Shown one piece after another: positions 1 to 64,000 of a DNA stretch of 64,000 nucleotides. The DNA lies in NCBI GenBank assembly GCA_019359745.1, contig JAHHGT010000009.1:1-64000 (forward strand), given 5' to 3'. The position numbers were made by a program, and so were the translations under genes. Positions within the stretch are counted from its first letter, which is position 1. Each line of letters starts with the position of its first letter. This DNA comes from Aphanothece saxicola GSE-SYN-MK-01-06B. GTDB taxonomy: Bacteria > Cyanobacteriota > Cyanobacteriia > PCC-6307 > Cyanobiaceae. The notes under the pieces were generated by a model that saw only the letters and a list, made by a program, of their open reading frames with translations, made no database searches and was not told where the DNA came from.

Positions 1-511
<511 letters not shown>

Positions 512-543
512 GGCGGTCGGCGCGCGGTGATCCCTCAGGCACA

Positions 544-567
544 GGTCTGGCCGTGCGTCCCCAGACC
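544..567. promoter_or_regulatory. 7-bp inverted repeat in the divergent glgP/antiporter spacer
   Basis: GGTCTGG (544-550) and CCAGACC (561-567) are perfect inverted arms around a 10-base spacer, in the region between two divergent starts. This could be a dyad operator or a leader hairpin. The regulatory role is inference from position; in GC-rich DNA a 7-bp dyad can occur by chance. Confidence 0.25.
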
Positions 568-663
568 GTAGCGGTGGTTGCCATTCCTCCCGCCCGGCCT
601 GTTGGGAGATCAGCAACGGAACACGTGTCCAACGCCGACGCCCCTAGCGTCCAAACGGCATTG

Positions 664-2046
664 ATGTCCTTCATGTTCGCGCCCAGCCTTCTGCTCGAGG
701 TCGGCAGCACCCAGATCGAGACGGTGGAAACGCTGCTGCAGGTGGGGCGCTACCTGGTGATCTTCCTGGCGGCCAGGGCCCTGGCGGAGCTGATGGTCCG
801 CCTCAAGCTGCCCACGATCCTCGGGGAACTGGTGGCGGGCGTGCTGATCGGTGTCACCGGGCTGCATCTGATCCTGCCGCCGGCCGCCCACGCCGAACTG
901 AACCAGACCATGCTCGAGCTGGTCGGTGCCTGCGCCGGCGTCAGTCCCGAGACGGTGGCCGAGATCTACACCGAGAGCTTCCCCTCCCTGGAGGCCACCT
1001 CCAAGCTCGGCCTCTATGCCCTGCTGTTTCTCACGGGCCTGGAAAGCGAACTCGATGAACTGATGGCCGTGGGCCAGCAGGCCACCACCGTGGCCCTCAC
1101 CGGCGTGGTGTTGCCCTTCGCCCTTGGAACGGCCGGTTTGTACCTGCTGTTCCATGTGCCGCTGTTTCCGGCGGTGTTCGCCGGAGCCTCGATGACCGCC
1201 ACCAGCATTGGCATCACCGCCAGCGTCTTCGGCGAACTGAAGTTCCTCAAGACCCGGGAAGGCCAGACCGTGATCGGCGCCGCCGTGCTCGACGACATCT
1301 TCGGCATCGTGATCCTGGCGGTGGTGGTGGCCCTGGCCGGTGAGGGGGTGCTGGCCGCCGGTCCGATCCTGCAGCTGGTGCTGGCGGCGGCGGTGTTCGT
1401 GGCCGTGTCCCTGTTCCTGAGCCGCACCGGCGCGCCGGTCTTCGACTGGGTGCTCGATCGCCTCAAGGCCCCGGGGGAAGTGGTGGTGGCCGGTTTCGTG
1501 GTGCTGGGCCTGTGCTGCTTCGTCGCCGAGGCCATCGGCCTGGAGGCGGCCCTGGGGGCCTTCGCGGCCGGCCTGATCCTCAGTGCCTCCAAGCACACCA
1601 AGGCGATCCAGCAGTCGGTGAAGCCCCTGGCGGCCCTGTTCGCCACCGTGTTCTTCGTGCTGATCGGCAGCGCCCTCGACCTGTCGGTGATGAATCCCCT
1701 TAACCCGGACAACCGCGAAGGGCTGGTGGTGGCCCTGTTCCTGCTGGCCGTCGCCATCGCGGGCAAGGTGGCCGCCGGCTGGAGCTACCTCAGCAAGGAG
1801 AAGACCAATCGGCTGGTGGTGGGCCTGGGGATGATGCCCCGCGGGGAAGTGGGTCTGATCTTCCTGGGTCTGGGCAGCCAGGCCGGCATCCTTTCGGCGC
1901 CCCTGGAGGCGGCCATTCTGTTGATGGTGATCGGCACCACGTTCCTGGCGCCGTTGTTGCTGCGCCTGGCGCTCAGCGGTGTCGAGGTCCCCACTGAGGC
2001 CCCCGCCGATGGGTCTGCAGATGGGCCCACCGAGCAGGCCGCCTGA
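664..2046 (+). CDS. Cation:proton antiporter, CPA2/KefB-like membrane protein
   Basis: About 460 residues of mostly hydrophobic sequence with the layout of monovalent cation:proton antiporter 2 (Na_H_Exchanger) proteins: an early helix pair with RLKLPTILGELVAGVLIG, the conserved LLFLTGLESELDEL segment, and the paired-helix region TATSIGITASVF followed by GAAVLDDIFGIVIL, whose acidic DD is typical of ion-binding sites. The C-terminus ends after the last helices with no RCK/TrkA domain, so it is a transporter-only form. The frame is open back to 553, but ATG 664 is preferred because the first helix follows shortly. Na+ versus K+ specificity cannot be read from sequence. The gene stands alone, divergent from glgP. 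Confidence 0.88.
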   Translation: MSFMFAPSLLLEVGSTQIETVETLLQVGRYLVIFLAARALAELMVRLKLPTILGELVAGVLIGVTGLHLILPPAAHAELNQTMLELVGACAGVSPETVAEIYTESFPSLEATSKLGLYALLFLTGLESELDELMAVGQQATTVALTGVVLPFALGTAGLYLLFHVPLFPAVFAGASMTATSIGITASVFGELKFLKTREGQTVIGAAVLDDIFGIVILAVVVALAGEGVLAAGPILQLVLAAAVFVAVSLFLSRTGAPVFDWVLDRLKAPGEVVVAGFVVLGLCCFVAEAIGLEAALGAFAAGLILSASKHTKAIQQSVKPLAALFATVFFVLIGSALDLSVMNPLNPDNREGLVVALFLLAVAIAGKVAAGWSYLSKEKTNRLVVGLGMMPRGEVGLIFLGLGSQAGILSAPLEAAILLMVIGTTFLAPLLLRLALSGVEVPTEAPADGSADGPTEQAA

Positions 2047-2071
2047 TCCCCTGGACCGGATTCGTCCAGGT

Positions 2072-2395
2072 TCAGCGCTTGCGGTCGGTGTCTCTTGCGG
2101 CGGCCAGGCTGAGTGAGAGCCCTCCCAGCACGGCGATCAAGCCCAGGCTTCCAGCCCAGCCAGGCCCGAGGGCCCAGCTGAGCAGCAGTTCCACCACCAG
2201 GCCCACCGCCAGGGCCAGCAGCAGGCTGCCGCCCACCAGCACCAGTTGCTGCATCCCTTCCTCCAGGGAACCCTCGGCCAGGGCCTGCTCCAGCCGGCCC
2301 AGCGGGACGCTCAGGGGCAGGTAAAGGGCCAGGGCCCACAGGGCCACCCCCGGCAGCAGTGGGCTCAGGTCGGCAAAGGTGAAGGCGTCGGACAT
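2072..2395 (-). CDS. Small conserved-type membrane protein, function unknown
   Basis: A 107-residue protein with about three hydrophobic spans (LLPGVALWALALYLPLSV, LVLVGGSLLLALAVGLVV, GLIAVLGGLSLSLAA) and a basic tail ending DTDRKR. ATG 2395 is chosen because upstream residues in the frame are Pro/Arg-rich and not protein-like. It converges on the antiporter gene (26 bases between the ends) and starts divergently from the hydrolase at 2474. I do not recognise the family. Confidence 0.6.
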   Translation of the reverse strand: MSDAFTFADLSPLLPGVALWALALYLPLSVPLGRLEQALAEGSLEEGMQQLVLVGGSLLLALAVGLVVELLLSWALGPGWAGSLGLIAVLGGLSLSLAAARDTDRKR

Positions 2396-2473
2396 GGCGG
2401 CAGGCGCAGGGGGCGGGGCCGCACGCTGGCCTGGCTTCCTAGCATCGTCTCCCACTGCACTGCCGCGGCGTCC

Positions 2474-3379
2474 ATGGCTTCGTCACCCGAAACCCCCTGG
2501 CAGTTTCTGGGCCATCGGGTGCACGCCGTGCGCTCGGCTCCGGAGCAGCCCACCGGGCCGGCGATCCTGCTGGTGCATGGCTTCGGGGCCTCCACCGACC
2601 ACTGGCGCTTCAACATTCCCGTGCTGGCCAGGACCCATGAGGTCCATGCCATCGACCTGCTCGGCTTCGGCCGCAGCGCCAAACCCGCGGGTCTCACCTT
2701 CGGCGGCGCCCTCTGGCGCGACCAGCTCTGCGCCTATGTGGAGGAGCGGATCGGCCGGCCCACGGTGCTGGTGGGCAACTCCCTCGGCGGCTTTGCCGCC
2801 TTGGCCGCCGGCGCCGCCCTGGGGGAGGGTGCCGCGGGGGTGGCGCTGCTGAACGCCGCCGGCCCCTTCAGTGACGAGCAGCAGCCACCCCAGGGCTGGG
2901 GGGCCATCGCCCGCCAGACGATCGGGTCGGCCCTGCTGCGCAGTCCCGTGCTGCAGCGCCTCCTGTTCGAGAACATGCGCCGTCCCGCCACGGTGCGCCG
3001 GACCCTCAATCAGGTCTACATCGACCGCACCAATGTCGACGACGCGCTGGTGGAGGCGATCCTGCGGCCCTCGCGGGATCCTGGGGCCTTTGGCGTCTTC
3101 CGCACCGTCTTCGACATTCCCCGCGGCCAGCCCCTCGACGAACTCTTCGCCGGACTCACGGCGCCGCTGCTGCTGCTCTGGGGCATCCGCGACCCCTGGA
3201 TCAACGCCGCCGGTCGCCGGGCCAGTTTCCAGCGGCACGCGCCGGCCCGCACCACCGAAGTGGTGCTCGACGCGGGCCATTGCCCCCATGACGAGGTGCC
3301 CGAACAGGTGAACCGGGCCCTGCTGGAGTGGCTGGCGGGCCTGGTGGAAAGCCCGGTTGCCGTGCTGACCGCCCACTGA
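2474..3379 (+). CDS. Alpha/beta-fold hydrolase
   Basis: A 301-residue alpha/beta hydrolase with a recognisable triad: nucleophile Ser103 in GNSLGG, acid Asp240 in GIRDPWI and His269 in DAGHCPHDE. The oxyanion motif HGFGAS lies near residue 35. ATG 2474 is chosen because the upstream in-frame sequence is antisense to the neighbouring small membrane protein gene. There is no signal peptide, so it is probably cytosolic or membrane-associated. Similar enzymes in cyanobacteria and plastids include haloperoxidase/esterase-like and pheophytinase-like proteins. The substrate cannot be assigned. Confidence 0.88.
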   Translation: MASSPETPWQFLGHRVHAVRSAPEQPTGPAILLVHGFGASTDHWRFNIPVLARTHEVHAIDLLGFGRSAKPAGLTFGGALWRDQLCAYVEERIGRPTVLVGNSLGGFAALAAGAALGEGAAGVALLNAAGPFSDEQQPPQGWGAIARQTIGSALLRSPVLQRLLFENMRRPATVRRTLNQVYIDRTNVDDALVEAILRPSRDPGAFGVFRTVFDIPRGQPLDELFAGLTAPLLLLWGIRDPWINAAGRRASFQRHAPARTTEVVLDAGHCPHDEVPEQVNRALLEWLAGLVESPVAVLTAH

Positions 3380-3431
3380 ACCCGGCGGCGGCGGCTGGTC
3401 GGTACATTTCCCTCCACACAGGGGGGCAGGG

Positions 3432-5540
3432 TTGATCGCCGCCGTCACAGGCACCGGAGCCGCGCCAGTGGCGAGCGGCAGGGCGTCCGGAACGGGCGGC
3501 AAGGGGGGCGGGTTTGCCTACCGGCCGGATATCGATGCGCTGCGTGGGGCGGCGATGCTGGCGGTGCTGGTGTTCCACCTGAACAAGGGGTGGCTGCCGG
3601 GGGGGTTCACGGGTGTGGACGTCTTCTTTGTGATTTCGGGCTACGTGGTGATGGGCTCGCTGCTGGGCCAGGCGAGCAAGCCGCTGTGGCCACGGCTGGG
3701 GAATTTCTACCTGCGGCGTGTGCGGCGTCTGCTGCCGAACCTGCTGGTGTGCCTTGGGGTGACGAGCCTGGGTGTGGCGCTGTTGATCCCGCCGCTGGAG
3801 AGCGGGCCGTATTTCATCGTGGCCCTGAAGGCGTTGTTCGGCTGGTCGAACAACTACCTGATGGGCCAGCTGGATTATTTCGCCACGGATTCGGATCTGA
3901 ACCCGTTCCTGCACACCTGGTCGCTGGGTGTGGAGCAGCAGTTCTACCTGGTGTTTCCGCTGCTGATGGTGGGGATCGGCTATGGGGTGCGGCGGAGCGT
4001 GCCGCTGCTGGCGGCGCTGGTGGTGCTGTCGCTGGGGGCGAGCTGGTGGTGGACGCAGAGCGCACCGATGGCGGCGTTTTTCCTGATGCCGAGCCGGCTG
4101 TGGGAACTGACGATCGGCTCGCTGCTGCTGGTGGCGCAACGGCGGGGGCTTCTGGGGGCGAGCTGGCTGCAGGGCCGCTGGCCGCGGCTGGCGGGGGCGG
4201 GGCTGCTGCTGTGGGCGGTGGTGATGACGTCGGAGCGGGAGGGCTTTCCGGTGCCGGGTGTGCTGCCGGCGGTGCTGGGGACGCTGCTGGTGCTGCAGGC
4301 GGGCCCCGGTGAGGAGGGCAGGTTTCTGCCGGGTCGTTGGCTGGAGCGGGTGCTGCTGACGTGCGGGCTCTTGTCGTATTCGCTGTACCTGTGGCACTGG
4401 CCGGTGATCGTGCTGCTGCGCTGGACGTGGGGGATGGAGACGTGGTGGCAGTACGTGGCGGCGGTGGTGGGAAGCGTGGTGCTTGCGGTGGCGGCGTACG
4501 GGCTGGTGGAGCAGCCGGTGCGGCGTTATCCGCTGACGTGGTGGTGGGAGACGCTGCTGGCGCTGCTGGCGGTGGTGGGCCTGTGGCTGGGCATTGATGC
4601 CCTGCACCATTCCGTGCGCGGCCGCTTCTTCATCGGCACCGACCGGGATCCGGTACCCCTGCACGAACGGGTGCAGGAATGGAATCCCACCCTGCCGGGC
4701 ACCCGGATCGATCAGACCTGCGCCATTCCGTACTGGACCCCCTACAGCCCCACCAGCCGCTCCGATCTCGAACGCTGCAGCAAGCCTGGTCGGCCCGGTG
4801 CCGGCGAGATCTTCCTGCTGGGCGATTCCCATGCCGAGCACCTGCTGCCGATGCTGGATCTGGTCACCGCCGCCACTGGCCAGCGCATCACTTTCACCAA
4901 CAAGCGCTCCTGCTTCATCGATCCCCAGCTCACCCTGCAGCTCAACAACCGCCCCTACAAGCCCTGCACCGACTTCGCAGCCGGGGAGATGGAGCGGGCC
5001 CTGGAACGTCTCAAGCCGGGAGACATCGTGATCATTTCCAGCAACCTCAACAACTACCTGAGCAGTGCCGATCCGGGGGGCACGAGCCAGGGGCAGCCGG
5101 CCTATCTCTCAGGCCGGAGGCTGAACGTCGCTGAATTGCGTCAGGCCCACATTCTCAGCATGCGGGCCTACGCCCAGCGGCTGGCGGCCCGGGGCATCGA
5201 GCTGGTGCTGGTGGTCGACAATCCTGCCCTCGCCAGGGAGATCGTCGCCTGCCCGAAGGACTCCACCAGCAGCTGTGCCCCCGACCCCGCCGTCACCGCC
5301 GCCGGCCAGCTGGCCGTGCGCCTCACCCTGGAGGCAGCGGCGGCGGGTCTTCCCAATGTGCACGTCTTCGACCCCACCCCCTACCTGCTCGCTCCGGATG
5401 GCCGGGTGCGCTATCGCAATGATCTGGGCAAGATCATCTATTCCGATTCCCACCACCTGAGCGTGACGGGCAGTCGCTCGCTGGCAGCCCCGTTCCAGCG
5501 GTTCCTGTCCGAGGCGGGCCTGATTCCTGGGGGGCGCTGA
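3432..5540 (+). CDS. Membrane acyltransferase with C-terminal SGNH domain, tandem copy 1
   Basis: A 702-residue OafA-like fusion. The N-terminal AT3 (acyltransferase 3) domain has RPDIDALRGAAMLAVLVFHL (His49, the family's conserved His) and about ten membrane spans to about residue 395. The C-terminal SGNH-hydrolase-like domain is predicted extracytoplasmic, with GDSHAEH (Ser466) and a catalytic-type D-x-x-H (Asp672-His675) in SDSHHLS. Such proteins transfer acetyl or other acyl groups to surface polysaccharide or lipid sugars. The start is TTG 3432. The stop overlaps the next ATG as TGATG, suggesting translational coupling. Bases 3513-4606 are identical to copy 3. Codon use switches from G-ending in the membrane module to C-ending in the SGNH half. 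Confidence 0.92.
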   Translation: MIAAVTGTGAAPVASGRASGTGGKGGGFAYRPDIDALRGAAMLAVLVFHLNKGWLPGGFTGVDVFFVISGYVVMGSLLGQASKPLWPRLGNFYLRRVRRLLPNLLVCLGVTSLGVALLIPPLESGPYFIVALKALFGWSNNYLMGQLDYFATDSDLNPFLHTWSLGVEQQFYLVFPLLMVGIGYGVRRSVPLLAALVVLSLGASWWWTQSAPMAAFFLMPSRLWELTIGSLLLVAQRRGLLGASWLQGRWPRLAGAGLLLWAVVMTSEREGFPVPGVLPAVLGTLLVLQAGPGEEGRFLPGRWLERVLLTCGLLSYSLYLWHWPVIVLLRWTWGMETWWQYVAAVVGSVVLAVAAYGLVEQPVRRYPLTWWWETLLALLAVVGLWLGIDALHHSVRGRFFIGTDRDPVPLHERVQEWNPTLPGTRIDQTCAIPYWTPYSPTSRSDLERCSKPGRPGAGEIFLLGDSHAEHLLPMLDLVTAATGQRITFTNKRSCFIDPQLTLQLNNRPYKPCTDFAAGEMERALERLKPGDIVIISSNLNNYLSSADPGGTSQGQPAYLSGRRLNVAELRQAHILSMRAYAQRLAARGIELVLVVDNPALAREIVACPKDSTSSCAPDPAVTAAGQLAVRLTLEAAAAGLPNVHVFDPTPYLLAPDGRVRYRNDLGKIIYSDSHHLSVTGSRSLAAPFQRFLSEAGLIPGGR
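3513..4606 (+). repeat. 1,094-bp exact direct repeat, unit A (membrane domain of copy 1)
   Basis: Compared by eye with 7681-8774, this block matches base for base without gaps (offset 4,168). It begins at TTTGCCTACC and ends just after GCATTGATGCCCTGCA, where the copies diverge abruptly into different SGNH domains. The repeat units align in the same reading frame. Confidence 0.95.
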
Positions 5541-7624
5541 TGGTCGCCGCCGCCAGCATCGAACCGACCACTGCTGTGGCCAAGCGGTCGGAGCGGTTTG
5601 CCTACCGGCCGGACATCGATGCGCTGCGTGGGGCGGCGATGCTGGCGGTGCTGGTGTTCCACCTGAACAAGGGGTGGCTGCCTGGGGGGTTCACAGGTGT
5701 GGACGTCTTCTTTGTGATTTCGGGCTACGTGGTGATGGGCTCGCTGCTGGGCCAGGCCAGTAAGCCGCTGTGGCCACGGCTGGGGAATTTCTACCTGCGG
5801 CGTGTGCGGCGTCTGCTGCCGAACCTGCTGGTGTGCCTTGGGGTGACGAGCCTGGCCACAGCCCTGTGGGTGCCCCCTGGTGAAAACGGGCCCTACTTCA
5901 TGACGGCGATCAAGGCGTTGTTCGGCTGGTCGAACAACCACCTGATGGGCCAGATCGATTACTTCAATCCGGACGCCGACCTGAACCCTTTCCTGCACAC
6001 CTGGTCGCTGGGCGTGGAGCAGCAGTTCTACCTGGTGTTTCCGCTGCTGATGGTGGGGATCGGCTACGGGGTGCGGCGGAGCGTGCCGCTGCTGGCGGCG
6101 CTGGTGGTGCTGTCGCTGGGTGCGAGCTGGTGGTGGACGCAGAGCGCACCGATGGCGGCGTTTTTCCTGATGCCGAGCCGGCTGTGGGAACTGACGGTCG
6201 GCTCGCTGCTGCTGGTGGCGCAACGGCGTGGCCTGGTAGAGGCGCCGTGGTTGAAGGGCCGCTGGCCGCGTCTGGCGGGGGCGGCGCTGCTGCTGTGGGC
6301 GGTGGTGATGACGTCGGAGCGGGAGGGCTTTCCGGTGCCTGGTGTGCTGCCGGCGGTGCTGGGGACGCTGCTGGTGCTGCAGGCGGGCCCCGGTGAGGAG
6401 GGCAGGTTTCTGCCGGGGCGGTGGCTGGAGCGCGGTCTGCTGACGTGCGGGCTGCTGTCGTATTCGCTGTACCTGTGGCACTGGCCGGTGATTGTGCTGC
6501 TGCGCTGGACGTGGGGGATGGAGACGTGGTGGCAGTACGTGGTGGCGGTGGCGGGGAGCGTGGTGCTTGCGGTGGCGGCGTATGGGCTGGTGGAGCAGCC
6601 GGTGCGGCGTTATCCGCTGACGTGGTGGTGGGAGACGGGTCTGGCGGTGCTGGCGGTGGTGGGCCTGTGGATCGGCATCGACGCCTTGCAGAACGGCCTG
6701 CGGGACCGTCTGTTCCGGGGCACCGACCGTGATCCGGTGCCCCGCAGCGAGCGCATCCAGAACCTGCAGATCCCCGGCACCGGTATCGGCAGCGGCTGCA
6801 GCCTTGTGTACGGCCAGCCCTACAACGACACCACCCGGATCGATTTCGAGCGCTGCGGCCGGCCCGGCCGGCCCGGTGCCGGCGAGATCTTCCTGCTGGG
6901 CGATTCCCATGCCCTGCACCTGCTGCCGATGCTGGATGCGGTCACCGCCCGCACCGGCCAGCGGATCAGCTTCACCTATCAGATGGCCTGCTTCACCGAT
7001 CCCAGCCTGCTGATGAGCTGGGGCAACAAGAGCTATGGCCCCTGCCGCGACTTCGTGGTCGGCGAGATGGAGCGCTCTTTGCAGCGGCTCAAGCGCGGCG
7101 ATGTCGTCGTGCTCTCGTCCTGGCTCAACTATTACGTGGGCGATGTGACCCCCGCCGGCACCCCCAGCGAGGCCAACGTCATGGACGGGGACCGGCGTCT
7201 GACCCCGGCCCAGGCCCGGGCTCGCCACGTCGCCAATCTGCGGGCCTATGCCCAGCGGCTGGCGGCCCGGGGCATTCAGCTGGTGCTGGTGGTGGACAGC
7301 CCCATGCTCGCCCGCAAACCGCTCGAGTGCCGCCGCTCCACTGGCCAGCCGGTCAGTTGCGCGCCGGAGGTGGCCGTGACGACGGCGATGCAGCGCACGG
7401 TCCGTGACACCCTCACCGCCGCGGCGGCGGGCCTGCCCAACGTGCATGTCTTCGATCCCACCCCCTATCTGGTGGGTGCGGATGGCCGGGTGCTGGATCG
7501 CCGACCCGACGGAACCCCCCTGTTCGCCGACAACCACCATCTCAGCGTCAGCGGCAGCCGCTCGCTGGCAGCGCCGTTCCAGCGGTTTCTGTCTGAGGCG
7601 GGCCTGATTCCTGGGGGGCGCTGA
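5540..7624 (+). CDS. Membrane acyltransferase with C-terminal SGNH domain, tandem copy 2
   Basis: A 694-residue paralogue of its two neighbours. The first residues (MVAAASIEPTTAVAKRSE) are identical to copy 3. The AT3 membrane domain is nearly identical to copies 1 and 3 apart from a divergent patch at about 5849-5996 (for example LATALWVPPGENGPYF against LGVALLIPPLESGPYF) and a small one near 6230. The SGNH domain has Ser456 in GDSHALH and DNHHLS near the end. Its middle differs strongly from both sisters, so acceptor or acyl specificity may differ. It is coupled on both sides through TGATG overlaps. The product probably acylates a cell-envelope glycan; the exact substrate is unknown. Confidence 0.92.
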   Translation: MVAAASIEPTTAVAKRSERFAYRPDIDALRGAAMLAVLVFHLNKGWLPGGFTGVDVFFVISGYVVMGSLLGQASKPLWPRLGNFYLRRVRRLLPNLLVCLGVTSLATALWVPPGENGPYFMTAIKALFGWSNNHLMGQIDYFNPDADLNPFLHTWSLGVEQQFYLVFPLLMVGIGYGVRRSVPLLAALVVLSLGASWWWTQSAPMAAFFLMPSRLWELTVGSLLLVAQRRGLVEAPWLKGRWPRLAGAALLLWAVVMTSEREGFPVPGVLPAVLGTLLVLQAGPGEEGRFLPGRWLERGLLTCGLLSYSLYLWHWPVIVLLRWTWGMETWWQYVVAVAGSVVLAVAAYGLVEQPVRRYPLTWWWETGLAVLAVVGLWIGIDALQNGLRDRLFRGTDRDPVPRSERIQNLQIPGTGIGSGCSLVYGQPYNDTTRIDFERCGRPGRPGAGEIFLLGDSHALHLLPMLDAVTARTGQRISFTYQMACFTDPSLLMSWGNKSYGPCRDFVVGEMERSLQRLKRGDVVVLSSWLNYYVGDVTPAGTPSEANVMDGDRRLTPAQARARHVANLRAYAQRLAARGIQLVLVVDSPMLARKPLECRRSTGQPVSCAPEVAVTTAMQRTVRDTLTAAAAGLPNVHVFDPTPYLVGADGRVLDRRPDGTPLFADNHHLSVSGSRSLAAPFQRFLSEAGLIPGGR

Positions 7625-9726
7625 TGGTCGCCGCCGCCAGCATCGAACCGACCACTGCTGTGGCCAAGCGGTCGGAGCGGTTTGCCTACCGGCCGGATAT
7701 CGATGCGCTGCGTGGGGCGGCGATGCTGGCGGTGCTGGTGTTCCACCTGAACAAGGGGTGGCTGCCGGGGGGGTTCACGGGTGTGGACGTCTTCTTTGTG
7801 ATTTCGGGCTACGTGGTGATGGGCTCGCTGCTGGGCCAGGCGAGCAAGCCGCTGTGGCCACGGCTGGGGAATTTCTACCTGCGGCGTGTGCGGCGTCTGC
7901 TGCCGAACCTGCTGGTGTGCCTTGGGGTGACGAGCCTGGGTGTGGCGCTGTTGATCCCGCCGCTGGAGAGCGGGCCGTATTTCATCGTGGCCCTGAAGGC
8001 GTTGTTCGGCTGGTCGAACAACTACCTGATGGGCCAGCTGGATTATTTCGCCACGGATTCGGATCTGAACCCGTTCCTGCACACCTGGTCGCTGGGTGTG
8101 GAGCAGCAGTTCTACCTGGTGTTTCCGCTGCTGATGGTGGGGATCGGCTATGGGGTGCGGCGGAGCGTGCCGCTGCTGGCGGCGCTGGTGGTGCTGTCGC
8201 TGGGGGCGAGCTGGTGGTGGACGCAGAGCGCACCGATGGCGGCGTTTTTCCTGATGCCGAGCCGGCTGTGGGAACTGACGATCGGCTCGCTGCTGCTGGT
8301 GGCGCAACGGCGGGGGCTTCTGGGGGCGAGCTGGCTGCAGGGCCGCTGGCCGCGGCTGGCGGGGGCGGGGCTGCTGCTGTGGGCGGTGGTGATGACGTCG
8401 GAGCGGGAGGGCTTTCCGGTGCCGGGTGTGCTGCCGGCGGTGCTGGGGACGCTGCTGGTGCTGCAGGCGGGCCCCGGTGAGGAGGGCAGGTTTCTGCCGG
8501 GTCGTTGGCTGGAGCGGGTGCTGCTGACGTGCGGGCTCTTGTCGTATTCGCTGTACCTGTGGCACTGGCCGGTGATCGTGCTGCTGCGCTGGACGTGGGG
8601 GATGGAGACGTGGTGGCAGTACGTGGCGGCGGTGGTGGGAAGCGTGGTGCTTGCGGTGGCGGCGTACGGGCTGGTGGAGCAGCCGGTGCGGCGTTATCCG
8701 CTGACGTGGTGGTGGGAGACGCTGCTGGCGCTGCTGGCGGTGGTGGGCCTGTGGCTGGGCATTGATGCCCTGCATCACCAGTTCCGCGGCAAGTTGTTTG
8801 TGGGCGTGGATGCCGATCCCGTACCGATCAGCGAGCGGGTCCATGCCCTCAATCCCCTGATCCCCGGCACCGGGATCACCAGCGATTGCACGGTCACCAG
8901 TGGCAAGCCCTACAACGCCACCACCCGGCCGAATTTCGACAAGTGCAACCGGCCCGGCCTCCCCGGCGCGCGCGAGATCTTCCTGCTGGGCGATTCCCAT
9001 GCCCAGCACCTGCTGCCGATGCTGGATGCGGTGACGGCCCGCACCGGCCAACGCCTCACCTTTGCCGCCATGGGCGCCTGCCTGATCGATCCCCAGCTCA
9101 CGGTCACCTGGCAGCAGGGGCGCTATGAATCCTGCCGCCAGTTCTCCGCCGGGGAGATGGAGCGCTCCCTGCAGCGCCTCAAGCCCGGTGACATCGTGCT
9201 GGTGTCGGGGTTCCTGCACAACTACCTGGCCAGCAACGACATCGAGGGCCGGGGCTACGGCGCCCCCACCTACCTGGGCGATCGCCGGCTACGCATTGCT
9301 GAAGTGCGCCAGGCCCATGTGGCCAGCCTGCGGGCCTACGCCGAGCGGCTGGCGGCCCGAGGCCTGCAGCTGGTGCTGGTGGTCGACAACCCGTCCCTGG
9401 CCAGGGAGCCGGTGGCCTGCCAGGATCCGGCCGGCAGCAGTTGCGCCGGCGATGCCGCCACCACCGCCCGGATGCGCTCGACCCTGCGGACCCTGCTCGG
9501 CGAGGTGGCCGCCGGCCTGCCCAACGTGCATGTGTTCGACCCCACCCCCTCCCTGGTCGGTCCCGATGGCCGGGTGGTCTACCGCCGGCCCGATGGCACG
9601 CCGCTCTACGCCGATTCCCACCACCTGAGCGTGTCGGGAAGCCGATCACTGGCCGCCCCGTTCGAACGGTTCCTGCAACAGCAGGGCCTCACCAGCCCCC
9701 GGTCCGCCGCCTCCCCCTCCCCATGA
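7624..9726 (+). CDS. Membrane acyltransferase with C-terminal SGNH domain, tandem copy 3
   Basis: A 700-residue AT3 + SGNH protein. Its membrane domain (7681-8774) is nucleotide-identical to copy 1, whereas its N-terminal leader is that of copy 2. The SGNH domain carries GDSHAQH (Ser458) and ADSHHLS near the C-terminus but diverges from the sisters between them. The last residues (QQQGLTSPRSAASPSP) also differ from the GLIPGGR end shared by copies 1 and 2. The stop overlaps the mutarotase start (ATGA), so this is the last acyltransferase of a four-gene coupled run. Confidence 0.92.
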   Translation: MVAAASIEPTTAVAKRSERFAYRPDIDALRGAAMLAVLVFHLNKGWLPGGFTGVDVFFVISGYVVMGSLLGQASKPLWPRLGNFYLRRVRRLLPNLLVCLGVTSLGVALLIPPLESGPYFIVALKALFGWSNNYLMGQLDYFATDSDLNPFLHTWSLGVEQQFYLVFPLLMVGIGYGVRRSVPLLAALVVLSLGASWWWTQSAPMAAFFLMPSRLWELTIGSLLLVAQRRGLLGASWLQGRWPRLAGAGLLLWAVVMTSEREGFPVPGVLPAVLGTLLVLQAGPGEEGRFLPGRWLERVLLTCGLLSYSLYLWHWPVIVLLRWTWGMETWWQYVAAVVGSVVLAVAAYGLVEQPVRRYPLTWWWETLLALLAVVGLWLGIDALHHQFRGKLFVGVDADPVPISERVHALNPLIPGTGITSDCTVTSGKPYNATTRPNFDKCNRPGLPGAREIFLLGDSHAQHLLPMLDAVTARTGQRLTFAAMGACLIDPQLTVTWQQGRYESCRQFSAGEMERSLQRLKPGDIVLVSGFLHNYLASNDIEGRGYGAPTYLGDRRLRIAEVRQAHVASLRAYAERLAARGLQLVLVVDNPSLAREPVACQDPAGSSCAGDAATTARMRSTLRTLLGEVAAGLPNVHVFDPTPSLVGPDGRVVYRRPDGTPLYADSHHLSVSGSRSLAAPFERFLQQQGLTSPRSAASPSP
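7681..8774 (+). repeat. 1,094-bp exact direct repeat, unit B (membrane domain of copy 3)
   Basis: Second unit of the exact repeat with 3513-4606. The same segment in copy 2 is a close but mosaic relative. Such identity over a kilobase, including synonymous sites, between genes with divergent flanks points to recent gene conversion or duplication. Confidence 0.95.
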
Positions 9727-10586
9727 CCCTGCACCCCCCCACCGGGACCTCCCCCCACTGGCATTTCACCGACCCGGCCAGCGGCGATTCCCTCACGGTC
9801 GTCCCCGAGCGCGGCGGGCTGGTCACCGGCTGGTGCTGTGGCGGAGATGAGGTCCTCTACTTCGATGCCGAGCGCTTCGCCGACCCCGCCAAGTCGGTGC
9901 GGGGCGGGATCCCCGTGCTCTTCCCCATCTGCGGCAACCTGCCCGGCAACGAGCTCGTGCTGCCCAAGGGGACCTTCCCGCTGGCCCAGCATGGCTTCGC
10001 CCGCGACCTGCCCTGGACGATCGCGCCGCTGGCAGACGGCGATGGGGTGCTCCTGCGCCTTGAGGACGGCCCCGAGAGCCGCCCCCATTTCCCCTTCGCC
10101 TTCGCCCTGGAGCTGGAACTGCGGTTGCAGCCCTCGGCCCTGGCGATCACGGCCCGAATCACCAACCGGGGCGAGGCCGGCGCGGATCCCCTCCCCTTCA
10201 GTCTGGGCCTGCACCCCTACATCGCCGTCGCCGATCTGGCTCAGGTGAGGCTGGAAGGCCTGCCCGAGAACTGCATCGACCACCTCAGCATGGCTCCCGC
10301 CGCCACCACGGATCAGCTGTCCCGGCTGGAGCAGGGGGTGGACTTCCTCTGCAGCGGCCGGGGCCCGGTGCGGCTGGTGGATCCGGCGGCCGGCCGGGTG
10401 GTGACCCTGCACCCCGCGGCGCCGATGGATCTGGTGGTGGTGTGGAGCGATCCGCCCCGGCCGATGCTCTGCCTGGAGCCCTGGAGCGGGCCGCGCGGAG
10501 CCCTGAGCACGGGGGAGCGACGCCTGCTGGTGCCCGCCGGTGAATCCCTGGAGCTGAGCTGCCGTTACAGCGTCGAAACGCTCTGA
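9723..10586 (+). CDS. Aldose 1-epimerase family protein (hexose-6-phosphate mutarotase-like)
   Basis: A 287-residue galactose-mutarotase-fold protein. RGGIPVLFPICGNLPGNE and AQHGFARDLPW match the YeaD/glucose-6-phosphate 1-epimerase subgroup (Arg and His of the sugar site), SLGLHPYI holds the second conserved His, and CLEPWSGP contains the catalytic-type Glu. The ATG overlaps the stop of the third acyltransferase by four bases, so it is probably co-translated with that array. Whether it acts on free sugar or sugar phosphate is not certain. Its 3' end overlaps the convergent glcE gene by 22 bases. Confidence 0.88.
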   Translation: MTLHPPTGTSPHWHFTDPASGDSLTVVPERGGLVTGWCCGGDEVLYFDAERFADPAKSVRGGIPVLFPICGNLPGNELVLPKGTFPLAQHGFARDLPWTIAPLADGDGVLLRLEDGPESRPHFPFAFALELELRLQPSALAITARITNRGEAGADPLPFSLGLHPYIAVADLAQVRLEGLPENCIDHLSMAPAATTDQLSRLEQGVDFLCSGRGPVRLVDPAAGRVVTLHPAAPMDLVVVWSDPPRPMLCLEPWSGPRGALSTGERRLLVPAGESLELSCRYSVETL

Positions 10587-11776
10587 GCGACGCCGGGCAG
10601 GCGCCCAGGCGCCAGCTGTCCGGCCGGATCGAAGCGGCGCTTGATCGCCTCGATCAACGGCCGCGACGGGGCATCGAGCCAGGCCGGCAGGGAAGCACCT
10701 GGGGGCTGGCGCAACACGGTGAGGTGGCCCCCGAGCTCAGCACAAAGGCTGCGCAGCGTCAGCACCTGGCCTGACGTCACAGCGGCCTGCGGCTCGCCCG
10801 GACCAGTCCAGGCCAGGCCGAGGCCACTGCCGGCCGCCACGTCCACCGCCAGCCCGGCCAGGGCCGGGGCCTGCATCAGGGTCTCGAGCCGGTCGGGGCT
10901 GACGCCGAGCCGCAGCAGCCAGGCTGGAGCGGTGACCGCCGTGCCGGGCGTGACGGTGCCTCCCCGGGCTCGGGCCAGCCAGGCCGCGGTGGTGGTGGCG
11001 TCCAGCACCTGGGCCGGCAGGCTGCTGCGCTCCTGCAGGCAGCGCACCTGTTCCTGGAGGGTGGCGGCGTCGACGCTGGCCAGGCCGATCAGCAGCAGGG
11101 GTTCCGGCGCCAGGCCGGCGGCGGCGGCCAGATGGCCGTTCCACCAGTCGATCCGCTCCGGGCTGAGGCTGGATCCCAGCAGCCAGCGGCTGAGCAGGGC
11201 GAGATCTTCGGGCTCGCCCTGGAAGCAGACACTGCGGCGCAGGGGCGGCTGGGGCAGGGTGCGCAGGGTCAGTTCGGTGATCAGGCCCAGGGAGCCCCAG
11301 CTGCCGGTGAACAGCCGCATCAGGTCGTAACCGGCCACGTTCTTCACCACCTTGCCGCCGGCCCTGGCGGTCACCCCATCGGCCCGCATCAGCTCAAGGC
11401 CGATCAGTTGGTCCCGCACCCCCAGGTAACGCTGGCGGTAGCCGCCCGCCAGGCCCCTCGCCACCAGACCACCGATGCTGCCGGCGGCGGCGCCATCCCC
11501 ATCCCCCCAGGGGGCATCCACGGACAACCACTGCCCGTGGTGCCCAAGGGTCTGCTGCACCTCCACCAGTGGTGTGCCGGCGGCCACGGTGATGGTGAAG
11601 TCGCCGGGGTTGAATTCCCGCACCCCCCGCAGGGCGGCGCAGCTGAGCACCGTGCAGGAAGCCTGGACGGGCGGTCCCCAGTCCAGTCGGCTGCCCAGGC
11701 CCGCCGGCAGCCAGGCCGAACCCTGCCGGTGCAGGTCCCGCACCAGCTCCTGCAGCTCGCTGGGCTCAGGTCGCAT
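10565..11776 (-). CDS. glcE: Glycolate oxidase/dehydrogenase FAD-binding subunit GlcE
   Basis: A 403-residue FAD-binding (PCMH-type) protein. Supporting motifs are VDAPWGDGDGAAAGSIGG in the FAD site and GGKVVKNVAGYDLMRLFTGS, characteristic of GlcE. With GlcD and GlcF it oxidises photorespiratory 2-phosphoglycolate-derived glycolate to glyoxylate. GlcF is encoded nearby (13188-14570, same strand), separated by an oppositely oriented kinase gene. A GTG one codon earlier (11779) is an alternative start. The start lies only 14-17 bases from the divergent kinase start. Confidence 0.88.
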   Translation of the reverse strand: MRPEPSELQELVRDLHRQGSAWLPAGLGSRLDWGPPVQASCTVLSCAALRGVREFNPGDFTITVAAGTPLVEVQQTLGHHGQWLSVDAPWGDGDGAAAGSIGGLVARGLAGGYRQRYLGVRDQLIGLELMRADGVTARAGGKVVKNVAGYDLMRLFTGSWGSLGLITELTLRTLPQPPLRRSVCFQGEPEDLALLSRWLLGSSLSPERIDWWNGHLAAAAGLAPEPLLLIGLASVDAATLQEQVRCLQERSSLPAQVLDATTTAAWLARARGGTVTPGTAVTAPAWLLRLGVSPDRLETLMQAPALAGLAVDVAAGSGLGLAWTGPGEPQAAVTSGQVLTLRSLCAELGGHLTVLRQPPGASLPAWLDAPSRPLIEAIKRRFDPAGQLAPGRLPGVAQSVSTL

Positions 11777-11779
11777 CAC

Positions 11780-11793
11780 GGCACGATGGTGCC
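11780..11793. promoter_or_regulatory. Perfect 5-bp dyad filling the spacer between two divergent starts
   Basis: GGCAC-GATG-GTGCC occupies the gap between the glcE start (GTG 11779 or ATG 11776, minus) and the kinase ATG at 11794. With so short a spacer, promoters for both genes must lie within the opposing coding sequences. The dyad could be a shared operator or hairpin, but it is short enough to be chance. Confidence 0.3.
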
Positions 11794-13206
11794 ATGGCGC
11801 AGGCGACCGTCGATTCCGGGCCCGATCTCAAGATCGTCGTCATCGATGACGACCCCACCGGCTCCCAGACCGTGCACGGCTGCCCCCTGCTGCTGCGCTG
11901 GGACGCCGAGACCCTGGCCGCCGGCCTGGCCCACCCGTCGCCGCTGCTGTTCCTGTTGGCCAATACCCGGGCCCTGGCGCCGGCGGCGGCGGCCGAGCGG
12001 GTGCGCGAGATCTGCCGCGCCCTGCGGCCCGCCCTGGAGGCGGCGGTGGCCTGTGGCCGCATCGGCGGCTGGCTGGTGGTGAGCCGGGGCGATTCCACCC
12101 TGCGGGGCCACTTCCCCCTGGAGGTGGAGGTGATCAACGAGGAACTCGGCCCCTTCGACGCCACCCTGCTGGTGCCGGCCTTCCTGGAGGGGGGGCGCAC
12201 CACCGTGGATGGGGTGCATCGCCTCCACGGCCAGCCCGTGCACGAGAGCCCGTTCGCCCAGGATGGTCTGTTCGCCTACACCACCAGCTTTCTGCCGGAC
12301 TGGGTGGAGGAGAAGAGTGGTGGCCGCATTCCGGCAGCTGCGGTGGACCGGATCGGCTGGCAGGAGCTGGATGTGGGCGGCGCCCCCCTGCTGCGCCACC
12401 TGGCGCGCCTGGAGGGCAATGGCTATGTGGCCGTGGATGGGGCCTCCGCCCCGCAGCTGGTGATCCTGGCCGCTGCGGTGCGCACCCTGGTGGCCTCCGG
12501 CGACACCACTCTCTTGGCAAGGTCCCGCCGCTTCCTGTTCCAGAGCGCCGCCAGCCTGATCCAGGCCCTGGCGGGCTTGCCCCCCCAGCCACTGGCGGCG
12601 GCGGCCCTGGCGGCCCTGCGCCGCCGCCGCGGGGAGCGGCCCCTGCCGGGGCTGGTGCTGGTGGGCTCCCATGTGCCCCTGGCCGACCGTCAGCTGGAGC
12701 ACGTACTGGCGGAGCCCGGTTGCGTCGGGGTGGAGCTGGAGGTGGCCAAGGTCCAGCGGTTGCTGGAGGGTCCAGAGCCCGTGCGGTTGCTGGCCTCCCT
12801 GGAGCAGGCCTGGGGGCAGCGGCTGGCGGACGTGCTGGCCGGCGGCCAAACGCCGGTGCTGTTCACCAGCCGGGGCGAGGCCCGCTGTCGCCATGCCGGC
12901 GAGCGCCGGGCGCTGGGCCTGGTCCTGGCGGGGGTGATGGCGCGGCTGGCGGCGGCCGTCGCCTCTGATCTGGGCTACATGATCAGCAAGGGGGGCATCA
13001 CCACCCACACCCTGCTGGCCGATGGGCTGGAGCTGGAGCAGGTGGAGCTCCAGGGCCAGCTGCTGCCAGGACTCTCCATGGTGCTGGCCGCCCCAGACGC
13101 CCATCAGGGGCCCCTGCCCGTGCTCACCTTCCCCGGCAACCTCGGCGACGACGGCACCCTGCGGGAGGCCTGGCGATGGATGGAGGCTCAGGCCGGGCCG
13201 CCGTAG
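11794..13206 (+). CDS. Four-carbon acid sugar kinase family protein (DUF1537 type)
   Basis: A 470-residue protein with both halves of the four-carbon acid sugar kinase family. The N-terminal domain has VVIDDDPTGSQTVHG and VVSRGDSTLRGHFPLE. The C-terminal nucleotide-binding domain has FTSRGEARC and YMISKGGITTHTLLADG, typical of the family's C-terminal half. Characterised members phosphorylate erythronate, threonate or related acids. The substrate here is unknown; the position between glcE and glcF suggests, but does not prove, a link with two- to four-carbon acid metabolism. The 3' end overlaps glcF by 19 bases tail to tail. Confidence 0.85.
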   Translation: MAQATVDSGPDLKIVVIDDDPTGSQTVHGCPLLLRWDAETLAAGLAHPSPLLFLLANTRALAPAAAAERVREICRALRPALEAAVACGRIGGWLVVSRGDSTLRGHFPLEVEVINEELGPFDATLLVPAFLEGGRTTVDGVHRLHGQPVHESPFAQDGLFAYTTSFLPDWVEEKSGGRIPAAAVDRIGWQELDVGGAPLLRHLARLEGNGYVAVDGASAPQLVILAAAVRTLVASGDTTLLARSRRFLFQSAASLIQALAGLPPQPLAAAALAALRRRRGERPLPGLVLVGSHVPLADRQLEHVLAEPGCVGVELEVAKVQRLLEGPEPVRLLASLEQAWGQRLADVLAGGQTPVLFTSRGEARCRHAGERRALGLVLAGVMARLAAAVASDLGYMISKGGITTHTLLADGLELEQVELQGQLLPGLSMVLAAPDAHQGPLPVLTFPGNLGDDGTLREAWRWMEAQAGPP

Positions 13207-14570
13207 CTGCGATCCAGCAGCTCGATCGGATGGAGCACCGGCAGCGGCCGCCCCTGCCCCTCCATGGCCTGGCGGATCTGGAGCGTGCAGCCGATGTTGG
13301 CGCTCACGGCCAGCTCGGCGCCGGTGCCGCTCAGATCCGCCGCCTTGATGCGGCCCAGTTCAGCGGCTTCCTCCGGCTGGACAAGGTTGTAGATGCCGGC
13401 GCTGCCGCAGCAGACGCCGGCTTCGGTGGCTTCGCGGATGCGTACGTGGGGGATCCGGCCCAGCAGGCGACGGGGCTGGGCCGCCAGTCCCTGGCCGTGC
13501 AGCTGGTGGCAGGCATCGTGGTAGGCCAGCTCCAGGGGCCGCTCCGCACTGGCGGCCGTGCCGTCCTCGTGGGGGAGCGGCTGCAACGCCGCCTGGAAGC
13601 TGTCGCTGAGCCCCACCGCGTCGAGGAATTCCTGGATGTCGGCCACCGTGCCCAGCAGGGGATGGTGGCCGCCGAGGATCTCCCCGTAGGACTTCATGGT
13701 GTGGCCGCAGCCCGAGGCCGCCACCAGCAGGGCATCAAGGGGTTCGGGGCCCGCCGCCTGCCCCGGGCCGATCACCGCCTCGAAGCTGGCCACCAGGGCG
13801 GTCGCCAGCTCCCGGGTCTGGGCCAGTTCCCCCTGGTGGTGGGTCATGGCGCCGCAGCAGCCCTGGTCGGGGGGGATCACCACCTCGATGCCGTTGGCGG
13901 CCAGCACCCGGATGGTGGCGGCGTTCACCCCCGGCTCAAACACCCGCTGGACGCAGCCCAGCACCAGCCCGACCCGGCGCCGGCGGGGCCCCTGGGCCGG
14001 TACCAGCACGGGCCAGTCGTCGCGGAAGGCCGTCTCCGGCAGGGGCGGCAGGAGCTTCTCCATTGCCGCGACCTGGGGCCCGAACAATCGGGTGAGGCCG
14101 CTGCGGCGTGCCAGGGCCTGCAGGGGCGTGCCGGCGTAGGCCCGCAGGGGCGCCAGCAGGGCCCGCAGCCTCGGGGGGTAGGGGAGCAGGGCGAAGATCA
14201 GCCGCCGGAAGGCCCGCTGCGCCGGGCTGCGCAGCTCGGGCGCGTTCAGCTGCGGTCGCACGGTCTCGATCAGCTGGTCGTAGCGCACGCCCGCCGGGCA
14301 CGCCGTGACGCAGGCGAAGCAGCCCAGGCAGCTGTCGAAGTGCTTCGCCACCGTGGCATCCAGCAGCAGCTCTCCGGCGTTGATCGCCTTGAGGGCATGG
14401 ATCCGCCCCCGGGGAGAGTCCATTTCGGTGGCCAGCACCCGGTAGCTGGCGCAGGTGGGCAGGCAGAAACCGCAGTGGACGCAGGGGTCGGCGGCGATGA
14501 AGCCGGCATCGGGAGCCTCGGCACCCGGAGAACCGCTGGCCGCGATGGACGGAAGACTCATGCCATCCAT
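13188..14570 (-). CDS. glcF: Glycolate oxidase iron-sulfur subunit GlcF
   Basis: A 460-residue protein with two N-terminal [4Fe-4S] motifs, CVHCGFCLPTC and CLGCFACVTACPAG, followed by two CCG domains (QGCCGAMTHHQGE and GVCCGSAGIYN), the standard GlcF/heterodisulfide-reductase-like plan. It would pass electrons from the FAD subunits of glycolate dehydrogenase to the membrane quinone pool. ATG 14570 is used; an ATG three codons later (MSLPS) is equally possible. Separation from glcE by one opposing gene is unusual compared with the glcDEF operons of proteobacteria. Confidence 0.9.
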   Translation of the reverse strand: MDGMSLPSIAASGSPGAEAPDAGFIAADPCVHCGFCLPTCASYRVLATEMDSPRGRIHALKAINAGELLLDATVAKHFDSCLGCFACVTACPAGVRYDQLIETVRPQLNAPELRSPAQRAFRRLIFALLPYPPRLRALLAPLRAYAGTPLQALARRSGLTRLFGPQVAAMEKLLPPLPETAFRDDWPVLVPAQGPRRRRVGLVLGCVQRVFEPGVNAATIRVLAANGIEVVIPPDQGCCGAMTHHQGELAQTRELATALVASFEAVIGPGQAAGPEPLDALLVAASGCGHTMKSYGEILGGHHPLLGTVADIQEFLDAVGLSDSFQAALQPLPHEDGTAASAERPLELAYHDACHQLHGQGLAAQPRRLLGRIPHVRIREATEAGVCCGSAGIYNLVQPEEAAELGRIKAADLSGTGAELAVSANIGCTLQIRQAMEGQGRPLPVLHPIELLDRSYGGPA

Positions 14571-14608
14571 TCTGATCGCACGACCGGGTCCCCCACATCA
14601 ACGCCCGT

Positions 14609-15505
14609 TCAGTCCCAGAAGGCGCCGAACCAGGCATCCCACTGCCTCGGCAGCCGCAGCCAGATCCCCGCCCCGGGGTAGGGCGTCAGTTCGCCCACCA
14701 TGGCGCCCTGCTCGCTGAGGTATCCGTCCACCCGCAGGAAAGGTGTGTCCGAGGACAGTTTTTCGGCCAATGGCAGGAAGGCTTCAAGCTGGTGCCGAGC
14801 GGTGGCGGCAAGCTCCGGGCAGTGGTCGAACTGGGCCCTCACCAGCGGCAGGGCATGGAAGGTCTCATCGAGAAAGCATTCCTTGGTGCGGAGCAGACTC
14901 GGCTGGCTGGCGCGAAGAACGGCACGGGCGTAGCTCGGGCGGTACAGCCGGATGCCCCTGAGCCTGCCCTGGAAACAGAAGGCACTGATTTCTATGCACT
15001 GCGCGCCAGCGCAGCTGAGGAGCTCTTCGGCCAGTAGCCGCCGTGGCAGGTTCCGGTAGCCCCACTCCTGGCTCTTGCCGGCGTAGTCGGTCTTCAACCA
15101 CGTCCGGCTGTGTTCCATCACCGAGGCGTTCAGGGTTGTGGAGGCGGAGTCCACCAGCTGGTACCAACCACTGCCGTGGCTGGCCTTGAGCATCCAGCGA
15201 TCCGGTAGGGGCTGGGCCCTGAGTGCATCAAGGCTGTCTGCGACCGCCAAGGTGAGGGGGGTGTGGCCGGGCCCGATCCGAGCCGCGATCCACTCCTTGG
15301 CAGCGATTTTGTCGCAGAAGGTCCGCAGCAGAGGATCACGTTCAAAGAACATCCGATGCAGGATCCGTTCGCTCAGCAGATGAGGCGAGCGCAGATCGGG
15401 TGCGGCCCCGTTGACATGTCGGTAGAGGTTCGCCAACTGCACCCGCTGGGGCAGAAGCCTGATCAACCGCCGCGAAGCCTCCGATTTCCAGCTCACTCCA
15501 GACAT
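14609..15505 (-). CDS. TupA-like ATP-grasp protein
   Basis: A 298-residue protein with the features of the ATPgrasp_TupA family: FCDKIAAKEWIAARIG, WMLKASHGSGWY (nucleotide-binding Lys/Gly loop), RLLAEELL and a C-terminal RVDGYL...GELTPYPGAG segment with metal-binding-type Asp/Glu. The founding member is linked to teichuronopeptide synthesis, and relatives occur in surface-polysaccharide clusters, where they may ligate an amino acid or peptide to a glycan. Here it stands alone between glcF and icd. ATG 15505 has a nearby GGAG; GTG 15520 is the alternative. The substrate is unknown. Confidence 0.82.
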   Translation of the reverse strand: MSGVSWKSEASRRLIRLLPQRVQLANLYRHVNGAAPDLRSPHLLSERILHRMFFERDPLLRTFCDKIAAKEWIAARIGPGHTPLTLAVADSLDALRAQPLPDRWMLKASHGSGWYQLVDSASTTLNASVMEHSRTWLKTDYAGKSQEWGYRNLPRRLLAEELLSCAGAQCIEISAFCFQGRLRGIRLYRPSYARAVLRASQPSLLRTKECFLDETFHALPLVRAQFDHCPELAATARHQLEAFLPLAEKLSSDTPFLRVDGYLSEQGAMVGELTPYPGAGIWLRLPRQWDAWFGAFWD

Positions 15506-15580
15506 GATCTCCAGCACCACGAGCCCGGGTGGGACGGTAGAGCGCCCCTTTGGCGTTGATGTGGCAGCGCCGCCCCGGAT

Positions 15581-17011
<1,431 letters not shown>

Positions 17012-17081
17012 GGAGTCGGCACGGAACGCGCCGTTGAGCCTAGGTTTCGGACACATTGGCTTTCTGCTCAGGGGAAACGGC

Positions 17082-17534
17082 ATGAATGCGGCCGACCAGG
17101 CCCGATCGGTGGAACTGGCTGCCGCCATCGCCGCGGTGGTGGGTCATTTCCGGCTGCATTTCCCCGCCGCCCGGGCCAACCTCACCCCCTGGCGCGACGA
17201 TCCCCTCACCCGGGCCTTTGATGAGCGGGAAACCCTTGATCTCTCGCTGCACTTCCCCGGCTGGAGTCCCCGCCTGCAGTGCCGCTCACTGCTCGTGCAG
17301 CTTCGGCTGGAGCGGGCCCCAGCCGGATCCGGCGAGCGGCCGCGGTTGCTGGGGGTGCTGATCCGGGGCCTCACCTATGAGTCGGAACGCTGGCGCCTCG
17401 CCACGGTCGGGGACTGGCAGCCTTCGGGCTCCCACCTCCCCTCGGTGGAGGTGGTGTCCTCGCTCCAGCAGATCTGCCGTGAGCTGTTCGATCTCTTCGG
17501 TGATGTGGCGGACCGAGGGACGCGGGCCGCGTAA
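17082..17534 (+). CDS. Hypothetical protein between icd and heme oxygenase
   Basis: A 150-residue soluble protein with no signal peptide or membrane span. Recognisable features are an N-terminal helix, a central [31 protein letters not shown]-type segment (17169-17273) and [25 protein letters not shown], suggesting a small alpha/beta domain. The start ATG 17082 follows a GGGGAAA stretch. It is divergent from icd (70 bases) and 76 bases upstream of the heme oxygenase gene on the same strand. I do not recognise the family; the codon use looks native. Confidence 0.65.
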
Positions 17535-17610
17535 TCCTTCGCAACCTTGGCGCCTCGCCCGGAAGACCCCACCTACTTTGGATCCTCTGCCCGCGCAGCC
17601 TTTCGATCCC

Positions 17611-18324
17611 ATGCCCGTCGCCCTTGCTTCCCAACTCCGTGAGGGAACGAAGAAAGCCCACACGATGGCCGAGAACACCGGTTTCGTGAGCTGTTTCCTC
17701 AAGGGAGTCGTCGACAAGGCCAGCTACCGCACCCTGGTGGCCGACCTGTGGTTCGTCTACAGCGCCATGGAAGAGGAGATCGGCAAGCTGACCGACCACC
17801 CGGTCGTCGGTCCGATCGCCTCACCCGCGCTCAACCGCCGCGAGTCCCTTGAGCAGGATCTGTCCTTCTACTTCGGTGGCGATTGGCGTCAGCAGATCCG
17901 TGCCACCCCCGGCGCCCAGGAGTATGTGGCCCGCCTGCACCGGGTGGCCCGGGACTGCCCCGAGCTGCTCGTCGGCCACCACTACACCCGCTACATCGGT
18001 GATCTCTCCGGCGGACAGATCCTCAAGAACATCGCCCAGAAGGCGATGAATCTGGGTGAGCACGATGGCCTGCGCTTCTACGAATTCGATGCCATCGATG
18101 ACGAGAAGGCCTTCAAGGCCACCTACCGGCTCACCCTCGACAGCCTGCCCATCGACCAGGCCATGGCCGACCGGATCGTGGCCGAGGCCAACGAGGCCTT
18201 CCACTGCAACATGAAGATGTTCCAGGAGCTGGAAGGCAACCTGGTGGCCGCGATCGGCAAGGTGCTGTTCGGCTTCCTCACCCGCCGTTCCCGTACCGGC
18301 AGCACAGAGGCCGTGCCCGCCTAG
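17611..18324 (+). CDS. ho1: Heme oxygenase (biliverdin-producing)
   Basis: A 237-residue heme oxygenase, the usual length for cyanobacterial HO. It has the proximal heme His in EGTKKAHTMAENTGF near residue 18 and the distal-helix signature YIGDLSGGQILKNIAQKA. It opens heme to biliverdin IX-alpha, CO and iron using ferredoxin, feeding phycobilin synthesis and heme turnover. ATG 17611 is the start used by the family (MPVALASQLREGTKKAH). No bilin reductase is adjacent in this window. Confidence 0.96.
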   Translation: MPVALASQLREGTKKAHTMAENTGFVSCFLKGVVDKASYRTLVADLWFVYSAMEEEIGKLTDHPVVGPIASPALNRRESLEQDLSFYFGGDWRQQIRATPGAQEYVARLHRVARDCPELLVGHHYTRYIGDLSGGQILKNIAQKAMNLGEHDGLRFYEFDAIDDEKAFKATYRLTLDSLPIDQAMADRIVAEANEAFHCNMKMFQELEGNLVAAIGKVLFGFLTRRSRTGSTEAVPA

Positions 18325-18364
18325 GTTTCCCAGGCCTTCGGCGGCCGCCGCCACCCCGATCCGC

Positions 18365-19399
18365 GTGCGTCCGATCCGTTTCCTGCTCCCCGGCACCACC
18401 GGCCGCTTTCGTGGCGGCGGTCTGCTGGTGGAACTGCAGACCGCACGGCTGACGTCCCAGCTGACCCCCACCGAGGTGGTCACCTACCGGCAGCGGGAGG
18501 CCGACCACCCGTTCCTGGATGATCTGCTGGCCCGCGAGCGGGCGCCCGGGGACGCCCTCTGGATCGTCAGCTGGGGGTTCGACGTGCCCCGCCTGCTGCG
18601 GCGACTGCCGGGCAGGCCCTTGGCCTACCACGCCCACAGCAGCGGATACGGGTTCTCCCTGCCGCCCGGCGTACCGGTGTTGGCCGTCAGCCGCAACACC
18701 CTCGGCTACTGGGGCGATCGATCACCCCGAAACCCCCTGTTCCTGGTGCCCAATGCGTTGCAGCCCAAGTGGCTGGAACGGGGCAACCGGGCGGCACCCC
18801 TGGGCTGCGGACGGCCCATCGATGTGCTCGTCCAGCAGCGCAAGAGCAGTCGCTATGTCCTGCAGCACCTGGTGCCGGCCCTGCGCCGCCGGGGGCTGCG
18901 GGTGGAGGTCCAGAGCGGCTGGGTGGACGATCTGGTCGATCTGTTCAACAGCGCCACCGTCGTTCTCTACGACTCCGCCGACTACTGGCGCGGCCGGGGG
19001 GTGAGCGAGGGATTCGGGCTGCCGCCGCTGGAGGCCCTGGCCTGCGGCTGCGTGGTGTTCAGCAGCCTCAACCACGCCCTGGCCGACAGCCTCGACCCGG
19101 GGGTGGTGGGCCACCAGATCGGCTGCGGCAGCCTTGAGAACGACCTGGAGCGGATCCAGGCGGCCGTGGCCGATCCGATGGCCTGGCTGCCGCCGCCGGC
19201 ACGGCTTTCCAGCCTGCTGGAGGCCTGCAGCGAGCCGCTGCTTCAGGAGCGCTGGCACACGGCCCTGGAGGCCATCGACGCCCACTGGAGCCACCTGCTG
19301 CTGGAGGGGGCGTTGCCGCTGCGTTCGCCTCCCCGGCTGGCCCTGCGGATCGACCAGTGGCGGCGACGGTTTTGGGCCATGTGGCGATCACTGAATTGA
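18365..19399 (+). CDS. Glycosyltransferase, group 1 type
   Basis: A 344-residue GT-B-like protein beginning with GTG 18365. The N-terminal half has GGGLLVELQTA and a helix typical of glycan transferases. The C-terminal half has the GT4-like donor site, here GVSEGFGLPPLEALACGCVVFSS, with the E-x7-E pattern. It follows heme oxygenase by 40 bases and precedes an ABC exporter, so it may belong with the exporter in surface-glycan synthesis. Donor and acceptor are unknown. Confidence 0.82.
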   Translation: MRPIRFLLPGTTGRFRGGGLLVELQTARLTSQLTPTEVVTYRQREADHPFLDDLLARERAPGDALWIVSWGFDVPRLLRRLPGRPLAYHAHSSGYGFSLPPGVPVLAVSRNTLGYWGDRSPRNPLFLVPNALQPKWLERGNRAAPLGCGRPIDVLVQQRKSSRYVLQHLVPALRRRGLRVEVQSGWVDDLVDLFNSATVVLYDSADYWRGRGVSEGFGLPPLEALACGCVVFSSLNHALADSLDPGVVGHQIGCGSLENDLERIQAAVADPMAWLPPPARLSSLLEACSEPLLQERWHTALEAIDAHWSHLLLEGALPLRSPPRLALRIDQWRRRFWAMWRSLN

Positions 19400-19405
19400 C
19401 TGGCT

Positions 19406-19421
19406 GGCCTGGGGGCAGGCC
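19406..19421 (+). terminator. GC-rich hairpin after a glycosyltransferase gene
   Basis: GGCCTG-GGGG-CAGGCC forms a perfect 6-bp stem seven bases after the upstream stop. No T-run follows on the plus strand, so a classical intrinsic terminator is not established; it may instead protect the mRNA end. Confidence 0.35.
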
Positions 19422-19462
19422 TTCAGGCGGGGCGGGTAGGGTTTGCGCAAAAGTCTGACCAG

Positions 19463-21298
19463 ATGTTTCGCAAAAGCCAAACCTTCAGGAGTTTGGTGCG
19501 ACTTCTGGCCCAGTTGCCGGTGCGTCGTAAGCGCGCGCTGATCCGTCTGATCCCCCTGGCGATCCTTGCCGGTATCGCTGATCTGGTGGTCGTGGCCCTG
19601 GTGGCCCGTCTGTTCACGGTCGTCGTCGGCGGGGAGAACCGTCCTTCGATCCCCTGGGAAGGTCTGGTTCCGGAAGATCCCCGGGTCAAGGTGGTGGTGC
19701 TGGTGGTGGCCTTTGTGGCCGCTGCCTGGTTCTCCTCGCTCTCGAAGCTTCTGCTGCGAGCCTTTCAGCTGCGGTTGAAGGCCTCGATCTGGCGTGATCT
19801 TTCCGACATGGCCCAGCGCAAGCTGATCGCCCAGCCCTATGTCTATTTTCTGGGTGAGTCGAAATCTGATATCTCCGCGAAGGTGCTGATCAATGTGTCC
19901 CGTGTGGCGGACATTGTCGTGTTGCCGCTGCTGCAGTTAGCCAGTGGCGTGTTCGTGATCGCCCTGCTCTCCGCGGGCATGCTGATCGTCGGCAAGTTGC
20001 TGGCGGTCATGCTGATCCTGGGGCTTCTGGCTGGTTACCTGTTGATCTCCACAGCCATCACCCCATTTCTGCGTTTTGCGGCACGGCAAAGGATTCTCCT
20101 GGAGGTCCGTACCAACACGATTCTATCCGAATCGATGCGCACCATCCTCGATGTGCAACTCACCGGCTCGGAGCCCTATTTCGAACGTCATTATCAGGAG
20201 GCTGGCCGCGACACAATCCCGTTCATCTGGAAGGCTGATGTCCTGCCGGAGACACCGCGGGCGTTGATCGAACCCCTCGGGATCACGATGATCTTCGCGG
20301 CAGGCATGCTGCCGCTGCTGTCCAATCCGGACCCGGGAGCGCTGCTGAAGATCATTCCATTTCTGGCCACTGTGGCGGTCACCTCCTTGAAGCTCACCCC
20401 TCCCCTGCAGGACAGTTTCAGGGCCATCACCTCGCTGCGGGCAGGACTCCCCGACCTGGAGGAGACCTTGAAGCTGATTGAGCTCCCCGAAGGTCGGCTC
20501 ACCATCCGCTCCGAAGGGGTCCCCTCCCCGGACGGAGTGATGCCGAAGCGGGTGATTCGCCTCAGCAACGTCAGTTACCGCTATCCCGGTTCCGATGTCA
20601 ATGTCCTCCATGACATCTCGATGTCGATTCCGGTCGGCTCCCGGGTGGCGTTCGTCGGCGCCACTGGCAGTGGCAAGACAACGACGGCCAACCAACTGCT
20701 CTGTCTGCTGCGGCCCTCCTCCGGCAGCCTCAAGCTGGATGGCATTGAGGTGGTGGATGCCGATGTGCCGGCCTGGCAGGCAAACTGCGCCTACGTGCCC
20801 CAGGCGATCAACCTGTTGAACGGCAACATCATCGAGAACATCGCCTTCGCCGAAGAGGTCGATGAGGTCGATCAGATGCGCGTGTGGGAGGCCCTGCAGG
20901 CAGCCCAGCTGGCCGACATTGTCGCCGAGCTTCCCCTGGGCCTGTTCACGCCCATCGGAGATAACGGCATCCGGCTGTCCGGGGGGCAGCGCCAACGGCT
21001 GGCCCTGGCGCGCGCCTTTTACCGCAATTCCAAATTTCTGGTGCTGGATGAGGCCACCAGTGCACTCGATAACCGCACCGAGTCCGAGGTGATGGATGCC
21101 ATTGAGGTGATCGGCCGCCGCTGCACCTTGGTGGTGATTGCCCATCGCCTCTCCACCGTGATGCGCTCCGATTGCATCTTCGAATTCGAGGCCGGCCGCA
21201 TCAAGGCCTTCGGAACGTTTGATCAACTCCGGCAGCGCTCTGATACCTTCAATGATCTGGCTTCATTCGAGCGGAGACTCTCCAGCCCGCTCGGTTGA
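19463..21298 (+). CDS. ABC exporter, fused membrane and ATPase domains (MsbA/PglK-like)
   Basis: A 611-residue half-transporter. About six membrane spans in the first 330 residues precede an ATPase with Walker A GATGSGKTT (Lys405), signature LSGGQRQRLALARA, Walker B FLVLDEATSALD and the switch His in VIAHRLSTV. Proteins of this shape flip lipids or lipid-linked sugars. The upstream glycosyltransferase suggests a glycan or glycolipid cargo, but that is inference. Codon use is less GC-biased than in neighbouring housekeeping genes, compatible with acquisition. Confidence 0.9.
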   Translation: MFRKSQTFRSLVRLLAQLPVRRKRALIRLIPLAILAGIADLVVVALVARLFTVVVGGENRPSIPWEGLVPEDPRVKVVVLVVAFVAAAWFSSLSKLLLRAFQLRLKASIWRDLSDMAQRKLIAQPYVYFLGESKSDISAKVLINVSRVADIVVLPLLQLASGVFVIALLSAGMLIVGKLLAVMLILGLLAGYLLISTAITPFLRFAARQRILLEVRTNTILSESMRTILDVQLTGSEPYFERHYQEAGRDTIPFIWKADVLPETPRALIEPLGITMIFAAGMLPLLSNPDPGALLKIIPFLATVAVTSLKLTPPLQDSFRAITSLRAGLPDLEETLKLIELPEGRLTIRSEGVPSPDGVMPKRVIRLSNVSYRYPGSDVNVLHDISMSIPVGSRVAFVGATGSGKTTTANQLLCLLRPSSGSLKLDGIEVVDADVPAWQANCAYVPQAINLLNGNIIENIAFAEEVDEVDQMRVWEALQAAQLADIVAELPLGLFTPIGDNGIRLSGGQRQRLALARAFYRNSKFLVLDEATSALDNRTESEVMDAIEVIGRRCTLVVIAHRLSTVMRSDCIFEFEAGRIKAFGTFDQLRQRSDTFNDLASFERRLSSPLG

Positions 21299-21361
21299 TC
21301 AATCAAGGCCGTTTTGCCTCGATGGTAGAACATGCTTCAGGACAATCATTTGGCCTATCTA

Positions 21362-21375
21362 TCTCTATTTAGAGA
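21362..21375. promoter_or_regulatory. 14-base perfect dyad in the ABC exporter/helicase spacer
   Basis: TCTCTATTTAGAGA is a perfect palindrome in the AT-richer 155-base spacer between the exporter stop and the helicase start. It could be an operator or part of a promoter region; only the symmetry is observed. Confidence 0.25.
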
Positions 21376-21453
21376 CGGTGCCAATGATCCTGCCAGCCCG
21401 TCGCATGGGGCGGGGCTGCTAACGTCAAAATCCAACCGTCTTCGCCGGAGCTT

Positions 21454-23843
<2,390 letters not shown>

Positions 23844-23847
<4 letters not shown>

Positions 23848-24707
23848 CCCTGCCGCTGGTCACCGCCGTGGTGCCCACCCGCAACCGCCGTGAGCTCAGC
23901 CTGCGGTTCCTGGAGCGCATGGCCGCCCAGACCTACCGGGCCCTGCGTCTCGTGGTGGTGGATGCCAACTCCAGCGACGGCACCGTGGCGGCGATCCGCC
24001 AGCGGCATCCGCAGGTGACGGTGGTGGCGGCCGGGGACGGGGATTTCTGGGCCGGTGCCACCAACCGGGGCGTCCGGCGGGCCTTGGCGGCCGGCACCGA
24101 TTACGTCCTCACCATCAACGACGACGCGGTGGTGTCTGAGGATTATGTGGAGCGCATGGTGGCCCTGGCCCAGCGCCACGGCTGCGGGATCCTGGGCAGC
24201 CGCATCGATCTGCTGGACGAGCCCGGGCGGATCTGGGCCCTGGGCACCCGCACCGACTGGGGCACGGACCGTTTTCTGCGTCTGGCCCACCACGACGAGC
24301 TGGCCAGCCAGCTGGATCCGGCGCTGGCGGCCGCCGAGGTGCTCGAGGCCGAGGCGATGCCCGGCAACGGGGTGCTGATTCGCCAGGATGTTTTTCGTCG
24401 TGTCGGCTTCTACGACGCCCTCTGGCTGCCCCACTACCACGCCGATTCCGAGTGGGTGATGCGGGCGGTCCGCCGGGGCGTCGAGGCCCGGGTGACCCCG
24501 GGGGTTGTGGTCCTCAACGACTTCGGCGACGAGCAGAAACGCCTGCCCCTGGGCAGCCTGCAGGGCCTGCTGTTCACCTTCTTCCATCCCAAGTCCCACC
24601 TCTACCTGCCGGCGGTGGCGGCAATCCTCTGGCGCTACTGCCCCCCCGCCCAACGTTGGCCCACCCTGCGGGCCCTCGGTGGGCGTTTCCTCAGGATGAA
24701 GCGGTGA
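23844..24707 (+). CDS. Glycosyltransferase family 2
   Basis: A 287-residue GT-A protein: PTRNRRELS at the N-terminus, DANSSDGT in the nucleotide-binding loop, TINDDAVV as the DXD-like metal site and HADSEWVMRAVRRG near the C-terminus. It resembles rhamnosyl- and related sugar transferases of polysaccharide clusters. The ATG overlaps the helicase stop, so it is read from the same mRNA although unrelated in function. Tail-to-tail overlap of 17 bases with the next GT2. Confidence 0.88.
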
Positions 24708-25650
24708 AGGAGGTGCGGGGATGGAACAGGCCGGGGCGCCGCAGCAGCCGTCGCCAGCACCAGCGCAGATAATCCCCCACCCCCCACCAGCGGCCCTGGG
24801 CCCGTGCTGGGTCGGAGAGGCAGAAACTCAGGGGCCTGAGCGCGTAGTACAGCAGGTTCAGCAGCAGGGCCAGCGGCGTGGCGTGGCGGTGCAGGAAGTA
24901 CAGCTTGCTGAAGGTGGCGTGCTGGTATTTAGCCCGTGGGGCCCGCTGGGTGATCGCCGAGACCTGATGCTCCACCAGCACGGCCTGGGTGACCCGCAGG
25001 CGATAACCCATCCGGTGGTGGCGCTCGCAGATGTCGGCGTCCTCGTAATCGAGAAAGTACTGGGGGTCGAACTGGGGGCAGTCCTGGAAGATTCCGAGGC
25101 GGAAGAGCATGCTGCAGCCGGAGATCCACCGGGTGGGCCAGGTACGGACTGGCAAGGGGCGGCAGTCATCGCCAGGGAAGCGATGGCCCAGCTGGCCGGT
25201 CCAGCGGTTGAAGCTGCCGTGGCTGAACCAGACCGCGCCCTGGAGATCCCGGATCCGGGTGCCCAGCATGGCGATCTGATCGTCGTCCCGCAGGCACTCC
25301 CTCACATAGGCGACCGCACCGGCATCCAGGCGTGCATCGGGATTGATCAGCCAGGCCAGGGCCTGCCGGTCGCTCTGCCACACATGGCGGAGCCCCAGAT
25401 TGCAACCGCCGCCGAAACCGAGGTTGGCGCCCGCCTCGATCAGCTGCACCGGCAGCGGCTGGGAGGCGGCCTCGACCCATTGGCGCAGGCTTTGATCGGA
25501 TGGCGAGTTGTTGACGATGATGAACTGCATTGAATCTGGCCCATCGCCAGTGCCCATGGTGGCCTCTATCAGGCTGCGAATAAAGTCACCGCAGTGGTAG
25601 TTGACGGTGATGAAGTAGATGGGACTGATGCTGTCCAGTGGGGTCGCCAT
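24691..25650 (-). CDS. Glycosyltransferase family 2 (rhamnosyltransferase-like)
   Basis: A 319-residue WbbL-type GT2: VNNSPSDQSL, GANLGFGGGCNLGLRHV (donor loop), LINPDARLD (metal-binding Asp) and FLDYEDADICERHHRMGYRL (catalytic-type Asp region). The C-terminus has basic and hydrophobic stretches that may anchor it to the membrane. It lies 36 bases downstream of the RgpF-like gene on the same strand, and the pair is probably co-transcribed for rhamnose-containing glycan assembly (inference). Confidence 0.88.
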   Translation of the reverse strand: MATPLDSISPIYFITVNYHCGDFIRSLIEATMGTGDGPDSMQFIIVNNSPSDQSLRQWVEAASQPLPVQLIEAGANLGFGGGCNLGLRHVWQSDRQALAWLINPDARLDAGAVAYVRECLRDDDQIAMLGTRIRDLQGAVWFSHGSFNRWTGQLGHRFPGDDCRPLPVRTWPTRWISGCSMLFRLGIFQDCPQFDPQYFLDYEDADICERHHRMGYRLRVTQAVLVEHQVSAITQRAPRAKYQHATFSKLYFLHRHATPLALLLNLLYYALRPLSFCLSDPARAQGRWWGVGDYLRWCWRRLLRRPGLFHPRTSFTASS

Positions 25651-25686
25651 CAGTCGATTCGCATGGCCCCGCGATCTCCGCTTGGG

Positions 25687-26985
25687 TCATTCATAGGTGG
25701 AAGGATAGACGAAGGTGCCTGTGATCCCCTTGATCGCAGCTTCCCGCAGGCGGTTGTTGTAGCTCAGTGGGACGCCGCGGATATACATCAGGTCCTTGAA
25801 CTCGTCAACGAGCCTCTCGACCTGAGCGTTCTCCACTGTCCCCATCGACTGTCGCACCACCTCTCGGAACAGACCGATGGCCTGGGCCATTGTATAGCTG
25901 CCGGCGGTACAGAGATCGTGTTTTACGAACGGACAGTGAAGATAGAATGGGTAGAGAAAGGCGGCAATATGGCTAGGATTTCCGTTCTCGATCAGATCGG
26001 CAATGCTGTAAAGCTGTGCTCCAGTCAGATTTTCATGCTGATCACTCTGCTGCATCAGCTGCTGCAGGGAATAGCCGATTTTGCGTCGCTGAGAGGTACG
26101 AGCTGGAGATGGCATCAGCCGGAGGACTTCCTCGGCCGGCACACCGCCTTCAGCACTGAAATGGCTTTCAAGCGCTTCCTGGAGCTTGTCGCTCGTGTAA
26201 AGGGTCTCTACGGAGGGAAAGCGCCTGTAAACCATTTGAGAGAGAGCAATCTCTCCGTTGTAAATGCAATGGCCACGGTGGGAAAGCGGCAGATAGTCCT
26301 TCCAGAACTTTAGAAATGGTTTTGAGCGGAAGATCTCTGGCTTTAGAACCTGGAAATAGGATTGATAGTGGGTCTGGATCTGATGGCTGATGTGGCTGAA
26401 CAGCGCCTGCTTTTCGGAAATGGCAAAGGCATCCAGGGCTGAAACAAGCGCCTGGGCGTTTCGGCCAGGGATGAACTGCATGGAGTCATTGGCAATGCAG
26501 AGCAATTGGCAGCGCTCAAGATGCCCCTCGCCATGAAGCAGCAGCACCCCGTCCCTGAATCCGCCGAAATCTCGCCCGATGTTGCGGCGATCGAAGACAC
26601 GCCAGCAGATGTCTTCAAGGACCTTGGCGGCCTCTGGATTGGTGGCCTCATTGTTGATATAAACAACAGCAAAACCCGCGCGACTGAGGGTTTCAATGTA
26701 GGCTTTGTTGGAATGTGTCAGCCTTTTGGCGTAGGCAATGAAGAGGGCGATTCTTTCTGGAGTGTCCTGAAACGCCCTGGGGCTGCTGGTGACGCCAGCT
26801 CTCCCCGACGTGCCGGGATGATCAATCGGTTGGAGACGCTTTCCCGGCGTGCTGCGACGACCATCTCTGCCAATCCAGTAGTCGATCTGGGCCTGCAGAT
26901 AGTCGCTCAGGATGAAGACCTTGATCTTGATCTTCTTCCACAGGCCCAAGGGGGCTTTGAGGACTTTCTTGAAACTGTCAGTCAT
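25687..26985 (-). CDS. Rhamnan synthesis F (RgpF) family protein
   Basis: A 432-residue protein with the RgpF family core: ERIALFIAYAKRLTHSNKAY, VYINNEA, RRNIGRDFGGFRDGVLL and LCIANDSMQFIPGR, a GT-A-like fold used in rhamnan or O-antigen assembly. ATG 26985 is the start. Base composition is lower in GC than flanking genes (28 G/C of 60 at 26641-26700), suggesting acquisition. It is probably co-transcribed with the GT2 gene downstream. The sugar specificity is not known. Confidence 0.82.
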   Translation of the reverse strand: MTDSFKKVLKAPLGLWKKIKIKVFILSDYLQAQIDYWIGRDGRRSTPGKRLQPIDHPGTSGRAGVTSSPRAFQDTPERIALFIAYAKRLTHSNKAYIETLSRAGFAVVYINNEATNPEAAKVLEDICWRVFDRRNIGRDFGGFRDGVLLLHGEGHLERCQLLCIANDSMQFIPGRNAQALVSALDAFAISEKQALFSHISHQIQTHYQSYFQVLKPEIFRSKPFLKFWKDYLPLSHRGHCIYNGEIALSQMVYRRFPSVETLYTSDKLQEALESHFSAEGGVPAEEVLRLMPSPARTSQRRKIGYSLQQLMQQSDQHENLTGAQLYSIADLIENGNPSHIAAFLYPFYLHCPFVKHDLCTAGSYTMAQAIGLFREVVRQSMGTVENAQVERLVDEFKDLMYIRGVPLSYNNRLREAAIKGITGTFVYPSTYE

Positions 26986-27163
26986 GCTATATGAATCTTG
27001 ATATGTTGGCCCGATTCTGCAGGCCGTGGCTCAGCAGGTGAGCATCAATCACTGACCGTCAGGGCTGCAACGTGACCATGATTCCCCAATCGCCAACAGG
27101 CACGATGTCAACCGGCCGAGTGTACCGTGCGCCTTCTGGATGCCGCTCCATGGCCCTGCCGCG

Positions 27164-28435
27164 ATGACGGTCTCCGTGATCGATCCCCAGGATCTCTGCC
27201 TCCCCCCCAGGCTGCTTGCCGCGTTCCACCGGTCAAGCGATTGTGCGGTGCTGGCCGTCGTGGGTGGCGCCGTGCGGGATCTGATGCTGCACCGGGTGCA
27301 CCTTGATCCCTTGCGGGGCTTGCCGGACCTCGACCTGGTGGTGGAGCTCGCTCCGCAGGCCGATTCGGCCGATCCCAGGCCGGCGGCCCATCGGCTGGCC
27401 GAGACGTTGCTTCGCGAAACGCCTGTCGAGGCGGTGGGCTACTGCCAGTTCCATCGGGCCTTCGGCACCGTCGAACTGGAGCTCGACGGGATCCGACTGG
27501 ATCTGGCCACGGCCCGCAGCGAGACCTATCCGGCCCCTGGGGAAAACCCCGTCGTCACCTATGGCTCCCTGGAGGATGATCTCGCCCGCAGGGACTTCAG
27601 CATCAACGCCATGGCCCTGGTGTTCGCCGTGCCCGGGCCAGGCCTGCGCCTGCTGGATCCCCACGGAGGTGGCGACGATCTGGCCAGGCGGCAGTTGCGT
27701 CTTCTGCATGACCGGAGCCTGGAAGACGACCCCACCCGGATCGTGCGGGCCGCCCGCTACGCCGCCCGGCTGGGGTTCAGCCTGGCGCCTGCCAGCCTGG
27801 ATCAGCTGCGCGCCACCCTGGCCCGCTGGCCCTGGAGGACGCGGGATCCTGCAGGGCACCCTGGTCGGGTCCCCCCGGCCCTGGGCACCCGGCTGCGAAT
27901 GGAACTGGAGCTGCTTCTTGAGCGAGAGCCCTGGGAGCAGGCCCTGGCCTGCCTCCAGTCCTGGGGTGCCCTGGTGCTGGTGGATCCGGCCTTGCAGGCC
28001 GACGCCAGTTGGCGCCACCGCCTCCGTTGGGCCCGGCGTTGCAACGTGCCGCTTCTGGCGGCCCTCCTGGCCGCCGCTGAGGCGGCCTCAGCCGTGGCGA
28101 CGCGGCTGCAGTTGCCCCATGGGCAACAGCGGCTGCTGGCGCAGCTGTCCCTGTTGCGCCAGGCCTGGCGCCACTGCGAGGCCCCGCCCTGCACGGCCCT
28201 GGCCTGGAGCACCTTTCTGGAGCAGCCGGGCTGGTCCCCCGAGGCCGTCGCCCTGGCGCTGGTGAGCGGAGCGCTGCCCCGGCGCCCCCTGCTGCGCTGG
28301 TGGTACCGCTGGCGCCATCTGGCCTCCCCGGTCCCGGCGGCCGACCTGATCGCCGCTGGCCTGAAGCCAGGACCGGCCCTGGGGGAGCGGTTGCGTCATC
28401 TGCGGGGCGAGCGTCTGCGGCTGGAGCGCGTCTGA
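27164..28435 (+). CDS. cca: tRNA nucleotidyltransferase / poly(A) polymerase family (CCA-adding type)
   Basis: A class II nucleotidyltransferase of about 423 residues: GGAVRD at 34-39, DLDLVVE (catalytic Asp pair), RRDFSINAMA and RAARYAARLGF. These match CCA-adding enzymes and poly(A) polymerases, which add CCA to tRNA 3' ends or A tails to RNA. No HD domain is visible; the C-terminal helical half is Ala/Leu/Arg-rich. ATG 27164 is chosen; ATG 27140 would add eight residues. Cyanobacteria often hold separate A- and CC-adding paralogues, so the exact activity (CCA, A or CC) is not settled. Confidence 0.85.
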   Translation: MTVSVIDPQDLCLPPRLLAAFHRSSDCAVLAVVGGAVRDLMLHRVHLDPLRGLPDLDLVVELAPQADSADPRPAAHRLAETLLRETPVEAVGYCQFHRAFGTVELELDGIRLDLATARSETYPAPGENPVVTYGSLEDDLARRDFSINAMALVFAVPGPGLRLLDPHGGGDDLARRQLRLLHDRSLEDDPTRIVRAARYAARLGFSLAPASLDQLRATLARWPWRTRDPAGHPGRVPPALGTRLRMELELLLEREPWEQALACLQSWGALVLVDPALQADASWRHRLRWARRCNVPLLAALLAAAEAASAVATRLQLPHGQQRLLAQLSLLRQAWRHCEAPPCTALAWSTFLEQPGWSPEAVALALVSGALPRRPLLRWWYRWRHLASPVPAADLIAAGLKPGPALGERLRHLRGERLRLERV

Positions 28436-28498
28436 CCCGTTGGGGCGAACAAGCGAAGGTCCCCTAGGGTCTCGAGCCAGCGGCTCCCCCTGTGCCGA

Positions 28499-30448
28499 AT
28501 GCCTGCGCTGACCGATCCCTTTGCTCCGTTGCTGCTGGCCATCGCGGCGCCGCTGCTGTGGGGATGGCGCTGGCGGCGACCGACCTGGCAGATCCTTCTT
28601 CTGGGTGTGGGCTCCTGGGGAGCCATCGGCTGGCTGTCCCTGCTGCCGGGGGGACCAGGCCTGCGGCAGGCCTTCGGGCTGCTGGTGGGCCTGGACCTGC
28701 TCCTGGTGGCGGCGGCGTTGGTCGTCCGGCCGCATCGCTGGCGCGAGCGGCTGGGGGATCGTTCCCTGCGGCGGCCGCTGCTGGCGGTCCTGGCTCCGGC
28801 GCTGTTGTGCGCGGTGGCCCTGGGTTGGCGCGGGGTGATCCTGGAGTTTCCCTCCGATGGGTTCGTCTATTACGCCACCTATTTCGGCAGCGATCTGCTC
28901 GATACGGTGCGCCTCGATCCGTTGCGTTACAGCGCGCCGGCCAACTGGTTCTTCACGGCGGCCAGCTTCCTGTTCGGATTTCCTGAAGCCCTTGAGCCGT
29001 GGCGGGCCAGTCTGCTGGCAGCCCTGAACACCTTTCTGGTGCTGCTCGCCAGCTGCCAGCTCAGTCTGCGGTTCACCGGCAAGGTGGCCCTCTGCTGGCT
29101 CACGGCCCTGCTGTTTCTGCTGGGCATGGGGCACCAGAACTTTTCCTTTTTCCATCAGATCGCCCTCAACGGCACCCTCCCCGGGCTGGCCCTGGTACTG
29201 GCCGGGGCCACACCCCTGCTGGGATTGCTGCAGGGGGTGGCATGGCCCGGTGCCCGCCGGGTGGGGCAGGCAACGGCCGTGCTGCTGGTTTCCAGTTATG
29301 TCGCCTATCACGCCCATGGCGTGACGGCCTTTCTCACGGTCAATCTGCTGATCGTGACCAGCACCGCCAGCCTGGTGCTATGGCCTTCACGGCAGCGCCG
29401 GGTGGTCGGCGTCGCTGGGGCGGGAGTGCTGCTTTTGGCCCTGAACCGATTGCCCTGGCACCCAAGGCTGGAGTCGTTCTATGCCTGGCCGGAAACCATG
29501 CGCTTCGTGCATGACTACCGGTTGTTGGGCCATCGCTTTTTCTATTTCTGGCCCAGCCTCCCGGTGGCCACCTGGGAGCCGGTCTTTCTGGCCGCGCTGG
29601 GGTTTTCGGGGGTGTGCCTCGCCTTTTGGCGGAGCTGGCGGCAACCCCCCGGCGCGGTGCTGGCCCTGGCCCTGTTGGCGCCGCTGGTGCTGCTGGAGTG
29701 GTGGGCCCCCTTCGTCAGCGATCTGGTCTTCAAGCTGATCGAGCCGGACAGTGCCTACCGGCTGGTCTGGACCAGCCTGTTCTGGATCAGCATCCCCGCG
29801 ATGGCCTGGGCTCTGGAGCGAAGGTGGCGGGCGGCGGGCCGTACGCGCGGGGTGCTGGTGGTCACGATCGCCGGCCTGATCGCCGTGATGGCCTTCCCGC
29901 TGGAGCTGCGGGGCCGGCCGAATGTTCTTGTCTCCAAGGTGCCCCATCTGCTCACTCCCCTGGAGGAGGTGCGCCAGGCGGACGGGGCCACCATCGAACC
30001 GATCCTCAAGCCGTTACGCGAGTTGTGTGATCGCGATCCGTCGCTGAAGGGAAGAACGTTGTTGAGCGATCCCTACGTCGGAGCTGTGGTGGGCACACGC
30101 CAGTGCCTGCTTCCCGTGGCCGCCAGGGACATCACCAAACTGGCGGCGTCCACGGTGGAGTCGGGACAGTATCCGGGACTGCGTCGTGCCTTGGGTTCAC
30201 CTGCCGCTCTCAAGGCCTGGCTCGATCGGAACCGTGTCGATCTTGTGGTTCTGCGTGGGGATTACGCGCCCTACCTGAGCCGAATCGCTCGGGCCAGCAA
30301 CCATTGGCAACCAGATCTGGTTTCCAGCTACGCCGACCTCTCCCTCAACAGCCTCACGACGGCCCAGCTGCAGCGGGCGGGGTTCCGGCTGGAGCGGCGG
30401 GAACAGGGAATGAGGATCTACCTCAGGACCCGTGCTGCGCCCCGATGA
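28499..30448 (+). CDS. Polytopic membrane protein, GT-C-like, unknown function
   Basis: A 649-residue protein with about ten to twelve hydrophobic spans from the N-terminus to about residue 465, then a soluble C-terminal domain of about 180 residues (from GRPNVLVSKVPHLL). The extracytoplasmic loop FPSDGFVYYATYFGSD contains an acidic site, and the overall plan resembles GT-C glycosyltransferases or polysaccharide membrane proteins. No named family is certain. Its 3' end overlaps galE by 26 bases, and nucleotide-sugar genes lie next door, supporting a surface-glycan role as inference. Confidence 0.7.
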   Translation: MPALTDPFAPLLLAIAAPLLWGWRWRRPTWQILLLGVGSWGAIGWLSLLPGGPGLRQAFGLLVGLDLLLVAAALVVRPHRWRERLGDRSLRRPLLAVLAPALLCAVALGWRGVILEFPSDGFVYYATYFGSDLLDTVRLDPLRYSAPANWFFTAASFLFGFPEALEPWRASLLAALNTFLVLLASCQLSLRFTGKVALCWLTALLFLLGMGHQNFSFFHQIALNGTLPGLALVLAGATPLLGLLQGVAWPGARRVGQATAVLLVSSYVAYHAHGVTAFLTVNLLIVTSTASLVLWPSRQRRVVGVAGAGVLLLALNRLPWHPRLESFYAWPETMRFVHDYRLLGHRFFYFWPSLPVATWEPVFLAALGFSGVCLAFWRSWRQPPGAVLALALLAPLVLLEWWAPFVSDLVFKLIEPDSAYRLVWTSLFWISIPAMAWALERRWRAAGRTRGVLVVTIAGLIAVMAFPLELRGRPNVLVSKVPHLLTPLEEVRQADGATIEPILKPLRELCDRDPSLKGRTLLSDPYVGAVVGTRQCLLPVAARDITKLAASTVESGQYPGLRRALGSPAALKAWLDRNRVDLVVLRGDYAPYLSRIARASNHWQPDLVSSYADLSLNSLTTAQLQRAGFRLERREQGMRIYLRTRAAPR

Positions 30449-31583
30449 GTTCTGGGGCGGGCTGCGGCCCGGCACTTCGGTAACCCTGGGGATTGGCGCG
30501 CTGCCAGGCCCAGCCATCCCGGCAGATGTCCGCCAGAGAGCGCCGGGTCCGCCAGCCCATGCGACGCTCTGCCTGGCTGGGATCGGCGACACTCACGGCG
30601 GAGTCACCAGGCCGGCGTTCCACGACGGCGTAGGGCAACGTCAAGCCATTGGTGGTTTCGAAGGTCCGCAGCAGCTCGAGCACCGAATGGCCCTGGCCGC
30701 TGCCGAGGTTGAGGGTGAGCAGCTGGGGCGGTTCCGCCTGAAGCAGGCCCAGGGCGCGTCCATGGCCTTCGGCCAGGTCCATCACGTGCAGGTAGTCGCG
30801 GACGCCGGTGCCATCGCCCGTGGGCCAGTCGCCGCCGAACACCTCCAGCTGCTGCCGGCACCCTGCCGCGACCTGACAAAGAAAGGGAAACAGATTGTTG
30901 GGCCGTCCGCTGGGGTCCTCACCGATGCGTCCGCTGGGGTGGGCTCCCACGGGGTTGAAGTAACGCAGCAGGGCGATGCGCCAGCCCGGGGCGCTGGAAG
31001 CCACGTCGGTGAGCATCCGCTCCACGGCAGCCTTGGTGTAGCCGTAGGGATTGATGGGTTGCAGCGGGGCCGTCTCGGGGATCGGCACCGTGTCGGTGGT
31101 GCCGTAAAGGGTGGCGCTGCTGCTGAAGACGAGCGTCTGGCAGCCGTGGCGGCCCATGGCCTCCAGCAGCCGGACCGTGCCGGTGACATTCACGTCCCAG
31201 TAACGCAGTGGCTCGGCCATCGATTCGCCCACGGCCTTGAGGCCGGCGAAGTGGAGCACGGCGCTGATGCCGCCGTTCCCGTCCTGGAAGGCACGATCGA
31301 GATCCTGCTGGGAGCGCACATCCCCCCTGATCAGGGTGAGACTGCCGCCCACGGGCGCCGACGCCGACCAATGGTCCGTGGCGTCCTGGCGCCAGGGTCC
31401 CAGACCCGTCAGCTCGGCCACACGGCGCAGGGCCTCAGCACTGCCGTTGCTGAAGTCGTCCATCACCACAACCTGATGGCCGCTTTCCAGCAGGGCCAGG
31501 CTCGTGTGGCTGCCGATGAATCCGGCTCCTCCCGTGAGCAGGACCTTGGTCAAGGAATGGCCCCCCGTCAGGCTGTCGATCAC
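30423..31583 (-). CDS. galE: UDP-glucose 4-epimerase
   Basis: A 386-residue extended short-chain dehydrogenase: NAD-binding GGAGFIGSHTSLALL near the N-terminus, LHFAGLKAVGES, FSSSATLYG and the catalytic YGYTKAAVE (YxxxK). GalE features include RYFNPVGAHPSG and the YAVVERRPGDSAVSVADPSQ C-terminal part. It interconverts UDP-glucose and UDP-galactose for surface polysaccharide and galactolipid pathways. The start is uncertain: GTG 31583 gives ten extra residues before TTG 31553 (LTKVLLTGG). It is divergent from ugd (112 bases between starts). Confidence 0.92.
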   Translation of the reverse strand: MIDSLTGGHSLTKVLLTGGAGFIGSHTSLALLESGHQVVVMDDFSNGSAEALRRVAELTGLGPWRQDATDHWSASAPVGGSLTLIRGDVRSQQDLDRAFQDGNGGISAVLHFAGLKAVGESMAEPLRYWDVNVTGTVRLLEAMGRHGCQTLVFSSSATLYGTTDTVPIPETAPLQPINPYGYTKAAVERMLTDVASSAPGWRIALLRYFNPVGAHPSGRIGEDPSGRPNNLFPFLCQVAAGCRQQLEVFGGDWPTGDGTGVRDYLHVMDLAEGHGRALGLLQAEPPQLLTLNLGSGQGHSVLELLRTFETTNGLTLPYAVVERRPGDSAVSVADPSQAERRMGWRTRRSLADICRDGWAWQRANPQGYRSAGPQPAPELIGAQHGS

Positions 31584-31695
31584 AACTTACCTGTCCTTAA
31601 CCTCCGCCACCGCCAAGCTTCTCCCCGTGCTCCACACCTGGTGCCGGCCAAGTCCTGTCAATGGCGGTAATGTCCCCGAAGCATTGCCATCCCCC

Positions 31696-33108
31696 ATGGA
31701 TCCGGCCCCTTCGCCGATTCGCTCCATCTGTTGCATTGGTGCGGGTTATGTGGGGGGACCGACGATGGCGGTGATCGCCGACCGTTGCCCTGGCATTCAG
31801 GTGACTGTGGTCGACCTCAATGCCGAGCGGATCGCGGCCTGGAACGATCCGGATCTGGCGCGCCTGCCGGTCTACGAACCCGGGTTGGACGCCGTCGTGG
31901 GCAGGGCCAGGGGGCGCAACCTCCACTTCACCACCGAGGTGGATGCGGCCATTGCCGCAGCCGACATGGTGTTCCTCTCGGTGAACACCCCCACCAAGAC
32001 CCGGGGCGTAGGGGCCGGCCAGGCCAGTGACCTGCGCTGGATCGAGGTGTCGGCCCGCCAGGTGGCCGCCTCTGCCCGGGGCCACACGATCGTGGTGGAG
32101 AAGAGCACCCTGCCGGTGCGCACGGCGGAAACGGTGAAGGCGATCCTGGGGGCCGCCCAGCAGAACTGCCCGGAGGGCGATCGCAGGCAAGCCAAGACCT
32201 TCGCCGTGCTCTCCAATCCCGAGTTCCTGGCGGAAGGCACGGCCATCGGCGATCTCGAAGCGCCCGACCGGGTGCTGATCGGGGGCGAGGACGCCGCCGC
32301 GATCGAGTCCCTGGCGGGGATCTATGCCACCTGGGTGCCCCAGGAGCGGATCCTGCGCACCAACCTCTGGAGCAGTGAGCTCTCCAAGCTCACGGCCAAC
32401 GCCTTCCTGGCCCAGAGAATTTCCTCGATCAACAGCATCGCCGCCCTGTGCGAGGCCACCGGCGCCGATGTGCGCGAGGTGGGTCGGGCGATCGGCACCG
32501 ATTCCAGGATCGGCGCGAAGTTCCTGCAGGCCGGTCCCGGATTCGGCGGCAGCTGCTTCCAGAAGGACATCCTCAACCTGGTCTACCTCTGCCGCCATTA
32601 CGGCCTGGAGGAGGAGGCGGGTTACTGGGAGCAGGTGGTGACGCTCAACACCTGGCAGCAGGACCGCATTGCCCGCATGGTGGTGCAACGGCTGTTCGGC
32701 ACAGTCACGGGTAAGCGACTGGCGTTGCTCGGATTCGCCTTCAAGGCGGACACCAACGACACCCGCGAGGCCCCCGCCATCCGCATCTGCCAGAACCTGA
32801 TCGAGGAGGGGGCAAGGCTGGTGATCGTGGATCCCAAGGTGTCGCCCGCCCAGATCGGTGCCGACCTGGGCCAGCCCCCCTCGGCGGCCGACGGCGGTTG
32901 GCAGGCCGCGGATTCGCCGCTGGAGGCGGCCACGGGGGCTGATGCCGTGCTGATCCTCACCGAGTGGCGCGACTACGCCAGCCTCGACTGGGGTGCCATC
33001 GCGGCGGTGATGCGTCGCCCGGCCTGGTTGTTCGACGCCAGGGCCATCGCCGATGCCGCCGCCGCCCGCGCGGCGGGGCTTAACGTCTGGCGGGTGGGCG
33101 AGGGCTGA
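31696..33108 (+). CDS. ugd: UDP-glucose 6-dehydrogenase
   Basis: A 470-residue enzyme: ICCIGAGYVGGPTMAVIA (NAD fold), VEKSTLPVRTAE, NPEFLAEGTAI and the catalytic Cys in GFGGSCFQKDILN, all closer to animal/plant-type UGDH than to short bacterial Ugd. It oxidises UDP-glucose to UDP-glucuronate, the substrate of both next enzymes. ATG 31696 follows the spacer shared with divergent galE. The TGA is followed directly by the GTG start of UXS, so the genes are translationally coupled. Confidence 0.95.
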   Translation: MDPAPSPIRSICCIGAGYVGGPTMAVIADRCPGIQVTVVDLNAERIAAWNDPDLARLPVYEPGLDAVVGRARGRNLHFTTEVDAAIAAADMVFLSVNTPTKTRGVGAGQASDLRWIEVSARQVAASARGHTIVVEKSTLPVRTAETVKAILGAAQQNCPEGDRRQAKTFAVLSNPEFLAEGTAIGDLEAPDRVLIGGEDAAAIESLAGIYATWVPQERILRTNLWSSELSKLTANAFLAQRISSINSIAALCEATGADVREVGRAIGTDSRIGAKFLQAGPGFGGSCFQKDILNLVYLCRHYGLEEEAGYWEQVVTLNTWQQDRIARMVVQRLFGTVTGKRLALLGFAFKADTNDTREAPAIRICQNLIEEGARLVIVDPKVSPAQIGADLGQPPSAADGGWQAADSPLEAATGADAVLILTEWRDYASLDWGAIAAVMRRPAWLFDARAIADAAAARAAGLNVWRVGEG

Positions 33109-34050
33109 GTGACGCGGCGCAATCTGATCACCGGTGGGGCCGGCTTCCTCGGTTCCCATCTGGTCGACCGGCTGATGGAGGCCGGGGAAGAGGTGATTTG
33201 CCTCGACAACTTTTACACCGGACGCAAGGACAACATCCGCCACTGGCTGGGTCACCCCAACTTCGAGTTGATCCGCCACGACGTCACCGAACCGATCCGG
33301 CTTGAGGTGGATCGCATCTGGCACCTGGCTTGCCCGGCGTCTCCGGTTCACTACCAGTCGAATCCGATCAAGACGGCCAAGACCAGCTTCCTCGGCACGT
33401 ACAACATGCTCGGGCTGGCGCGTCGCGTCGGGGCCCGTCTGCTGCTGGCCAGCACCAGCGAGGTCTACGGCGATCCTGAGGTGCACCCCCAGCCCGAGAG
33501 CTACCGGGGCTGCGTCAACACCATCGGCATCCGCTCCTGCTACGACGAAGGCAAGCGGATCGCCGAGACGCTCTGCTTCGACTACCAGCGCATGCACGGA
33601 ACTGAAATCCGTGTGATGCGCATCTTCAACACCTACGGCCCCCGCATGCTTCCCGACGACGGCCGGGTGGTGAGCAACTTCATCGTCCAGGCCCTTCAGG
33701 GTCAGTCCCTCACCCTCTACGGCGACGGCAGCCAGACCCGATCCTTCTGCTACGTGGATGACCTGATCGAGGGAATGATCCGGTTGATGAACGGTGCGCA
33801 CACCGGCCCGATCAACATCGGCAATCCCGGCGAGTTCACCATCCGCCAGCTGGCGGAACGGGTCCGGGACCGCATCCAGCCCGGCCTGGAGCTCACCACC
33901 CAGCCCCTGCCCCAGGACGATCCCCTGCAGCGCCAGCCCGTGATTGACCTGGCCCGCGAGCTGCTGGGCTGGGAGCCGACGGTGAGCCTTGATGAGGGAT
34001 TGGAGCCCACCATTGCCTACTTCCGGGAACGGGTGCGGGAAGGACGTTGA
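33109..34050 (+). CDS. UDP-glucuronate decarboxylase (UDP-xylose synthase)
   Basis: A 313-residue extended SDR with the UXS signatures: [52 protein letters not shown] (catalytic Tyr and Lys) and [13 protein letters not shown] converts UDP-glucuronate to UDP-xylose, a donor for xylosylated surface glycans. The GTG start at 33109 abuts the ugd stop with no spacer. No fused N-terminal membrane segment (present in plants and animals) is seen. It is the middle gene of a coupled ugd-uxs-epimerase run. Confidence 0.93.
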
Positions 34051-35075
34051 CGGCGCCGGCGCCGATCCTCGTCACTGGGGTCGCCGGCTTCATCGGAGCG
34101 GCTGCGGCCGAGCGGCTGCTGGCCCGGGGCGATCGGGTGATCGGGCTCGACAACCTCAACGCCTACTACGACCCGGCCCTGAAACGGGCGCGGCTCGAGA
34201 GGCTTGAATCTCTGGCCCCACCAGGGGCCTTCCGCTTCCACCATCTCGATCTGGTGAACTCCGAAGGGGTGGCCGCGTTGTTTGCCGCCGAGCGGCCCGC
34301 CCGGGTGCTGCATCTGGCCGCCCAGGCAGGGGTGCGCCACTCGATCGACAACCCGGCGCTTTACATCCAGAGCAACCTGGTGGGCTTCGGCGCGATCCTC
34401 GAAGCCTGCCGCCACGGGAATGTGGCCCACCTGGTGTACGCCTCGAGCAGCTCGATCTACGGCGGCAACCGCCACATGCCCTTCTGTGAACAGGATCCGG
34501 TCAACCATCCGGTCAGCCTGTACGCGGCCACCAAGAAGGCGAATGAACTGATGGCCCACACCTACAGCCATCTCTATGGTCTGCCGGCCACCGGCCTGCG
34601 CTTCTTCACCGTCTACGGCCCCTGGGGCCGGCCCGACATGGCCCCGATGCTGTTCGCCAAGGCGATCCTGGCGGATGAACCGATCCGGGTGTTCAACCAC
34701 GGCCGCATGGAGCGGGATTTCACCTACATCGACGACATCGTCGAAGGGGTGATCCGCTGCCTCGACAAGCCTGCGACGGCGGATCCTGGCTTCGATCCGC
34801 TGCATCCCAACCCGGCCACTGCCGCCGCCCCCCACCGGCTCTTCAACATCGGCAATGCCCAGCCGGTGCCCCTGCTGCAGTTCATCGAACTGCTCGAGCA
34901 GGCCCTCGGACGCCCCGCGATCATGGATCTGCAGCCCATGCAGCCAGGTGACGTGCCGGCCACCGCGGCCGACACCACGTCCCTGGCGGCCTGGGTGGGG
35001 TTCCGCCCTTCCACCCCGATTGAGGCTGGGATCGAGCGTTTCGCGGCCTGGTTCAAGGAGTTCCAAGGCGGCTGA
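34047..35075 (+). CDS. UDP-glucuronate 4-epimerase type NAD-dependent epimerase
   Basis: A 342-residue [38 protein letters not shown] (typical of GlcA 4-epimerases), [29 protein letters not shown] and [14 protein letters not shown] (catalytic Tyr/Lys), then [14 protein letters not shown]. It likely makes UDP-galacturonate from UDP-glucuronate, competing with UXS for the same substrate. The start is TTG 34047, overlapping the UXS stop as TTGA. I rate 4-epimerase above GDP-mannose or other sugar epimerases because of the [16 protein letters not shown] pair. Confidence 0.9.
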
Positions 35076-35120
35076 GCCGACCCCTTCGGGCACAATGAAT
35101 CGCTGCCGATCCGCACCGTC

Positions 35121-36431
35121 TTGAAACCGCTCCAGAGCCTGCGGGGCATGGTCGACCTGCTGCCCGGTCAGACCCCCTTCTGGCAGCGGATCGAAGCCAC
35201 CGCCCGGGACCATTTCCGCCGGGCCGCCGTCGAAGAGATCCGCACACCGCTGCTGGAGGTGACCGAGCTGTTCGCCCGGGGCATCGGTGAGGCCACCGAC
35301 GTGGTGGGCAAGGAGATGTACAGCTTCGAGGATCGGGGCGAGCGCCACTGCACCCTGCGGCCAGAGGGCACCGCCTCGGTGGTGCGGGCCGCCATCCAGC
35401 ATGGTCTGGTGGCCCAGGGGCCCCAGCGGCTCTGGTATGGCGGGCCGATGTTCCGCTACGAGAGGCCCCAGGCCGGCCGGCAGCGGCAGTTCCACCAGAT
35501 CGGCTTGGAGTTTCTTGGTCACGCCGATCCGCGCAGCGACGTCGAGGCCATCGCCATCGCCTGGGATCTGCTGATGGATCTGGGGGTGGGCGGCCTGTCG
35601 CTGGAGCTCAACTCCCTGGGCAGTTCCGACGACCGCCTGCGCTATCGCAGCGATCTGGTGGCCTGGCTGGAGGCCCATCGCGAGGATCTGGATCCCGATT
35701 CCCAGCAGCGCATCAGCACCAACCCCCTGCGGGTGCTTGATTCCAAGAACCCCCAGACCCAGGCCCTGCTGGCCGGTGCTCCCACCCTGGCCGACGCCCT
35801 CGGTGACGAGAGCCGCGAGCGCTTCCTGCGGGTGCGGCAGGGGCTTGAGGCCCTCGCCATCCCCTTCAGGCTCAATCCCCGCCTGGTGCGCGGCCTCGAC
35901 TACTACGGCCACACCGCCTTCGAGATCACCAGCAGCCAGCTGGGGGCCCAGGCCACCGTCTGTGGTGGTGGCCGCTATGACGGGCTGGTGGAGCAGCTGG
36001 GCGGTCCCCCCACGCCTGCCGTCGGCTGGGCCCTGGGCCTGGAGCGGCTGGTGTTGCTGCTCAGTCAGGCCCTGCAGGACGAGGGGGCAGAACAGCGGCC
36101 AGTCGCGGCGCCCGACCTCTACGTGGTGAGCCGGGGGGTGGAGGGCGAGGCCTATGCGATGCGGTTGGCTCGCCACTGTCGCCATCGGCCCGGGGAGCCG
36201 CTGGCCGTTCAGGTGGATCTCTCGGGCGCAGGCTTTGACAAACAGCTGAAACGGGCCCGCCGCAGTGGGGCCCGCTGGGCGCTGCTGCTGGGGGATGAGG
36301 AGGCTGCCAATGGCACCGTGCGGCTGATGCCCCTGGCGGCGCGGCCAGGCGCGGGGGGGACGGGGCAGGCCGATCGCCAGATGAGCGAGACGGAGTTCCT
36401 GGCGCTCAGCCTGGATCAGCTCAACGCCTGA
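35121..36431 (+). CDS. hisS: Histidyl-tRNA synthetase
   Basis: A 436-residue class II synthetase: [13 protein letters not shown] (motif region 1), [14 protein letters not shown] (histidine/ATP site), [20 protein letters not shown] (motif 2), the histidine-binding [29 protein letters not shown] and GWALGLERL (motif 3). The C-terminal anticodon domain begins near PDLYVVSRG. It charges tRNA-His. The start codon is TTG 35121, directly before KPLQSLRGM. It sits 45 bases after the epimerase and converges on psbJ. Confidence 0.96.
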
Positions 36432-36448
36432 AGCGCCACAGGGGCGAT

Positions 36449-36480
36449 AAAAAAGGACGCTCCCGTTGGTCGGGGCGTCC
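36449..36480 (-). terminator. Intrinsic terminator of the psbEFLJ transcript
   Basis: On the minus strand GGACGCCCC and GGAGCGTCC pair as a 9-bp stem (one wobble) around an 8-base loop, followed by six T (A-run at 36449-36454 on the plus strand). It lies 33 bases after the psbJ stop. On the plus strand no T-run follows, so it should not stop hisS transcripts in the same way. Confidence 0.85.
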
Positions 36481-36512
36481 AGAGATCGGATGATTCTCGT
36501 CGCTGGGCTGGA

Positions 36513-36713
36513 TCAGGCCGAACCGACGCCCACGTAGGAACCGTAGAAGAACAGGCCGACCACGAAGATGACGGCCATGCCGCCGGCGGTGGCGACCATC
36601 CAGAGGGGTAGAACCCCTTCGGTCCAACGGCTCTTCCACGCCACGGCCGGTCGGCCATCGGGAAGGCGGTCGGGAATACGGCCGTCAGGCAGTGAGGATT
36701 TCTTGCCGCTCAT
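36513..36713 (-). CDS. psbJ: Photosystem II protein J (extended picocyanobacterial form)
   Basis: A 66-residue protein whose C-terminal 36 residues are PsbJ ([20 protein letters not shown] then [12 protein letters not shown]), a one-span PSII subunit that helps assembly and plastoquinone-side electron transfer near cytochrome b559. The N-terminal 30 residues (starting [17 protein letters not shown]) form a charged stromal-side extension not present in typical 39-42 residue PsbJ; I recall similar length in marine picocyanobacteria. Last gene of the rubA-ycf48-psbE-F-L-J run, 17 bases after psbL. Confidence 0.95.
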
Positions 36714-36730
36714 GGATGGGTGCCTCCCGA

Positions 36731-36850
36731 TCAGTTGAAGAAGTAGCTGGAGAAGAGGATGCCGATGACGAACACGAACAGCAGGCCCAGGTAGAGGCTG
36801 GTGCGGTTCAGTTCAACCGGCAGGTTGTTGGGATTGGAATTGCGCTGCAT
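36731..36850 (-). CDS. psbL: Photosystem II protein L
   Basis: A 39-residue protein beginning [20 protein letters not shown] and ending in one membrane span, [15 protein letters not shown]. This is the exact family length. PsbL lies at the PSII dimer interface and supports plastoquinone binding on the acceptor side. ATG 36850 gives the conserved N-terminus. It is 7 bases after psbF in the operon. Confidence 0.97.
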
Positions 36851-36857
36851 GGATGTC

Positions 36858-36995
36858 TCAGCGACGGACGAACTGCATGGCGGCCAAGGCACCCAGGAAG
36901 AAAACCGTGGGGATGCCAAGGGCATGGACGGACAGCCAACGCACCGTGAAGATCGGATAGTTGCGCGGCGTGGTGGGGGCGGTGGACTGGGTCAT
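36858..36995 (-). CDS. psbF: Cytochrome b559 subunit beta
   Basis: A 45-residue protein read from ATG 36995: [20 protein letters not shown], then a single span with the axial heme ligand His in [14 protein letters not shown] and the end AAMQFVRR. With PsbE it binds the heme of cytochrome b559, needed for PSII assembly and photoprotection. Its ATG overlaps the psbE stop by four bases. Confidence 0.97.
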
Positions 36996-37246
36996 GGTTC
37001 CTGGAGGCGCAGATCAAGGCTGCTCTTGCCCTCGTAACGCTGGCTCACGACGGGAGCCTTGGTTTCCTGGGCCTGGAAGTAGGCATCCGGACGGGGCGTG
37101 CCGAAGGCGTCGTAGGCCAGGCCGGTGGACACGAACATGAAGCCCGCCAGGAAGATGGCCGGCAGTGTCACCGCATGGATGACCCAGTAGCGGATGCTTG
37201 TGATGATCTCGAAGAACGGGCGTTCCCCTGTGGAGCCGGCAGCCAT
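36992..37246 (-). CDS. psbE: Cytochrome b559 subunit alpha
   Basis: An 84-residue protein with the stromal [20 protein letters not shown], the heme-ligand His in [20 protein letters not shown], then [18 protein letters not shown] and a lumenal tail. It binds the b559 heme together with PsbF. It heads the psbE-F-L-J gene set, 87 bases after ycf48; the spacer holds an inverted CCAACC (37280-37285) / GGTTGG (37311-37316) pair, but I cannot identify the promoter. Confidence 0.97.
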
Positions 37247-37333
37247 AGCAACAAGCGTTCAGCCCGAAGATCCTAGGGGCCAACCGGGGACCACCGCCAG
37301 CCGGGCGGGGGGTTGGTTACAGAGGGACGCAGT

Positions 37334-38374
37334 TCAGCCCACCCAGCGCAGCAGCACGCCTCGCTCGCCCAGGACGAAGCCCTTGCCGTCCGGGGCAAAG
37401 ACGATCCGGGAGAAGTTGGTGGGCTGTTCGCTGCCCACCGGATCCCTCTGCCAGCTGGCGCCGGCATCGTTGCTCACCAGCAGGGTGCCGTTGCCGCCGC
37501 CGGTCCAGATGGCGCCGCGGGGATCCCAGGCCATGTCGAGGTAGCCGTAGCCGTTGGTGATCGGGATCACGGGCTTGCTCCAGTCGCCGCTCTCGGTGGT
37601 CTCGGCGGTGCTCGGGTCACCGTCGAAGCGAAGCTGGGCCCCCCGAGCCACCATCCAGAGATGGCCGTCGGGCTGGAAGCCCATCGACTGCAGCCGCTGG
37701 CTGCTGACCCGCTGGTGCACCTGCCAGGCGGGCTGGCCGGGTTCCCAGGTGGCGAAGAAGTTTCCGAGGCTGCTGACGCTGACGTAGTCGCCCTCGGGGC
37801 TGCGGCGCAGGTCGCGGATGGCGCCGGCCGCATCACCCACCAGGGCCTGCCAGCTGGAGCCGGCATCGCTGGTGCGGTACACGGCCCCCACGCTGGTGGC
37901 CAGCTCGGCGCTTTTCGGCCCCTGGGCCGTGACCAGGTACGGCTCACCCGGGAGCTTGGTGTCCAGCAGCAGGCGGCTCCAGCTCTTGCCGGCATCGTCG
38001 CTGTGCAACAGCAGGCCTGGCTGGCCCACGATCCAGCCCTCATCGCCTCTGAAATCGATGCTGATCAGGCGGAAGTTCTCCTCCTCGGGCAGATCGAGGG
38101 CCCGTTCCTGCCAGCTGGCACCGGCGTCGTCGGTTTCCATGATCAGCCGGTTGCTGCCCACAAGAAAGCCGTGGTCGGCGCTGGTGAAGGCGACGTCGAG
38201 GGGGTTGGAGCGGGTGTCCAGGGGCACCGACTGCCAGGGGCTGGCGGCCGCTGTGGGCAGGCCGGTGGTGACGCAGCCCGTCAGACCGAAGGCGAGCACC
38301 AGCGACAGCGCCAGGCTGAGCAGGGGGCGCAGCGGGCGCAGGACGGCCGGCAGGGCAGGGAGGGGCGCAGGCAT
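37334..38374 (-). CDS. ycf48: Photosystem II assembly factor Ycf48 (HCF136), lipoprotein form
   Basis: A 346-residue protein with a lipoprotein signal peptide (hydrophobic LLSLALSLVLAFGLTGC, lipobox LTGC) and a beta-propeller of repeated D-A-G-x-S-W motifs (DDAGASWQERAL, DDAGKSWSRLLL, SDAGSSWQALVG, NDAGASWQRDPVG). Ycf48 binds newly made D1 in the lumen during PSII assembly and repair. ATG 38374 overlaps the rubA stop (TGATG), so the two are coupled, and psbEFLJ follows: a conserved cyanobacterial arrangement in which all partners serve early PSII assembly. Confidence 0.95.
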   Translation of the reverse strand: MPAPLPALPAVLRPLRPLLSLALSLVLAFGLTGCVTTGLPTAAASPWQSVPLDTRSNPLDVAFTSADHGFLVGSNRLIMETDDAGASWQERALDLPEEENFRLISIDFRGDEGWIVGQPGLLLHSDDAGKSWSRLLLDTKLPGEPYLVTAQGPKSAELATSVGAVYRTSDAGSSWQALVGDAAGAIRDLRRSPEGDYVSVSSLGNFFATWEPGQPAWQVHQRVSSQRLQSMGFQPDGHLWMVARGAQLRFDGDPSTAETTESGDWSKPVIPITNGYGYLDMAWDPRGAIWTGGGNGTLLVSNDAGASWQRDPVGSEQPTNFSRIVFAPDGKGFVLGERGVLLRWVG

Positions 38375-38772
38375 CAACGCAGGGAGTAAAGGGAGAGGAA
38401 GAAGGCGAACGCCAGGGCGAAACCGCCGAAGATCAGCACGTTCTTCTGGCCGGGGGTGAGGCGGTTGACCCCCAGGCCGAAGTTGAGGTTCTCCTCGAAT
38501 CCACTGGGTTTGTTGCGGGGGCCGATGTCCTTGAAGGCGCCCACCCGGCTGCGGCAGACGGGGCAGCGGAAGCCCACGGGGTCGAGGTCGAGGAAGGAGG
38601 TGCCGGCGGGAATGGCCAGCTTCTTGACCCCTTCGCCCGGGTCGTAGACGAAACCGCAGCTGCGGCATTCGAAGCGGTGGGCGGCGGGGTCGTCGACGAC
38701 GGCTTCCGGCTCCTGGGCGGGAGCCTCGATCGGCGCCTCGGTGGGCCGTTCCGTGGGCGGTTCCGTGCTCAT
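38374..38772 (-). CDS. rubA: Membrane-anchored rubredoxin (RubA)
   Basis: A 132-residue protein. An acidic, Pro-rich N-terminus (30 residues) leads to a rubredoxin domain with the iron ligands in [15 protein letters not shown] and [14 protein letters not shown] (CxxC pairs). A C-terminal membrane span ([20 protein letters not shown]) anchors it to the thylakoid. RubA is needed for PSII (and possibly PSI) assembly. ATG 38772 is the start; upstream residues MARHG are an alternative. It is divergent from ndhC. Confidence 0.95.
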
Positions 38773-38915
38773 CCCATGCCTGGCCATACCAACCGACTCT
38801 ATCGACGTCAGCTCCAGTCCCCGAGGACCCTCCGGACGGGCTGCGCCAGCGGTCGTCGCGGCGACCGCCGTCCCCGGAGGCAGGTGGCAGAATGCGCTCC
38901 AGGTTGGCTCTGCCG

Positions 38916-39278
38916 ATGTTCGTGCTCTCCGGCTACGACGCCTTTCTGGGCTTTCTGCTGATTTCGGCGGCGGTCCCGGTGCTGGCGCTGGTGGCCAACA
39001 AGCTGCTGGCTCCCAAGAGCCGCCAGGGGGAGCGCCAGCTCACCTACGAGTCGGGGATGGAGCCGATCGGCGGTGCCTGGATCCAGTTCAACATCCGCTA
39101 CTACATGTTTGCCCTGGTCTTCGTCATCTTCGATGTCGAGACCGTGTTCCTCTATCCCTGGGCGGTGGCTTTCCACCGGCTGGGTCTCCTGGCCTTCATC
39201 GAGGCCCTGATCTTCATCTCCATCCTGGTGCTGGCCCTGGCGTATGCCTGGCGCAAGGGCGCCCTCGAGTGGAGCTGA
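38916..39278 (+). CDS. ndhC: NAD(P)H-quinone oxidoreductase subunit 3 (NdhC)
   Basis: A 120-residue membrane subunit with three spans. The Q-site loop between spans 1 and 2 has the [11 protein letters not shown] motif, and span 2 has [20 protein letters not shown] with the conserved Asp/Glu. It is part of the proton-pumping NDH-1 module used for cyclic electron flow, respiration and CO2 uptake. ATG 38916 ([10 protein letters not shown]) gives exactly the family length. First gene of ndhC-K-J. Confidence 0.97.
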
Positions 39279-39291
39279 TCACACCCCCACC

Positions 39292-40035
39292 ATGACCATC
39301 ACCCCCCCAGCAGGCTCCCTGTCCGTCGATGCGCTCCGCGATCTGCGTGAGGCCAGCTGCGGCCCCGTGGGTGCCCCCGGTGTCACCGCCGACCTGTCCG
39401 AGAACATCATTCTCACCAGCCTCGACGACCTGCACAACTGGGCCCGGCTCAGCAGCCTCTGGCCGCTGCTCTACGGCACCGCCTGCTGCTTCATCGAGTT
39501 CGCGGCCCTGATCGGTTCCCGCTTCGACTTCGACCGCTTCGGCCTGGTGCCTCGCTCCAGCCCGCGCCAGGCCGATCTGCTCATCGTGGCCGGTACCGTC
39601 ACGATGAAGATGGGGCCGGCGCTGGTGCGGCTGTACGAGCAGATGCCGGAGCCCAAGTACGTGATCGCCATGGGCGCCTGCACGATCACCGGCGGCATGT
39701 TCTCCGCCGACTCCACCACGGCGGTGCGCGGTGTCGACAAACTGATCCCCGTCGATCTCTACCTGCCGGGCTGTCCGCCACGGCCTGAAGCAATCTTTGA
39801 CGCGGTGATCAAGCTGCGCAAGAAGGTGGGCAATGAAACCTTCGCCGAGCGCGGCAACCTGCGCCCCACCCACCGCTACTGCACCATCCCCCACCAGATG
39901 AAGCGGATGGAGCCCATCGTCACCGGTGCCTACCTGCGGGCCGAAACCCAGCAGGCGGCCCTCGCCGCCGCTGCGGGTCTGCCGATGGCCGCAACCGTTC
40001 CTTCCACAACCCCTGCCTCTACCACCGATGCCTGA
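39292..40035 (+). CDS. ndhK: NAD(P)H-quinone oxidoreductase subunit K (NdhK)
   Basis: A 247-residue peripheral-arm subunit holding the N2 iron-sulfur cluster: ligands in [10 protein letters not shown] (two Cys), [10 protein letters not shown] and [10 protein letters not shown]. It passes electrons to plastoquinone. The C-terminus carries an Ala/Thr-rich low-complexity tail. ATG 39292 follows ndhC by 13 bases; the stop overlaps the ndhJ start region by eight bases. Confidence 0.97.
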
Positions 40036-40585
40036 GGAGTCCTCGATCACGACCCCTGCGACCGGTCCGGTGGGCGCCTGGCTGGCCGGGCAGGGATTCG
40101 ATGCCCTGTCCCTGGGCCCCGACCATGACGGTGTGGAGATGCTGGGGGTCGAACCCGCCGCTTTGCCCCTGGTGGCTACAGCCCTGAAGGCGGCCGGGTT
40201 CGATTACCTGCAGTGCCAAGGCGGCTACGACGAGGGGCCGGGCTGCCGACTGGTGAGCTTCTATCACCTGGTGAAGATGGCCGCGATGTTGGATCAGCTG
40301 ACGACCCTGGCCGGTGGCAACGGCCCCCTGCCTGCCGATGTGCGCCCGGAGGAAGTGCGGCTGAAGGTGTTCCTGCCCCGCGACGGCGCCCTCTCAATCC
40401 CCAGCCTCTATGGCCTGTTCCGCGGTGCCGACTGGCAGGAGCGTGAAACCTTCGACATGTTTGGCATCACGTTTGAGGGCCATCCCCATCCCAAGCGGCT
40501 GTTGATGCCTGAGGATTGGAAGGGTTATCCTTTGCGCAAGGATTACGTGCAGCCTGATTTCTATGAGATGCAGGATGCTTATTGA
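40028..40585 (+). CDS. ndhJ: NAD(P)H-quinone oxidoreductase subunit J (NdhJ)
   Basis: A 185-residue 30-kDa-type subunit with [20 protein letters not shown] and [20 protein letters not shown], the conserved block of NuoC/NdhJ. Part of the peripheral arm with NdhK. ATG 40028 overlaps the ndhK stop. The last 30 or so codons shift toward T-ending and AT-richer use (from about 40470) compared with the rest of the gene, matching the low-GC insert that follows. Confidence 0.97.
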
Positions 40586-40590
40586 TTGGA

Positions 40591-41685
40591 TCAGCCGCTA
40601 AGGGCGCGAAGAGTTTCGTCAAGAAAGCGCTTCCCAAAGCGTTGATCGGGCTCCAAATGGTTGCCTTCGGCCCATTCATTCCAGGCGTTGATGAACACGA
40701 CCGGCTCCGGTAGTCCGCGCGCCGGGAGCTTTTGTACAGTTTGCCGAAGCCAATCGCCGTACCGCTCGGGGGTTGCACCCTGAAGGACGATGCCTCCCCA
40801 ACGCCGACGTGCAGTGTTGTCCCATGATGGGGTTACGCAGGGGAAGCGGGGATAGGGCGGCATTGGCCTAGAGAGGGCAGCTTTGCAGACCTCTTGATAG
40901 CTGACCACCTTATGGATGCTCTTTCCAGGGGACTCCTTTTTGATATAGCCTTTGATCCTTTCCTTGAGGCTGGGTGTCTGCGCATGCATCGTCTCCAGCA
41001 TTGGCCAACACGGCTGAAACTCAACAGCTGCATCAAAGCCGAAGTCGTGTGGATGACGAACTTCGCTCTCCTTTGATTCGACAGAAACCAGAAAGAGATC
41101 TCCGATTCCATGCTTATGGGCGACGGACCTCCAGACTCTTGCTGTTCGCGCCGGATCTGGCAAGGCGCTGATGCGGTAGACAAGAAAGAGTGGTTTGCCA
41201 TCAATACGGATGTAGCGAGGATCCTTGAAGGCCTTGATCAATGAAATTAGATGGTCATAATCATCTTGCTCGGAGTAGTTTTGCTCTAGAAGAATCTCAT
41301 CATCGGATCCATCCCACCGTCGGGTCCAATTCTCATTTGCCCAGCAGAGGCAGAAGGGGAAGTCTGGTTCTCCTGATGCCAGCACATCTTCAAATGGTCG
41401 CTGCAATACTCTTCGGCCATTAAACCAATAGTGGTAGTAGCAGAATCCATGAATTCCATGGCTTCGTGCAAGTTCCGCCTGGGCTAAGCGAGCTTCAGGT
41501 AACCGCAGGTCGTAGAAGCCAAGATCCGCTGGAAGGTGGGGCTGATAATGATGGGTGAACAATGGCCGTGCCTTGGCGACATTTCTCCATTCGGTAAAAC
41601 CTTGTCCCCACCATAAGTCGTTCTCCGGTATAGGATGAAACTGAGGCAGATAAAAGGCAATCGCCTTAGGAAGCTGTGCGGTCAA
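40591..41685 (-). CDS. WbsX-like / GH99-like glycan-processing family protein
   Basis: A 364-residue protein with the WbsX (Glyco_tran_WbsX/GH99-like) family landmarks: AIAFYLPQFHPIPENDLWWG, GFTEWRNVAKARPLF, HGFCYYHYWFNGRRVL, FCLCWANENWTRRWDGSDDE and VFINAWNEWAEGNHLEPD. Members occur in O-antigen and capsule clusters and adopt an alpha-mannosidase-like barrel, so they may trim or remodel glycans. The start is TTG 41685. It converges on ndhJ with six bases between. GC is lower than in flanking genes. Confidence 0.85.
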   Translation of the reverse strand: MTAQLPKAIAFYLPQFHPIPENDLWWGQGFTEWRNVAKARPLFTHHYQPHLPADLGFYDLRLPEARLAQAELARSHGIHGFCYYHYWFNGRRVLQRPFEDVLASGEPDFPFCLCWANENWTRRWDGSDDEILLEQNYSEQDDYDHLISLIKAFKDPRYIRIDGKPLFLVYRISALPDPARTARVWRSVAHKHGIGDLFLVSVESKESEVRHPHDFGFDAAVEFQPCWPMLETMHAQTPSLKERIKGYIKKESPGKSIHKVVSYQEVCKAALSRPMPPYPRFPCVTPSWDNTARRRWGGIVLQGATPERYGDWLRQTVQKLPARGLPEPVVFINAWNEWAEGNHLEPDQRFGKRFLDETLRALSG

Positions 41686-41957
41686 TCAACACCTCAAAAC
41701 TCAGAAGACGTGCTTGCGAGCGAAGCCCAGTGAATCGTTCATGATTAGTTTACGGCCCCCAAGCTCTTTGGTTAATCAAAAGCGTGTTTACGTCAGGGAA
41801 AGCAAGCATGGGTGGTTACCTCTTGTGAATCTAATCCAAGCTCGAACCCTGCTGCGTCTGCAGCGATAGTCATGCTCAAGTCCATTGCTCATCGGCAGTC
41901 AGTAAGAGGATGCCCGATTGACAATCCTTTGTGTTTGCAAGACGTTCGCACGAGGAT
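41686..41957. other. Lower-GC intergenic region without recognisable gene
   Basis: A 272-base spacer between the WbsX-like and pyruvyltransferase-like genes (both minus). It should contain the promoter for the WbsX-like gene and the 3' end of the pyruvyltransferase transcript. I see no tRNA fold, terminator with a T-run, or coding frame. Confidence 0.5.
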
Positions 41958-43319
41958 CTAACGAGCAAAGGGAGGTCGCATCAATTGCAGCAGTCGCTTA
42001 ACCAGAAATCTCCTTGAGGAAAGGCAGGCTTCTTTCTGTTTAAGCAACAACCCCCTTTCTTCTCCTGTTGATCGACTCTCATCCAGGCACTGAGCCATCG
42101 CGGCAATCCATAGATCCGGGGATGGTGCTTGTGGCCGCGCCGAGAGCAAATCGAGATTCATGCTGTTGGGGCGGGGCTGAAGAGAATGAATGATGTCAGA
42201 AATGGTTTCCAAGGACTCTTCAATGGTCGCAATATCCCTTTCTTGCCCAACTTCCTCTTTGTGGCTTCGCATATCAATGAGTGACTCGATGGTAGAGGCC
42301 AGCTTCTTTGGAATCAGCCCAAATGGATAGATGTCATCATTGCTTTTGGCCCAGCAATCAACCTTGTGTGATTGCATTGAAAGTCGCGGCACACCGTAGG
42401 ATCTCGCGATGATTCGATAATGGAGGCTTGTTGAGGCAACAACAGCGGCATTGGCAATCTGCTTGCAAATGCTGAAGATGTCTACACAAGGTAAGACCTC
42501 GATAGAAACAGAGGACTTGGCGGCCATTTCCTTGAACCGATACAGTGCGTTTAGGGAGTCATGGTAGTGCGCGGTTCCGGCCAATCCAATTTTGATGCCC
42601 CCCCTAAAGGACGTCCTCACTTGGGACAGTTCCTCAATCAAGGATGCTTCGTTCCTGCGTAGATACTCTTGATTGTAATGGACAAGAAGATATCCCGATT
42701 GTTCTGTGCTTGTAAGCGACATCAGTTTGCTGATGTATAGTACGATGTCAGGTGCAAATATAATGTCTCTGATCCCCAGTTCGCGCGCATTGTCCAAGGA
42801 GTAGTCATCTCTGAAGCCACTCATCCTTGACCCAGTGAAGGTTTTTGCAAGGAGGTTTCTTTTCTCATTATTTGGGCTAGGGCTTGTGAAGCCAACCCCA
42901 TAGAAAAGCCGATTGGGCCAACATGAGGTCTGTCCATGGACAGTCTCATGGGGAGGAGTTAGGTATGGGAAAGGGCGGTCTGTGCCCAGCAGCTGTTGCA
43001 GTTTTGTGCAGACTTCATCCTTTTGGTGGTAAGGAAGGGGCAGGGGCGAGTCGCAGCCGAGTGCATCATTGAAGGAGCATGACGCCGTTTCTCCGCCCAC
43101 GTGAAGGATTGGAGTGCTTGTGTCCAATCCGGCGTCCATTAGATCGAAAATGGAATAAACGCGTGTGCCGGAGAAGGACGAGAGATCGTTATTCAATATG
43201 CTGGCGTGAATGCAGCTTATCCCTTTCATCTCGAGGAGTTTCGTGAAGACAAAACCCATCAGAAGATCGCCGAAGTTGTGCCGTTCAAAGGCACCGAATA
43301 AAATGGCGTCAAAGCTCAT
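41958..43319 (-). CDS. Polysaccharide pyruvyl transferase family protein
   Basis: A 453-residue protein resembling CsaB/WcaK-type pyruvyltransferases: N-terminal LFGAFERHNFGDLLMGFVF (the N-x-GD nucleotide-sugar-fold loop), ILHVGGETASCSFNDALG, and C-terminal VVASTSLHYRIIARSYGVP with the conserved S-x-x-H. Such enzymes add ketal pyruvate from phosphoenolpyruvate to surface sugars. It is AT-richer than its surroundings (24 G/C of 60 at 42721-42780), with rare codons such as ATA, pointing to horizontal acquisition. ATG 43319 is the start; the acceptor is unknown. Confidence 0.8.
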   Translation of the reverse strand: MSFDAILFGAFERHNFGDLLMGFVFTKLLEMKGISCIHASILNNDLSSFSGTRVYSIFDLMDAGLDTSTPILHVGGETASCSFNDALGCDSPLPLPYHQKDEVCTKLQQLLGTDRPFPYLTPPHETVHGQTSCWPNRLFYGVGFTSPSPNNEKRNLLAKTFTGSRMSGFRDDYSLDNARELGIRDIIFAPDIVLYISKLMSLTSTEQSGYLLVHYNQEYLRRNEASLIEELSQVRTSFRGGIKIGLAGTAHYHDSLNALYRFKEMAAKSSVSIEVLPCVDIFSICKQIANAAVVASTSLHYRIIARSYGVPRLSMQSHKVDCWAKSNDDIYPFGLIPKKLASTIESLIDMRSHKEEVGQERDIATIEESLETISDIIHSLQPRPNSMNLDLLSARPQAPSPDLWIAAMAQCLDESRSTGEERGLLLKQKEACLSSRRFLVKRLLQLMRPPFAR

Positions 43320-43699
43320 GCCGATGACCTCCTCTCTGGAGAATAGTCGGCTTGTGGTGAAGCGCCGTTGCCTGATCTGGGTCAGCCTTTGAGTGCCCTG
43401 CTGTGGTGCTGATCAGACGATCCTCCGCCGAGGGCCCAGAGGCTTTGAGCCTCAATTTCCTATTGCATGGCTTCGACAGTGCCTTCATTTTAGCCTGCTG
43501 GACTGTACCTCTGCAGAGAATCTATACCTTCTTCAGCCCCTTGTGCTCCCTTGCGAGTGTTCCTAAAGGGAGCGCGCTGAAGAAACTCTGTGAGTTTCCT
43601 GTGAAGACACTTCGATCTTCTGTTGGCGAAAACAATGTCGGCTGATTCAGGTGGAATCCCGAAACAGCAGTCACTTTGCCAGGCTGAGTGAATGCAGGC
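43320..43699. other. 380-base intergenic region; one small hairpin, no clear gene
   Basis: This lies between two minus-strand genes. A perfect GAGGCT-TTG-AGCCTC hairpin is visible at about 43440-43454, without a T-run on the side expected for the yvcK transcript. An 80-codon plus-strand frame (43403-43645) exists but looks non-coding. The left part keeps the lower GC of the insert. No tRNA or known small RNA was recognised. Confidence 0.45.
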
Positions 43700-45016
43700 T
43701 CAATCACGCCGGTGCTTCCGGAAAAACCGAATCACCTCCTTGGCCACACTGCGCGGTTCATGGCGGAGTGTGGCGCTGGGCCTGGCCCCCTGCAGCGGCG
43801 CCAGGATCACCTCATAGCCCTGTTCCTTGAGGAGTGAGGCTTCGCAGGTGACCGGTTCGGCACCCCGCAGCTTGTAGAGGTCCACCAGGCTGGAATCGAC
43901 CAGTTCCTCCTGGGCCAGCACGGCGCCGAAGAGGCGCTGCTCCACCCCGAGGCTGGCGAGCTGGGCTTCAATCGCCCGCAGGTGGCCTCCCACATCGAGG
44001 CCGTCCGTCTCGCCGGGCTGGGTCATCAGATTGCAGATGTACAGGCGGGGTGCCTTGCTGGCACTGATCGCGCTCACCAGTTCGGGCACCAGCAGGTTGG
44101 GCAGCAGGGAGGTGTAGAGGCTGCCGGGACCCAGCACGATCAGGTCGGCATTGGCGATGGCCTCCAGGGCTCGTGGCAGGGCAGGCGGCCGCTCCGGTGT
44201 GCAGCCAAGGCGCACGATCGGGCAGGGGGCATGGCCGATCTGGGATTCGCCTTCGATGCGCTCCCCGTTCTCCAGCTCGGCCCAGAGGCGCACATCGGCG
44301 TTGGTGGCCGGCACCACCTGGCCCTGCACCGCCAGCACACGGCTGCTGGCGATGATCGCCGATTCCAGGCTGCCGGTGATGGCGGTCAGGGCGCTGAGGA
44401 ACAGGTTGCCGAAGCTGTGGCCCTCCAGGCCGCTGCCGGCCTTGAAGCGGTACTGGAACAGGCGGGTGAGCAGGGGTTCCTCCCTGGCCAGGGCCGCCAG
44501 GCAGTTGCGGATGTCGCCGGGGGGCTGCACACCCAGCTCCCGCCGCAGGACGCCGCTGCTGCCCCCGTCGTCGGCCACCGTGACGATGGCGGTGAGGTTG
44601 CTGCTGTAGCGCTTCAGGCCGCTCAGCAGGGTGGCCAGACCCGTGCCGCCACCGATCGCCACGATGTTGGGGCCGCGGTTCAGCCGTCGCTGGGCCAGCA
44701 GGGCATCCACCAGCAGGGTGTCCTTCTCCGGAGCCAGGGCCTGCTGGATGGCGCCGAAGCTGCGGCTCTGGCCCAGCCAGACCATGGCGGCCCCGATCAG
44801 CAGCACCAGCGGGCCGGTGATGCCTCGGGGCATCACCTGGGTGAGGCGATTGAGGCCCCAGCGGATTGTCTCCAGGGTCCAGTAGATCGGCTGCAGGTCA
44901 GCCCACACGGCGGCGCCCAGAAGGGCGATCACCAGGCCGAAGCCCGAGGTGATCATCCAGCGCTTCACCACCAGTCCGGGCTGCAGCCAGCGGGCCGCCC
45001 GCCTTGAGCGGCTCAT
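43700..45016 (-). CDS. yvcK: YvcK/CofD-like protein with N-terminal membrane anchor
   Basis: A 438-residue protein. Two N-terminal membrane spans (WMITSGFGLVIALLGAAVW and a second near GPLVLLIGAAMVWLG) precede a CofD-fold domain with IVAIGGGTGLATLLSGLK, VTVADDGGSSGVLR, PPGDIRNCLAAL and LGPGSLYTSLLPNLL, the UDP-sugar binding motifs of YvcK. In Bacillus, YvcK binds UDP-GlcNAc and controls carbon flow to cell wall; in cyanobacteria the membrane-anchored form is widespread but not well defined. ATG 45016 is chosen over a TTG frame start at 45121. Confidence 0.88.
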   Translation of the reverse strand: MSRSRRAARWLQPGLVVKRWMITSGFGLVIALLGAAVWADLQPIYWTLETIRWGLNRLTQVMPRGITGPLVLLIGAAMVWLGQSRSFGAIQQALAPEKDTLLVDALLAQRRLNRGPNIVAIGGGTGLATLLSGLKRYSSNLTAIVTVADDGGSSGVLRRELGVQPPGDIRNCLAALAREEPLLTRLFQYRFKAGSGLEGHSFGNLFLSALTAITGSLESAIIASSRVLAVQGQVVPATNADVRLWAELENGERIEGESQIGHAPCPIVRLGCTPERPPALPRALEAIANADLIVLGPGSLYTSLLPNLLVPELVSAISASKAPRLYICNLMTQPGETDGLDVGGHLRAIEAQLASLGVEQRLFGAVLAQEELVDSSLVDLYKLRGAEPVTCEASLLKEQGYEVILAPLQGARPSATLRHEPRSVAKEVIRFFRKHRRD

Positions 45017-45192
45017 CAGGTCCTGCTGGCGCAGATCGCCGCGGCCCACCCAGCGGGGGCGTCCGGGTCGGGCAGCGACTCGGCGCCGCCGGGCATTCGC
45101 AGCGGGGCCTCGAAGCGTCAAGGGCAGGGCGTGGCGACGCGGAACAGACCACCCGAACTGTACGGATGAAAAGCCCGTCCTGAACCGGCAGG

Positions 45193-46047
45193 ATGGGAGT
45201 CGGGCCTCAGGGGTCCCCTTGCCGTGGTTCCTTGGCCCTCAGTCAACTGGCGCTGAACGCTCTCCCGTCCACCCCTCCGGTGGCGCAGCTGGACAACCTC
45301 AGCATGCGCTGGGGTGACACCCTGGTTCTCGATCGGGTCGATCTCAGCCTCCTGCCGGCCGAGCGGCTTGTGGTGGTGGGGCCGTCGGGCTCGGGAAAAT
45401 CCACCCTGCTGCGCCTGCTGGCGGGGCTGCAGCTGCCCACCGACGGGCAGCTGCACATTCACGGTGAACCCCAGAACTACCTGCGACTGGATCAGCGCCA
45501 CCCCCCGGACGTGCGCCTGGTGTTCCAGAACCCTGCCCTGCTGGCCTCGCTTTCGGTCCGGGAGAACGTGGGGTTCCTGCTTTATCGCTTCAGCCGCCTG
45601 GGCGAAAAAGAGATCGCGGAACGGGTGGACCAGGCCCTGCAGGCCGTGGGGCTGGCCGGCATCGCCGATCGCATGCCCGGTGAACTCAGCGGCGGCATGC
45701 AGAAGCGGGTGAGTTTTGCCCGCGCTCTGATCGATGACCCCACGCTGGCGTCGGCGCGTACGCCCCTGCTGCTGTTCGACGAGCCCACGGCCGGCCTCGA
45801 CCCGGTGGCCTGCACCCGGATCGAGGACCTGATCGTGCGCACGTCCCGCATCGTCCATGCCTCCACCTTGGTGGTGAGCCACGTGATGAGCACGATCGAC
45901 CGCTGTGCCGAGCGGGTGGCGCTCCTCTACGACGGTCGCTTCCGCTGGATCGGCGCGGTCGAGGACTTCCGCGTCAGCACCAATCCCTATGTGGTGCAGT
46001 TTCGGAGCGGTAGTCTGCACGGACCGATGCAGCCGGCCGAGAACTGA
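45193..46047 (+). CDS. ABC transporter ATPase of an MCE/Mla-type lipid importer
   Basis: A 284-residue ATPase: Walker A GPSGSGKSTLLR, Q-loop LVFQNPALLASLSVRENVGF, signature LSGGMQKRVSFARALI, Walker B LLLFDEPTAGLDPVAC and switch VVSHVMSTIDR. The LSGGMQKR form is characteristic of MlaF/MCE ATPases, and the MlaD-like gene directly follows (4 bases), so the pair probably moves lipids between inner and outer envelope membranes. No MlaE-type permease is in this window. ATG 45193 is listed, but a TTG start at 45232 would remove 13 non-conserved residues. Confidence 0.9.
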   Translation: MGVGPQGSPCRGSLALSQLALNALPSTPPVAQLDNLSMRWGDTLVLDRVDLSLLPAERLVVVGPSGSGKSTLLRLLAGLQLPTDGQLHIHGEPQNYLRLDQRHPPDVRLVFQNPALLASLSVRENVGFLLYRFSRLGEKEIAERVDQALQAVGLAGIADRMPGELSGGMQKRVSFARALIDDPTLASARTPLLLFDEPTAGLDPVACTRIEDLIVRTSRIVHASTLVVSHVMSTIDRCAERVALLYDGRFRWIGAVEDFRVSTNPYVVQFRSGSLHGPMQPAEN

Positions 46048-46051
46048 GCCC

Positions 46052-47074
46052 ATGCGCCGGAGTGTCCGTGAAGCCCTGGTTGGATTTTCCCTGCTGGCGG
46101 CCGTGGCCAGTGGCCTGGGCCTCTGGCTCTGGTTGCGCGGCGTCTCCCTGACCGGCAACACCTGGACGATCCGGGCCAGCTTCGCCGATGCCGCGGGTCT
46201 GGCCGTCCGGTCGCCGGTCACCTACCGGGGGGTGCTGGTGGGCAACGTGCGCAAGGTCACGGTCACCGATGCGGCCGTGGTGGCCGATCTGGAAATCACC
46301 AATCCGCGCCTGCGCCTGGCCCGGCCCCTGGTGGCTCGTGTGGCCTCGGCTTCCATGTTGGGGGGGGATGCCCAGGTGTCCCTGCTGGCCGGCGGCGGGC
46401 CCTTACCGACCAGCCTGCCGGGACCGCGCGATCGGGGCTGCAACAACAGCCGCATGGTGTGCAACGGCGGCCAGGTGAGCGGCATCGCGGCAGCCAGCTT
46501 CGACACCGTGACCGAGTCGGTGCAGGGTCTGCTCAACGAGGCTGAGAAGGAGCAGCTCGTGCAACAGATGGTGGCGGCCACCGCCGCCTTCTCCAAGACG
46601 GCCAAGGAGACCGAGCTGCTGACCAAGAGCGGTCAGGTGTTCCTGCGGGATGCCCAGGTCCTGGTCAGCCAGCTGAACCGCTCGGCGGGGAAGGTGGATC
46701 CCATCCTGACCAACCTCGACCTCGCCACGGCCGATGCCGCCAGGGCCTCCAAGCATGTCGGCAACCTGGCGGCGGCGCTCGACAACCCGAAGACCGTGGC
46801 CGACCTCCAGGCCACCCTGGCCAATGCCAAGCAGCTCACCGACCGCTGGTCGGCCGTCGGCGGCGACATGAGCAAGCTCACCGGCGATCCGAAGTTCCTC
46901 GACGGCATCCGCAGCGTCTCGGTCGGCCTGGGCAGGTTCTTCGAGGAGCTTTATCCGGCCGAGGTGGATGCGGCCCGCGACCGCAAGGCCCGCGAGGACG
47001 CCCGCCAGCAGGAGGCGAAGCAGGCCCGCCAGGCCGCCCAGGACCGGTTGGCGCCCACCGTCAGAAACCGTTGA
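46052..47074 (+). CDS. MlaD/MCE domain protein
   Basis: A 340-residue protein with an N-terminal membrane span ([19 protein letters not shown]), then a single MCE domain ([20 protein letters not shown]...[10 protein letters not shown]) and a C-terminal helical region with Ala/Lys/Gln-rich coiled-coil character. A Cys pair in [13 protein letters not shown] is unusual and could form a disulfide in the periplasm. MCE proteins form rings through which lipids pass, partnering with the ATPase immediately upstream. Its 3' end overlaps chlD by 14 bases tail to tail. Confidence 0.9.
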
Positions 47075-49172
47075 TCGCCTCCAGGGCGATGGCGGCGATG
47101 GCTTGGTCGCTGGCCTTGGGCAGCTGCACATAGCGGCCGCCGGCGGCTTCGGCCAGTTCCTTGCCCATGCCGCTGCCGATGAACTTCCGCTCGGTGTCGA
47201 TCACCAGCAGTCGCAGCCCCAGGCTGCGGTAGCGGCTGGCCACCTGCCGCAGCTCCTCCTTGAGATCCACCGCTTCCTCCCCCTCCAGCGCCGGTTGCCC
47301 CAGGGAGCGGCTCAGGGGCACATTGCCGCGACCGTCGGTGATGGCGACCACCACGACCTGGCCCAGGTCGCCGGTGGCCAGGGCGTTCGCCCCCACCCGG
47401 GCCGCCTGGGCGAGGCCGTGGGCCAGGGGTGAGCCGCCGCCGCAGGGCATCGACTCCAGCCGCCGACGGGCGGCGGTGATCGAGCGGGTGGGCGGCAGCA
47501 GCACCTCGGCCTGCTCGCCGCGGAAGGTGATCAGGGCTACCTCGTCCCGGTTCTCGTAGGCCTCGGTGAGCAGGCGGATCACGGCCCCCTTGGCGCTCTG
47601 CATGCGGTTCAGGGCCATCGAGCCGCTGGCATCCACCAGGAAGACCACCAGGGCCCCGGCCTTGCGCTGCAGTTGCTTGGCCCGCAGATCCCCCTCCTCC
47701 ACGATCACCTTGCGGTGGGGCTCCCGGGCGCGACGTGCCTTCTGGTAGGGCGCGGCGGCCCGCAGGGTGGCGTCGATGGCGATGCGGCGCACGGGACCGC
47801 GGGGCAGCATCGGCTTGACGTAGCGGCCGCGGCTGTCGCTGAACACCACGGCCCGGCTGCCGCTGCCGCCGCTCTTGGCCTTCGCCGACGCGAACACCAG
47901 CAGGTCGGGGTCGATGGCGGTGGCCTCCGGGTCGAGCAGAAACTCCTCGGGGATCTGGGGTGGGGCCTGGTCCTCCGGGTTGTCGTCCTGGTCGTCGTCG
48001 TCCTGATCCTCAGGCTCGTCGGTGTCCGGCTCCTCCTGGGGCGGCTCCGGCTCCTCGGGGGGCTGCTCCCCCTGCGGCGGCGGCGGCGGTGGCGGCTCCA
48101 TGGGCTGGTCGGGATCCTGGGGCGGCAGCTGCAGGGCCCGCGGCGCGATCACCAGTCGCACCGCCACCTGCAGGTCGTCCGCCTCCACCTGGTCGCGGCC
48201 GCAGAGGGCCGCATGGGCCCGGGCCACCCGCTCCGCGTAGAGCTCGGCCCGGTGCCCCTCGACGCCGCCGCGGATGGCTTCGGTGACCAGGTAGCGGATC
48301 TGCTCGCGATCGATGGCCACATCCGGCAGCCACTGACGGGCCAGCAGCAGCTGGGTGGCCAGGGCCTCGGTTTCCTCCTGAAAGCGGGCGCCGAAGGCGG
48401 TGCTGGAGGCGCCGTGGTCGAGGGCCGAGCGGGTGATCGCCACCCGCTGGTCGGTGTCGAGCAACTGGTTGGCCGACAGGGCGATGGCGAAGCGATCCAG
48501 CAGGTGGTCGCGCACCGCCCCCTCCTCCGGGTTGTAGGTGGCGATCAGCAGGCAGCGGCAGGGGTGCGACAGGCTCAGCCCCTCGCGCTCGATGCGGTTC
48601 TCGCCGGAGCCCACCGCCGCCAGCAGCAGGTTGGTGATGCCGTCGTCCAGCAGGTTGAGTTCATCGACGTAGAGCACCCCGCGGTGGGCCTCCGCCAGCA
48701 GCCCGGGCTGGAAGACCGCGGCGCCCGCATTCAGGGAGGCGGTCACGTCCACTGAGCCGATCAGCCGGTCCTCGGTGACCCCCAGGGGCACCTGGATGAA
48801 CGGCGCCGGCATCACCCGGGTGGGCAGCAAAGCAGCCGGGTCGGCGCCGCTGGCATCGCCGCCCAGTTCGGTGATGCGGCGTCGGGTGGCGGCGTCCCAT
48901 TCGTCGGGCCGGGTGGGATCGGCCTGCAGCAGCCCCGGGCCATCCGCCAGATCGATCACGTCGATCGGTGGCAGCAGGGCGTGGAGTCCCCGGGCGAGCA
49001 CCGACTTGCCGGTGCCGCGGCCGCCGGCGATCACCACGCCGCCCAGGCCGGGGTCCACCGCCGCCAGCAGCAGGGCCAGCTTCAGGGTGCCGTGGCCGGT
49101 GATGGCGGCCAGCGGAAAGCTGCCGGTGGGGGCGGCACCGGCGGGCGCGGCAGGGGACCCGCTGACGACCAT
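47061..49172 (-). CDS. chlD: Magnesium chelatase subunit D
   Basis: A 703-residue protein: N-terminal AAA+ domain with [18 protein letters not shown] and [14 protein letters not shown], a Pro/Glu/Asp-rich linker (48000-48130, runs of P and D/E), and a C-terminal von Willebrand A domain with the MIDAS motif [12 protein letters not shown]. ChlD partners with ChlI and ChlH to insert Mg into protoporphyrin IX, the first step of chlorophyll synthesis. Walker A is intact here, although the D subunit usually has little ATPase activity. ATG 49172 is used; upstream in-frame codons are non-conserved. Confidence 0.96.
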
Positions 49173-49255
49173 GGGGCAGAGGCTGCGTGGGGTTGGGGCA
49201 GTCTGGCGGAAGGGCGGCAGCGATACCCTCCCCGCCAGGCCCTGGCCGGACCGCG

Positions 49256-49849
49256 ATGCACCTCCGCCCCTGCTCCAGCCTGGCCATCGCCCTGGGGGCC
49301 AATCTGGGCGATCCGGCCGCCAGCTTTGCAGCGGTCCGGCCTCTGCTGGCGGCGGCGCTGGTGGCCTGGGCCGGTGCACCGCTGCAGCTGAGCTGGTCGC
49401 CCCGGTTCCGCACGGCGCCGGTGGGGGGGCCGCCGGGGCAGCCGCCCTACCTCAATGCCGTCCTGCTGGTGCGGCCTGGGCCTGGTGTGGTGCCGCAAGT
49501 GTCCTGGCCCGACCCGCTGGCGCTGCTGGATCGCCTGCTGCGGCTGGAGGCGGCGTTCGGCCGCGAGCGCCGCGAGCGCTGGGGACCCCGCCGTCTCGAC
49601 CTCGATCTGCTCTGGTGCGGCGCCACCACCTGCTGCAGCCCTGAGCTGGTGTTGCCCCATCCGCGCCTGGGGGAGCGCGCCTTCGTGCTGGCCCCCCTGG
49701 CGGCGATCGATCCGGATCTGCCGCTGCCCGTGGCGGCCGCCGGCCGTCCCGTCTCGGCCGCCGAGGCCCTGGCGGCCCTGCCGCTGGTGCCTGGGGAGCC
49801 CGAGCCCCAGGCCCTGGCCGGCGGCCCGGGCTGGCCCGAGGGTCCCTGA
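49256..49849 (+). CDS. folK: HPPK, 2-amino-4-hydroxy-6-hydroxymethyldihydropteridine pyrophosphokinase
   Basis: A 197-residue enzyme with [13 protein letters not shown] (N-terminal HPPK motif), [22 protein letters not shown] (substrate and ATP-binding signature) and [20 protein letters not shown]. It transfers pyrophosphate from ATP in folate synthesis. The Ala/Pro-rich tail is longer than usual. Divergent from chlD (83 bases between starts). Confidence 0.95.
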
Positions 49850-49902
49850 ACCGCGACCTCCGGCCCCAGCCCGTCACACTGGGGGCCCGAACGGCCCGCT
49901 CC

Positions 49903-50463
49903 ATGGCTCCCCTGCCGCCCCCTGAGCCCTGCACCCACCTGGAAACCACCGCCGCCCTGCAGGCCAGGAAGGTGCGTTTCGAGCTCAACCGGGTGGTGCT
50001 GCCGATCGGCATCGAGGGCACCTACGGCGTGATCCGCCATCCGGGCGCCTCCCTGGCGGTACCGGTGCTCGAGGACGGCCGGGTGGTGATCCTGCGCCAG
50101 TACCGCTTCGCCGTGGCCGGCCGGCTGCTGGAGTTCCCGGCCGGAACCCTGGAGGAGGGGGAGGAGCCCCTGGGCTCGATGCAGCGGGAGCTGGAGGAGG
50201 AGACCGGCTACAGCGCCAGCCGCTGGGATGCCCTTGGGGCCATGCACCCCTGCCCTGGGTATTCCGACGAGGTGATCCACCTCTTCATGGCCCGCGACCT
50301 CACCCTGCTGCAGGACCGCCCCCCCGGCGACGACGACGAGGACATGGAGGTGCTGCTGCTGGAGCCGGCCCAGCTGGATGCGCTCCTGGCCAGCGGCGAT
50401 GAGGCCCTGGACGGCAAAACCGTGACCGCCTGGTACCGCGCCCGTCAGCTGCTGGGACTCTGA
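49903..50463 (+). CDS. Nudix hydrolase, ADP-ribose pyrophosphatase type
   Basis: A 186-residue Nudix protein with the full box GTLEEGEEPLGSMQRELEEE then TGY, and an upstream VVILRQYRFAVAGRLLEFPA typical of ADP-sugar pyrophosphatases. A conserved Pro follows the box in MHPCPGYSDE. It would hydrolyse ADP-ribose or related nucleotide sugars, a housecleaning role. The stop overlaps the photolyase start (TGATG), so both are probably co-translated. Confidence 0.9.
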   Translation: MAPLPPPEPCTHLETTAALQARKVRFELNRVVLPIGIEGTYGVIRHPGASLAVPVLEDGRVVILRQYRFAVAGRLLEFPAGTLEEGEEPLGSMQRELEEETGYSASRWDALGAMHPCPGYSDEVIHLFMARDLTLLQDRPPGDDDEDMEVLLLEPAQLDALLASGDEALDGKTVTAWYRARQLLGL

Positions 50464-51944
50464 TGGCCCCGGAGCGCTGGCTGTTCTGGCACCGCCGTGA
50501 CCTGCGCCTGGCCGACAACCTGGGTCTGGCGGCGGCCGCGGCTGCCACCCCGGCGGTCACCGGCGTGTTCGTGCTGGATCCGGCGATTCTTGCCGACCCG
50601 CTGATGGCGCCGGCCCGGGTCTGGTTTCTCTGCGAGAGCCTGCGGGAACTGGCGGATCGCTGGCGGGCGGCCGGCGGCCGGCTGTTGATCCTGAAGGGCG
50701 AGCCGGCCGAGCTGATCCCCCGGGCCGCCCTGGCCGTGGGCGCCAGCGTGGTGGCCTGGAACCGCGAGGTGGAGCCCTACGGCCGCGAGCGCGACCGGCA
50801 GGTGGCGGCAGCGCTGCAGGGCCAGGGCACCCGGGTGCTGGTGGACTGGGACCAGCTGCTGGTGGCGCCGGAGGCGATCCGCACCGGCGCCGGGGAGCCC
50901 TACCGGGTCTATGGCCCCTTCCTGCGCAACTGGCGCGGCCAGGTGGAGGGGCGCGCCGGCAACCTGGCGCCGGTGGAGGCCCCCATCGGCCTGCTGGATC
51001 TTGATCCCGCCGTCTTGCCGGTGGAGAACGCCCCCCTCTGGGCCGCCCTGCCCAGGATGGACGCGGTGCCCACGGCTGAGGAGCTGGGGTTCCGTTTCGC
51101 CGGTGTCGACCTCTGCCCGTGCCGTCCTGGCGAAGCAGCCGCCCTGGCGCAGTTGCAGGCCTTCGCCGACGGCGGGGTGAACGGCGGTCCCCTGGTTGCC
51201 TACGAGCCGGGCCGAAATTTCCCTGGTGAGGCCGGCACCTCCGGGCTGTCCGCCGCCCTCAGTTTCGGCAGCCTCAGCCCCCGCCAGGCCTGGGCCGCCG
51301 CCCAGGGGGCCCGGGCCCTCGCCCGCAGTGAGGAAGCCCTTGGCTCCATCGGTATCTGGGAACAGGAGTTGGCCTGGCGGGAGTTCTACCAGCAGGCTCT
51401 GTTCCATTTTCCCGAGCTGGCCGATGGTCCCTACCGGCCGCAGTGGCGCCACTTCCCCTGGGACAACGATCCGGCGCGCTTCCAGGCCTGGTGCCAGGGG
51501 CTGACCGGCGTGCCGATCGTGGACGCGGCGATGCGCCAGCTCAAGGCCAGCGGCTGGATGCACAACCGCTGCCGCATGGTGGTGGCGTCCTTTCTGGTCA
51601 AGGATCTGATCGTGGACTGGCGCTGGGGCGAGCGCGCCTTCATGGAGCAGCTGGTGGATGGCGACCTGGCCGCCAACAACGGCGGCTGGCAGTGGAGCGC
51701 CAGCAGCGGCATGGATCCCAAGCCCCTGCGCATCTTCAACCCCTTCACGCAGGCGAGCAAGTTCGATCCCGAGGCCACCTACATCCGCCGCTGGCTGCCT
51801 GAATTGGCCCATGTGGCCACCGCCGACCTGATCAGCGGCGACATCGCGCCGCTGGAACGGCGTGGTTACCCCGCGCCGATCGTCAGCCACAAGGTCCAGC
51901 AGGCCCGCTTCAAGGCCCTGCATGCCGCCTTGCCCAAGGGCTAG
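50463..51944 (+). CDS. phrA: Deoxyribodipyrimidine photolyase (CPD photolyase, class I type)
   Basis: A 493-residue cryptochrome/photolyase. The antenna domain starts WLFWHRRDLRLADNLGL; the FAD domain carries WEQELAWREFYQQALFHFPE, PIVDAAMRQLKASGWMHNRC, DLAANNGGWQWSASSG and the end PLRIFNPFTQASKFDPEA. These match class I CPD photolyases, which repair UV dimers with blue light. A cryptochrome function is less likely given the conserved repair-site residues. The antenna chromophore cannot be told from sequence alone. Confidence 0.93.
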   Translation: MAPERWLFWHRRDLRLADNLGLAAAAAATPAVTGVFVLDPAILADPLMAPARVWFLCESLRELADRWRAAGGRLLILKGEPAELIPRAALAVGASVVAWNREVEPYGRERDRQVAAALQGQGTRVLVDWDQLLVAPEAIRTGAGEPYRVYGPFLRNWRGQVEGRAGNLAPVEAPIGLLDLDPAVLPVENAPLWAALPRMDAVPTAEELGFRFAGVDLCPCRPGEAAALAQLQAFADGGVNGGPLVAYEPGRNFPGEAGTSGLSAALSFGSLSPRQAWAAAQGARALARSEEALGSIGIWEQELAWREFYQQALFHFPELADGPYRPQWRHFPWDNDPARFQAWCQGLTGVPIVDAAMRQLKASGWMHNRCRMVVASFLVKDLIVDWRWGERAFMEQLVDGDLAANNGGWQWSASSGMDPKPLRIFNPFTQASKFDPEATYIRRWLPELAHVATADLISGDIAPLERRGYPAPIVSHKVQQARFKALHAALPKG

Positions 51945-51956
51945 GGGACCAAGTCT

Positions 51957-53159
51957 TCAGGCGACGACCGCTGCGGCCCTCACCAGGCTGCGCACCGCGG
52001 CGATGACGCTGTCCTGTTGCTCGACGCTGAGTTCGGGAAAGATCGGCAGGCTGAGCACTTCGGCGCAGAGCCGCTCGGTGATCGGCAGGCTGCCGGGGGC
52101 GTACCCCAGGGAGGCGTAGGCCGGTTGCCGGTGGATGGGAATCGGGTAATAAATGATCGTCGTCACCCCGGCCTCCTGCAGCTGCTGCTTCAGCCAATCG
52201 CGGCAGCAGGCCTCGGGCAGCCCGAAGCTGGCGCTGTCGGCGGCGGGGGTGCAGCGTCCGCCACAGGCGATCGTGGCGGCCGGGCAGTGGGGCACCCGCA
52301 CCACGAACTGATTCCAGCTGTGGCCCTCCGGTCCGGGGGCCGCGGGCATCAGGCCCGGCAGGCCCGCCAGTTCCCGCTGGTAGCGCTCGGCGATGGCCCG
52401 CCGCCGTTCCACCCAGCCGGCCAGGTGCGGCAGCTTCACCATCAACACCGCGGCCTGCATGGCATCGAGCCGGCTGTTGTAACCGAGGTCGGTGTGCAGG
52501 TAGCGGCGTGGCATGCCGTGCACCGCCAGTTCCCGGATCCGCTGGGCCAGCACCGGATCGCGGCAGACCACCATGCCTCCGTCGCCTGCGGCCCCGAGGT
52601 TCTTGGTGGGGAAGAAGCTGAAGCAGCCGGCGTCGCCCCAGCCGCCCACCGGCCGCCCGGCCCAGCTGGCGCCGCTGGCCTGGGCGCAGTCCTCGATCAC
52701 CAGCAGGTGGTGGGCGGCGGCGATGGCCATGATCCGCTCCATGTCCACCGGCCGGCCGAACAGATGCACCGGCATCAGGGCGCGGGTGGCGGGCGTGATG
52801 GCGGCGCCGATCGCCTCCAGATCGATCAGGTAAGTGTCCGGATCCACGTCCACGAACACCGGCGTGGCCCCCACGGCGCTGATCGCCTCGGCGGTGGCGA
52901 AGAAGCTGAACGAACTGGTGATCACCTCGTCACCGGTACCGATGCCCAGGGCACGCAGACCCAGCACCAGGGCGTCGGTGCCGCTGTTGCAGCCGATGGC
53001 GTGCGGGACGCTGCAGGCGTCGGCGAAGGCGGCCTCGAAGCCGCTGATGGTGGTCCCCCCGATGTACTGGCCGCTGCGCAAGACCTCGAGGACAGCGTGA
53101 TCGAGCTCGTCTCCCAGCTGGTGCAGTTGCTCGCTGAGACTGAAGGGGGGCACTTGCAT
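51957..53159 (-). CDS. DegT/DnrJ/EryC1/StrS-family sugar aminotransferase
   Basis: A 400-residue PLP enzyme: GCNSGTDALVLGLRALGI (cofactor phosphate site), VIEDCAQASGASW (PLP-ring Asp), CFSFFPTKNLGAAGDGGMVV (internal aldimine Lys) and GYNSRLDAMQAAVL. Members aminate keto-sugar nucleotides such as UDP- or dTDP-4-keto sugars for surface glycans. An unusual insertion before RDWLKQQLQEAG contains HCPAATIACGGRCTPAA and ends EACC, giving five cysteines. ATG 53159 is the start; the larger frame further upstream is not protein-like. Transcribed toward the photolyase gene. Confidence 0.9.
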   Translation of the reverse strand: MQVPPFSLSEQLHQLGDELDHAVLEVLRSGQYIGGTTISGFEAAFADACSVPHAIGCNSGTDALVLGLRALGIGTGDEVITSSFSFFATAEAISAVGATPVFVDVDPDTYLIDLEAIGAAITPATRALMPVHLFGRPVDMERIMAIAAAHHLLVIEDCAQASGASWAGRPVGGWGDAGCFSFFPTKNLGAAGDGGMVVCRDPVLAQRIRELAVHGMPRRYLHTDLGYNSRLDAMQAAVLMVKLPHLAGWVERRRAIAERYQRELAGLPGLMPAAPGPEGHSWNQFVVRVPHCPAATIACGGRCTPAADSASFGLPEACCRDWLKQQLQEAGVTTIIYYPIPIHRQPAYASLGYAPGSLPITERLCAEVLSLPIFPELSVEQQDSVIAAVRSLVRAAAVVA

Positions 53160-53333
53160 GGCGGCAACATTAAGCCTGCGGATCCGACCCAGGTCGACCG
53201 CACGTTCCCTGTTCAGCGGCGTGCCCGGGGCCAGCGTGGCGAAAGCGGTGAGGACGCTGGATCTGCCGCCCTTGCTGCAGAGCGGATGGGGAGGCTGGGT
53301 AAGGATCATCGCCGTGATCGCGTTGCCTTTGCT

Positions 53334-53927
53334 GTGCCGCCCCTCTGCCCGCTGGTCAGCGGCCTGCTGGGAAGACCCCTGCTGGGGTTGCCTCTGGTGG
53401 CGGCTCTTCTGGCCGGCTGCGTGCCGTCCGATCAGCGCCCGAGTGGCCGGGTCTACCCCCTGCCGCGGCACCAGCCCCACGACGGACTGGCCGTGGTGAC
53501 ACGGCCCGGTGGCAAGGGCCTGCACATCTGGATCGAGACCGACACCAGCCGGCCCGGCGTCTGCCGGCCCCGCTGGCTCCCCGATGCCGCCCGGCTTCAG
53601 GGCGGCAACGGGACGGCCCCCACCAGCTTCGGGCTGGCCCCACGGGAGGAGTTCTTCCTCGCCCAGGAGCGGGGGCCGGTGCGGCTGGCCCTGCGGCGCC
53701 AGGCGGAGGGTCTCTGCCGCCAGCGTGCCCCTGACAGCGTCTTTGTCTGGGAGCCGCCGCCCCGCACCGCGGCGCAGCACCGGCCACCGGTGCTGCCCCT
53801 GCTGGAGGAGCCCGAACTGCTCAGCGACCCGCGGGCGATCCGGCGGGCCGAAAAGCGGCTGCTGGGGCTGCCCCTCACCCCCGAGGATCTGGAAGAACCG
53901 GAGGAATCCCAGCCCGGAGGTTCCTGA
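53334..53927 (+). CDS. Predicted lipoprotein, unknown function
   Basis: A protein of about 197 residues from GTG 53334 with a lipoprotein signal peptide (GRPLLGLPLVAALLAGC, lipobox LAGC near residue 29). An ATG at 53286 would add 16 polar residues. The mature part has GLHIWIETDTSRPG, a helical RPPVLPLLEEPELLSDPRAI and an acidic end EDLEEPEESQPGGS, suggesting a small periplasmic domain. I do not recognise the family. It is divergent from the aminotransferase gene and convergent with the phosphopantetheinyl transferase gene. Confidence 0.7.
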   Translation: MPPLCPLVSGLLGRPLLGLPLVAALLAGCVPSDQRPSGRVYPLPRHQPHDGLAVVTRPGGKGLHIWIETDTSRPGVCRPRWLPDAARLQGGNGTAPTSFGLAPREEFFLAQERGPVRLALRRQAEGLCRQRAPDSVFVWEPPPRTAAQHRPPVLPLLEEPELLSDPRAIRRAEKRLLGLPLTPEDLEEPEESQPGGS

Positions 53928-53945
53928 CGGAGCGGTCGTGTTGCT

Positions 53946-54674
53946 TCAGGCCAGGGCCGCGGCGCCCACGTAGCCATCCGGCAGGGTCAGGGGCCAGAGG
54001 TCAGGGACCTCCCGGGTCCGCCCGTCGGCAGGGGCCCCAGCGAACAGGCCCACTCCCGTCGCCTTGTGGCCCGCCTCCAGCCGGCACCAGGCCGCTAGGA
54101 AGGCAGCGCCGCGCCGCTCCTCGGCCAGGGTCCGGATCCGCTCCGATTCGCCCGTTGACAGAAAGCGATCGGCGATGGCCTCCCACTCCGGCACCGGCCG
54201 TCGCTGCTCCACATCCACCCCCACCGGCCGCTGGGGGTGAAAGCCCAAGAGGATCAGATCCCCCGAATGGGACACGTTGAACCGTGGGGGGAGCTCCCCC
54301 CTCCGTTTCCCCAAGGCCCCCTGGGGGAGCAGCTCCGGCTTGCCATGGGGCCCGACCCCCAGCACCAGGCCGGCGGGATCGCACCCCAGCCACCCACCAA
54401 GCAGCCACCGCAGCGCCCCCCGACCGAGCAGGAACCGCTCGCCATCCTCCTGGCGCCGCAGCTGGCGCAGGCGTTGACGATCGCCCGGATCCAGCAGATC
54501 CCCCAGGGGTGCCACCAGCGCCTTGACCTGCGGCTTCCGTCGATCCAGCAGCACAAGCAGCGGAGCCGCAGCGGGTGCGGTTCCTGGCCAGGGCGGCAGC
54601 GCCAGGCCGCCGCCGGGGTCAGGCCAGGCCACCGGAGCGATCGCCGCACGTACGGGAGAATCGCCGGATTGCAT
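53946..54674 (-). CDS. 4'-phosphopantetheinyl transferase (Sfp/HetI type)
   Basis: A 242-residue protein with the PPTase blocks: FNVSHSGDLILLGFHP, VGVDVEQRRPVP (Mg-binding Asp and acid) and AAWCRLEAGHKATG. The last block normally reads W-x-x-KEA-x-x-K; here the Lys before Glu is Leu while Glu and the later Lys remain, so the catalytic Lys change deserves notice. PPTases attach the phosphopantetheine arm to acyl carrier proteins. The start ATG 54674 faces divergently away from fabI, only 28 bases apart, linking carrier activation and fatty acid synthesis. Confidence 0.85.
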   Translation of the reverse strand: MQSGDSPVRAAIAPVAWPDPGGGLALPPWPGTAPAAAPLLVLLDRRKPQVKALVAPLGDLLDPGDRQRLRQLRRQEDGERFLLGRGALRWLLGGWLGCDPAGLVLGVGPHGKPELLPQGALGKRRGELPPRFNVSHSGDLILLGFHPQRPVGVDVEQRRPVPEWEAIADRFLSTGESERIRTLAEERRGAAFLAAWCRLEAGHKATGVGLFAGAPADGRTREVPDLWPLTLPDGYVGAAALA

Positions 54675-54702
54675 CCTCCCGCCCTCCGGCGTTCTGCTCC
54701 CC

Positions 54703-55485
54703 ATGCTCCTTGATCTGCGCGGCAAGAAGGCCCTCGTCACCGGCATCGCCAACAACCGCTCGATCGCCTGGGGCATCGCCCAACAGCTGGCGGCGGCGGG
54801 CTGCGAACTGGGCATCACCTACCTGCCGGACGATCGGGGTCGCTTCGAGGGCAAGGTGCGCGAACTCACCGCCCCCCTGAATCCCACCCTGTTCGAGCCC
54901 CTTGACGTGCAGAACCCTGCCCAGATCGAGGCCCTGTTCCAGCGCATCGCCGAGCAGTGGGGAACGCTGGATGTGCTGATCCACTGCCTGGCCTTCGCCG
55001 GCAAGGACGAGCTGGTGGGAGATTTCAGCGCCATCAGTCCGGAGGGCTTCGCCCGGGCGCTGGAGGTGAGCGCCTATTCACTGGCGCCCCTCTGCCGCCA
55101 TGCCAAGCCCCTGTTCAGCCCGGGGGCAAGCGTGATCACCCTGAGCTACCTGGGCGCCGAGCGGGCGATCCCCAACTACAACGTGATGGGCGTGGCCAAG
55201 GCGGCCCTGGAGGCCTCGGTGCGCTATCTGGCGGCCGAACTGGGCCCCGAGCGGCAGGTGCGGGTGAACGCCATCAGCGCCGGCCCGATCCGCACCCTGG
55301 CCAGCTCGGCGATCGGCGGCATCCTCGACATGATCCACAACGTCGAGGAGAAGGCCCCCCTGCGTCGCACCGTCACCCAGGACGAGGTGGGCGCCACCGC
55401 CGCCTTCCTGGCCAGCCCCCTGGCCAGCGGCATCACCGGCCAGGTGATCTACGTGGATGCCGGGTATTGCATCACGGGGATGTGA
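54703..55485 (+). CDS. fabI: Enoyl-[acyl-carrier-protein] reductase (NADH), FabI
   Basis: A 260-residue SDR with the FabI signatures VTGIANNRSIAWGIAQQLAA, LIHCLAFAG, TLSYLGAERAIPNYNVMG (catalytic Tyr) with VAKAALEASVRYLA (Lys), and PIRTLASSAIGG. It reduces the enoyl-ACP double bond in the last step of each elongation cycle. The length is exactly the family norm. ATG 54703 is the start; upstream in-frame residues are antisense to the PPTase gene and rejected. Confidence 0.96.
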   Translation: MLLDLRGKKALVTGIANNRSIAWGIAQQLAAAGCELGITYLPDDRGRFEGKVRELTAPLNPTLFEPLDVQNPAQIEALFQRIAEQWGTLDVLIHCLAFAGKDELVGDFSAISPEGFARALEVSAYSLAPLCRHAKPLFSPGASVITLSYLGAERAIPNYNVMGVAKAALEASVRYLAAELGPERQVRVNAISAGPIRTLASSAIGGILDMIHNVEEKAPLRRTVTQDEVGATAAFLASPLASGITGQVIYVDAGYCITGM

Positions 55486-55678
55486 GGCGGCGCTTCACCA
55501 GACTGACCCCTTCCCCTGCGGCAGCCCCTTCTACGCTGTCATCCGCGCAAGCAGCTTCGTCTCCGCATGGGTCAGGCGATCGGCCCATTGGGAGTGCTCG
55601 TGGCCGACAGGCTAAAACTTTGTTCTGGCGCTGACAATTAGGCCGAAACTGTTCGTTCGATTTTACGATCCGCGCAAG

Positions 55679-56833
55679 ATGCAGCATCAACACCTTTCTC
55701 ATATTCTGCTCTTCTGGTTCGGCGACGATTGGGGAGTTTATGGCCGCACCTATGAGCAGATTGCCGCGACGCTGAGTCGTTGCGACCATGTCGAGAAGGT
55801 GCTTGTCGTTCTGCCCTCCTCCAAGGGGGAGACCTTGGCCACCTCCATAGAGGTCTTCTCCGACAAGCTCTCCGTCTTGCGTCTCTACTGGAGGCCGGAG
55901 GGAATCAGCCCCTTTCGGCTGCGAAGCCTTGGTTCGTGGCTGAAGTTGGAACGGGAGCGCATCGCTTTGGGACGAAAGATCCGATCCCAAGGGTTCCGAG
56001 AGAGAAACACCCTGCTTTGGTTGTTTCCGCCGCACCCCGTCGTTGATGAATTGGTGCGGCAGGTTCCTGCCGCGGCCAGGATTGTTCAGATCGTGGATGA
56101 TTTCACGCTGGTGGACAAGACTGATTGGTACTACCCCTTTGCCATGGATCAGTATCCACGACTTGGAGCCATGGCTGATCTCATCGCCGTTACCTCCAAA
56201 GCGAATGAACAAAAGTTTTCGCTACAGGCGCCTTGCGTGCGCATTGATCAGGCCGTGAGCTCGGCTTTTCTGGCGGATCCGTCCGATTTCCTGCCTGCCG
56301 GTGCTCAACCGGTGCTGGGGTATGTCGGTACGTTCTGGGATCGCACCGATATCGAGCTGCTCCTCAGGATCGCCCTGGAGCGGCCCCATTGCAGGCTCCT
56401 GCTTGTGGGTCCCGAACTCAACCGTCGCCTTTCGGACTCCGGCCTGCTCGGACTTATCAATGTGGAGTGGCTCGGGAGCCTTCCCAATGATCAGGTGCCG
56501 ATGCAACTGAAGCGGATGAATCTCTGCCTAATTCCCCATCTCGATACGCCCTTCTCGCGGTCGATGAGTCCGCTGAAACTCTTTCAATACATCGCCAGTG
56601 GCAAGCCAGTAGTTTCTTCTGCGGTGGAAGGATTGGATCTGGCCGGTCAGCTGATCCGGATCGAAAAGGATCCTGACCATTTCCTGCAGGCCATCGACGA
56701 GGAGCTGGCTTCCGACAGCCCGGAGAAGTTCCGTGCGCGGGTGGCCTTCGCCACCGCCCAAACCTGGGAAAGCCGGGTGGAGCGGATCTTCTTTGCCCTG
56801 GATGGCGCCCTGCAGCTGCCCCACCACTCTTAG
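55679..56833 (+). CDS. Glycosyltransferase, group 1 type (GT-B)
   Basis: A 384-residue GT-B-like protein with IVQIVDDFTLVDKTDWYYP in the N-terminal half, LGYVGTFWDRTDIELLLRIA at the domain linker, WLGSLPNDQVPMQLKRMNLC and the donor-site segment MSPLKLFQYIASGKPVVSSA with the acidic/Lys pair. Codon use is less GC-rich than fabI. It follows a 193-base spacer after fabI in which I find no RNA gene, and converges on the carbonic anhydrase gene. Donor and acceptor are unknown. Confidence 0.82.
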   Translation: MQHQHLSHILLFWFGDDWGVYGRTYEQIAATLSRCDHVEKVLVVLPSSKGETLATSIEVFSDKLSVLRLYWRPEGISPFRLRSLGSWLKLERERIALGRKIRSQGFRERNTLLWLFPPHPVVDELVRQVPAAARIVQIVDDFTLVDKTDWYYPFAMDQYPRLGAMADLIAVTSKANEQKFSLQAPCVRIDQAVSSAFLADPSDFLPAGAQPVLGYVGTFWDRTDIELLLRIALERPHCRLLLVGPELNRRLSDSGLLGLINVEWLGSLPNDQVPMQLKRMNLCLIPHLDTPFSRSMSPLKLFQYIASGKPVVSSAVEGLDLAGQLIRIEKDPDHFLQAIDEELASDSPEKFRARVAFATAQTWESRVERIFFALDGALQLPHHS

Positions 56834-56851
56834 GAGACGTCCGCGGGTGGC

Positions 56852-57454
56852 TTACCCCTGTCCTATCGCCATCACAGCCCCCATCCACTCGATGCTGGTG
56901 GTGTGCAGGTTGTAGTACGCCGCCTCCACCTGCAGGCGACCGGAGCGGAGCCGGTCGGTGAGCATCACGCTGGAGTCGACGAGGTTGCGGGCGGCGTTGA
57001 GGGTGTGGTGGCGGCAGGCCTCCTCCAGGTTGTGTTCGCCGCCAAGGCTGAACAGCTCCATGCGCAGCTGGCCCACCACCTGGGCCAGGCTCGGCGTCAG
57101 GGTGAGCTCACGGTCAAAGGCCGCCGCCACCGCACCGCAGGCGGCGTGGCCCAGCACCACGATCACCGGCACCTCGAGGTGGCTGACGGCATATTCCAGG
57201 GAGGCAATCGCGGCCACGGTGCTCATCGTGCCGGCGTTGCGCACCACAAACAGATCGCCGAAGCCGGTGTCGAACAGCAGCTCCACCGGCACCCGCGAAT
57301 CGGCACAGCCCAGCACGGCCGCCACGGGGCTCTGGCCGGCTTCCACCTCCAGCATCCGCAGGCGATCGCTGTGGGGGTGGAGCGAGTGGCCGTCGAGGAA
57401 GCGCTGGTGCCCGGCGCGCAGCTGGTCGAGGACGGCACCGGGACAGGTCGGCAT
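56852..57454 (-). CDS. Beta-carbonic anhydrase
   Basis: A 200-residue beta-class carbonic anhydrase with the zinc ligands Cys50, His103 and Cys106 (AVLGCADSRVPVE and VVLGHAACGAVA) and the Asp52-Arg54 dyad. It interconverts CO2 and bicarbonate; it is not the carboxysomal CsoSCA type, which lacks this fold signature. No signal peptide is seen, so a cytosolic or carbon-supply role is likely. ATG 57454 is chosen over an upstream ATG at 57550. Start-to-start spacing to hisB is 94 bases. Confidence 0.93.
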   Translation of the reverse strand: MPTCPGAVLDQLRAGHQRFLDGHSLHPHSDRLRMLEVEAGQSPVAAVLGCADSRVPVELLFDTGFGDLFVVRNAGTMSTVAAIASLEYAVSHLEVPVIVVLGHAACGAVAAAFDRELTLTPSLAQVVGQLRMELFSLGGEHNLEEACRHHTLNAARNLVDSSVMLTDRLRSGRLQVEAAYYNLHTTSIEWMGAVMAIGQG

Positions 57455-57548
57455 ACGGCCCACACCACCATCCCCGGCGGCCCCGTGCCGTAGCGCTCCA
57501 CACCATGGACGCTTCCGGTCGTGAGGGCATGGCTCTGGGGGCTTTGGC

Positions 57549-58238
57549 ATGATTCAGATCTGGCCCGTCGCCTTCGCCCGCGTGACCATCAGCTCTTCGC
57601 GAACCGGCCCTGCGCGCACGGGCGAGATCCATCGCGTCACCGGCGAGACGGACGTCCATGTCGCGCTTGATCTCGATGGCACCGGTCGTTGCCAGGTGGC
57701 CACCGGCGTCCCCTTTCTCGACCACATGCTCCACCAGCTCGCCAGCCATGGCCTGCTGGATCTGGTGATCACCGCCAGGGGCGACACCCACATCGACGAC
57801 CACCACACCAATGAGGACGTGGGGATCGCGCTGGGCCAGGCCCTCGCCCAGGCCCTGGCGGACCGGCGCGGCATCCGGCGCTTCGGCCACTTCCTGGCTC
57901 CCCTGGATGAGGCCCTGGTACAGGTGGCGCTTGACTGCTCCGGCAGGCCACACCTCAGCTACGACCTGGCCATCCCCGCCCAGCGCATCGGCACCTACGA
58001 CACTGAACTGGTGCGGGAGTTCTTCGTGGCGGTGGCCAACAACGCCGGCCTCACCCTGCACGTCCGCCAGCTGGCGGGGGTGAACTCCCATCACATCGTC
58101 GAGGCGGGCTTCAAGGCGTTCGCCCGCGCCCTCGATCAGGCGGTGGAGATCGATCCCCGCCGCGGCGGTGCCGTGCCCAGCAGCAAGGGCGTACTGGAGC
58201 GGGCCGGGGCTGGAGGCAATCCGGCTGGTGGCGACTAG
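57549..58238 (+). CDS. hisB: Imidazoleglycerol-phosphate dehydratase
   Basis: A 229-residue HisB with the metal-binding signatures [48 protein letters not shown] and [17 protein letters not shown]. It catalyses the sixth step of histidine synthesis. ATG 57549 is listed; GTG 57582 would give 218 residues, nearer to the usual 200. This is monofunctional HisB without the phosphatase domain found in enterobacteria. Confidence 0.95.
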
Positions 58239-58262
58239 CATTTTGTGATCTGTCCAGACCCC

Positions 58263-58421
58263 ATGCGACCTCTCCTCGTGCTTGTGGCCGGCCTCGCCGC
58301 CACCATCGCCGCCGCTGCTCCGGCTCAGGCCGCCGATTGCCTGCCCCGCGTCGCCGAGTCAGCCCCCTGTGCGGTTTCCCAGCCCCCCTGCCCGCCGGTC
58401 GAGCTGCCCTGCGAGGCCTGA
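58263..58421 (+). CDS. Small secreted cysteine-containing protein
   Basis: A 52-codon gene just after hisB (24 bases) with a textbook signal peptide (MRPLLVLVAGLAATIAAAAP, cleavage after AQA-A) and a 28-residue mature part with four cysteines at 26, 36, 43 and 50 and a Pro-rich core (VSQPPCPPVELPC). Disulfide stabilisation in the periplasm or outside is plausible. The family is not recognised, and short length keeps confidence moderate. Confidence 0.55.
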   Translation: MRPLLVLVAGLAATIAAAAPAQAADCLPRVAESAPCAVSQPPCPPVELPCEA

Positions 58422-58507
58422 GGTCGGGACGGCCGCCCACGCCTTCACACTCCGTTACGTGATAATCGGATCAGCGCCTGGCGCTGTTCTTTCCGCGGGC
58501 TGACCTG

Positions 58508-59989
58508 ATGACCGTTGCTTCCCCTGCTGGCGCGGCTTCGCCTGCCTACGCCCGCTCCGACTGGGCCAGTTCCTTCGGCAACGTCAGCGAAGAGCTGACT
58601 GAGGTGCCCTTGGTGGCCAGCCGAGGCACGATTCCCGCCGAATTGAACGGCACCCTCTATCGCAATGGACCCGGCCGGCTGGAGCGGGGGGGGCACTGGG
58701 TCCACCATCCCTTCGATGGCGATGGGATGATCACCGCCCTGCGGTTCACCGCCGGCGGCGCCCAGCTCAGCAACCGCTTCGTGCGTACGGAGGGCTGGTT
58801 GGCGGAGGAGAAGGCCGGCACCTACCTCTACCGAGGCGTGTTCGGCACCCCCAAGCCGGGTGGGGCCCTGGCCAATGCGTTCGACCTGCGGCTCAAGAAC
58901 ATCGCCAATACCCATGTGGTGCGGCTCGGCGACCAGCTCCTGGCCCTCTGGGAGGCCAGTTCCCCCCATGCCCTCGATCCCGTCAGCCTTGAGACCCGTG
59001 GCCTGACCCTGCTGGACGGGGTGCTCAAGCCGGGTGAGGCCTTCAGCGCCCACCCCCGCTTCGACCCCGGTCACCACGGCGCCACCCGCATGGTCACCTT
59101 CGGCGTCAAGGCCGGCCCCCGCAGCACGGTGCGCCTGATGGAGTTTGCCGCCGACGGCCCCGAGGCCGGCACCCTTCTGGCCGACTCCAGCCACAGCTTC
59201 GGTGGCTTCGCCTTCCTGCACGATTTCGCCATCACCCCCAACTGGGCGGTGTTCCTGCAGAACGCGATTGATTTCAACCCCCTCCCCTATGTGCTCGGCC
59301 GCAAAGGGGCCGCCCAGTGTCTGAAGTCCCGCCCTGGCGCCCGGGGCCAGTTCTGGTTGATTCCGCGCCAGGACGGGGCCTTCGCCGGCCAGGAGCCGCG
59401 GGTGCTGGAGGCTCCGGAAGGCTTCGTGTTCCACCACCTCAATGCCTGGGAGGACGGCGATGCGGTGGTGGTCGACAGCATCTTCTACGCCGATTTCCCC
59501 TCCATCGGGCCCGACCAGGACTATAAGGAGGTCGACTTCGACCGTATACCCGAGGGCTTGCTGGAGCGCTGCCGTCTGGACCTGGCCAGCGGCACCGTCA
59601 CCGCCACCCGGCTGAGCGATCGCACCTGCGAATTCGCCATGGTGGCCCCGGCACGGGTGGGACTCGAAAGTCGTTATGCCTGGATGGCGGTGGCCGAGCG
59701 GGAACGGGGCAACGATCCCCTCCAAGCCCTGATGAAGCTCGATCTCCAGGGTGGGCAGACGCGGGTCTGGAGCGCCGCGCCGCGGGGCTTCGTCAGTGAG
59801 CCGATCATGGTGCCCCGGTCCGGTGCGACCGACGAGGATGACGGCTGGGTGCTGGGTCTTTACTGGAACGGCGCCCGCAGCGCCAGCGATCTGGTGGTGC
59901 TGGATGCCGCCTCCATGGAGGAGCAGGCGGTGTTGGAGCTACCGCTGGCGATTCCCCATGGCCTGCATGGCAGCTGGGTGGCGGCCTGA
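58508..59989 (+). CDS. Carotenoid cleavage oxygenase (RPE65/ACO family)
   Basis: A 493-residue non-heme iron dioxygenase with the conserved His ligand motifs: SAHPRFDPGHHG, FAFLHDFAITPN, GFVFHHLNAWEDG and the C-terminal IPHGLHGSW. HHPFDGDGMI near residue 60 is also typical of the family. It cleaves carotenoid or apocarotenoid double bonds, as in retinal formation by cyanobacterial ACO. ATG 58508 is the start. Whether it acts on full carotenoids or apocarotenoids is not clear. Confidence 0.92.
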   Translation: MTVASPAGAASPAYARSDWASSFGNVSEELTEVPLVASRGTIPAELNGTLYRNGPGRLERGGHWVHHPFDGDGMITALRFTAGGAQLSNRFVRTEGWLAEEKAGTYLYRGVFGTPKPGGALANAFDLRLKNIANTHVVRLGDQLLALWEASSPHALDPVSLETRGLTLLDGVLKPGEAFSAHPRFDPGHHGATRMVTFGVKAGPRSTVRLMEFAADGPEAGTLLADSSHSFGGFAFLHDFAITPNWAVFLQNAIDFNPLPYVLGRKGAAQCLKSRPGARGQFWLIPRQDGAFAGQEPRVLEAPEGFVFHHLNAWEDGDAVVVDSIFYADFPSIGPDQDYKEVDFDRIPEGLLERCRLDLASGTVTATRLSDRTCEFAMVAPARVGLESRYAWMAVAERERGNDPLQALMKLDLQGGQTRVWSAAPRGFVSEPIMVPRSGATDEDDGWVLGLYWNGARSASDLVVLDAASMEEQAVLELPLAIPHGLHGSWVAA

Positions 59990-60019
59990 GGTCGCGTTTC
60001 CCGGCGCTCGCCCGGGGGC

Positions 60020-60916
60020 TCAGCGCCGCAGCAGCCCACGCAGGCGGCGCGCCACCTTTCGGGCCAGGTTGAGCAGTGGCCAGAGCAGGGAGAGCGGAAA
60101 AGGCTGGCGGATCAGCGGGGTTTCGGCCTTCCGGTAATCCCTGTAGAGCCGCCGGTGGGCGTCCGGATCGGCCGAGCCATCGAAAATGCTGTAGCGGAGG
60201 CCGATCTCCTCACTGCCGACCAGCCGCCTATGGGGATGGGCCGCCAGGACCCGGTGGATGCTCTTTGTGTACACGACCGGACCGGTGGTGCAGATCACCG
60301 CCTCCCAGGGATGGGCGAAGGCGAAGGGATCGAAGCGATCGATGTTGCTGAGCACCGCGGCGATCACGGTGGCCAGAAAGGGATGGCCCGGGGAGGCGAT
60401 GACGTGCCACTGCTGGAATTCACCGCCCGGGATGTCGGCCAGCTGTCGGTGGGTGCCCCAGCCGGCATGGGGACTGCCGGACCCATGGTCCCACTGGCTC
60501 AGCAGGTAGGCATCATTGTCGCGCAGTACATCGGACAACGGCCGGGTGAGGCCGACCTTGACGTCCAGGTAGACACCGCCGAAGTGGTAAATGCAGAGGT
60601 AGCGGAACAGATCGGCGCGGGCGGCACCGTAGACAGGATTGATCCGCCGATAGCGGGCCAGGATTGCCTCCCCGTAGATCTCGCCGATGAGGCGCTCACG
60701 ATCGTGATCGTCGTAGAAGCAATAGGTGAAGTCCGGGTTGAGGGCTTCGATGGCGCGGCAGTTGTCCTCCAGCACCGCCGGCATCCGGCTCCTGGTGCTG
60801 AAGGTCTGGTGGATGATCCTGGGGATGCCGCGGCTGGCCGGAGGATGGGAGGCCAGGGACGCCCCTGAGAGCAACCATGTGCTGGCAGGGTTCACCCCGC
60901 TCCGCTCCTTCATCAT
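60020..60916 (-). CDS. Glycosyltransferase family 32-like (capsular polysaccharide type)
   Basis: A 298-residue protein with the GT32/Och1-like core GIPRIIHQTFSTRSRMP, YCFYDDHDRERLIG and AARADLFRYLCIYHFGGVYL, followed by DVKVG where the classical DXD metal site would be (Asp-Val-Lys instead of Asp-x-Asp). A C-terminal basic stretch (ARKVARRLRGLLRR) may bind membrane. It may transfer sugars to a surface glycan. It converges on the carotenoid oxygenase gene. The start is one of two adjacent ATGs (60916 or 60913). Confidence 0.82.
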   Translation of the reverse strand: MMKERSGVNPASTWLLSGASLASHPPASRGIPRIIHQTFSTRSRMPAVLEDNCRAIEALNPDFTYCFYDDHDRERLIGEIYGEAILARYRRINPVYGAARADLFRYLCIYHFGGVYLDVKVGLTRPLSDVLRDNDAYLLSQWDHGSGSPHAGWGTHRQLADIPGGEFQQWHVIASPGHPFLATVIAAVLSNIDRFDPFAFAHPWEAVICTTGPVVYTKSIHRVLAAHPHRRLVGSEEIGLRYSIFDGSADPDAHRRLYRDYRKAETPLIRQPFPLSLLWPLLNLARKVARRLRGLLRR

Positions 60917-60942
60917 CCAGCCGCGACGGGCCCGATCCGGCC

Positions 60943-61107
60943 TCAGCCGCGCGAGAAGCGGCTGAAAGTAGCGGGGGAGAAGGTATGACCTTCGGAGAGG
61001 GCGATGGCCACCACGGCATCGCTGTCAGCGGCCCCATCCACACGGGCCTTGAGGGCCGGATCGGCCGCCACCTTGGCGAGGAAGGCGGTGAGCTGGGATT
61101 TCGACAT
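60943..61107 (-). CDS. Nif11-like leader peptide family protein
   Basis: A 54-residue protein: MSKSQLTAFLAKVAADPALK followed by a DAVVAIALSEG segment, matching the Nif11-type leader domain used by prochlorosins and other ribosomal peptide precursors. The remaining C-terminus (HTFSPATFSRFSRG) is short, has no Cys and lacks the double-Gly cleavage site typical of prochlorosin leaders. It may be a stand-alone Nif11 protein, a relic or a non-lanthipeptide precursor. ATG 61107 is chosen. It is divergent from the YCII gene (82 bases). Confidence 0.8.
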   Translation of the reverse strand: MSKSQLTAFLAKVAADPALKARVDGAADSDAVVAIALSEGHTFSPATFSRFSRG

Positions 61108-61189
61108 GGGACCATCGCTTACGTACTCTCTCCTTCCTACTCCCTTCCGGAGCGCGGCCCGGAGTCTGATCTCTCGTTCAGTTCCTGCC

Positions 61190-61486
61190 ATGGCCTGGTT
61201 CATCAAGACCGAGACCTTCCGGCTCCCCCATGAGGCGGTGATTCCCCACTTGCAGGAGCATCGCCGCTGGGTGGAGAGCCTTCGCTTGGAGGGCCGCAGG
61301 GTCAGCAGCGGCTACTTGGTGGACGACCAGGGGCGGCCCGGCGGCGGCGGCATGCTGCTACTCGAGGCTCCCGACCATGACGCCGCCCTGTCCCTGGTGC
61401 AGCAGGATCCGATGGTCATTGCGGGATGTGTGGACTGGCAACTGCAGGGGTGGCGGCCGGCGGTGGGTGACCTGGCGGTGTCCTGA
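61190..61486 (+). CDS. YCII-related small protein
   Basis: A 98-residue protein of the YCII-related/dimeric alpha-beta barrel type: MAWFIKTETFRLPHEAVIPH, HRRWVESLRLEGRRVSSGYL with the family His-type site, and a C-terminal DALSLVQQDP-like segment (here AALSLVQQDPMVIAGCVDW). YciI homologues bind small molecules or have unknown enzymatic roles. The stop overlaps the next glycosyltransferase start (TGATG), so they are coupled. Function is unproven. Confidence 0.85.
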   Translation: MAWFIKTETFRLPHEAVIPHLQEHRRWVESLRLEGRRVSSGYLVDDQGRPGGGGMLLLEAPDHDAALSLVQQDPMVIAGCVDWQLQGWRPAVGDLAVS

Positions 61487-62721
61487 TGACGGATCGACGT
61501 CTCCTGGTCATCTCAAGGATCGGCGTCGGCCCCCCCTATGCCGGCAACCGCAGCCGCATGGCCGCGTTGCTCGACGACCTGCGGGCCCTGGGCTTCGAGC
61601 TCCATTTCGCCGGCGTCGATCTCTCCGCTGAGGAGAAATGGGAGACCCGCAAGGCTGTCGACCACTGGATCCACGATTTCGTCTGGCCCGAGGGCGGCCG
61701 GCGCCGCCGGGCCGCCCGGGTCAGGCAGCGGCTCGGTAGAGCGTTGCAAGGCCTCCGCCGTCGCTGCTGGCCGGGACGGGAGCCGGGCCCCTCCATCGGC
61801 AACCGCCCACTGGACGACTGGTTCCATCCGAGCTGGCTCGCTGAGGCGCGCCGCCTCCAGCGGGGCGGCAATTACAGGCGCGTGCTGGTGTCCTACGTGA
61901 TCCACTCCGCCTTCTTTGAAGCCTTTGATTCCAGCTGTCTGAAGATTCTGGATTGTCACGATGTTTTCACGGATCGGAACGCCCTGCTCCAGAGGGCCAA
62001 GCTGGATCGTGAGGACTTCTGGATTTCTCTGAATCAGGTCGACGAATGCCGGGGATTGCGGCGATCCGATGTGATCCTTGGCATCCAGGAGCGGGAATCC
62101 AGCTACTTCCGGCGCTTGATCCATGGCCGGCGTGTCGTCAGGACCGTCGGCCACATCATTCCATCCGATCCATTGCCCTTCGCCGAAGATCAGGCTCCCG
62201 TCGTGGGCTATCTGGCCTCGGCGAATCCCCTCAATCGGGTGGCGCTGAACTGGTTTCTCGAGGCGGTGTGGCCGCTGGTCAGGGACAGGGGTGGCGTCGG
62301 CCGGCTGGTGGTGGCCGGTGGGATCTGCGAGGCGATGTCCTTCCCTGAAGACGTCCAGCTGCTGGGGATCGTGCCATCACCCCGCGCGATCTATCAGTTG
62401 TCACTGTTCATGATCAATCCCATGCGCTCCGGCACGGGCTTGAAGATCAAGACGGTTGAAGCCATGGCCCATGGCCGGGCGATCGTGACCACGCCGGTCG
62501 GTGTGGAGGGGATGGCCCTGGCCCCGGGGATTTCGGTGGCTGGAACGGCTGACGATTTCGCGACGGCCGTGCTTGCCTATCTCCGCGACCCTGGGGAAGC
62601 CCGCAACGCTGGCGCCGCCGCAGCGGAGTATCTCGGCGGCCTGCGCCAACAGACGCGGGAGGCCCTGCTTGAGGCCCTCGACACCCCTCCGCTTCAACGG
62701 TTTCGGCCGGCTTTCCGGTAG
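61486..62721 (+). CDS. Glycosyltransferase, group 1 (GT4-like)
   Basis: A 411-residue GT-B protein: LLVISRIGVGPPYAGNRSRM at the N-terminus (acceptor loop), a central CLKILDCHDVFTDRNALLQR (His-Asp-x-Phe), and a C-terminal FMINPMRSGTGLKIKTVEAM with MAHGRAIVTTPVGVEGMA, the Lys and Glu of the donor site. It resembles polysaccharide transferases. The ATG overlaps the YCII stop, and the 3' end overlaps the next gene by 28 bases tail to tail. Confidence 0.88.
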   Translation: MTDRRLLVISRIGVGPPYAGNRSRMAALLDDLRALGFELHFAGVDLSAEEKWETRKAVDHWIHDFVWPEGGRRRRAARVRQRLGRALQGLRRRCWPGREPGPSIGNRPLDDWFHPSWLAEARRLQRGGNYRRVLVSYVIHSAFFEAFDSSCLKILDCHDVFTDRNALLQRAKLDREDFWISLNQVDECRGLRRSDVILGIQERESSYFRRLIHGRRVVRTVGHIIPSDPLPFAEDQAPVVGYLASANPLNRVALNWFLEAVWPLVRDRGGVGRLVVAGGICEAMSFPEDVQLLGIVPSPRAIYQLSLFMINPMRSGTGLKIKTVEAMAHGRAIVTTPVGVEGMALAPGISVAGTADDFATAVLAYLRDPGEARNAGAAAAEYLGGLRQQTREALLEALDTPPLQRFRPAFR

Positions 62722-63803
62722 GATTTGGCGATGGTCTTGGCCATGGCTTCCCAGGTCAGGGTTCGGCCGAGGCTGCTGTTGTGGGCGCGCATCCCCTCGA
62801 GATCGCGCGCCTCGATCCTGGCCAGGGCCTCCGGCAGGAGGCCGGGGGCGAAGTACTCCGCTCCGGCCTCACCCGGCAGGTCGTAGACCCTGGCAGCCTC
62901 CGGGAGCACCATGGGAGAACCGAAGGTGAGCCCGAGTGAGACCACCCCCGAGGTGAGGGTGGCGCTGTAAGGCGCCACCAGCACATCCGCGAGGGCAAAG
63001 AGCGCGGATACATCCGCGTCCGACACGTAGCCGATGCGCAGGCGAATCCGCGGGTCCCTGGAGGCGGCGTCGAGCAACCACTCCGTTGATACCCCCGGGA
63101 TGGGGGCACCGGCGATCAGCAGCCGATGGTGCGATCCAGGCCGTTGGCGGAAGGCCTCAACGAGGGTGTCCAAGCCCTTGTAGCGGCGGATGGTGCCGAA
63201 GAAGAGAAAGGTGAAATCACCCACGCCGATGCCGATCTCTGCCGCCACTGCTGACGCCCTGGCCGGGTCCGGTGGGTAGTCCTCGGGATAGCTGGCGTGG
63301 GCCGCGACGATCGCCTTCGATTGCAGCGCGGTGGCGTAGGCCGTTTCGGCACAGGCGATCGCCGAGCGGCTGTGAAAATGAAGGCCATCGGCAAACCGCG
63401 CCACCAGCCGCCGCATCCTTTTCTCCCTGGAGGGGTTCGGACATTCGTGACTGATCAGATTATGGACGGTCCAGAACAGCCTTCCTCCCCGCAGTCTGAA
63501 GATGGCGAGGTCCGCTGCCATGAGCAGATACCAGGTGAGAAATCGGAGTCCGGAGTGGGCATACACAGCCTTGTCGGTCAGGCCATTGAGCCAGTGAAGA
63601 TGAACAATCACACCCCTGGAGTGCAACCACTGCTGTCGAACGAAGGCTCCCAGAAGCGGTGGATGATCCTTGACCACCAGTCGGAAACCCTGGCGGGAGA
63701 GGGCTTCCGCCAGCCGTGTCTGGTAGGGGTTGAAAGACCGCTTGTCCGGAAGAAAGACGACCGTCGCCTCCTTCCCTTCCCCCGCCGTGGCAGACCCTGG
63801 CAT
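62694..63803 (-). CDS. Glycosyltransferase, group 1 (GT4-like)
   Basis: A protein of about 369 residues of the GT-B fold with VVFLPDKRSFNPYQTRLAEA at the N-terminus, IVHLHWLNGLTDKAVYAHSG and FWTVHNLISHECPNPSREKR in the acceptor domain, and GDFTFLFFGTIRRYKGLDTL with FALADVLVAPYSATLTSGVV (donor site) at the C-terminus. The HWLNG and HN segments resemble Leloir transferases of capsule clusters. ATG 63803 (MPGSATAGEG) is chosen over the frame start at 63926. The sugar is unknown. Confidence 0.85.
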   Translation of the reverse strand: MPGSATAGEGKEATVVFLPDKRSFNPYQTRLAEALSRQGFRLVVKDHPPLLGAFVRQQWLHSRGVIVHLHWLNGLTDKAVYAHSGLRFLTWYLLMAADLAIFRLRGGRLFWTVHNLISHECPNPSREKRMRRLVARFADGLHFHSRSAIACAETAYATALQSKAIVAAHASYPEDYPPDPARASAVAAEIGIGVGDFTFLFFGTIRRYKGLDTLVEAFRQRPGSHHRLLIAGAPIPGVSTEWLLDAASRDPRIRLRIGYVSDADVSALFALADVLVAPYSATLTSGVVSLGLTFGSPMVLPEAARVYDLPGEAGAEYFAPGLLPEALARIEARDLEGMRAHNSSLGRTLTWEAMAKTIAKSYRKAGRNR

Positions 63804-63951
63804 GGCTGGCGAGTGGGGAGGTGTGATGCAGACCAAGGATACAGGCTTCGGCGTGGGCTCTTTTCCCGTCGCTGATCGATATGGAAGGCATCCCGATGGT
63901 TGGTGATGACCAGCACCTAGGATCATCGATGCCTGTTCAACTCATTCTGTC

Positions 63952-64000
63952 GTGACTGATTCAGGCAGGACAAGTTCAGACAGGACGGCTTCAAAGGGGA
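63952..64000 (+). other. Possible 5' end of a further gene at the window edge
   Basis: From GTG 63952 a plus-strand frame (MTDSGRTSSDRTASKG) stays open to the last base, preceded by an 8-codon ATG frame (63930) whose stop overlaps it. There are also two imperfect repeats of TTCAGGCAGGAC here. The stretch is too short to decide between this, a minus-strand gene end, and non-coding DNA. Confidence 0.15.

Follow-up and report, generated by a model that had tools for sequence, protein, structure and literature searches.

Elsewhere, the Nif11 domain serves as a leader for RiPP enzymes. The precursors derived from it (TIGR03798 N11P; prochlorosins) have in common with the protein described here, which we term type A, the domain itself, a start of the form MS..QL.AFL..V and a profile score above cut-off. 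Among solved structures, the best match in both sequence and fold is the MppE leader of Moorena producens (solution NMR structure 9zn4), a RiPP leader of 77 aa as against the 54 aa of type A, the match in fold being weak. Nif11 proteins without LanM are already known as a kind. In the parts covered of a study on marine Synechococcus and Prochlorococcus (PMC10783134), further non-prochlorosin Nif11 groups are described, including a group F ending in GEYH/N and a Nif11/cupin group; like type A, these are Nif11 proteins with conserved ends, whereas group F and the Nif11/cupin proteins are longer or fused, and type A was not found in the text covered. According to the sections covered of two further reports (PMC3877281, PMC10904595), Unk10 from the CA4 island of marine Synechococcus is a Nif11-domain protein of unknown function encoded among regulators of light-colour acclimation. 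It resembles type A in being a Nif11-domain protein, in its case from an island that holds regulators; with 107-118 aa against 54 aa, the two are likened by description and not by sequence. An iron-responsive 'Nif11 domain-like protein' (PMC9723758) and mentions of Nif11 genes (PMC2784084, PMC8002600) come without a tie to type A in the text covered, and in PMC12455567 the term Nif11 occurs once, in a reference title. A description of the 54-aa type A family was not found in the text covered of the papers listed.

The gene investigated here lies in the window, the whole stretch of 64,000 nucleotides of Aphanothece saxicola DNA that was analyzed, and comprises the following features:

60943..61107, minus strand: coding sequence of the type A protein, a stand-alone Nif11 protein of 54 aa, from ATG to stop (ORF, profiles, homologues, dN/dS)
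60973..61107, minus strand: Nif11 domain match, PF07862 positions 1-45 on residues 1-45 (Pfam profile)
60946..60981, minus strand: tail, residues 43-54 (FSPATFSRFSRG), without GG; AlphaFold helix 4 covers residues 45-53 (alignment A1 and AlphaFold)
61135..61142, minus strand: GAGTAGGA element that precedes the ATG by 28-35 bases (kept upstream sequence)

The computed properties of this locus are those of a conserved ORF of near-fixed length, being under purifying selection, lacking a core, falling into a separate clade and having no LanM, LanC, YcaO or C39 match in its own genome. We consider it highly probable that the 54-aa protein is functional, coreless and not a RiPP precursor, and rather likely that it is an adaptor or a regulator. 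The reading as a whole, to which we assign a probability of about 0.6, is that of a complete stand-alone Nif11-fold microprotein with its own promoter and four helices, binding a partner protein as a small adaptor or regulator. Type A would be made as 54 residues from what appears to be a promoter of its own, and the 54-mer is predicted to fold into a compact four-helix unit with the tail as its last helix. This helical module, kin to the leader domain of RiPP enzymes, would bind a cellular partner protein, and the binding would in turn confer the adaptor or regulator role. The points against this reading are the faster evolution of the tail (0.31 vs 0.10), the Cys of one relative (G286), the weak match to 9zn4, the name of TIGR03798 and a SPASM protein in the same genome.

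A sequence-only reading of the window had given the interval without a strand. The ORF at 60943-61107 runs on the minus strand and translates into MSKSQLTAFLAKVAADPALKARVDGAADSDAVVAIALSEGHTFSPATFSRFSRG followed by a stop; the FSRFSRG end, the missing core and the missing GG described in that reading all recur in the 54-aa translation, which contains no Cys. Its Nif11-type identity was likewise confirmed, as PF07862 matches residues 1-45 with E 7.7e-14 and 52.2 bits (cut-off 23.8). NCBIfam TIGR03798 scored 41.9 bits (cut-off 32.3), with the match stopping at model position 44 (positions 1-44 of 68) and thus leaving the C-terminal third of the model unmatched; the same profile matched 35 out of 35 rows of alignment A1. 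The ORF is a real gene, far beyond chance, because homologues reach 94% identity over all 54 residues and the substitution pattern in frame is a coding one. Since in-frame extensions upstream of the ATG differ among relatives, several of them being stopped within few codons, translation probably begins at this ATG. Purifying selection acts on the gene: 28 pairs among its eight nearest sequences give a dN/dS of ~0.13, with 0.10 for residues 2-42 and 0.31 for the tail. Within the same eight sequences, pN/pS amounts to 0.19 in the sense frame and exceeds 1.9 in the two other sense frames and 1.5 in two of the antisense frames. The third antisense frame (shifted by one) shows 0.31, which is expected because third positions face third positions there, and which still does not fall below the 0.19 of the sense frame. 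A phage origin of the gene was rejected, tblastn against 50,697 phage records giving zero matches at E up to 1.

The distribution of the gene was determined in 300 genomes of the same family as Aphanothece saxicola. A match to the type A protein at E <= 0.001 is present in 212 of them, and 88 carry one near full-length homologue each (column 1-2 through 52-54, E <= 6.6e-10), including 24 out of 25 within the same genus. Named carriers include Cyanobium sp. N.Huapi 1H5 (94%) and Aphanothece cf. minutissima CCALA 015 (93%), accompanied by further Cyanobium, Synechococcus and Vulcanococcus records, with at least 41 loci overall. From the 88, 52 sequences were read in DNA (two overlapping sets of 30 and 36): 51 of the encoded proteins have 54 aa and the remaining one has 55, with similar tails; 51 are free of Cys, the single Cys of G286 being placed in the tail; and GG is absent from 36/36. 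Residues M1, S2, Q5, L6, F9, G40, F43, A46 and R53 are invariant in alignment A1, which consists of 35 rows, five of them belonging to a sister family (type B, described below). In a sample of 292 genomes representing the phylum, matches extending to column 53-54 were confined to the own family (13 rows) among the candidates scored, while seven genomes outside of it had matches reaching only column 44-46; at most 22 or 23 candidates were scored per genome in the A1 profile searches (300 family and 292 phylum genomes), so that absences are not strict.

Structure prediction with AlphaFold on alignment A1 (pLDDT 88.4) placed helices at residues 3-15, 17-24, 29-38 and 45-53. The tail stretch FSPATFSRFSRG is accordingly predicted to form, for the most part, the last (fourth) helix of the type A fold, and its length and pattern are kept among type A relatives. 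The idea of a leftover behind a leader does not hold for a tail that relatives retain and that is predicted to be the last helix of the domain. By sequence, 9zn4 (the MppE Nif11 leader) is the sole solved relative at E <= 0.001 (E 6.3e-7); it is also the top Foldseek match to the type A model, a weak one with E 0.52 and TM 0.55, Foldseek giving zero matches at E <= 0.001. An alternative to a protein-binding role, considered unlikely, is that of a small regulator whose last helix contacts DNA or RNA through its RxxR. R53 is invariant and R50 common over the 35 rows of A1, and the helix carrying them is a predicted one, but Foldseek returned zero nucleic-acid binding matches at E <= 1 and the whole protein, judged by its sequence, is not strongly basic.

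For comparison with genuine precursors, a prochlorosin-like set was compiled from ten stretches, mostly from Nif11-rich genomes, in which 46 Nif11 matches were read and 32 passed the filter. These 32 precursors have 75-122 aa, 2-4 Cys and a GG/GA site. Type A differs from them by its 54-55 aa, by having neither GG nor a variable core, and by forming a separate clade; a C-terminal variable core rich in Cys/Ser/Thr is absent, the sequences having similar tails that stop at residue 54 or, in one case, at 55. A FastTree phylogeny of 98 domain sequences recovered type A (36 sequences, support 0.71) and type B (25 sequences, support 0.81) as monophyletic. A split with support of 0.92 separated both of them, together with three Nif11 paralogues of the own genome, from the prochlorosin-like set with two further own-genome paralogues, the deeper branches being weak in view of the short alignment.

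The genome of Aphanothece saxicola (3.25 Mb, 99.99% complete) was scanned for RiPP enzymes. LanM and LanC (PF13575 = DUF4135, and PF05147) gave no match at E <= 1 in the whole genome, with the PF13575 search producing matches in 22 out of 300 relatives. No match was found in this genome for YcaO cyclodehydratase (PF02624) or C39 peptidase (PF03412), controls being matched in both cases; LanB (PF04738) gave zero matches in the genome and zero in the controls as well. This agrees with the sequence-only reading, which had noted no LanM or protease nearby and proposed a genome-wide search: none was found among the neighbours scanned, and neither LanM nor a C39 peptidase elsewhere in the genome. 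SPASM is represented by one protein, on a contig other than that of the Nif11 gene.

These data bear on the proposal of an unusual RiPP precursor, in which the last 10-12 residues would act as core and carry modifications at Ser/Thr/Phe/Arg, made by an enzyme whose gene lies elsewhere. TIGR03798 scores above its cut-off, the tail is more variable than the rest, the genome does hold one SPASM protein, and PMC10783134, in the part covered, counts 'other Nif11 precursors' without LanM as putative RiPPs. Yet GG is found in none of 36 type A sequences and 51/52 are free of Cys, the tail is predicted to be helical and is kept in length and pattern as opposed to the variable ends of the prochlorosin-like precursors, YcaO, LanM, LanC and C39 have zero matches in the own genome, and no neighbour is common to all loci. 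Altogether we consider such a precursor improbable. The related suggestion of a carrier for a different modification found no support, given the predicted helical tail and the zero YcaO, LanM, LanC and C39 matches in the genome; one SPASM protein is encoded on another contig. An unmodified secreted or antimicrobial peptide, which would suit the small size, is very improbable for a protein in which no signal or double-glycine export site can be read and whose genome has no C39 match.

Extension of the LanM search to the family detected the DUF4135 domain in 22 of 300 genomes; enzymes other than LanM were searched for in the own genome only. Unlike prochlorosin systems, type A is found without a LanM domain in 82 of the 88 carrier genomes. 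This applies to 64 out of 68 carriers being at least 90% complete, and the absence is weak for the 20 carriers below 90%. LanM and type A occur together in six genomes (G047, G072, G082, G144, G257, G262), in comparison to 6.5 expected if both were unrelated. The notion of a free leader, activating a lanthipeptide synthetase or another RiPP enzyme in trans, can refer to G072, where LanM lies ~10-12 kb from the type A gene. It deserves hardly any credence when LanM is absent from 82/88 genomes, is located on a different contig in five of the six genomes having both, and in G072 has a Cys-rich precursor-like ORF of its own beside it (L144 3052-3342). A prochlorosin precursor decayed by loss of its core, as first suggested, can be dismissed almost entirely: the Nif11 domain is common to prochlorosin-like precursors, but decay would give scattered stops and tails, whereas length (near-constant over 52 sequences), tail pattern and reading frame are kept under purifying selection in a clade apart from the 32 precursors compared.

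The sequence-only reading had held that homologues lacking a core throughout, in genomes without RiPP enzymes, would point to a non-RiPP role, and this is largely the situation encountered, with 52/52 ending at residue 54 or 55 and 82/88 genomes without LanM. From its three interpretations, the regulator option is compatible with our data, as a putative function, while neither the decayed precursor nor the modification carrier could be upheld. For a widespread Nif11 family of near-fixed length, coreless and found mostly in LanM-free genomes, the NCBI name 'RiPP precursor' attached to TIGR03798 is misleading. For natural product searches, the type A family is one false lead fewer; at the same time it offers a small protein, folded according to prediction, for probing the cellular role of the Nif11 domain in picocyanobacteria.

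The preferred reading of a stand-alone microprotein includes a putative promoter of its own. The eight most similar sequences retain a GGAGTAGGA stretch that precedes the ATG by ~30 bases. Among 41 loci (36 type A and five type B), 36 show a TAG between -46 and -24, in comparison to a mean of 8.4 and a maximum of 16 loci in 300 mononucleotide shuffles and to 3, 1 and 8 loci when three other zones served as controls; as the zone was picked after the sequences were seen and the 41 upstream regions are related, these counts are support and not proof, and the TAG in L063 and in some type B loci may be a different element. We infer a -10-like element, belonging to a putative promoter of the type A gene. 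Upstream and divergent from the gene lies a YciI-domain gene (61190-61486, plus strand), and downstream a PF04488 glycosyltransferase (60020-60916, minus strand). An RPE65-type carotenoid oxygenase and two glycosyltransferases are located farther away. Within the flanks of the 41 loci (up to ~5 kb, some ended by contig ends), the RPE65-type oxygenase and HisB (IGPD) recur 17 times each, enoyl-ACP reductase and YciI 13 times each, and the adjacent glycosyltransferase seven times; LanM was the sole RiPP enzyme profile scanned there. A conserved operon partner was considered and rejected, no neighbour being common to all 41 loci. In other genera the gene occupies different chromosomal sites, and its recurrent neighbours are taken as chromosomal background.

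The A1 profile matched 262 of the 300 family genomes at E <= 1e-6, prochlorosin leaders included. Among the matches listed, at least 58 genomes have a match to column 53-54 other than a type A match; two of these (G244, G281) also hold type A, and 10 such matches fall into LanM genomes. All 25 that were read (L058-L062, L078-L097; other family genomes) encode proteins of 56-64 aa with a Cys pair of the form CX5C, here called type B, GG occurring among the last residues of two of them (L058, L091). The 23 aligned rows have C26, C32, G41, H42, F44, S45, A47, W52 and H56 in common, and the same four helices as in type A are predicted (pLDDT 89.2). A partner common to all 25 type B flanks was not found. 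Because the second gene of G244 reads as type B (L085), types A and B look like paralogues, and type B is possibly redox- or metal-linked. As a tentative extension, which we hold to be possible although doubtful, both types (B with its CX5C, GH, W and C-terminal H) could represent the two branches of an old family of picocyanobacteria whose members are signalling proteins of the stand-alone Nif11 kind, and type B may be redox- or metal-sensing. If true, the Nif11 fold would have been a cellular protein-binding module first, taken over later by RiPP pathways as a leader.

Two side observations concern RiPP-related ORFs. In G072, a 96-aa ORF (L144 3052-3342, minus strand) divergent from LanM shows a GG followed by a Cys-rich end and is a candidate lanthipeptide precursor that the A1 profile leaves unmatched. 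The SPASM-domain protein of Aphanothece saxicola (L149 1408-2340, minus strand, contig C4) is situated between ORFs that appear glycosyltransferase-like and AMP-binding-like.

The search for other Nif11 genes, likewise proposed in advance, revealed five more in the own genome (L001, L003, L004, L005, L006). On contig C11, L001 (1429-1644, minus strand) encodes a Nif11 protein of 71 aa from an inner ATG with the end VTVTKQDIPGEYN, and on contig C3, L003 (1138-1671, minus strand) encodes a 177-aa protein in which Nif11 is fused to a cupin-like domain, PF12852 scoring just below its cut-off. The genome thereby seems to carry one group F member and one Nif11/cupin protein in the sense of PMC10783134 (as far as the text covered describes these groups), the former resembling group F (GEYH/N) by its end motif only. 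The 84-aa Nif11 protein of L004 (1501-1755, plus strand, contig C2) combines a leader-like LSDEELQARAG with a short Cys-free end VEARRLRHFIPG and clusters with the prochlorosin-like precursors in the phylogeny. The Nif11 proteins encoded by L005 and L006 (contigs C5 and C11) are 67 and 59 aa long and have one Cys each.
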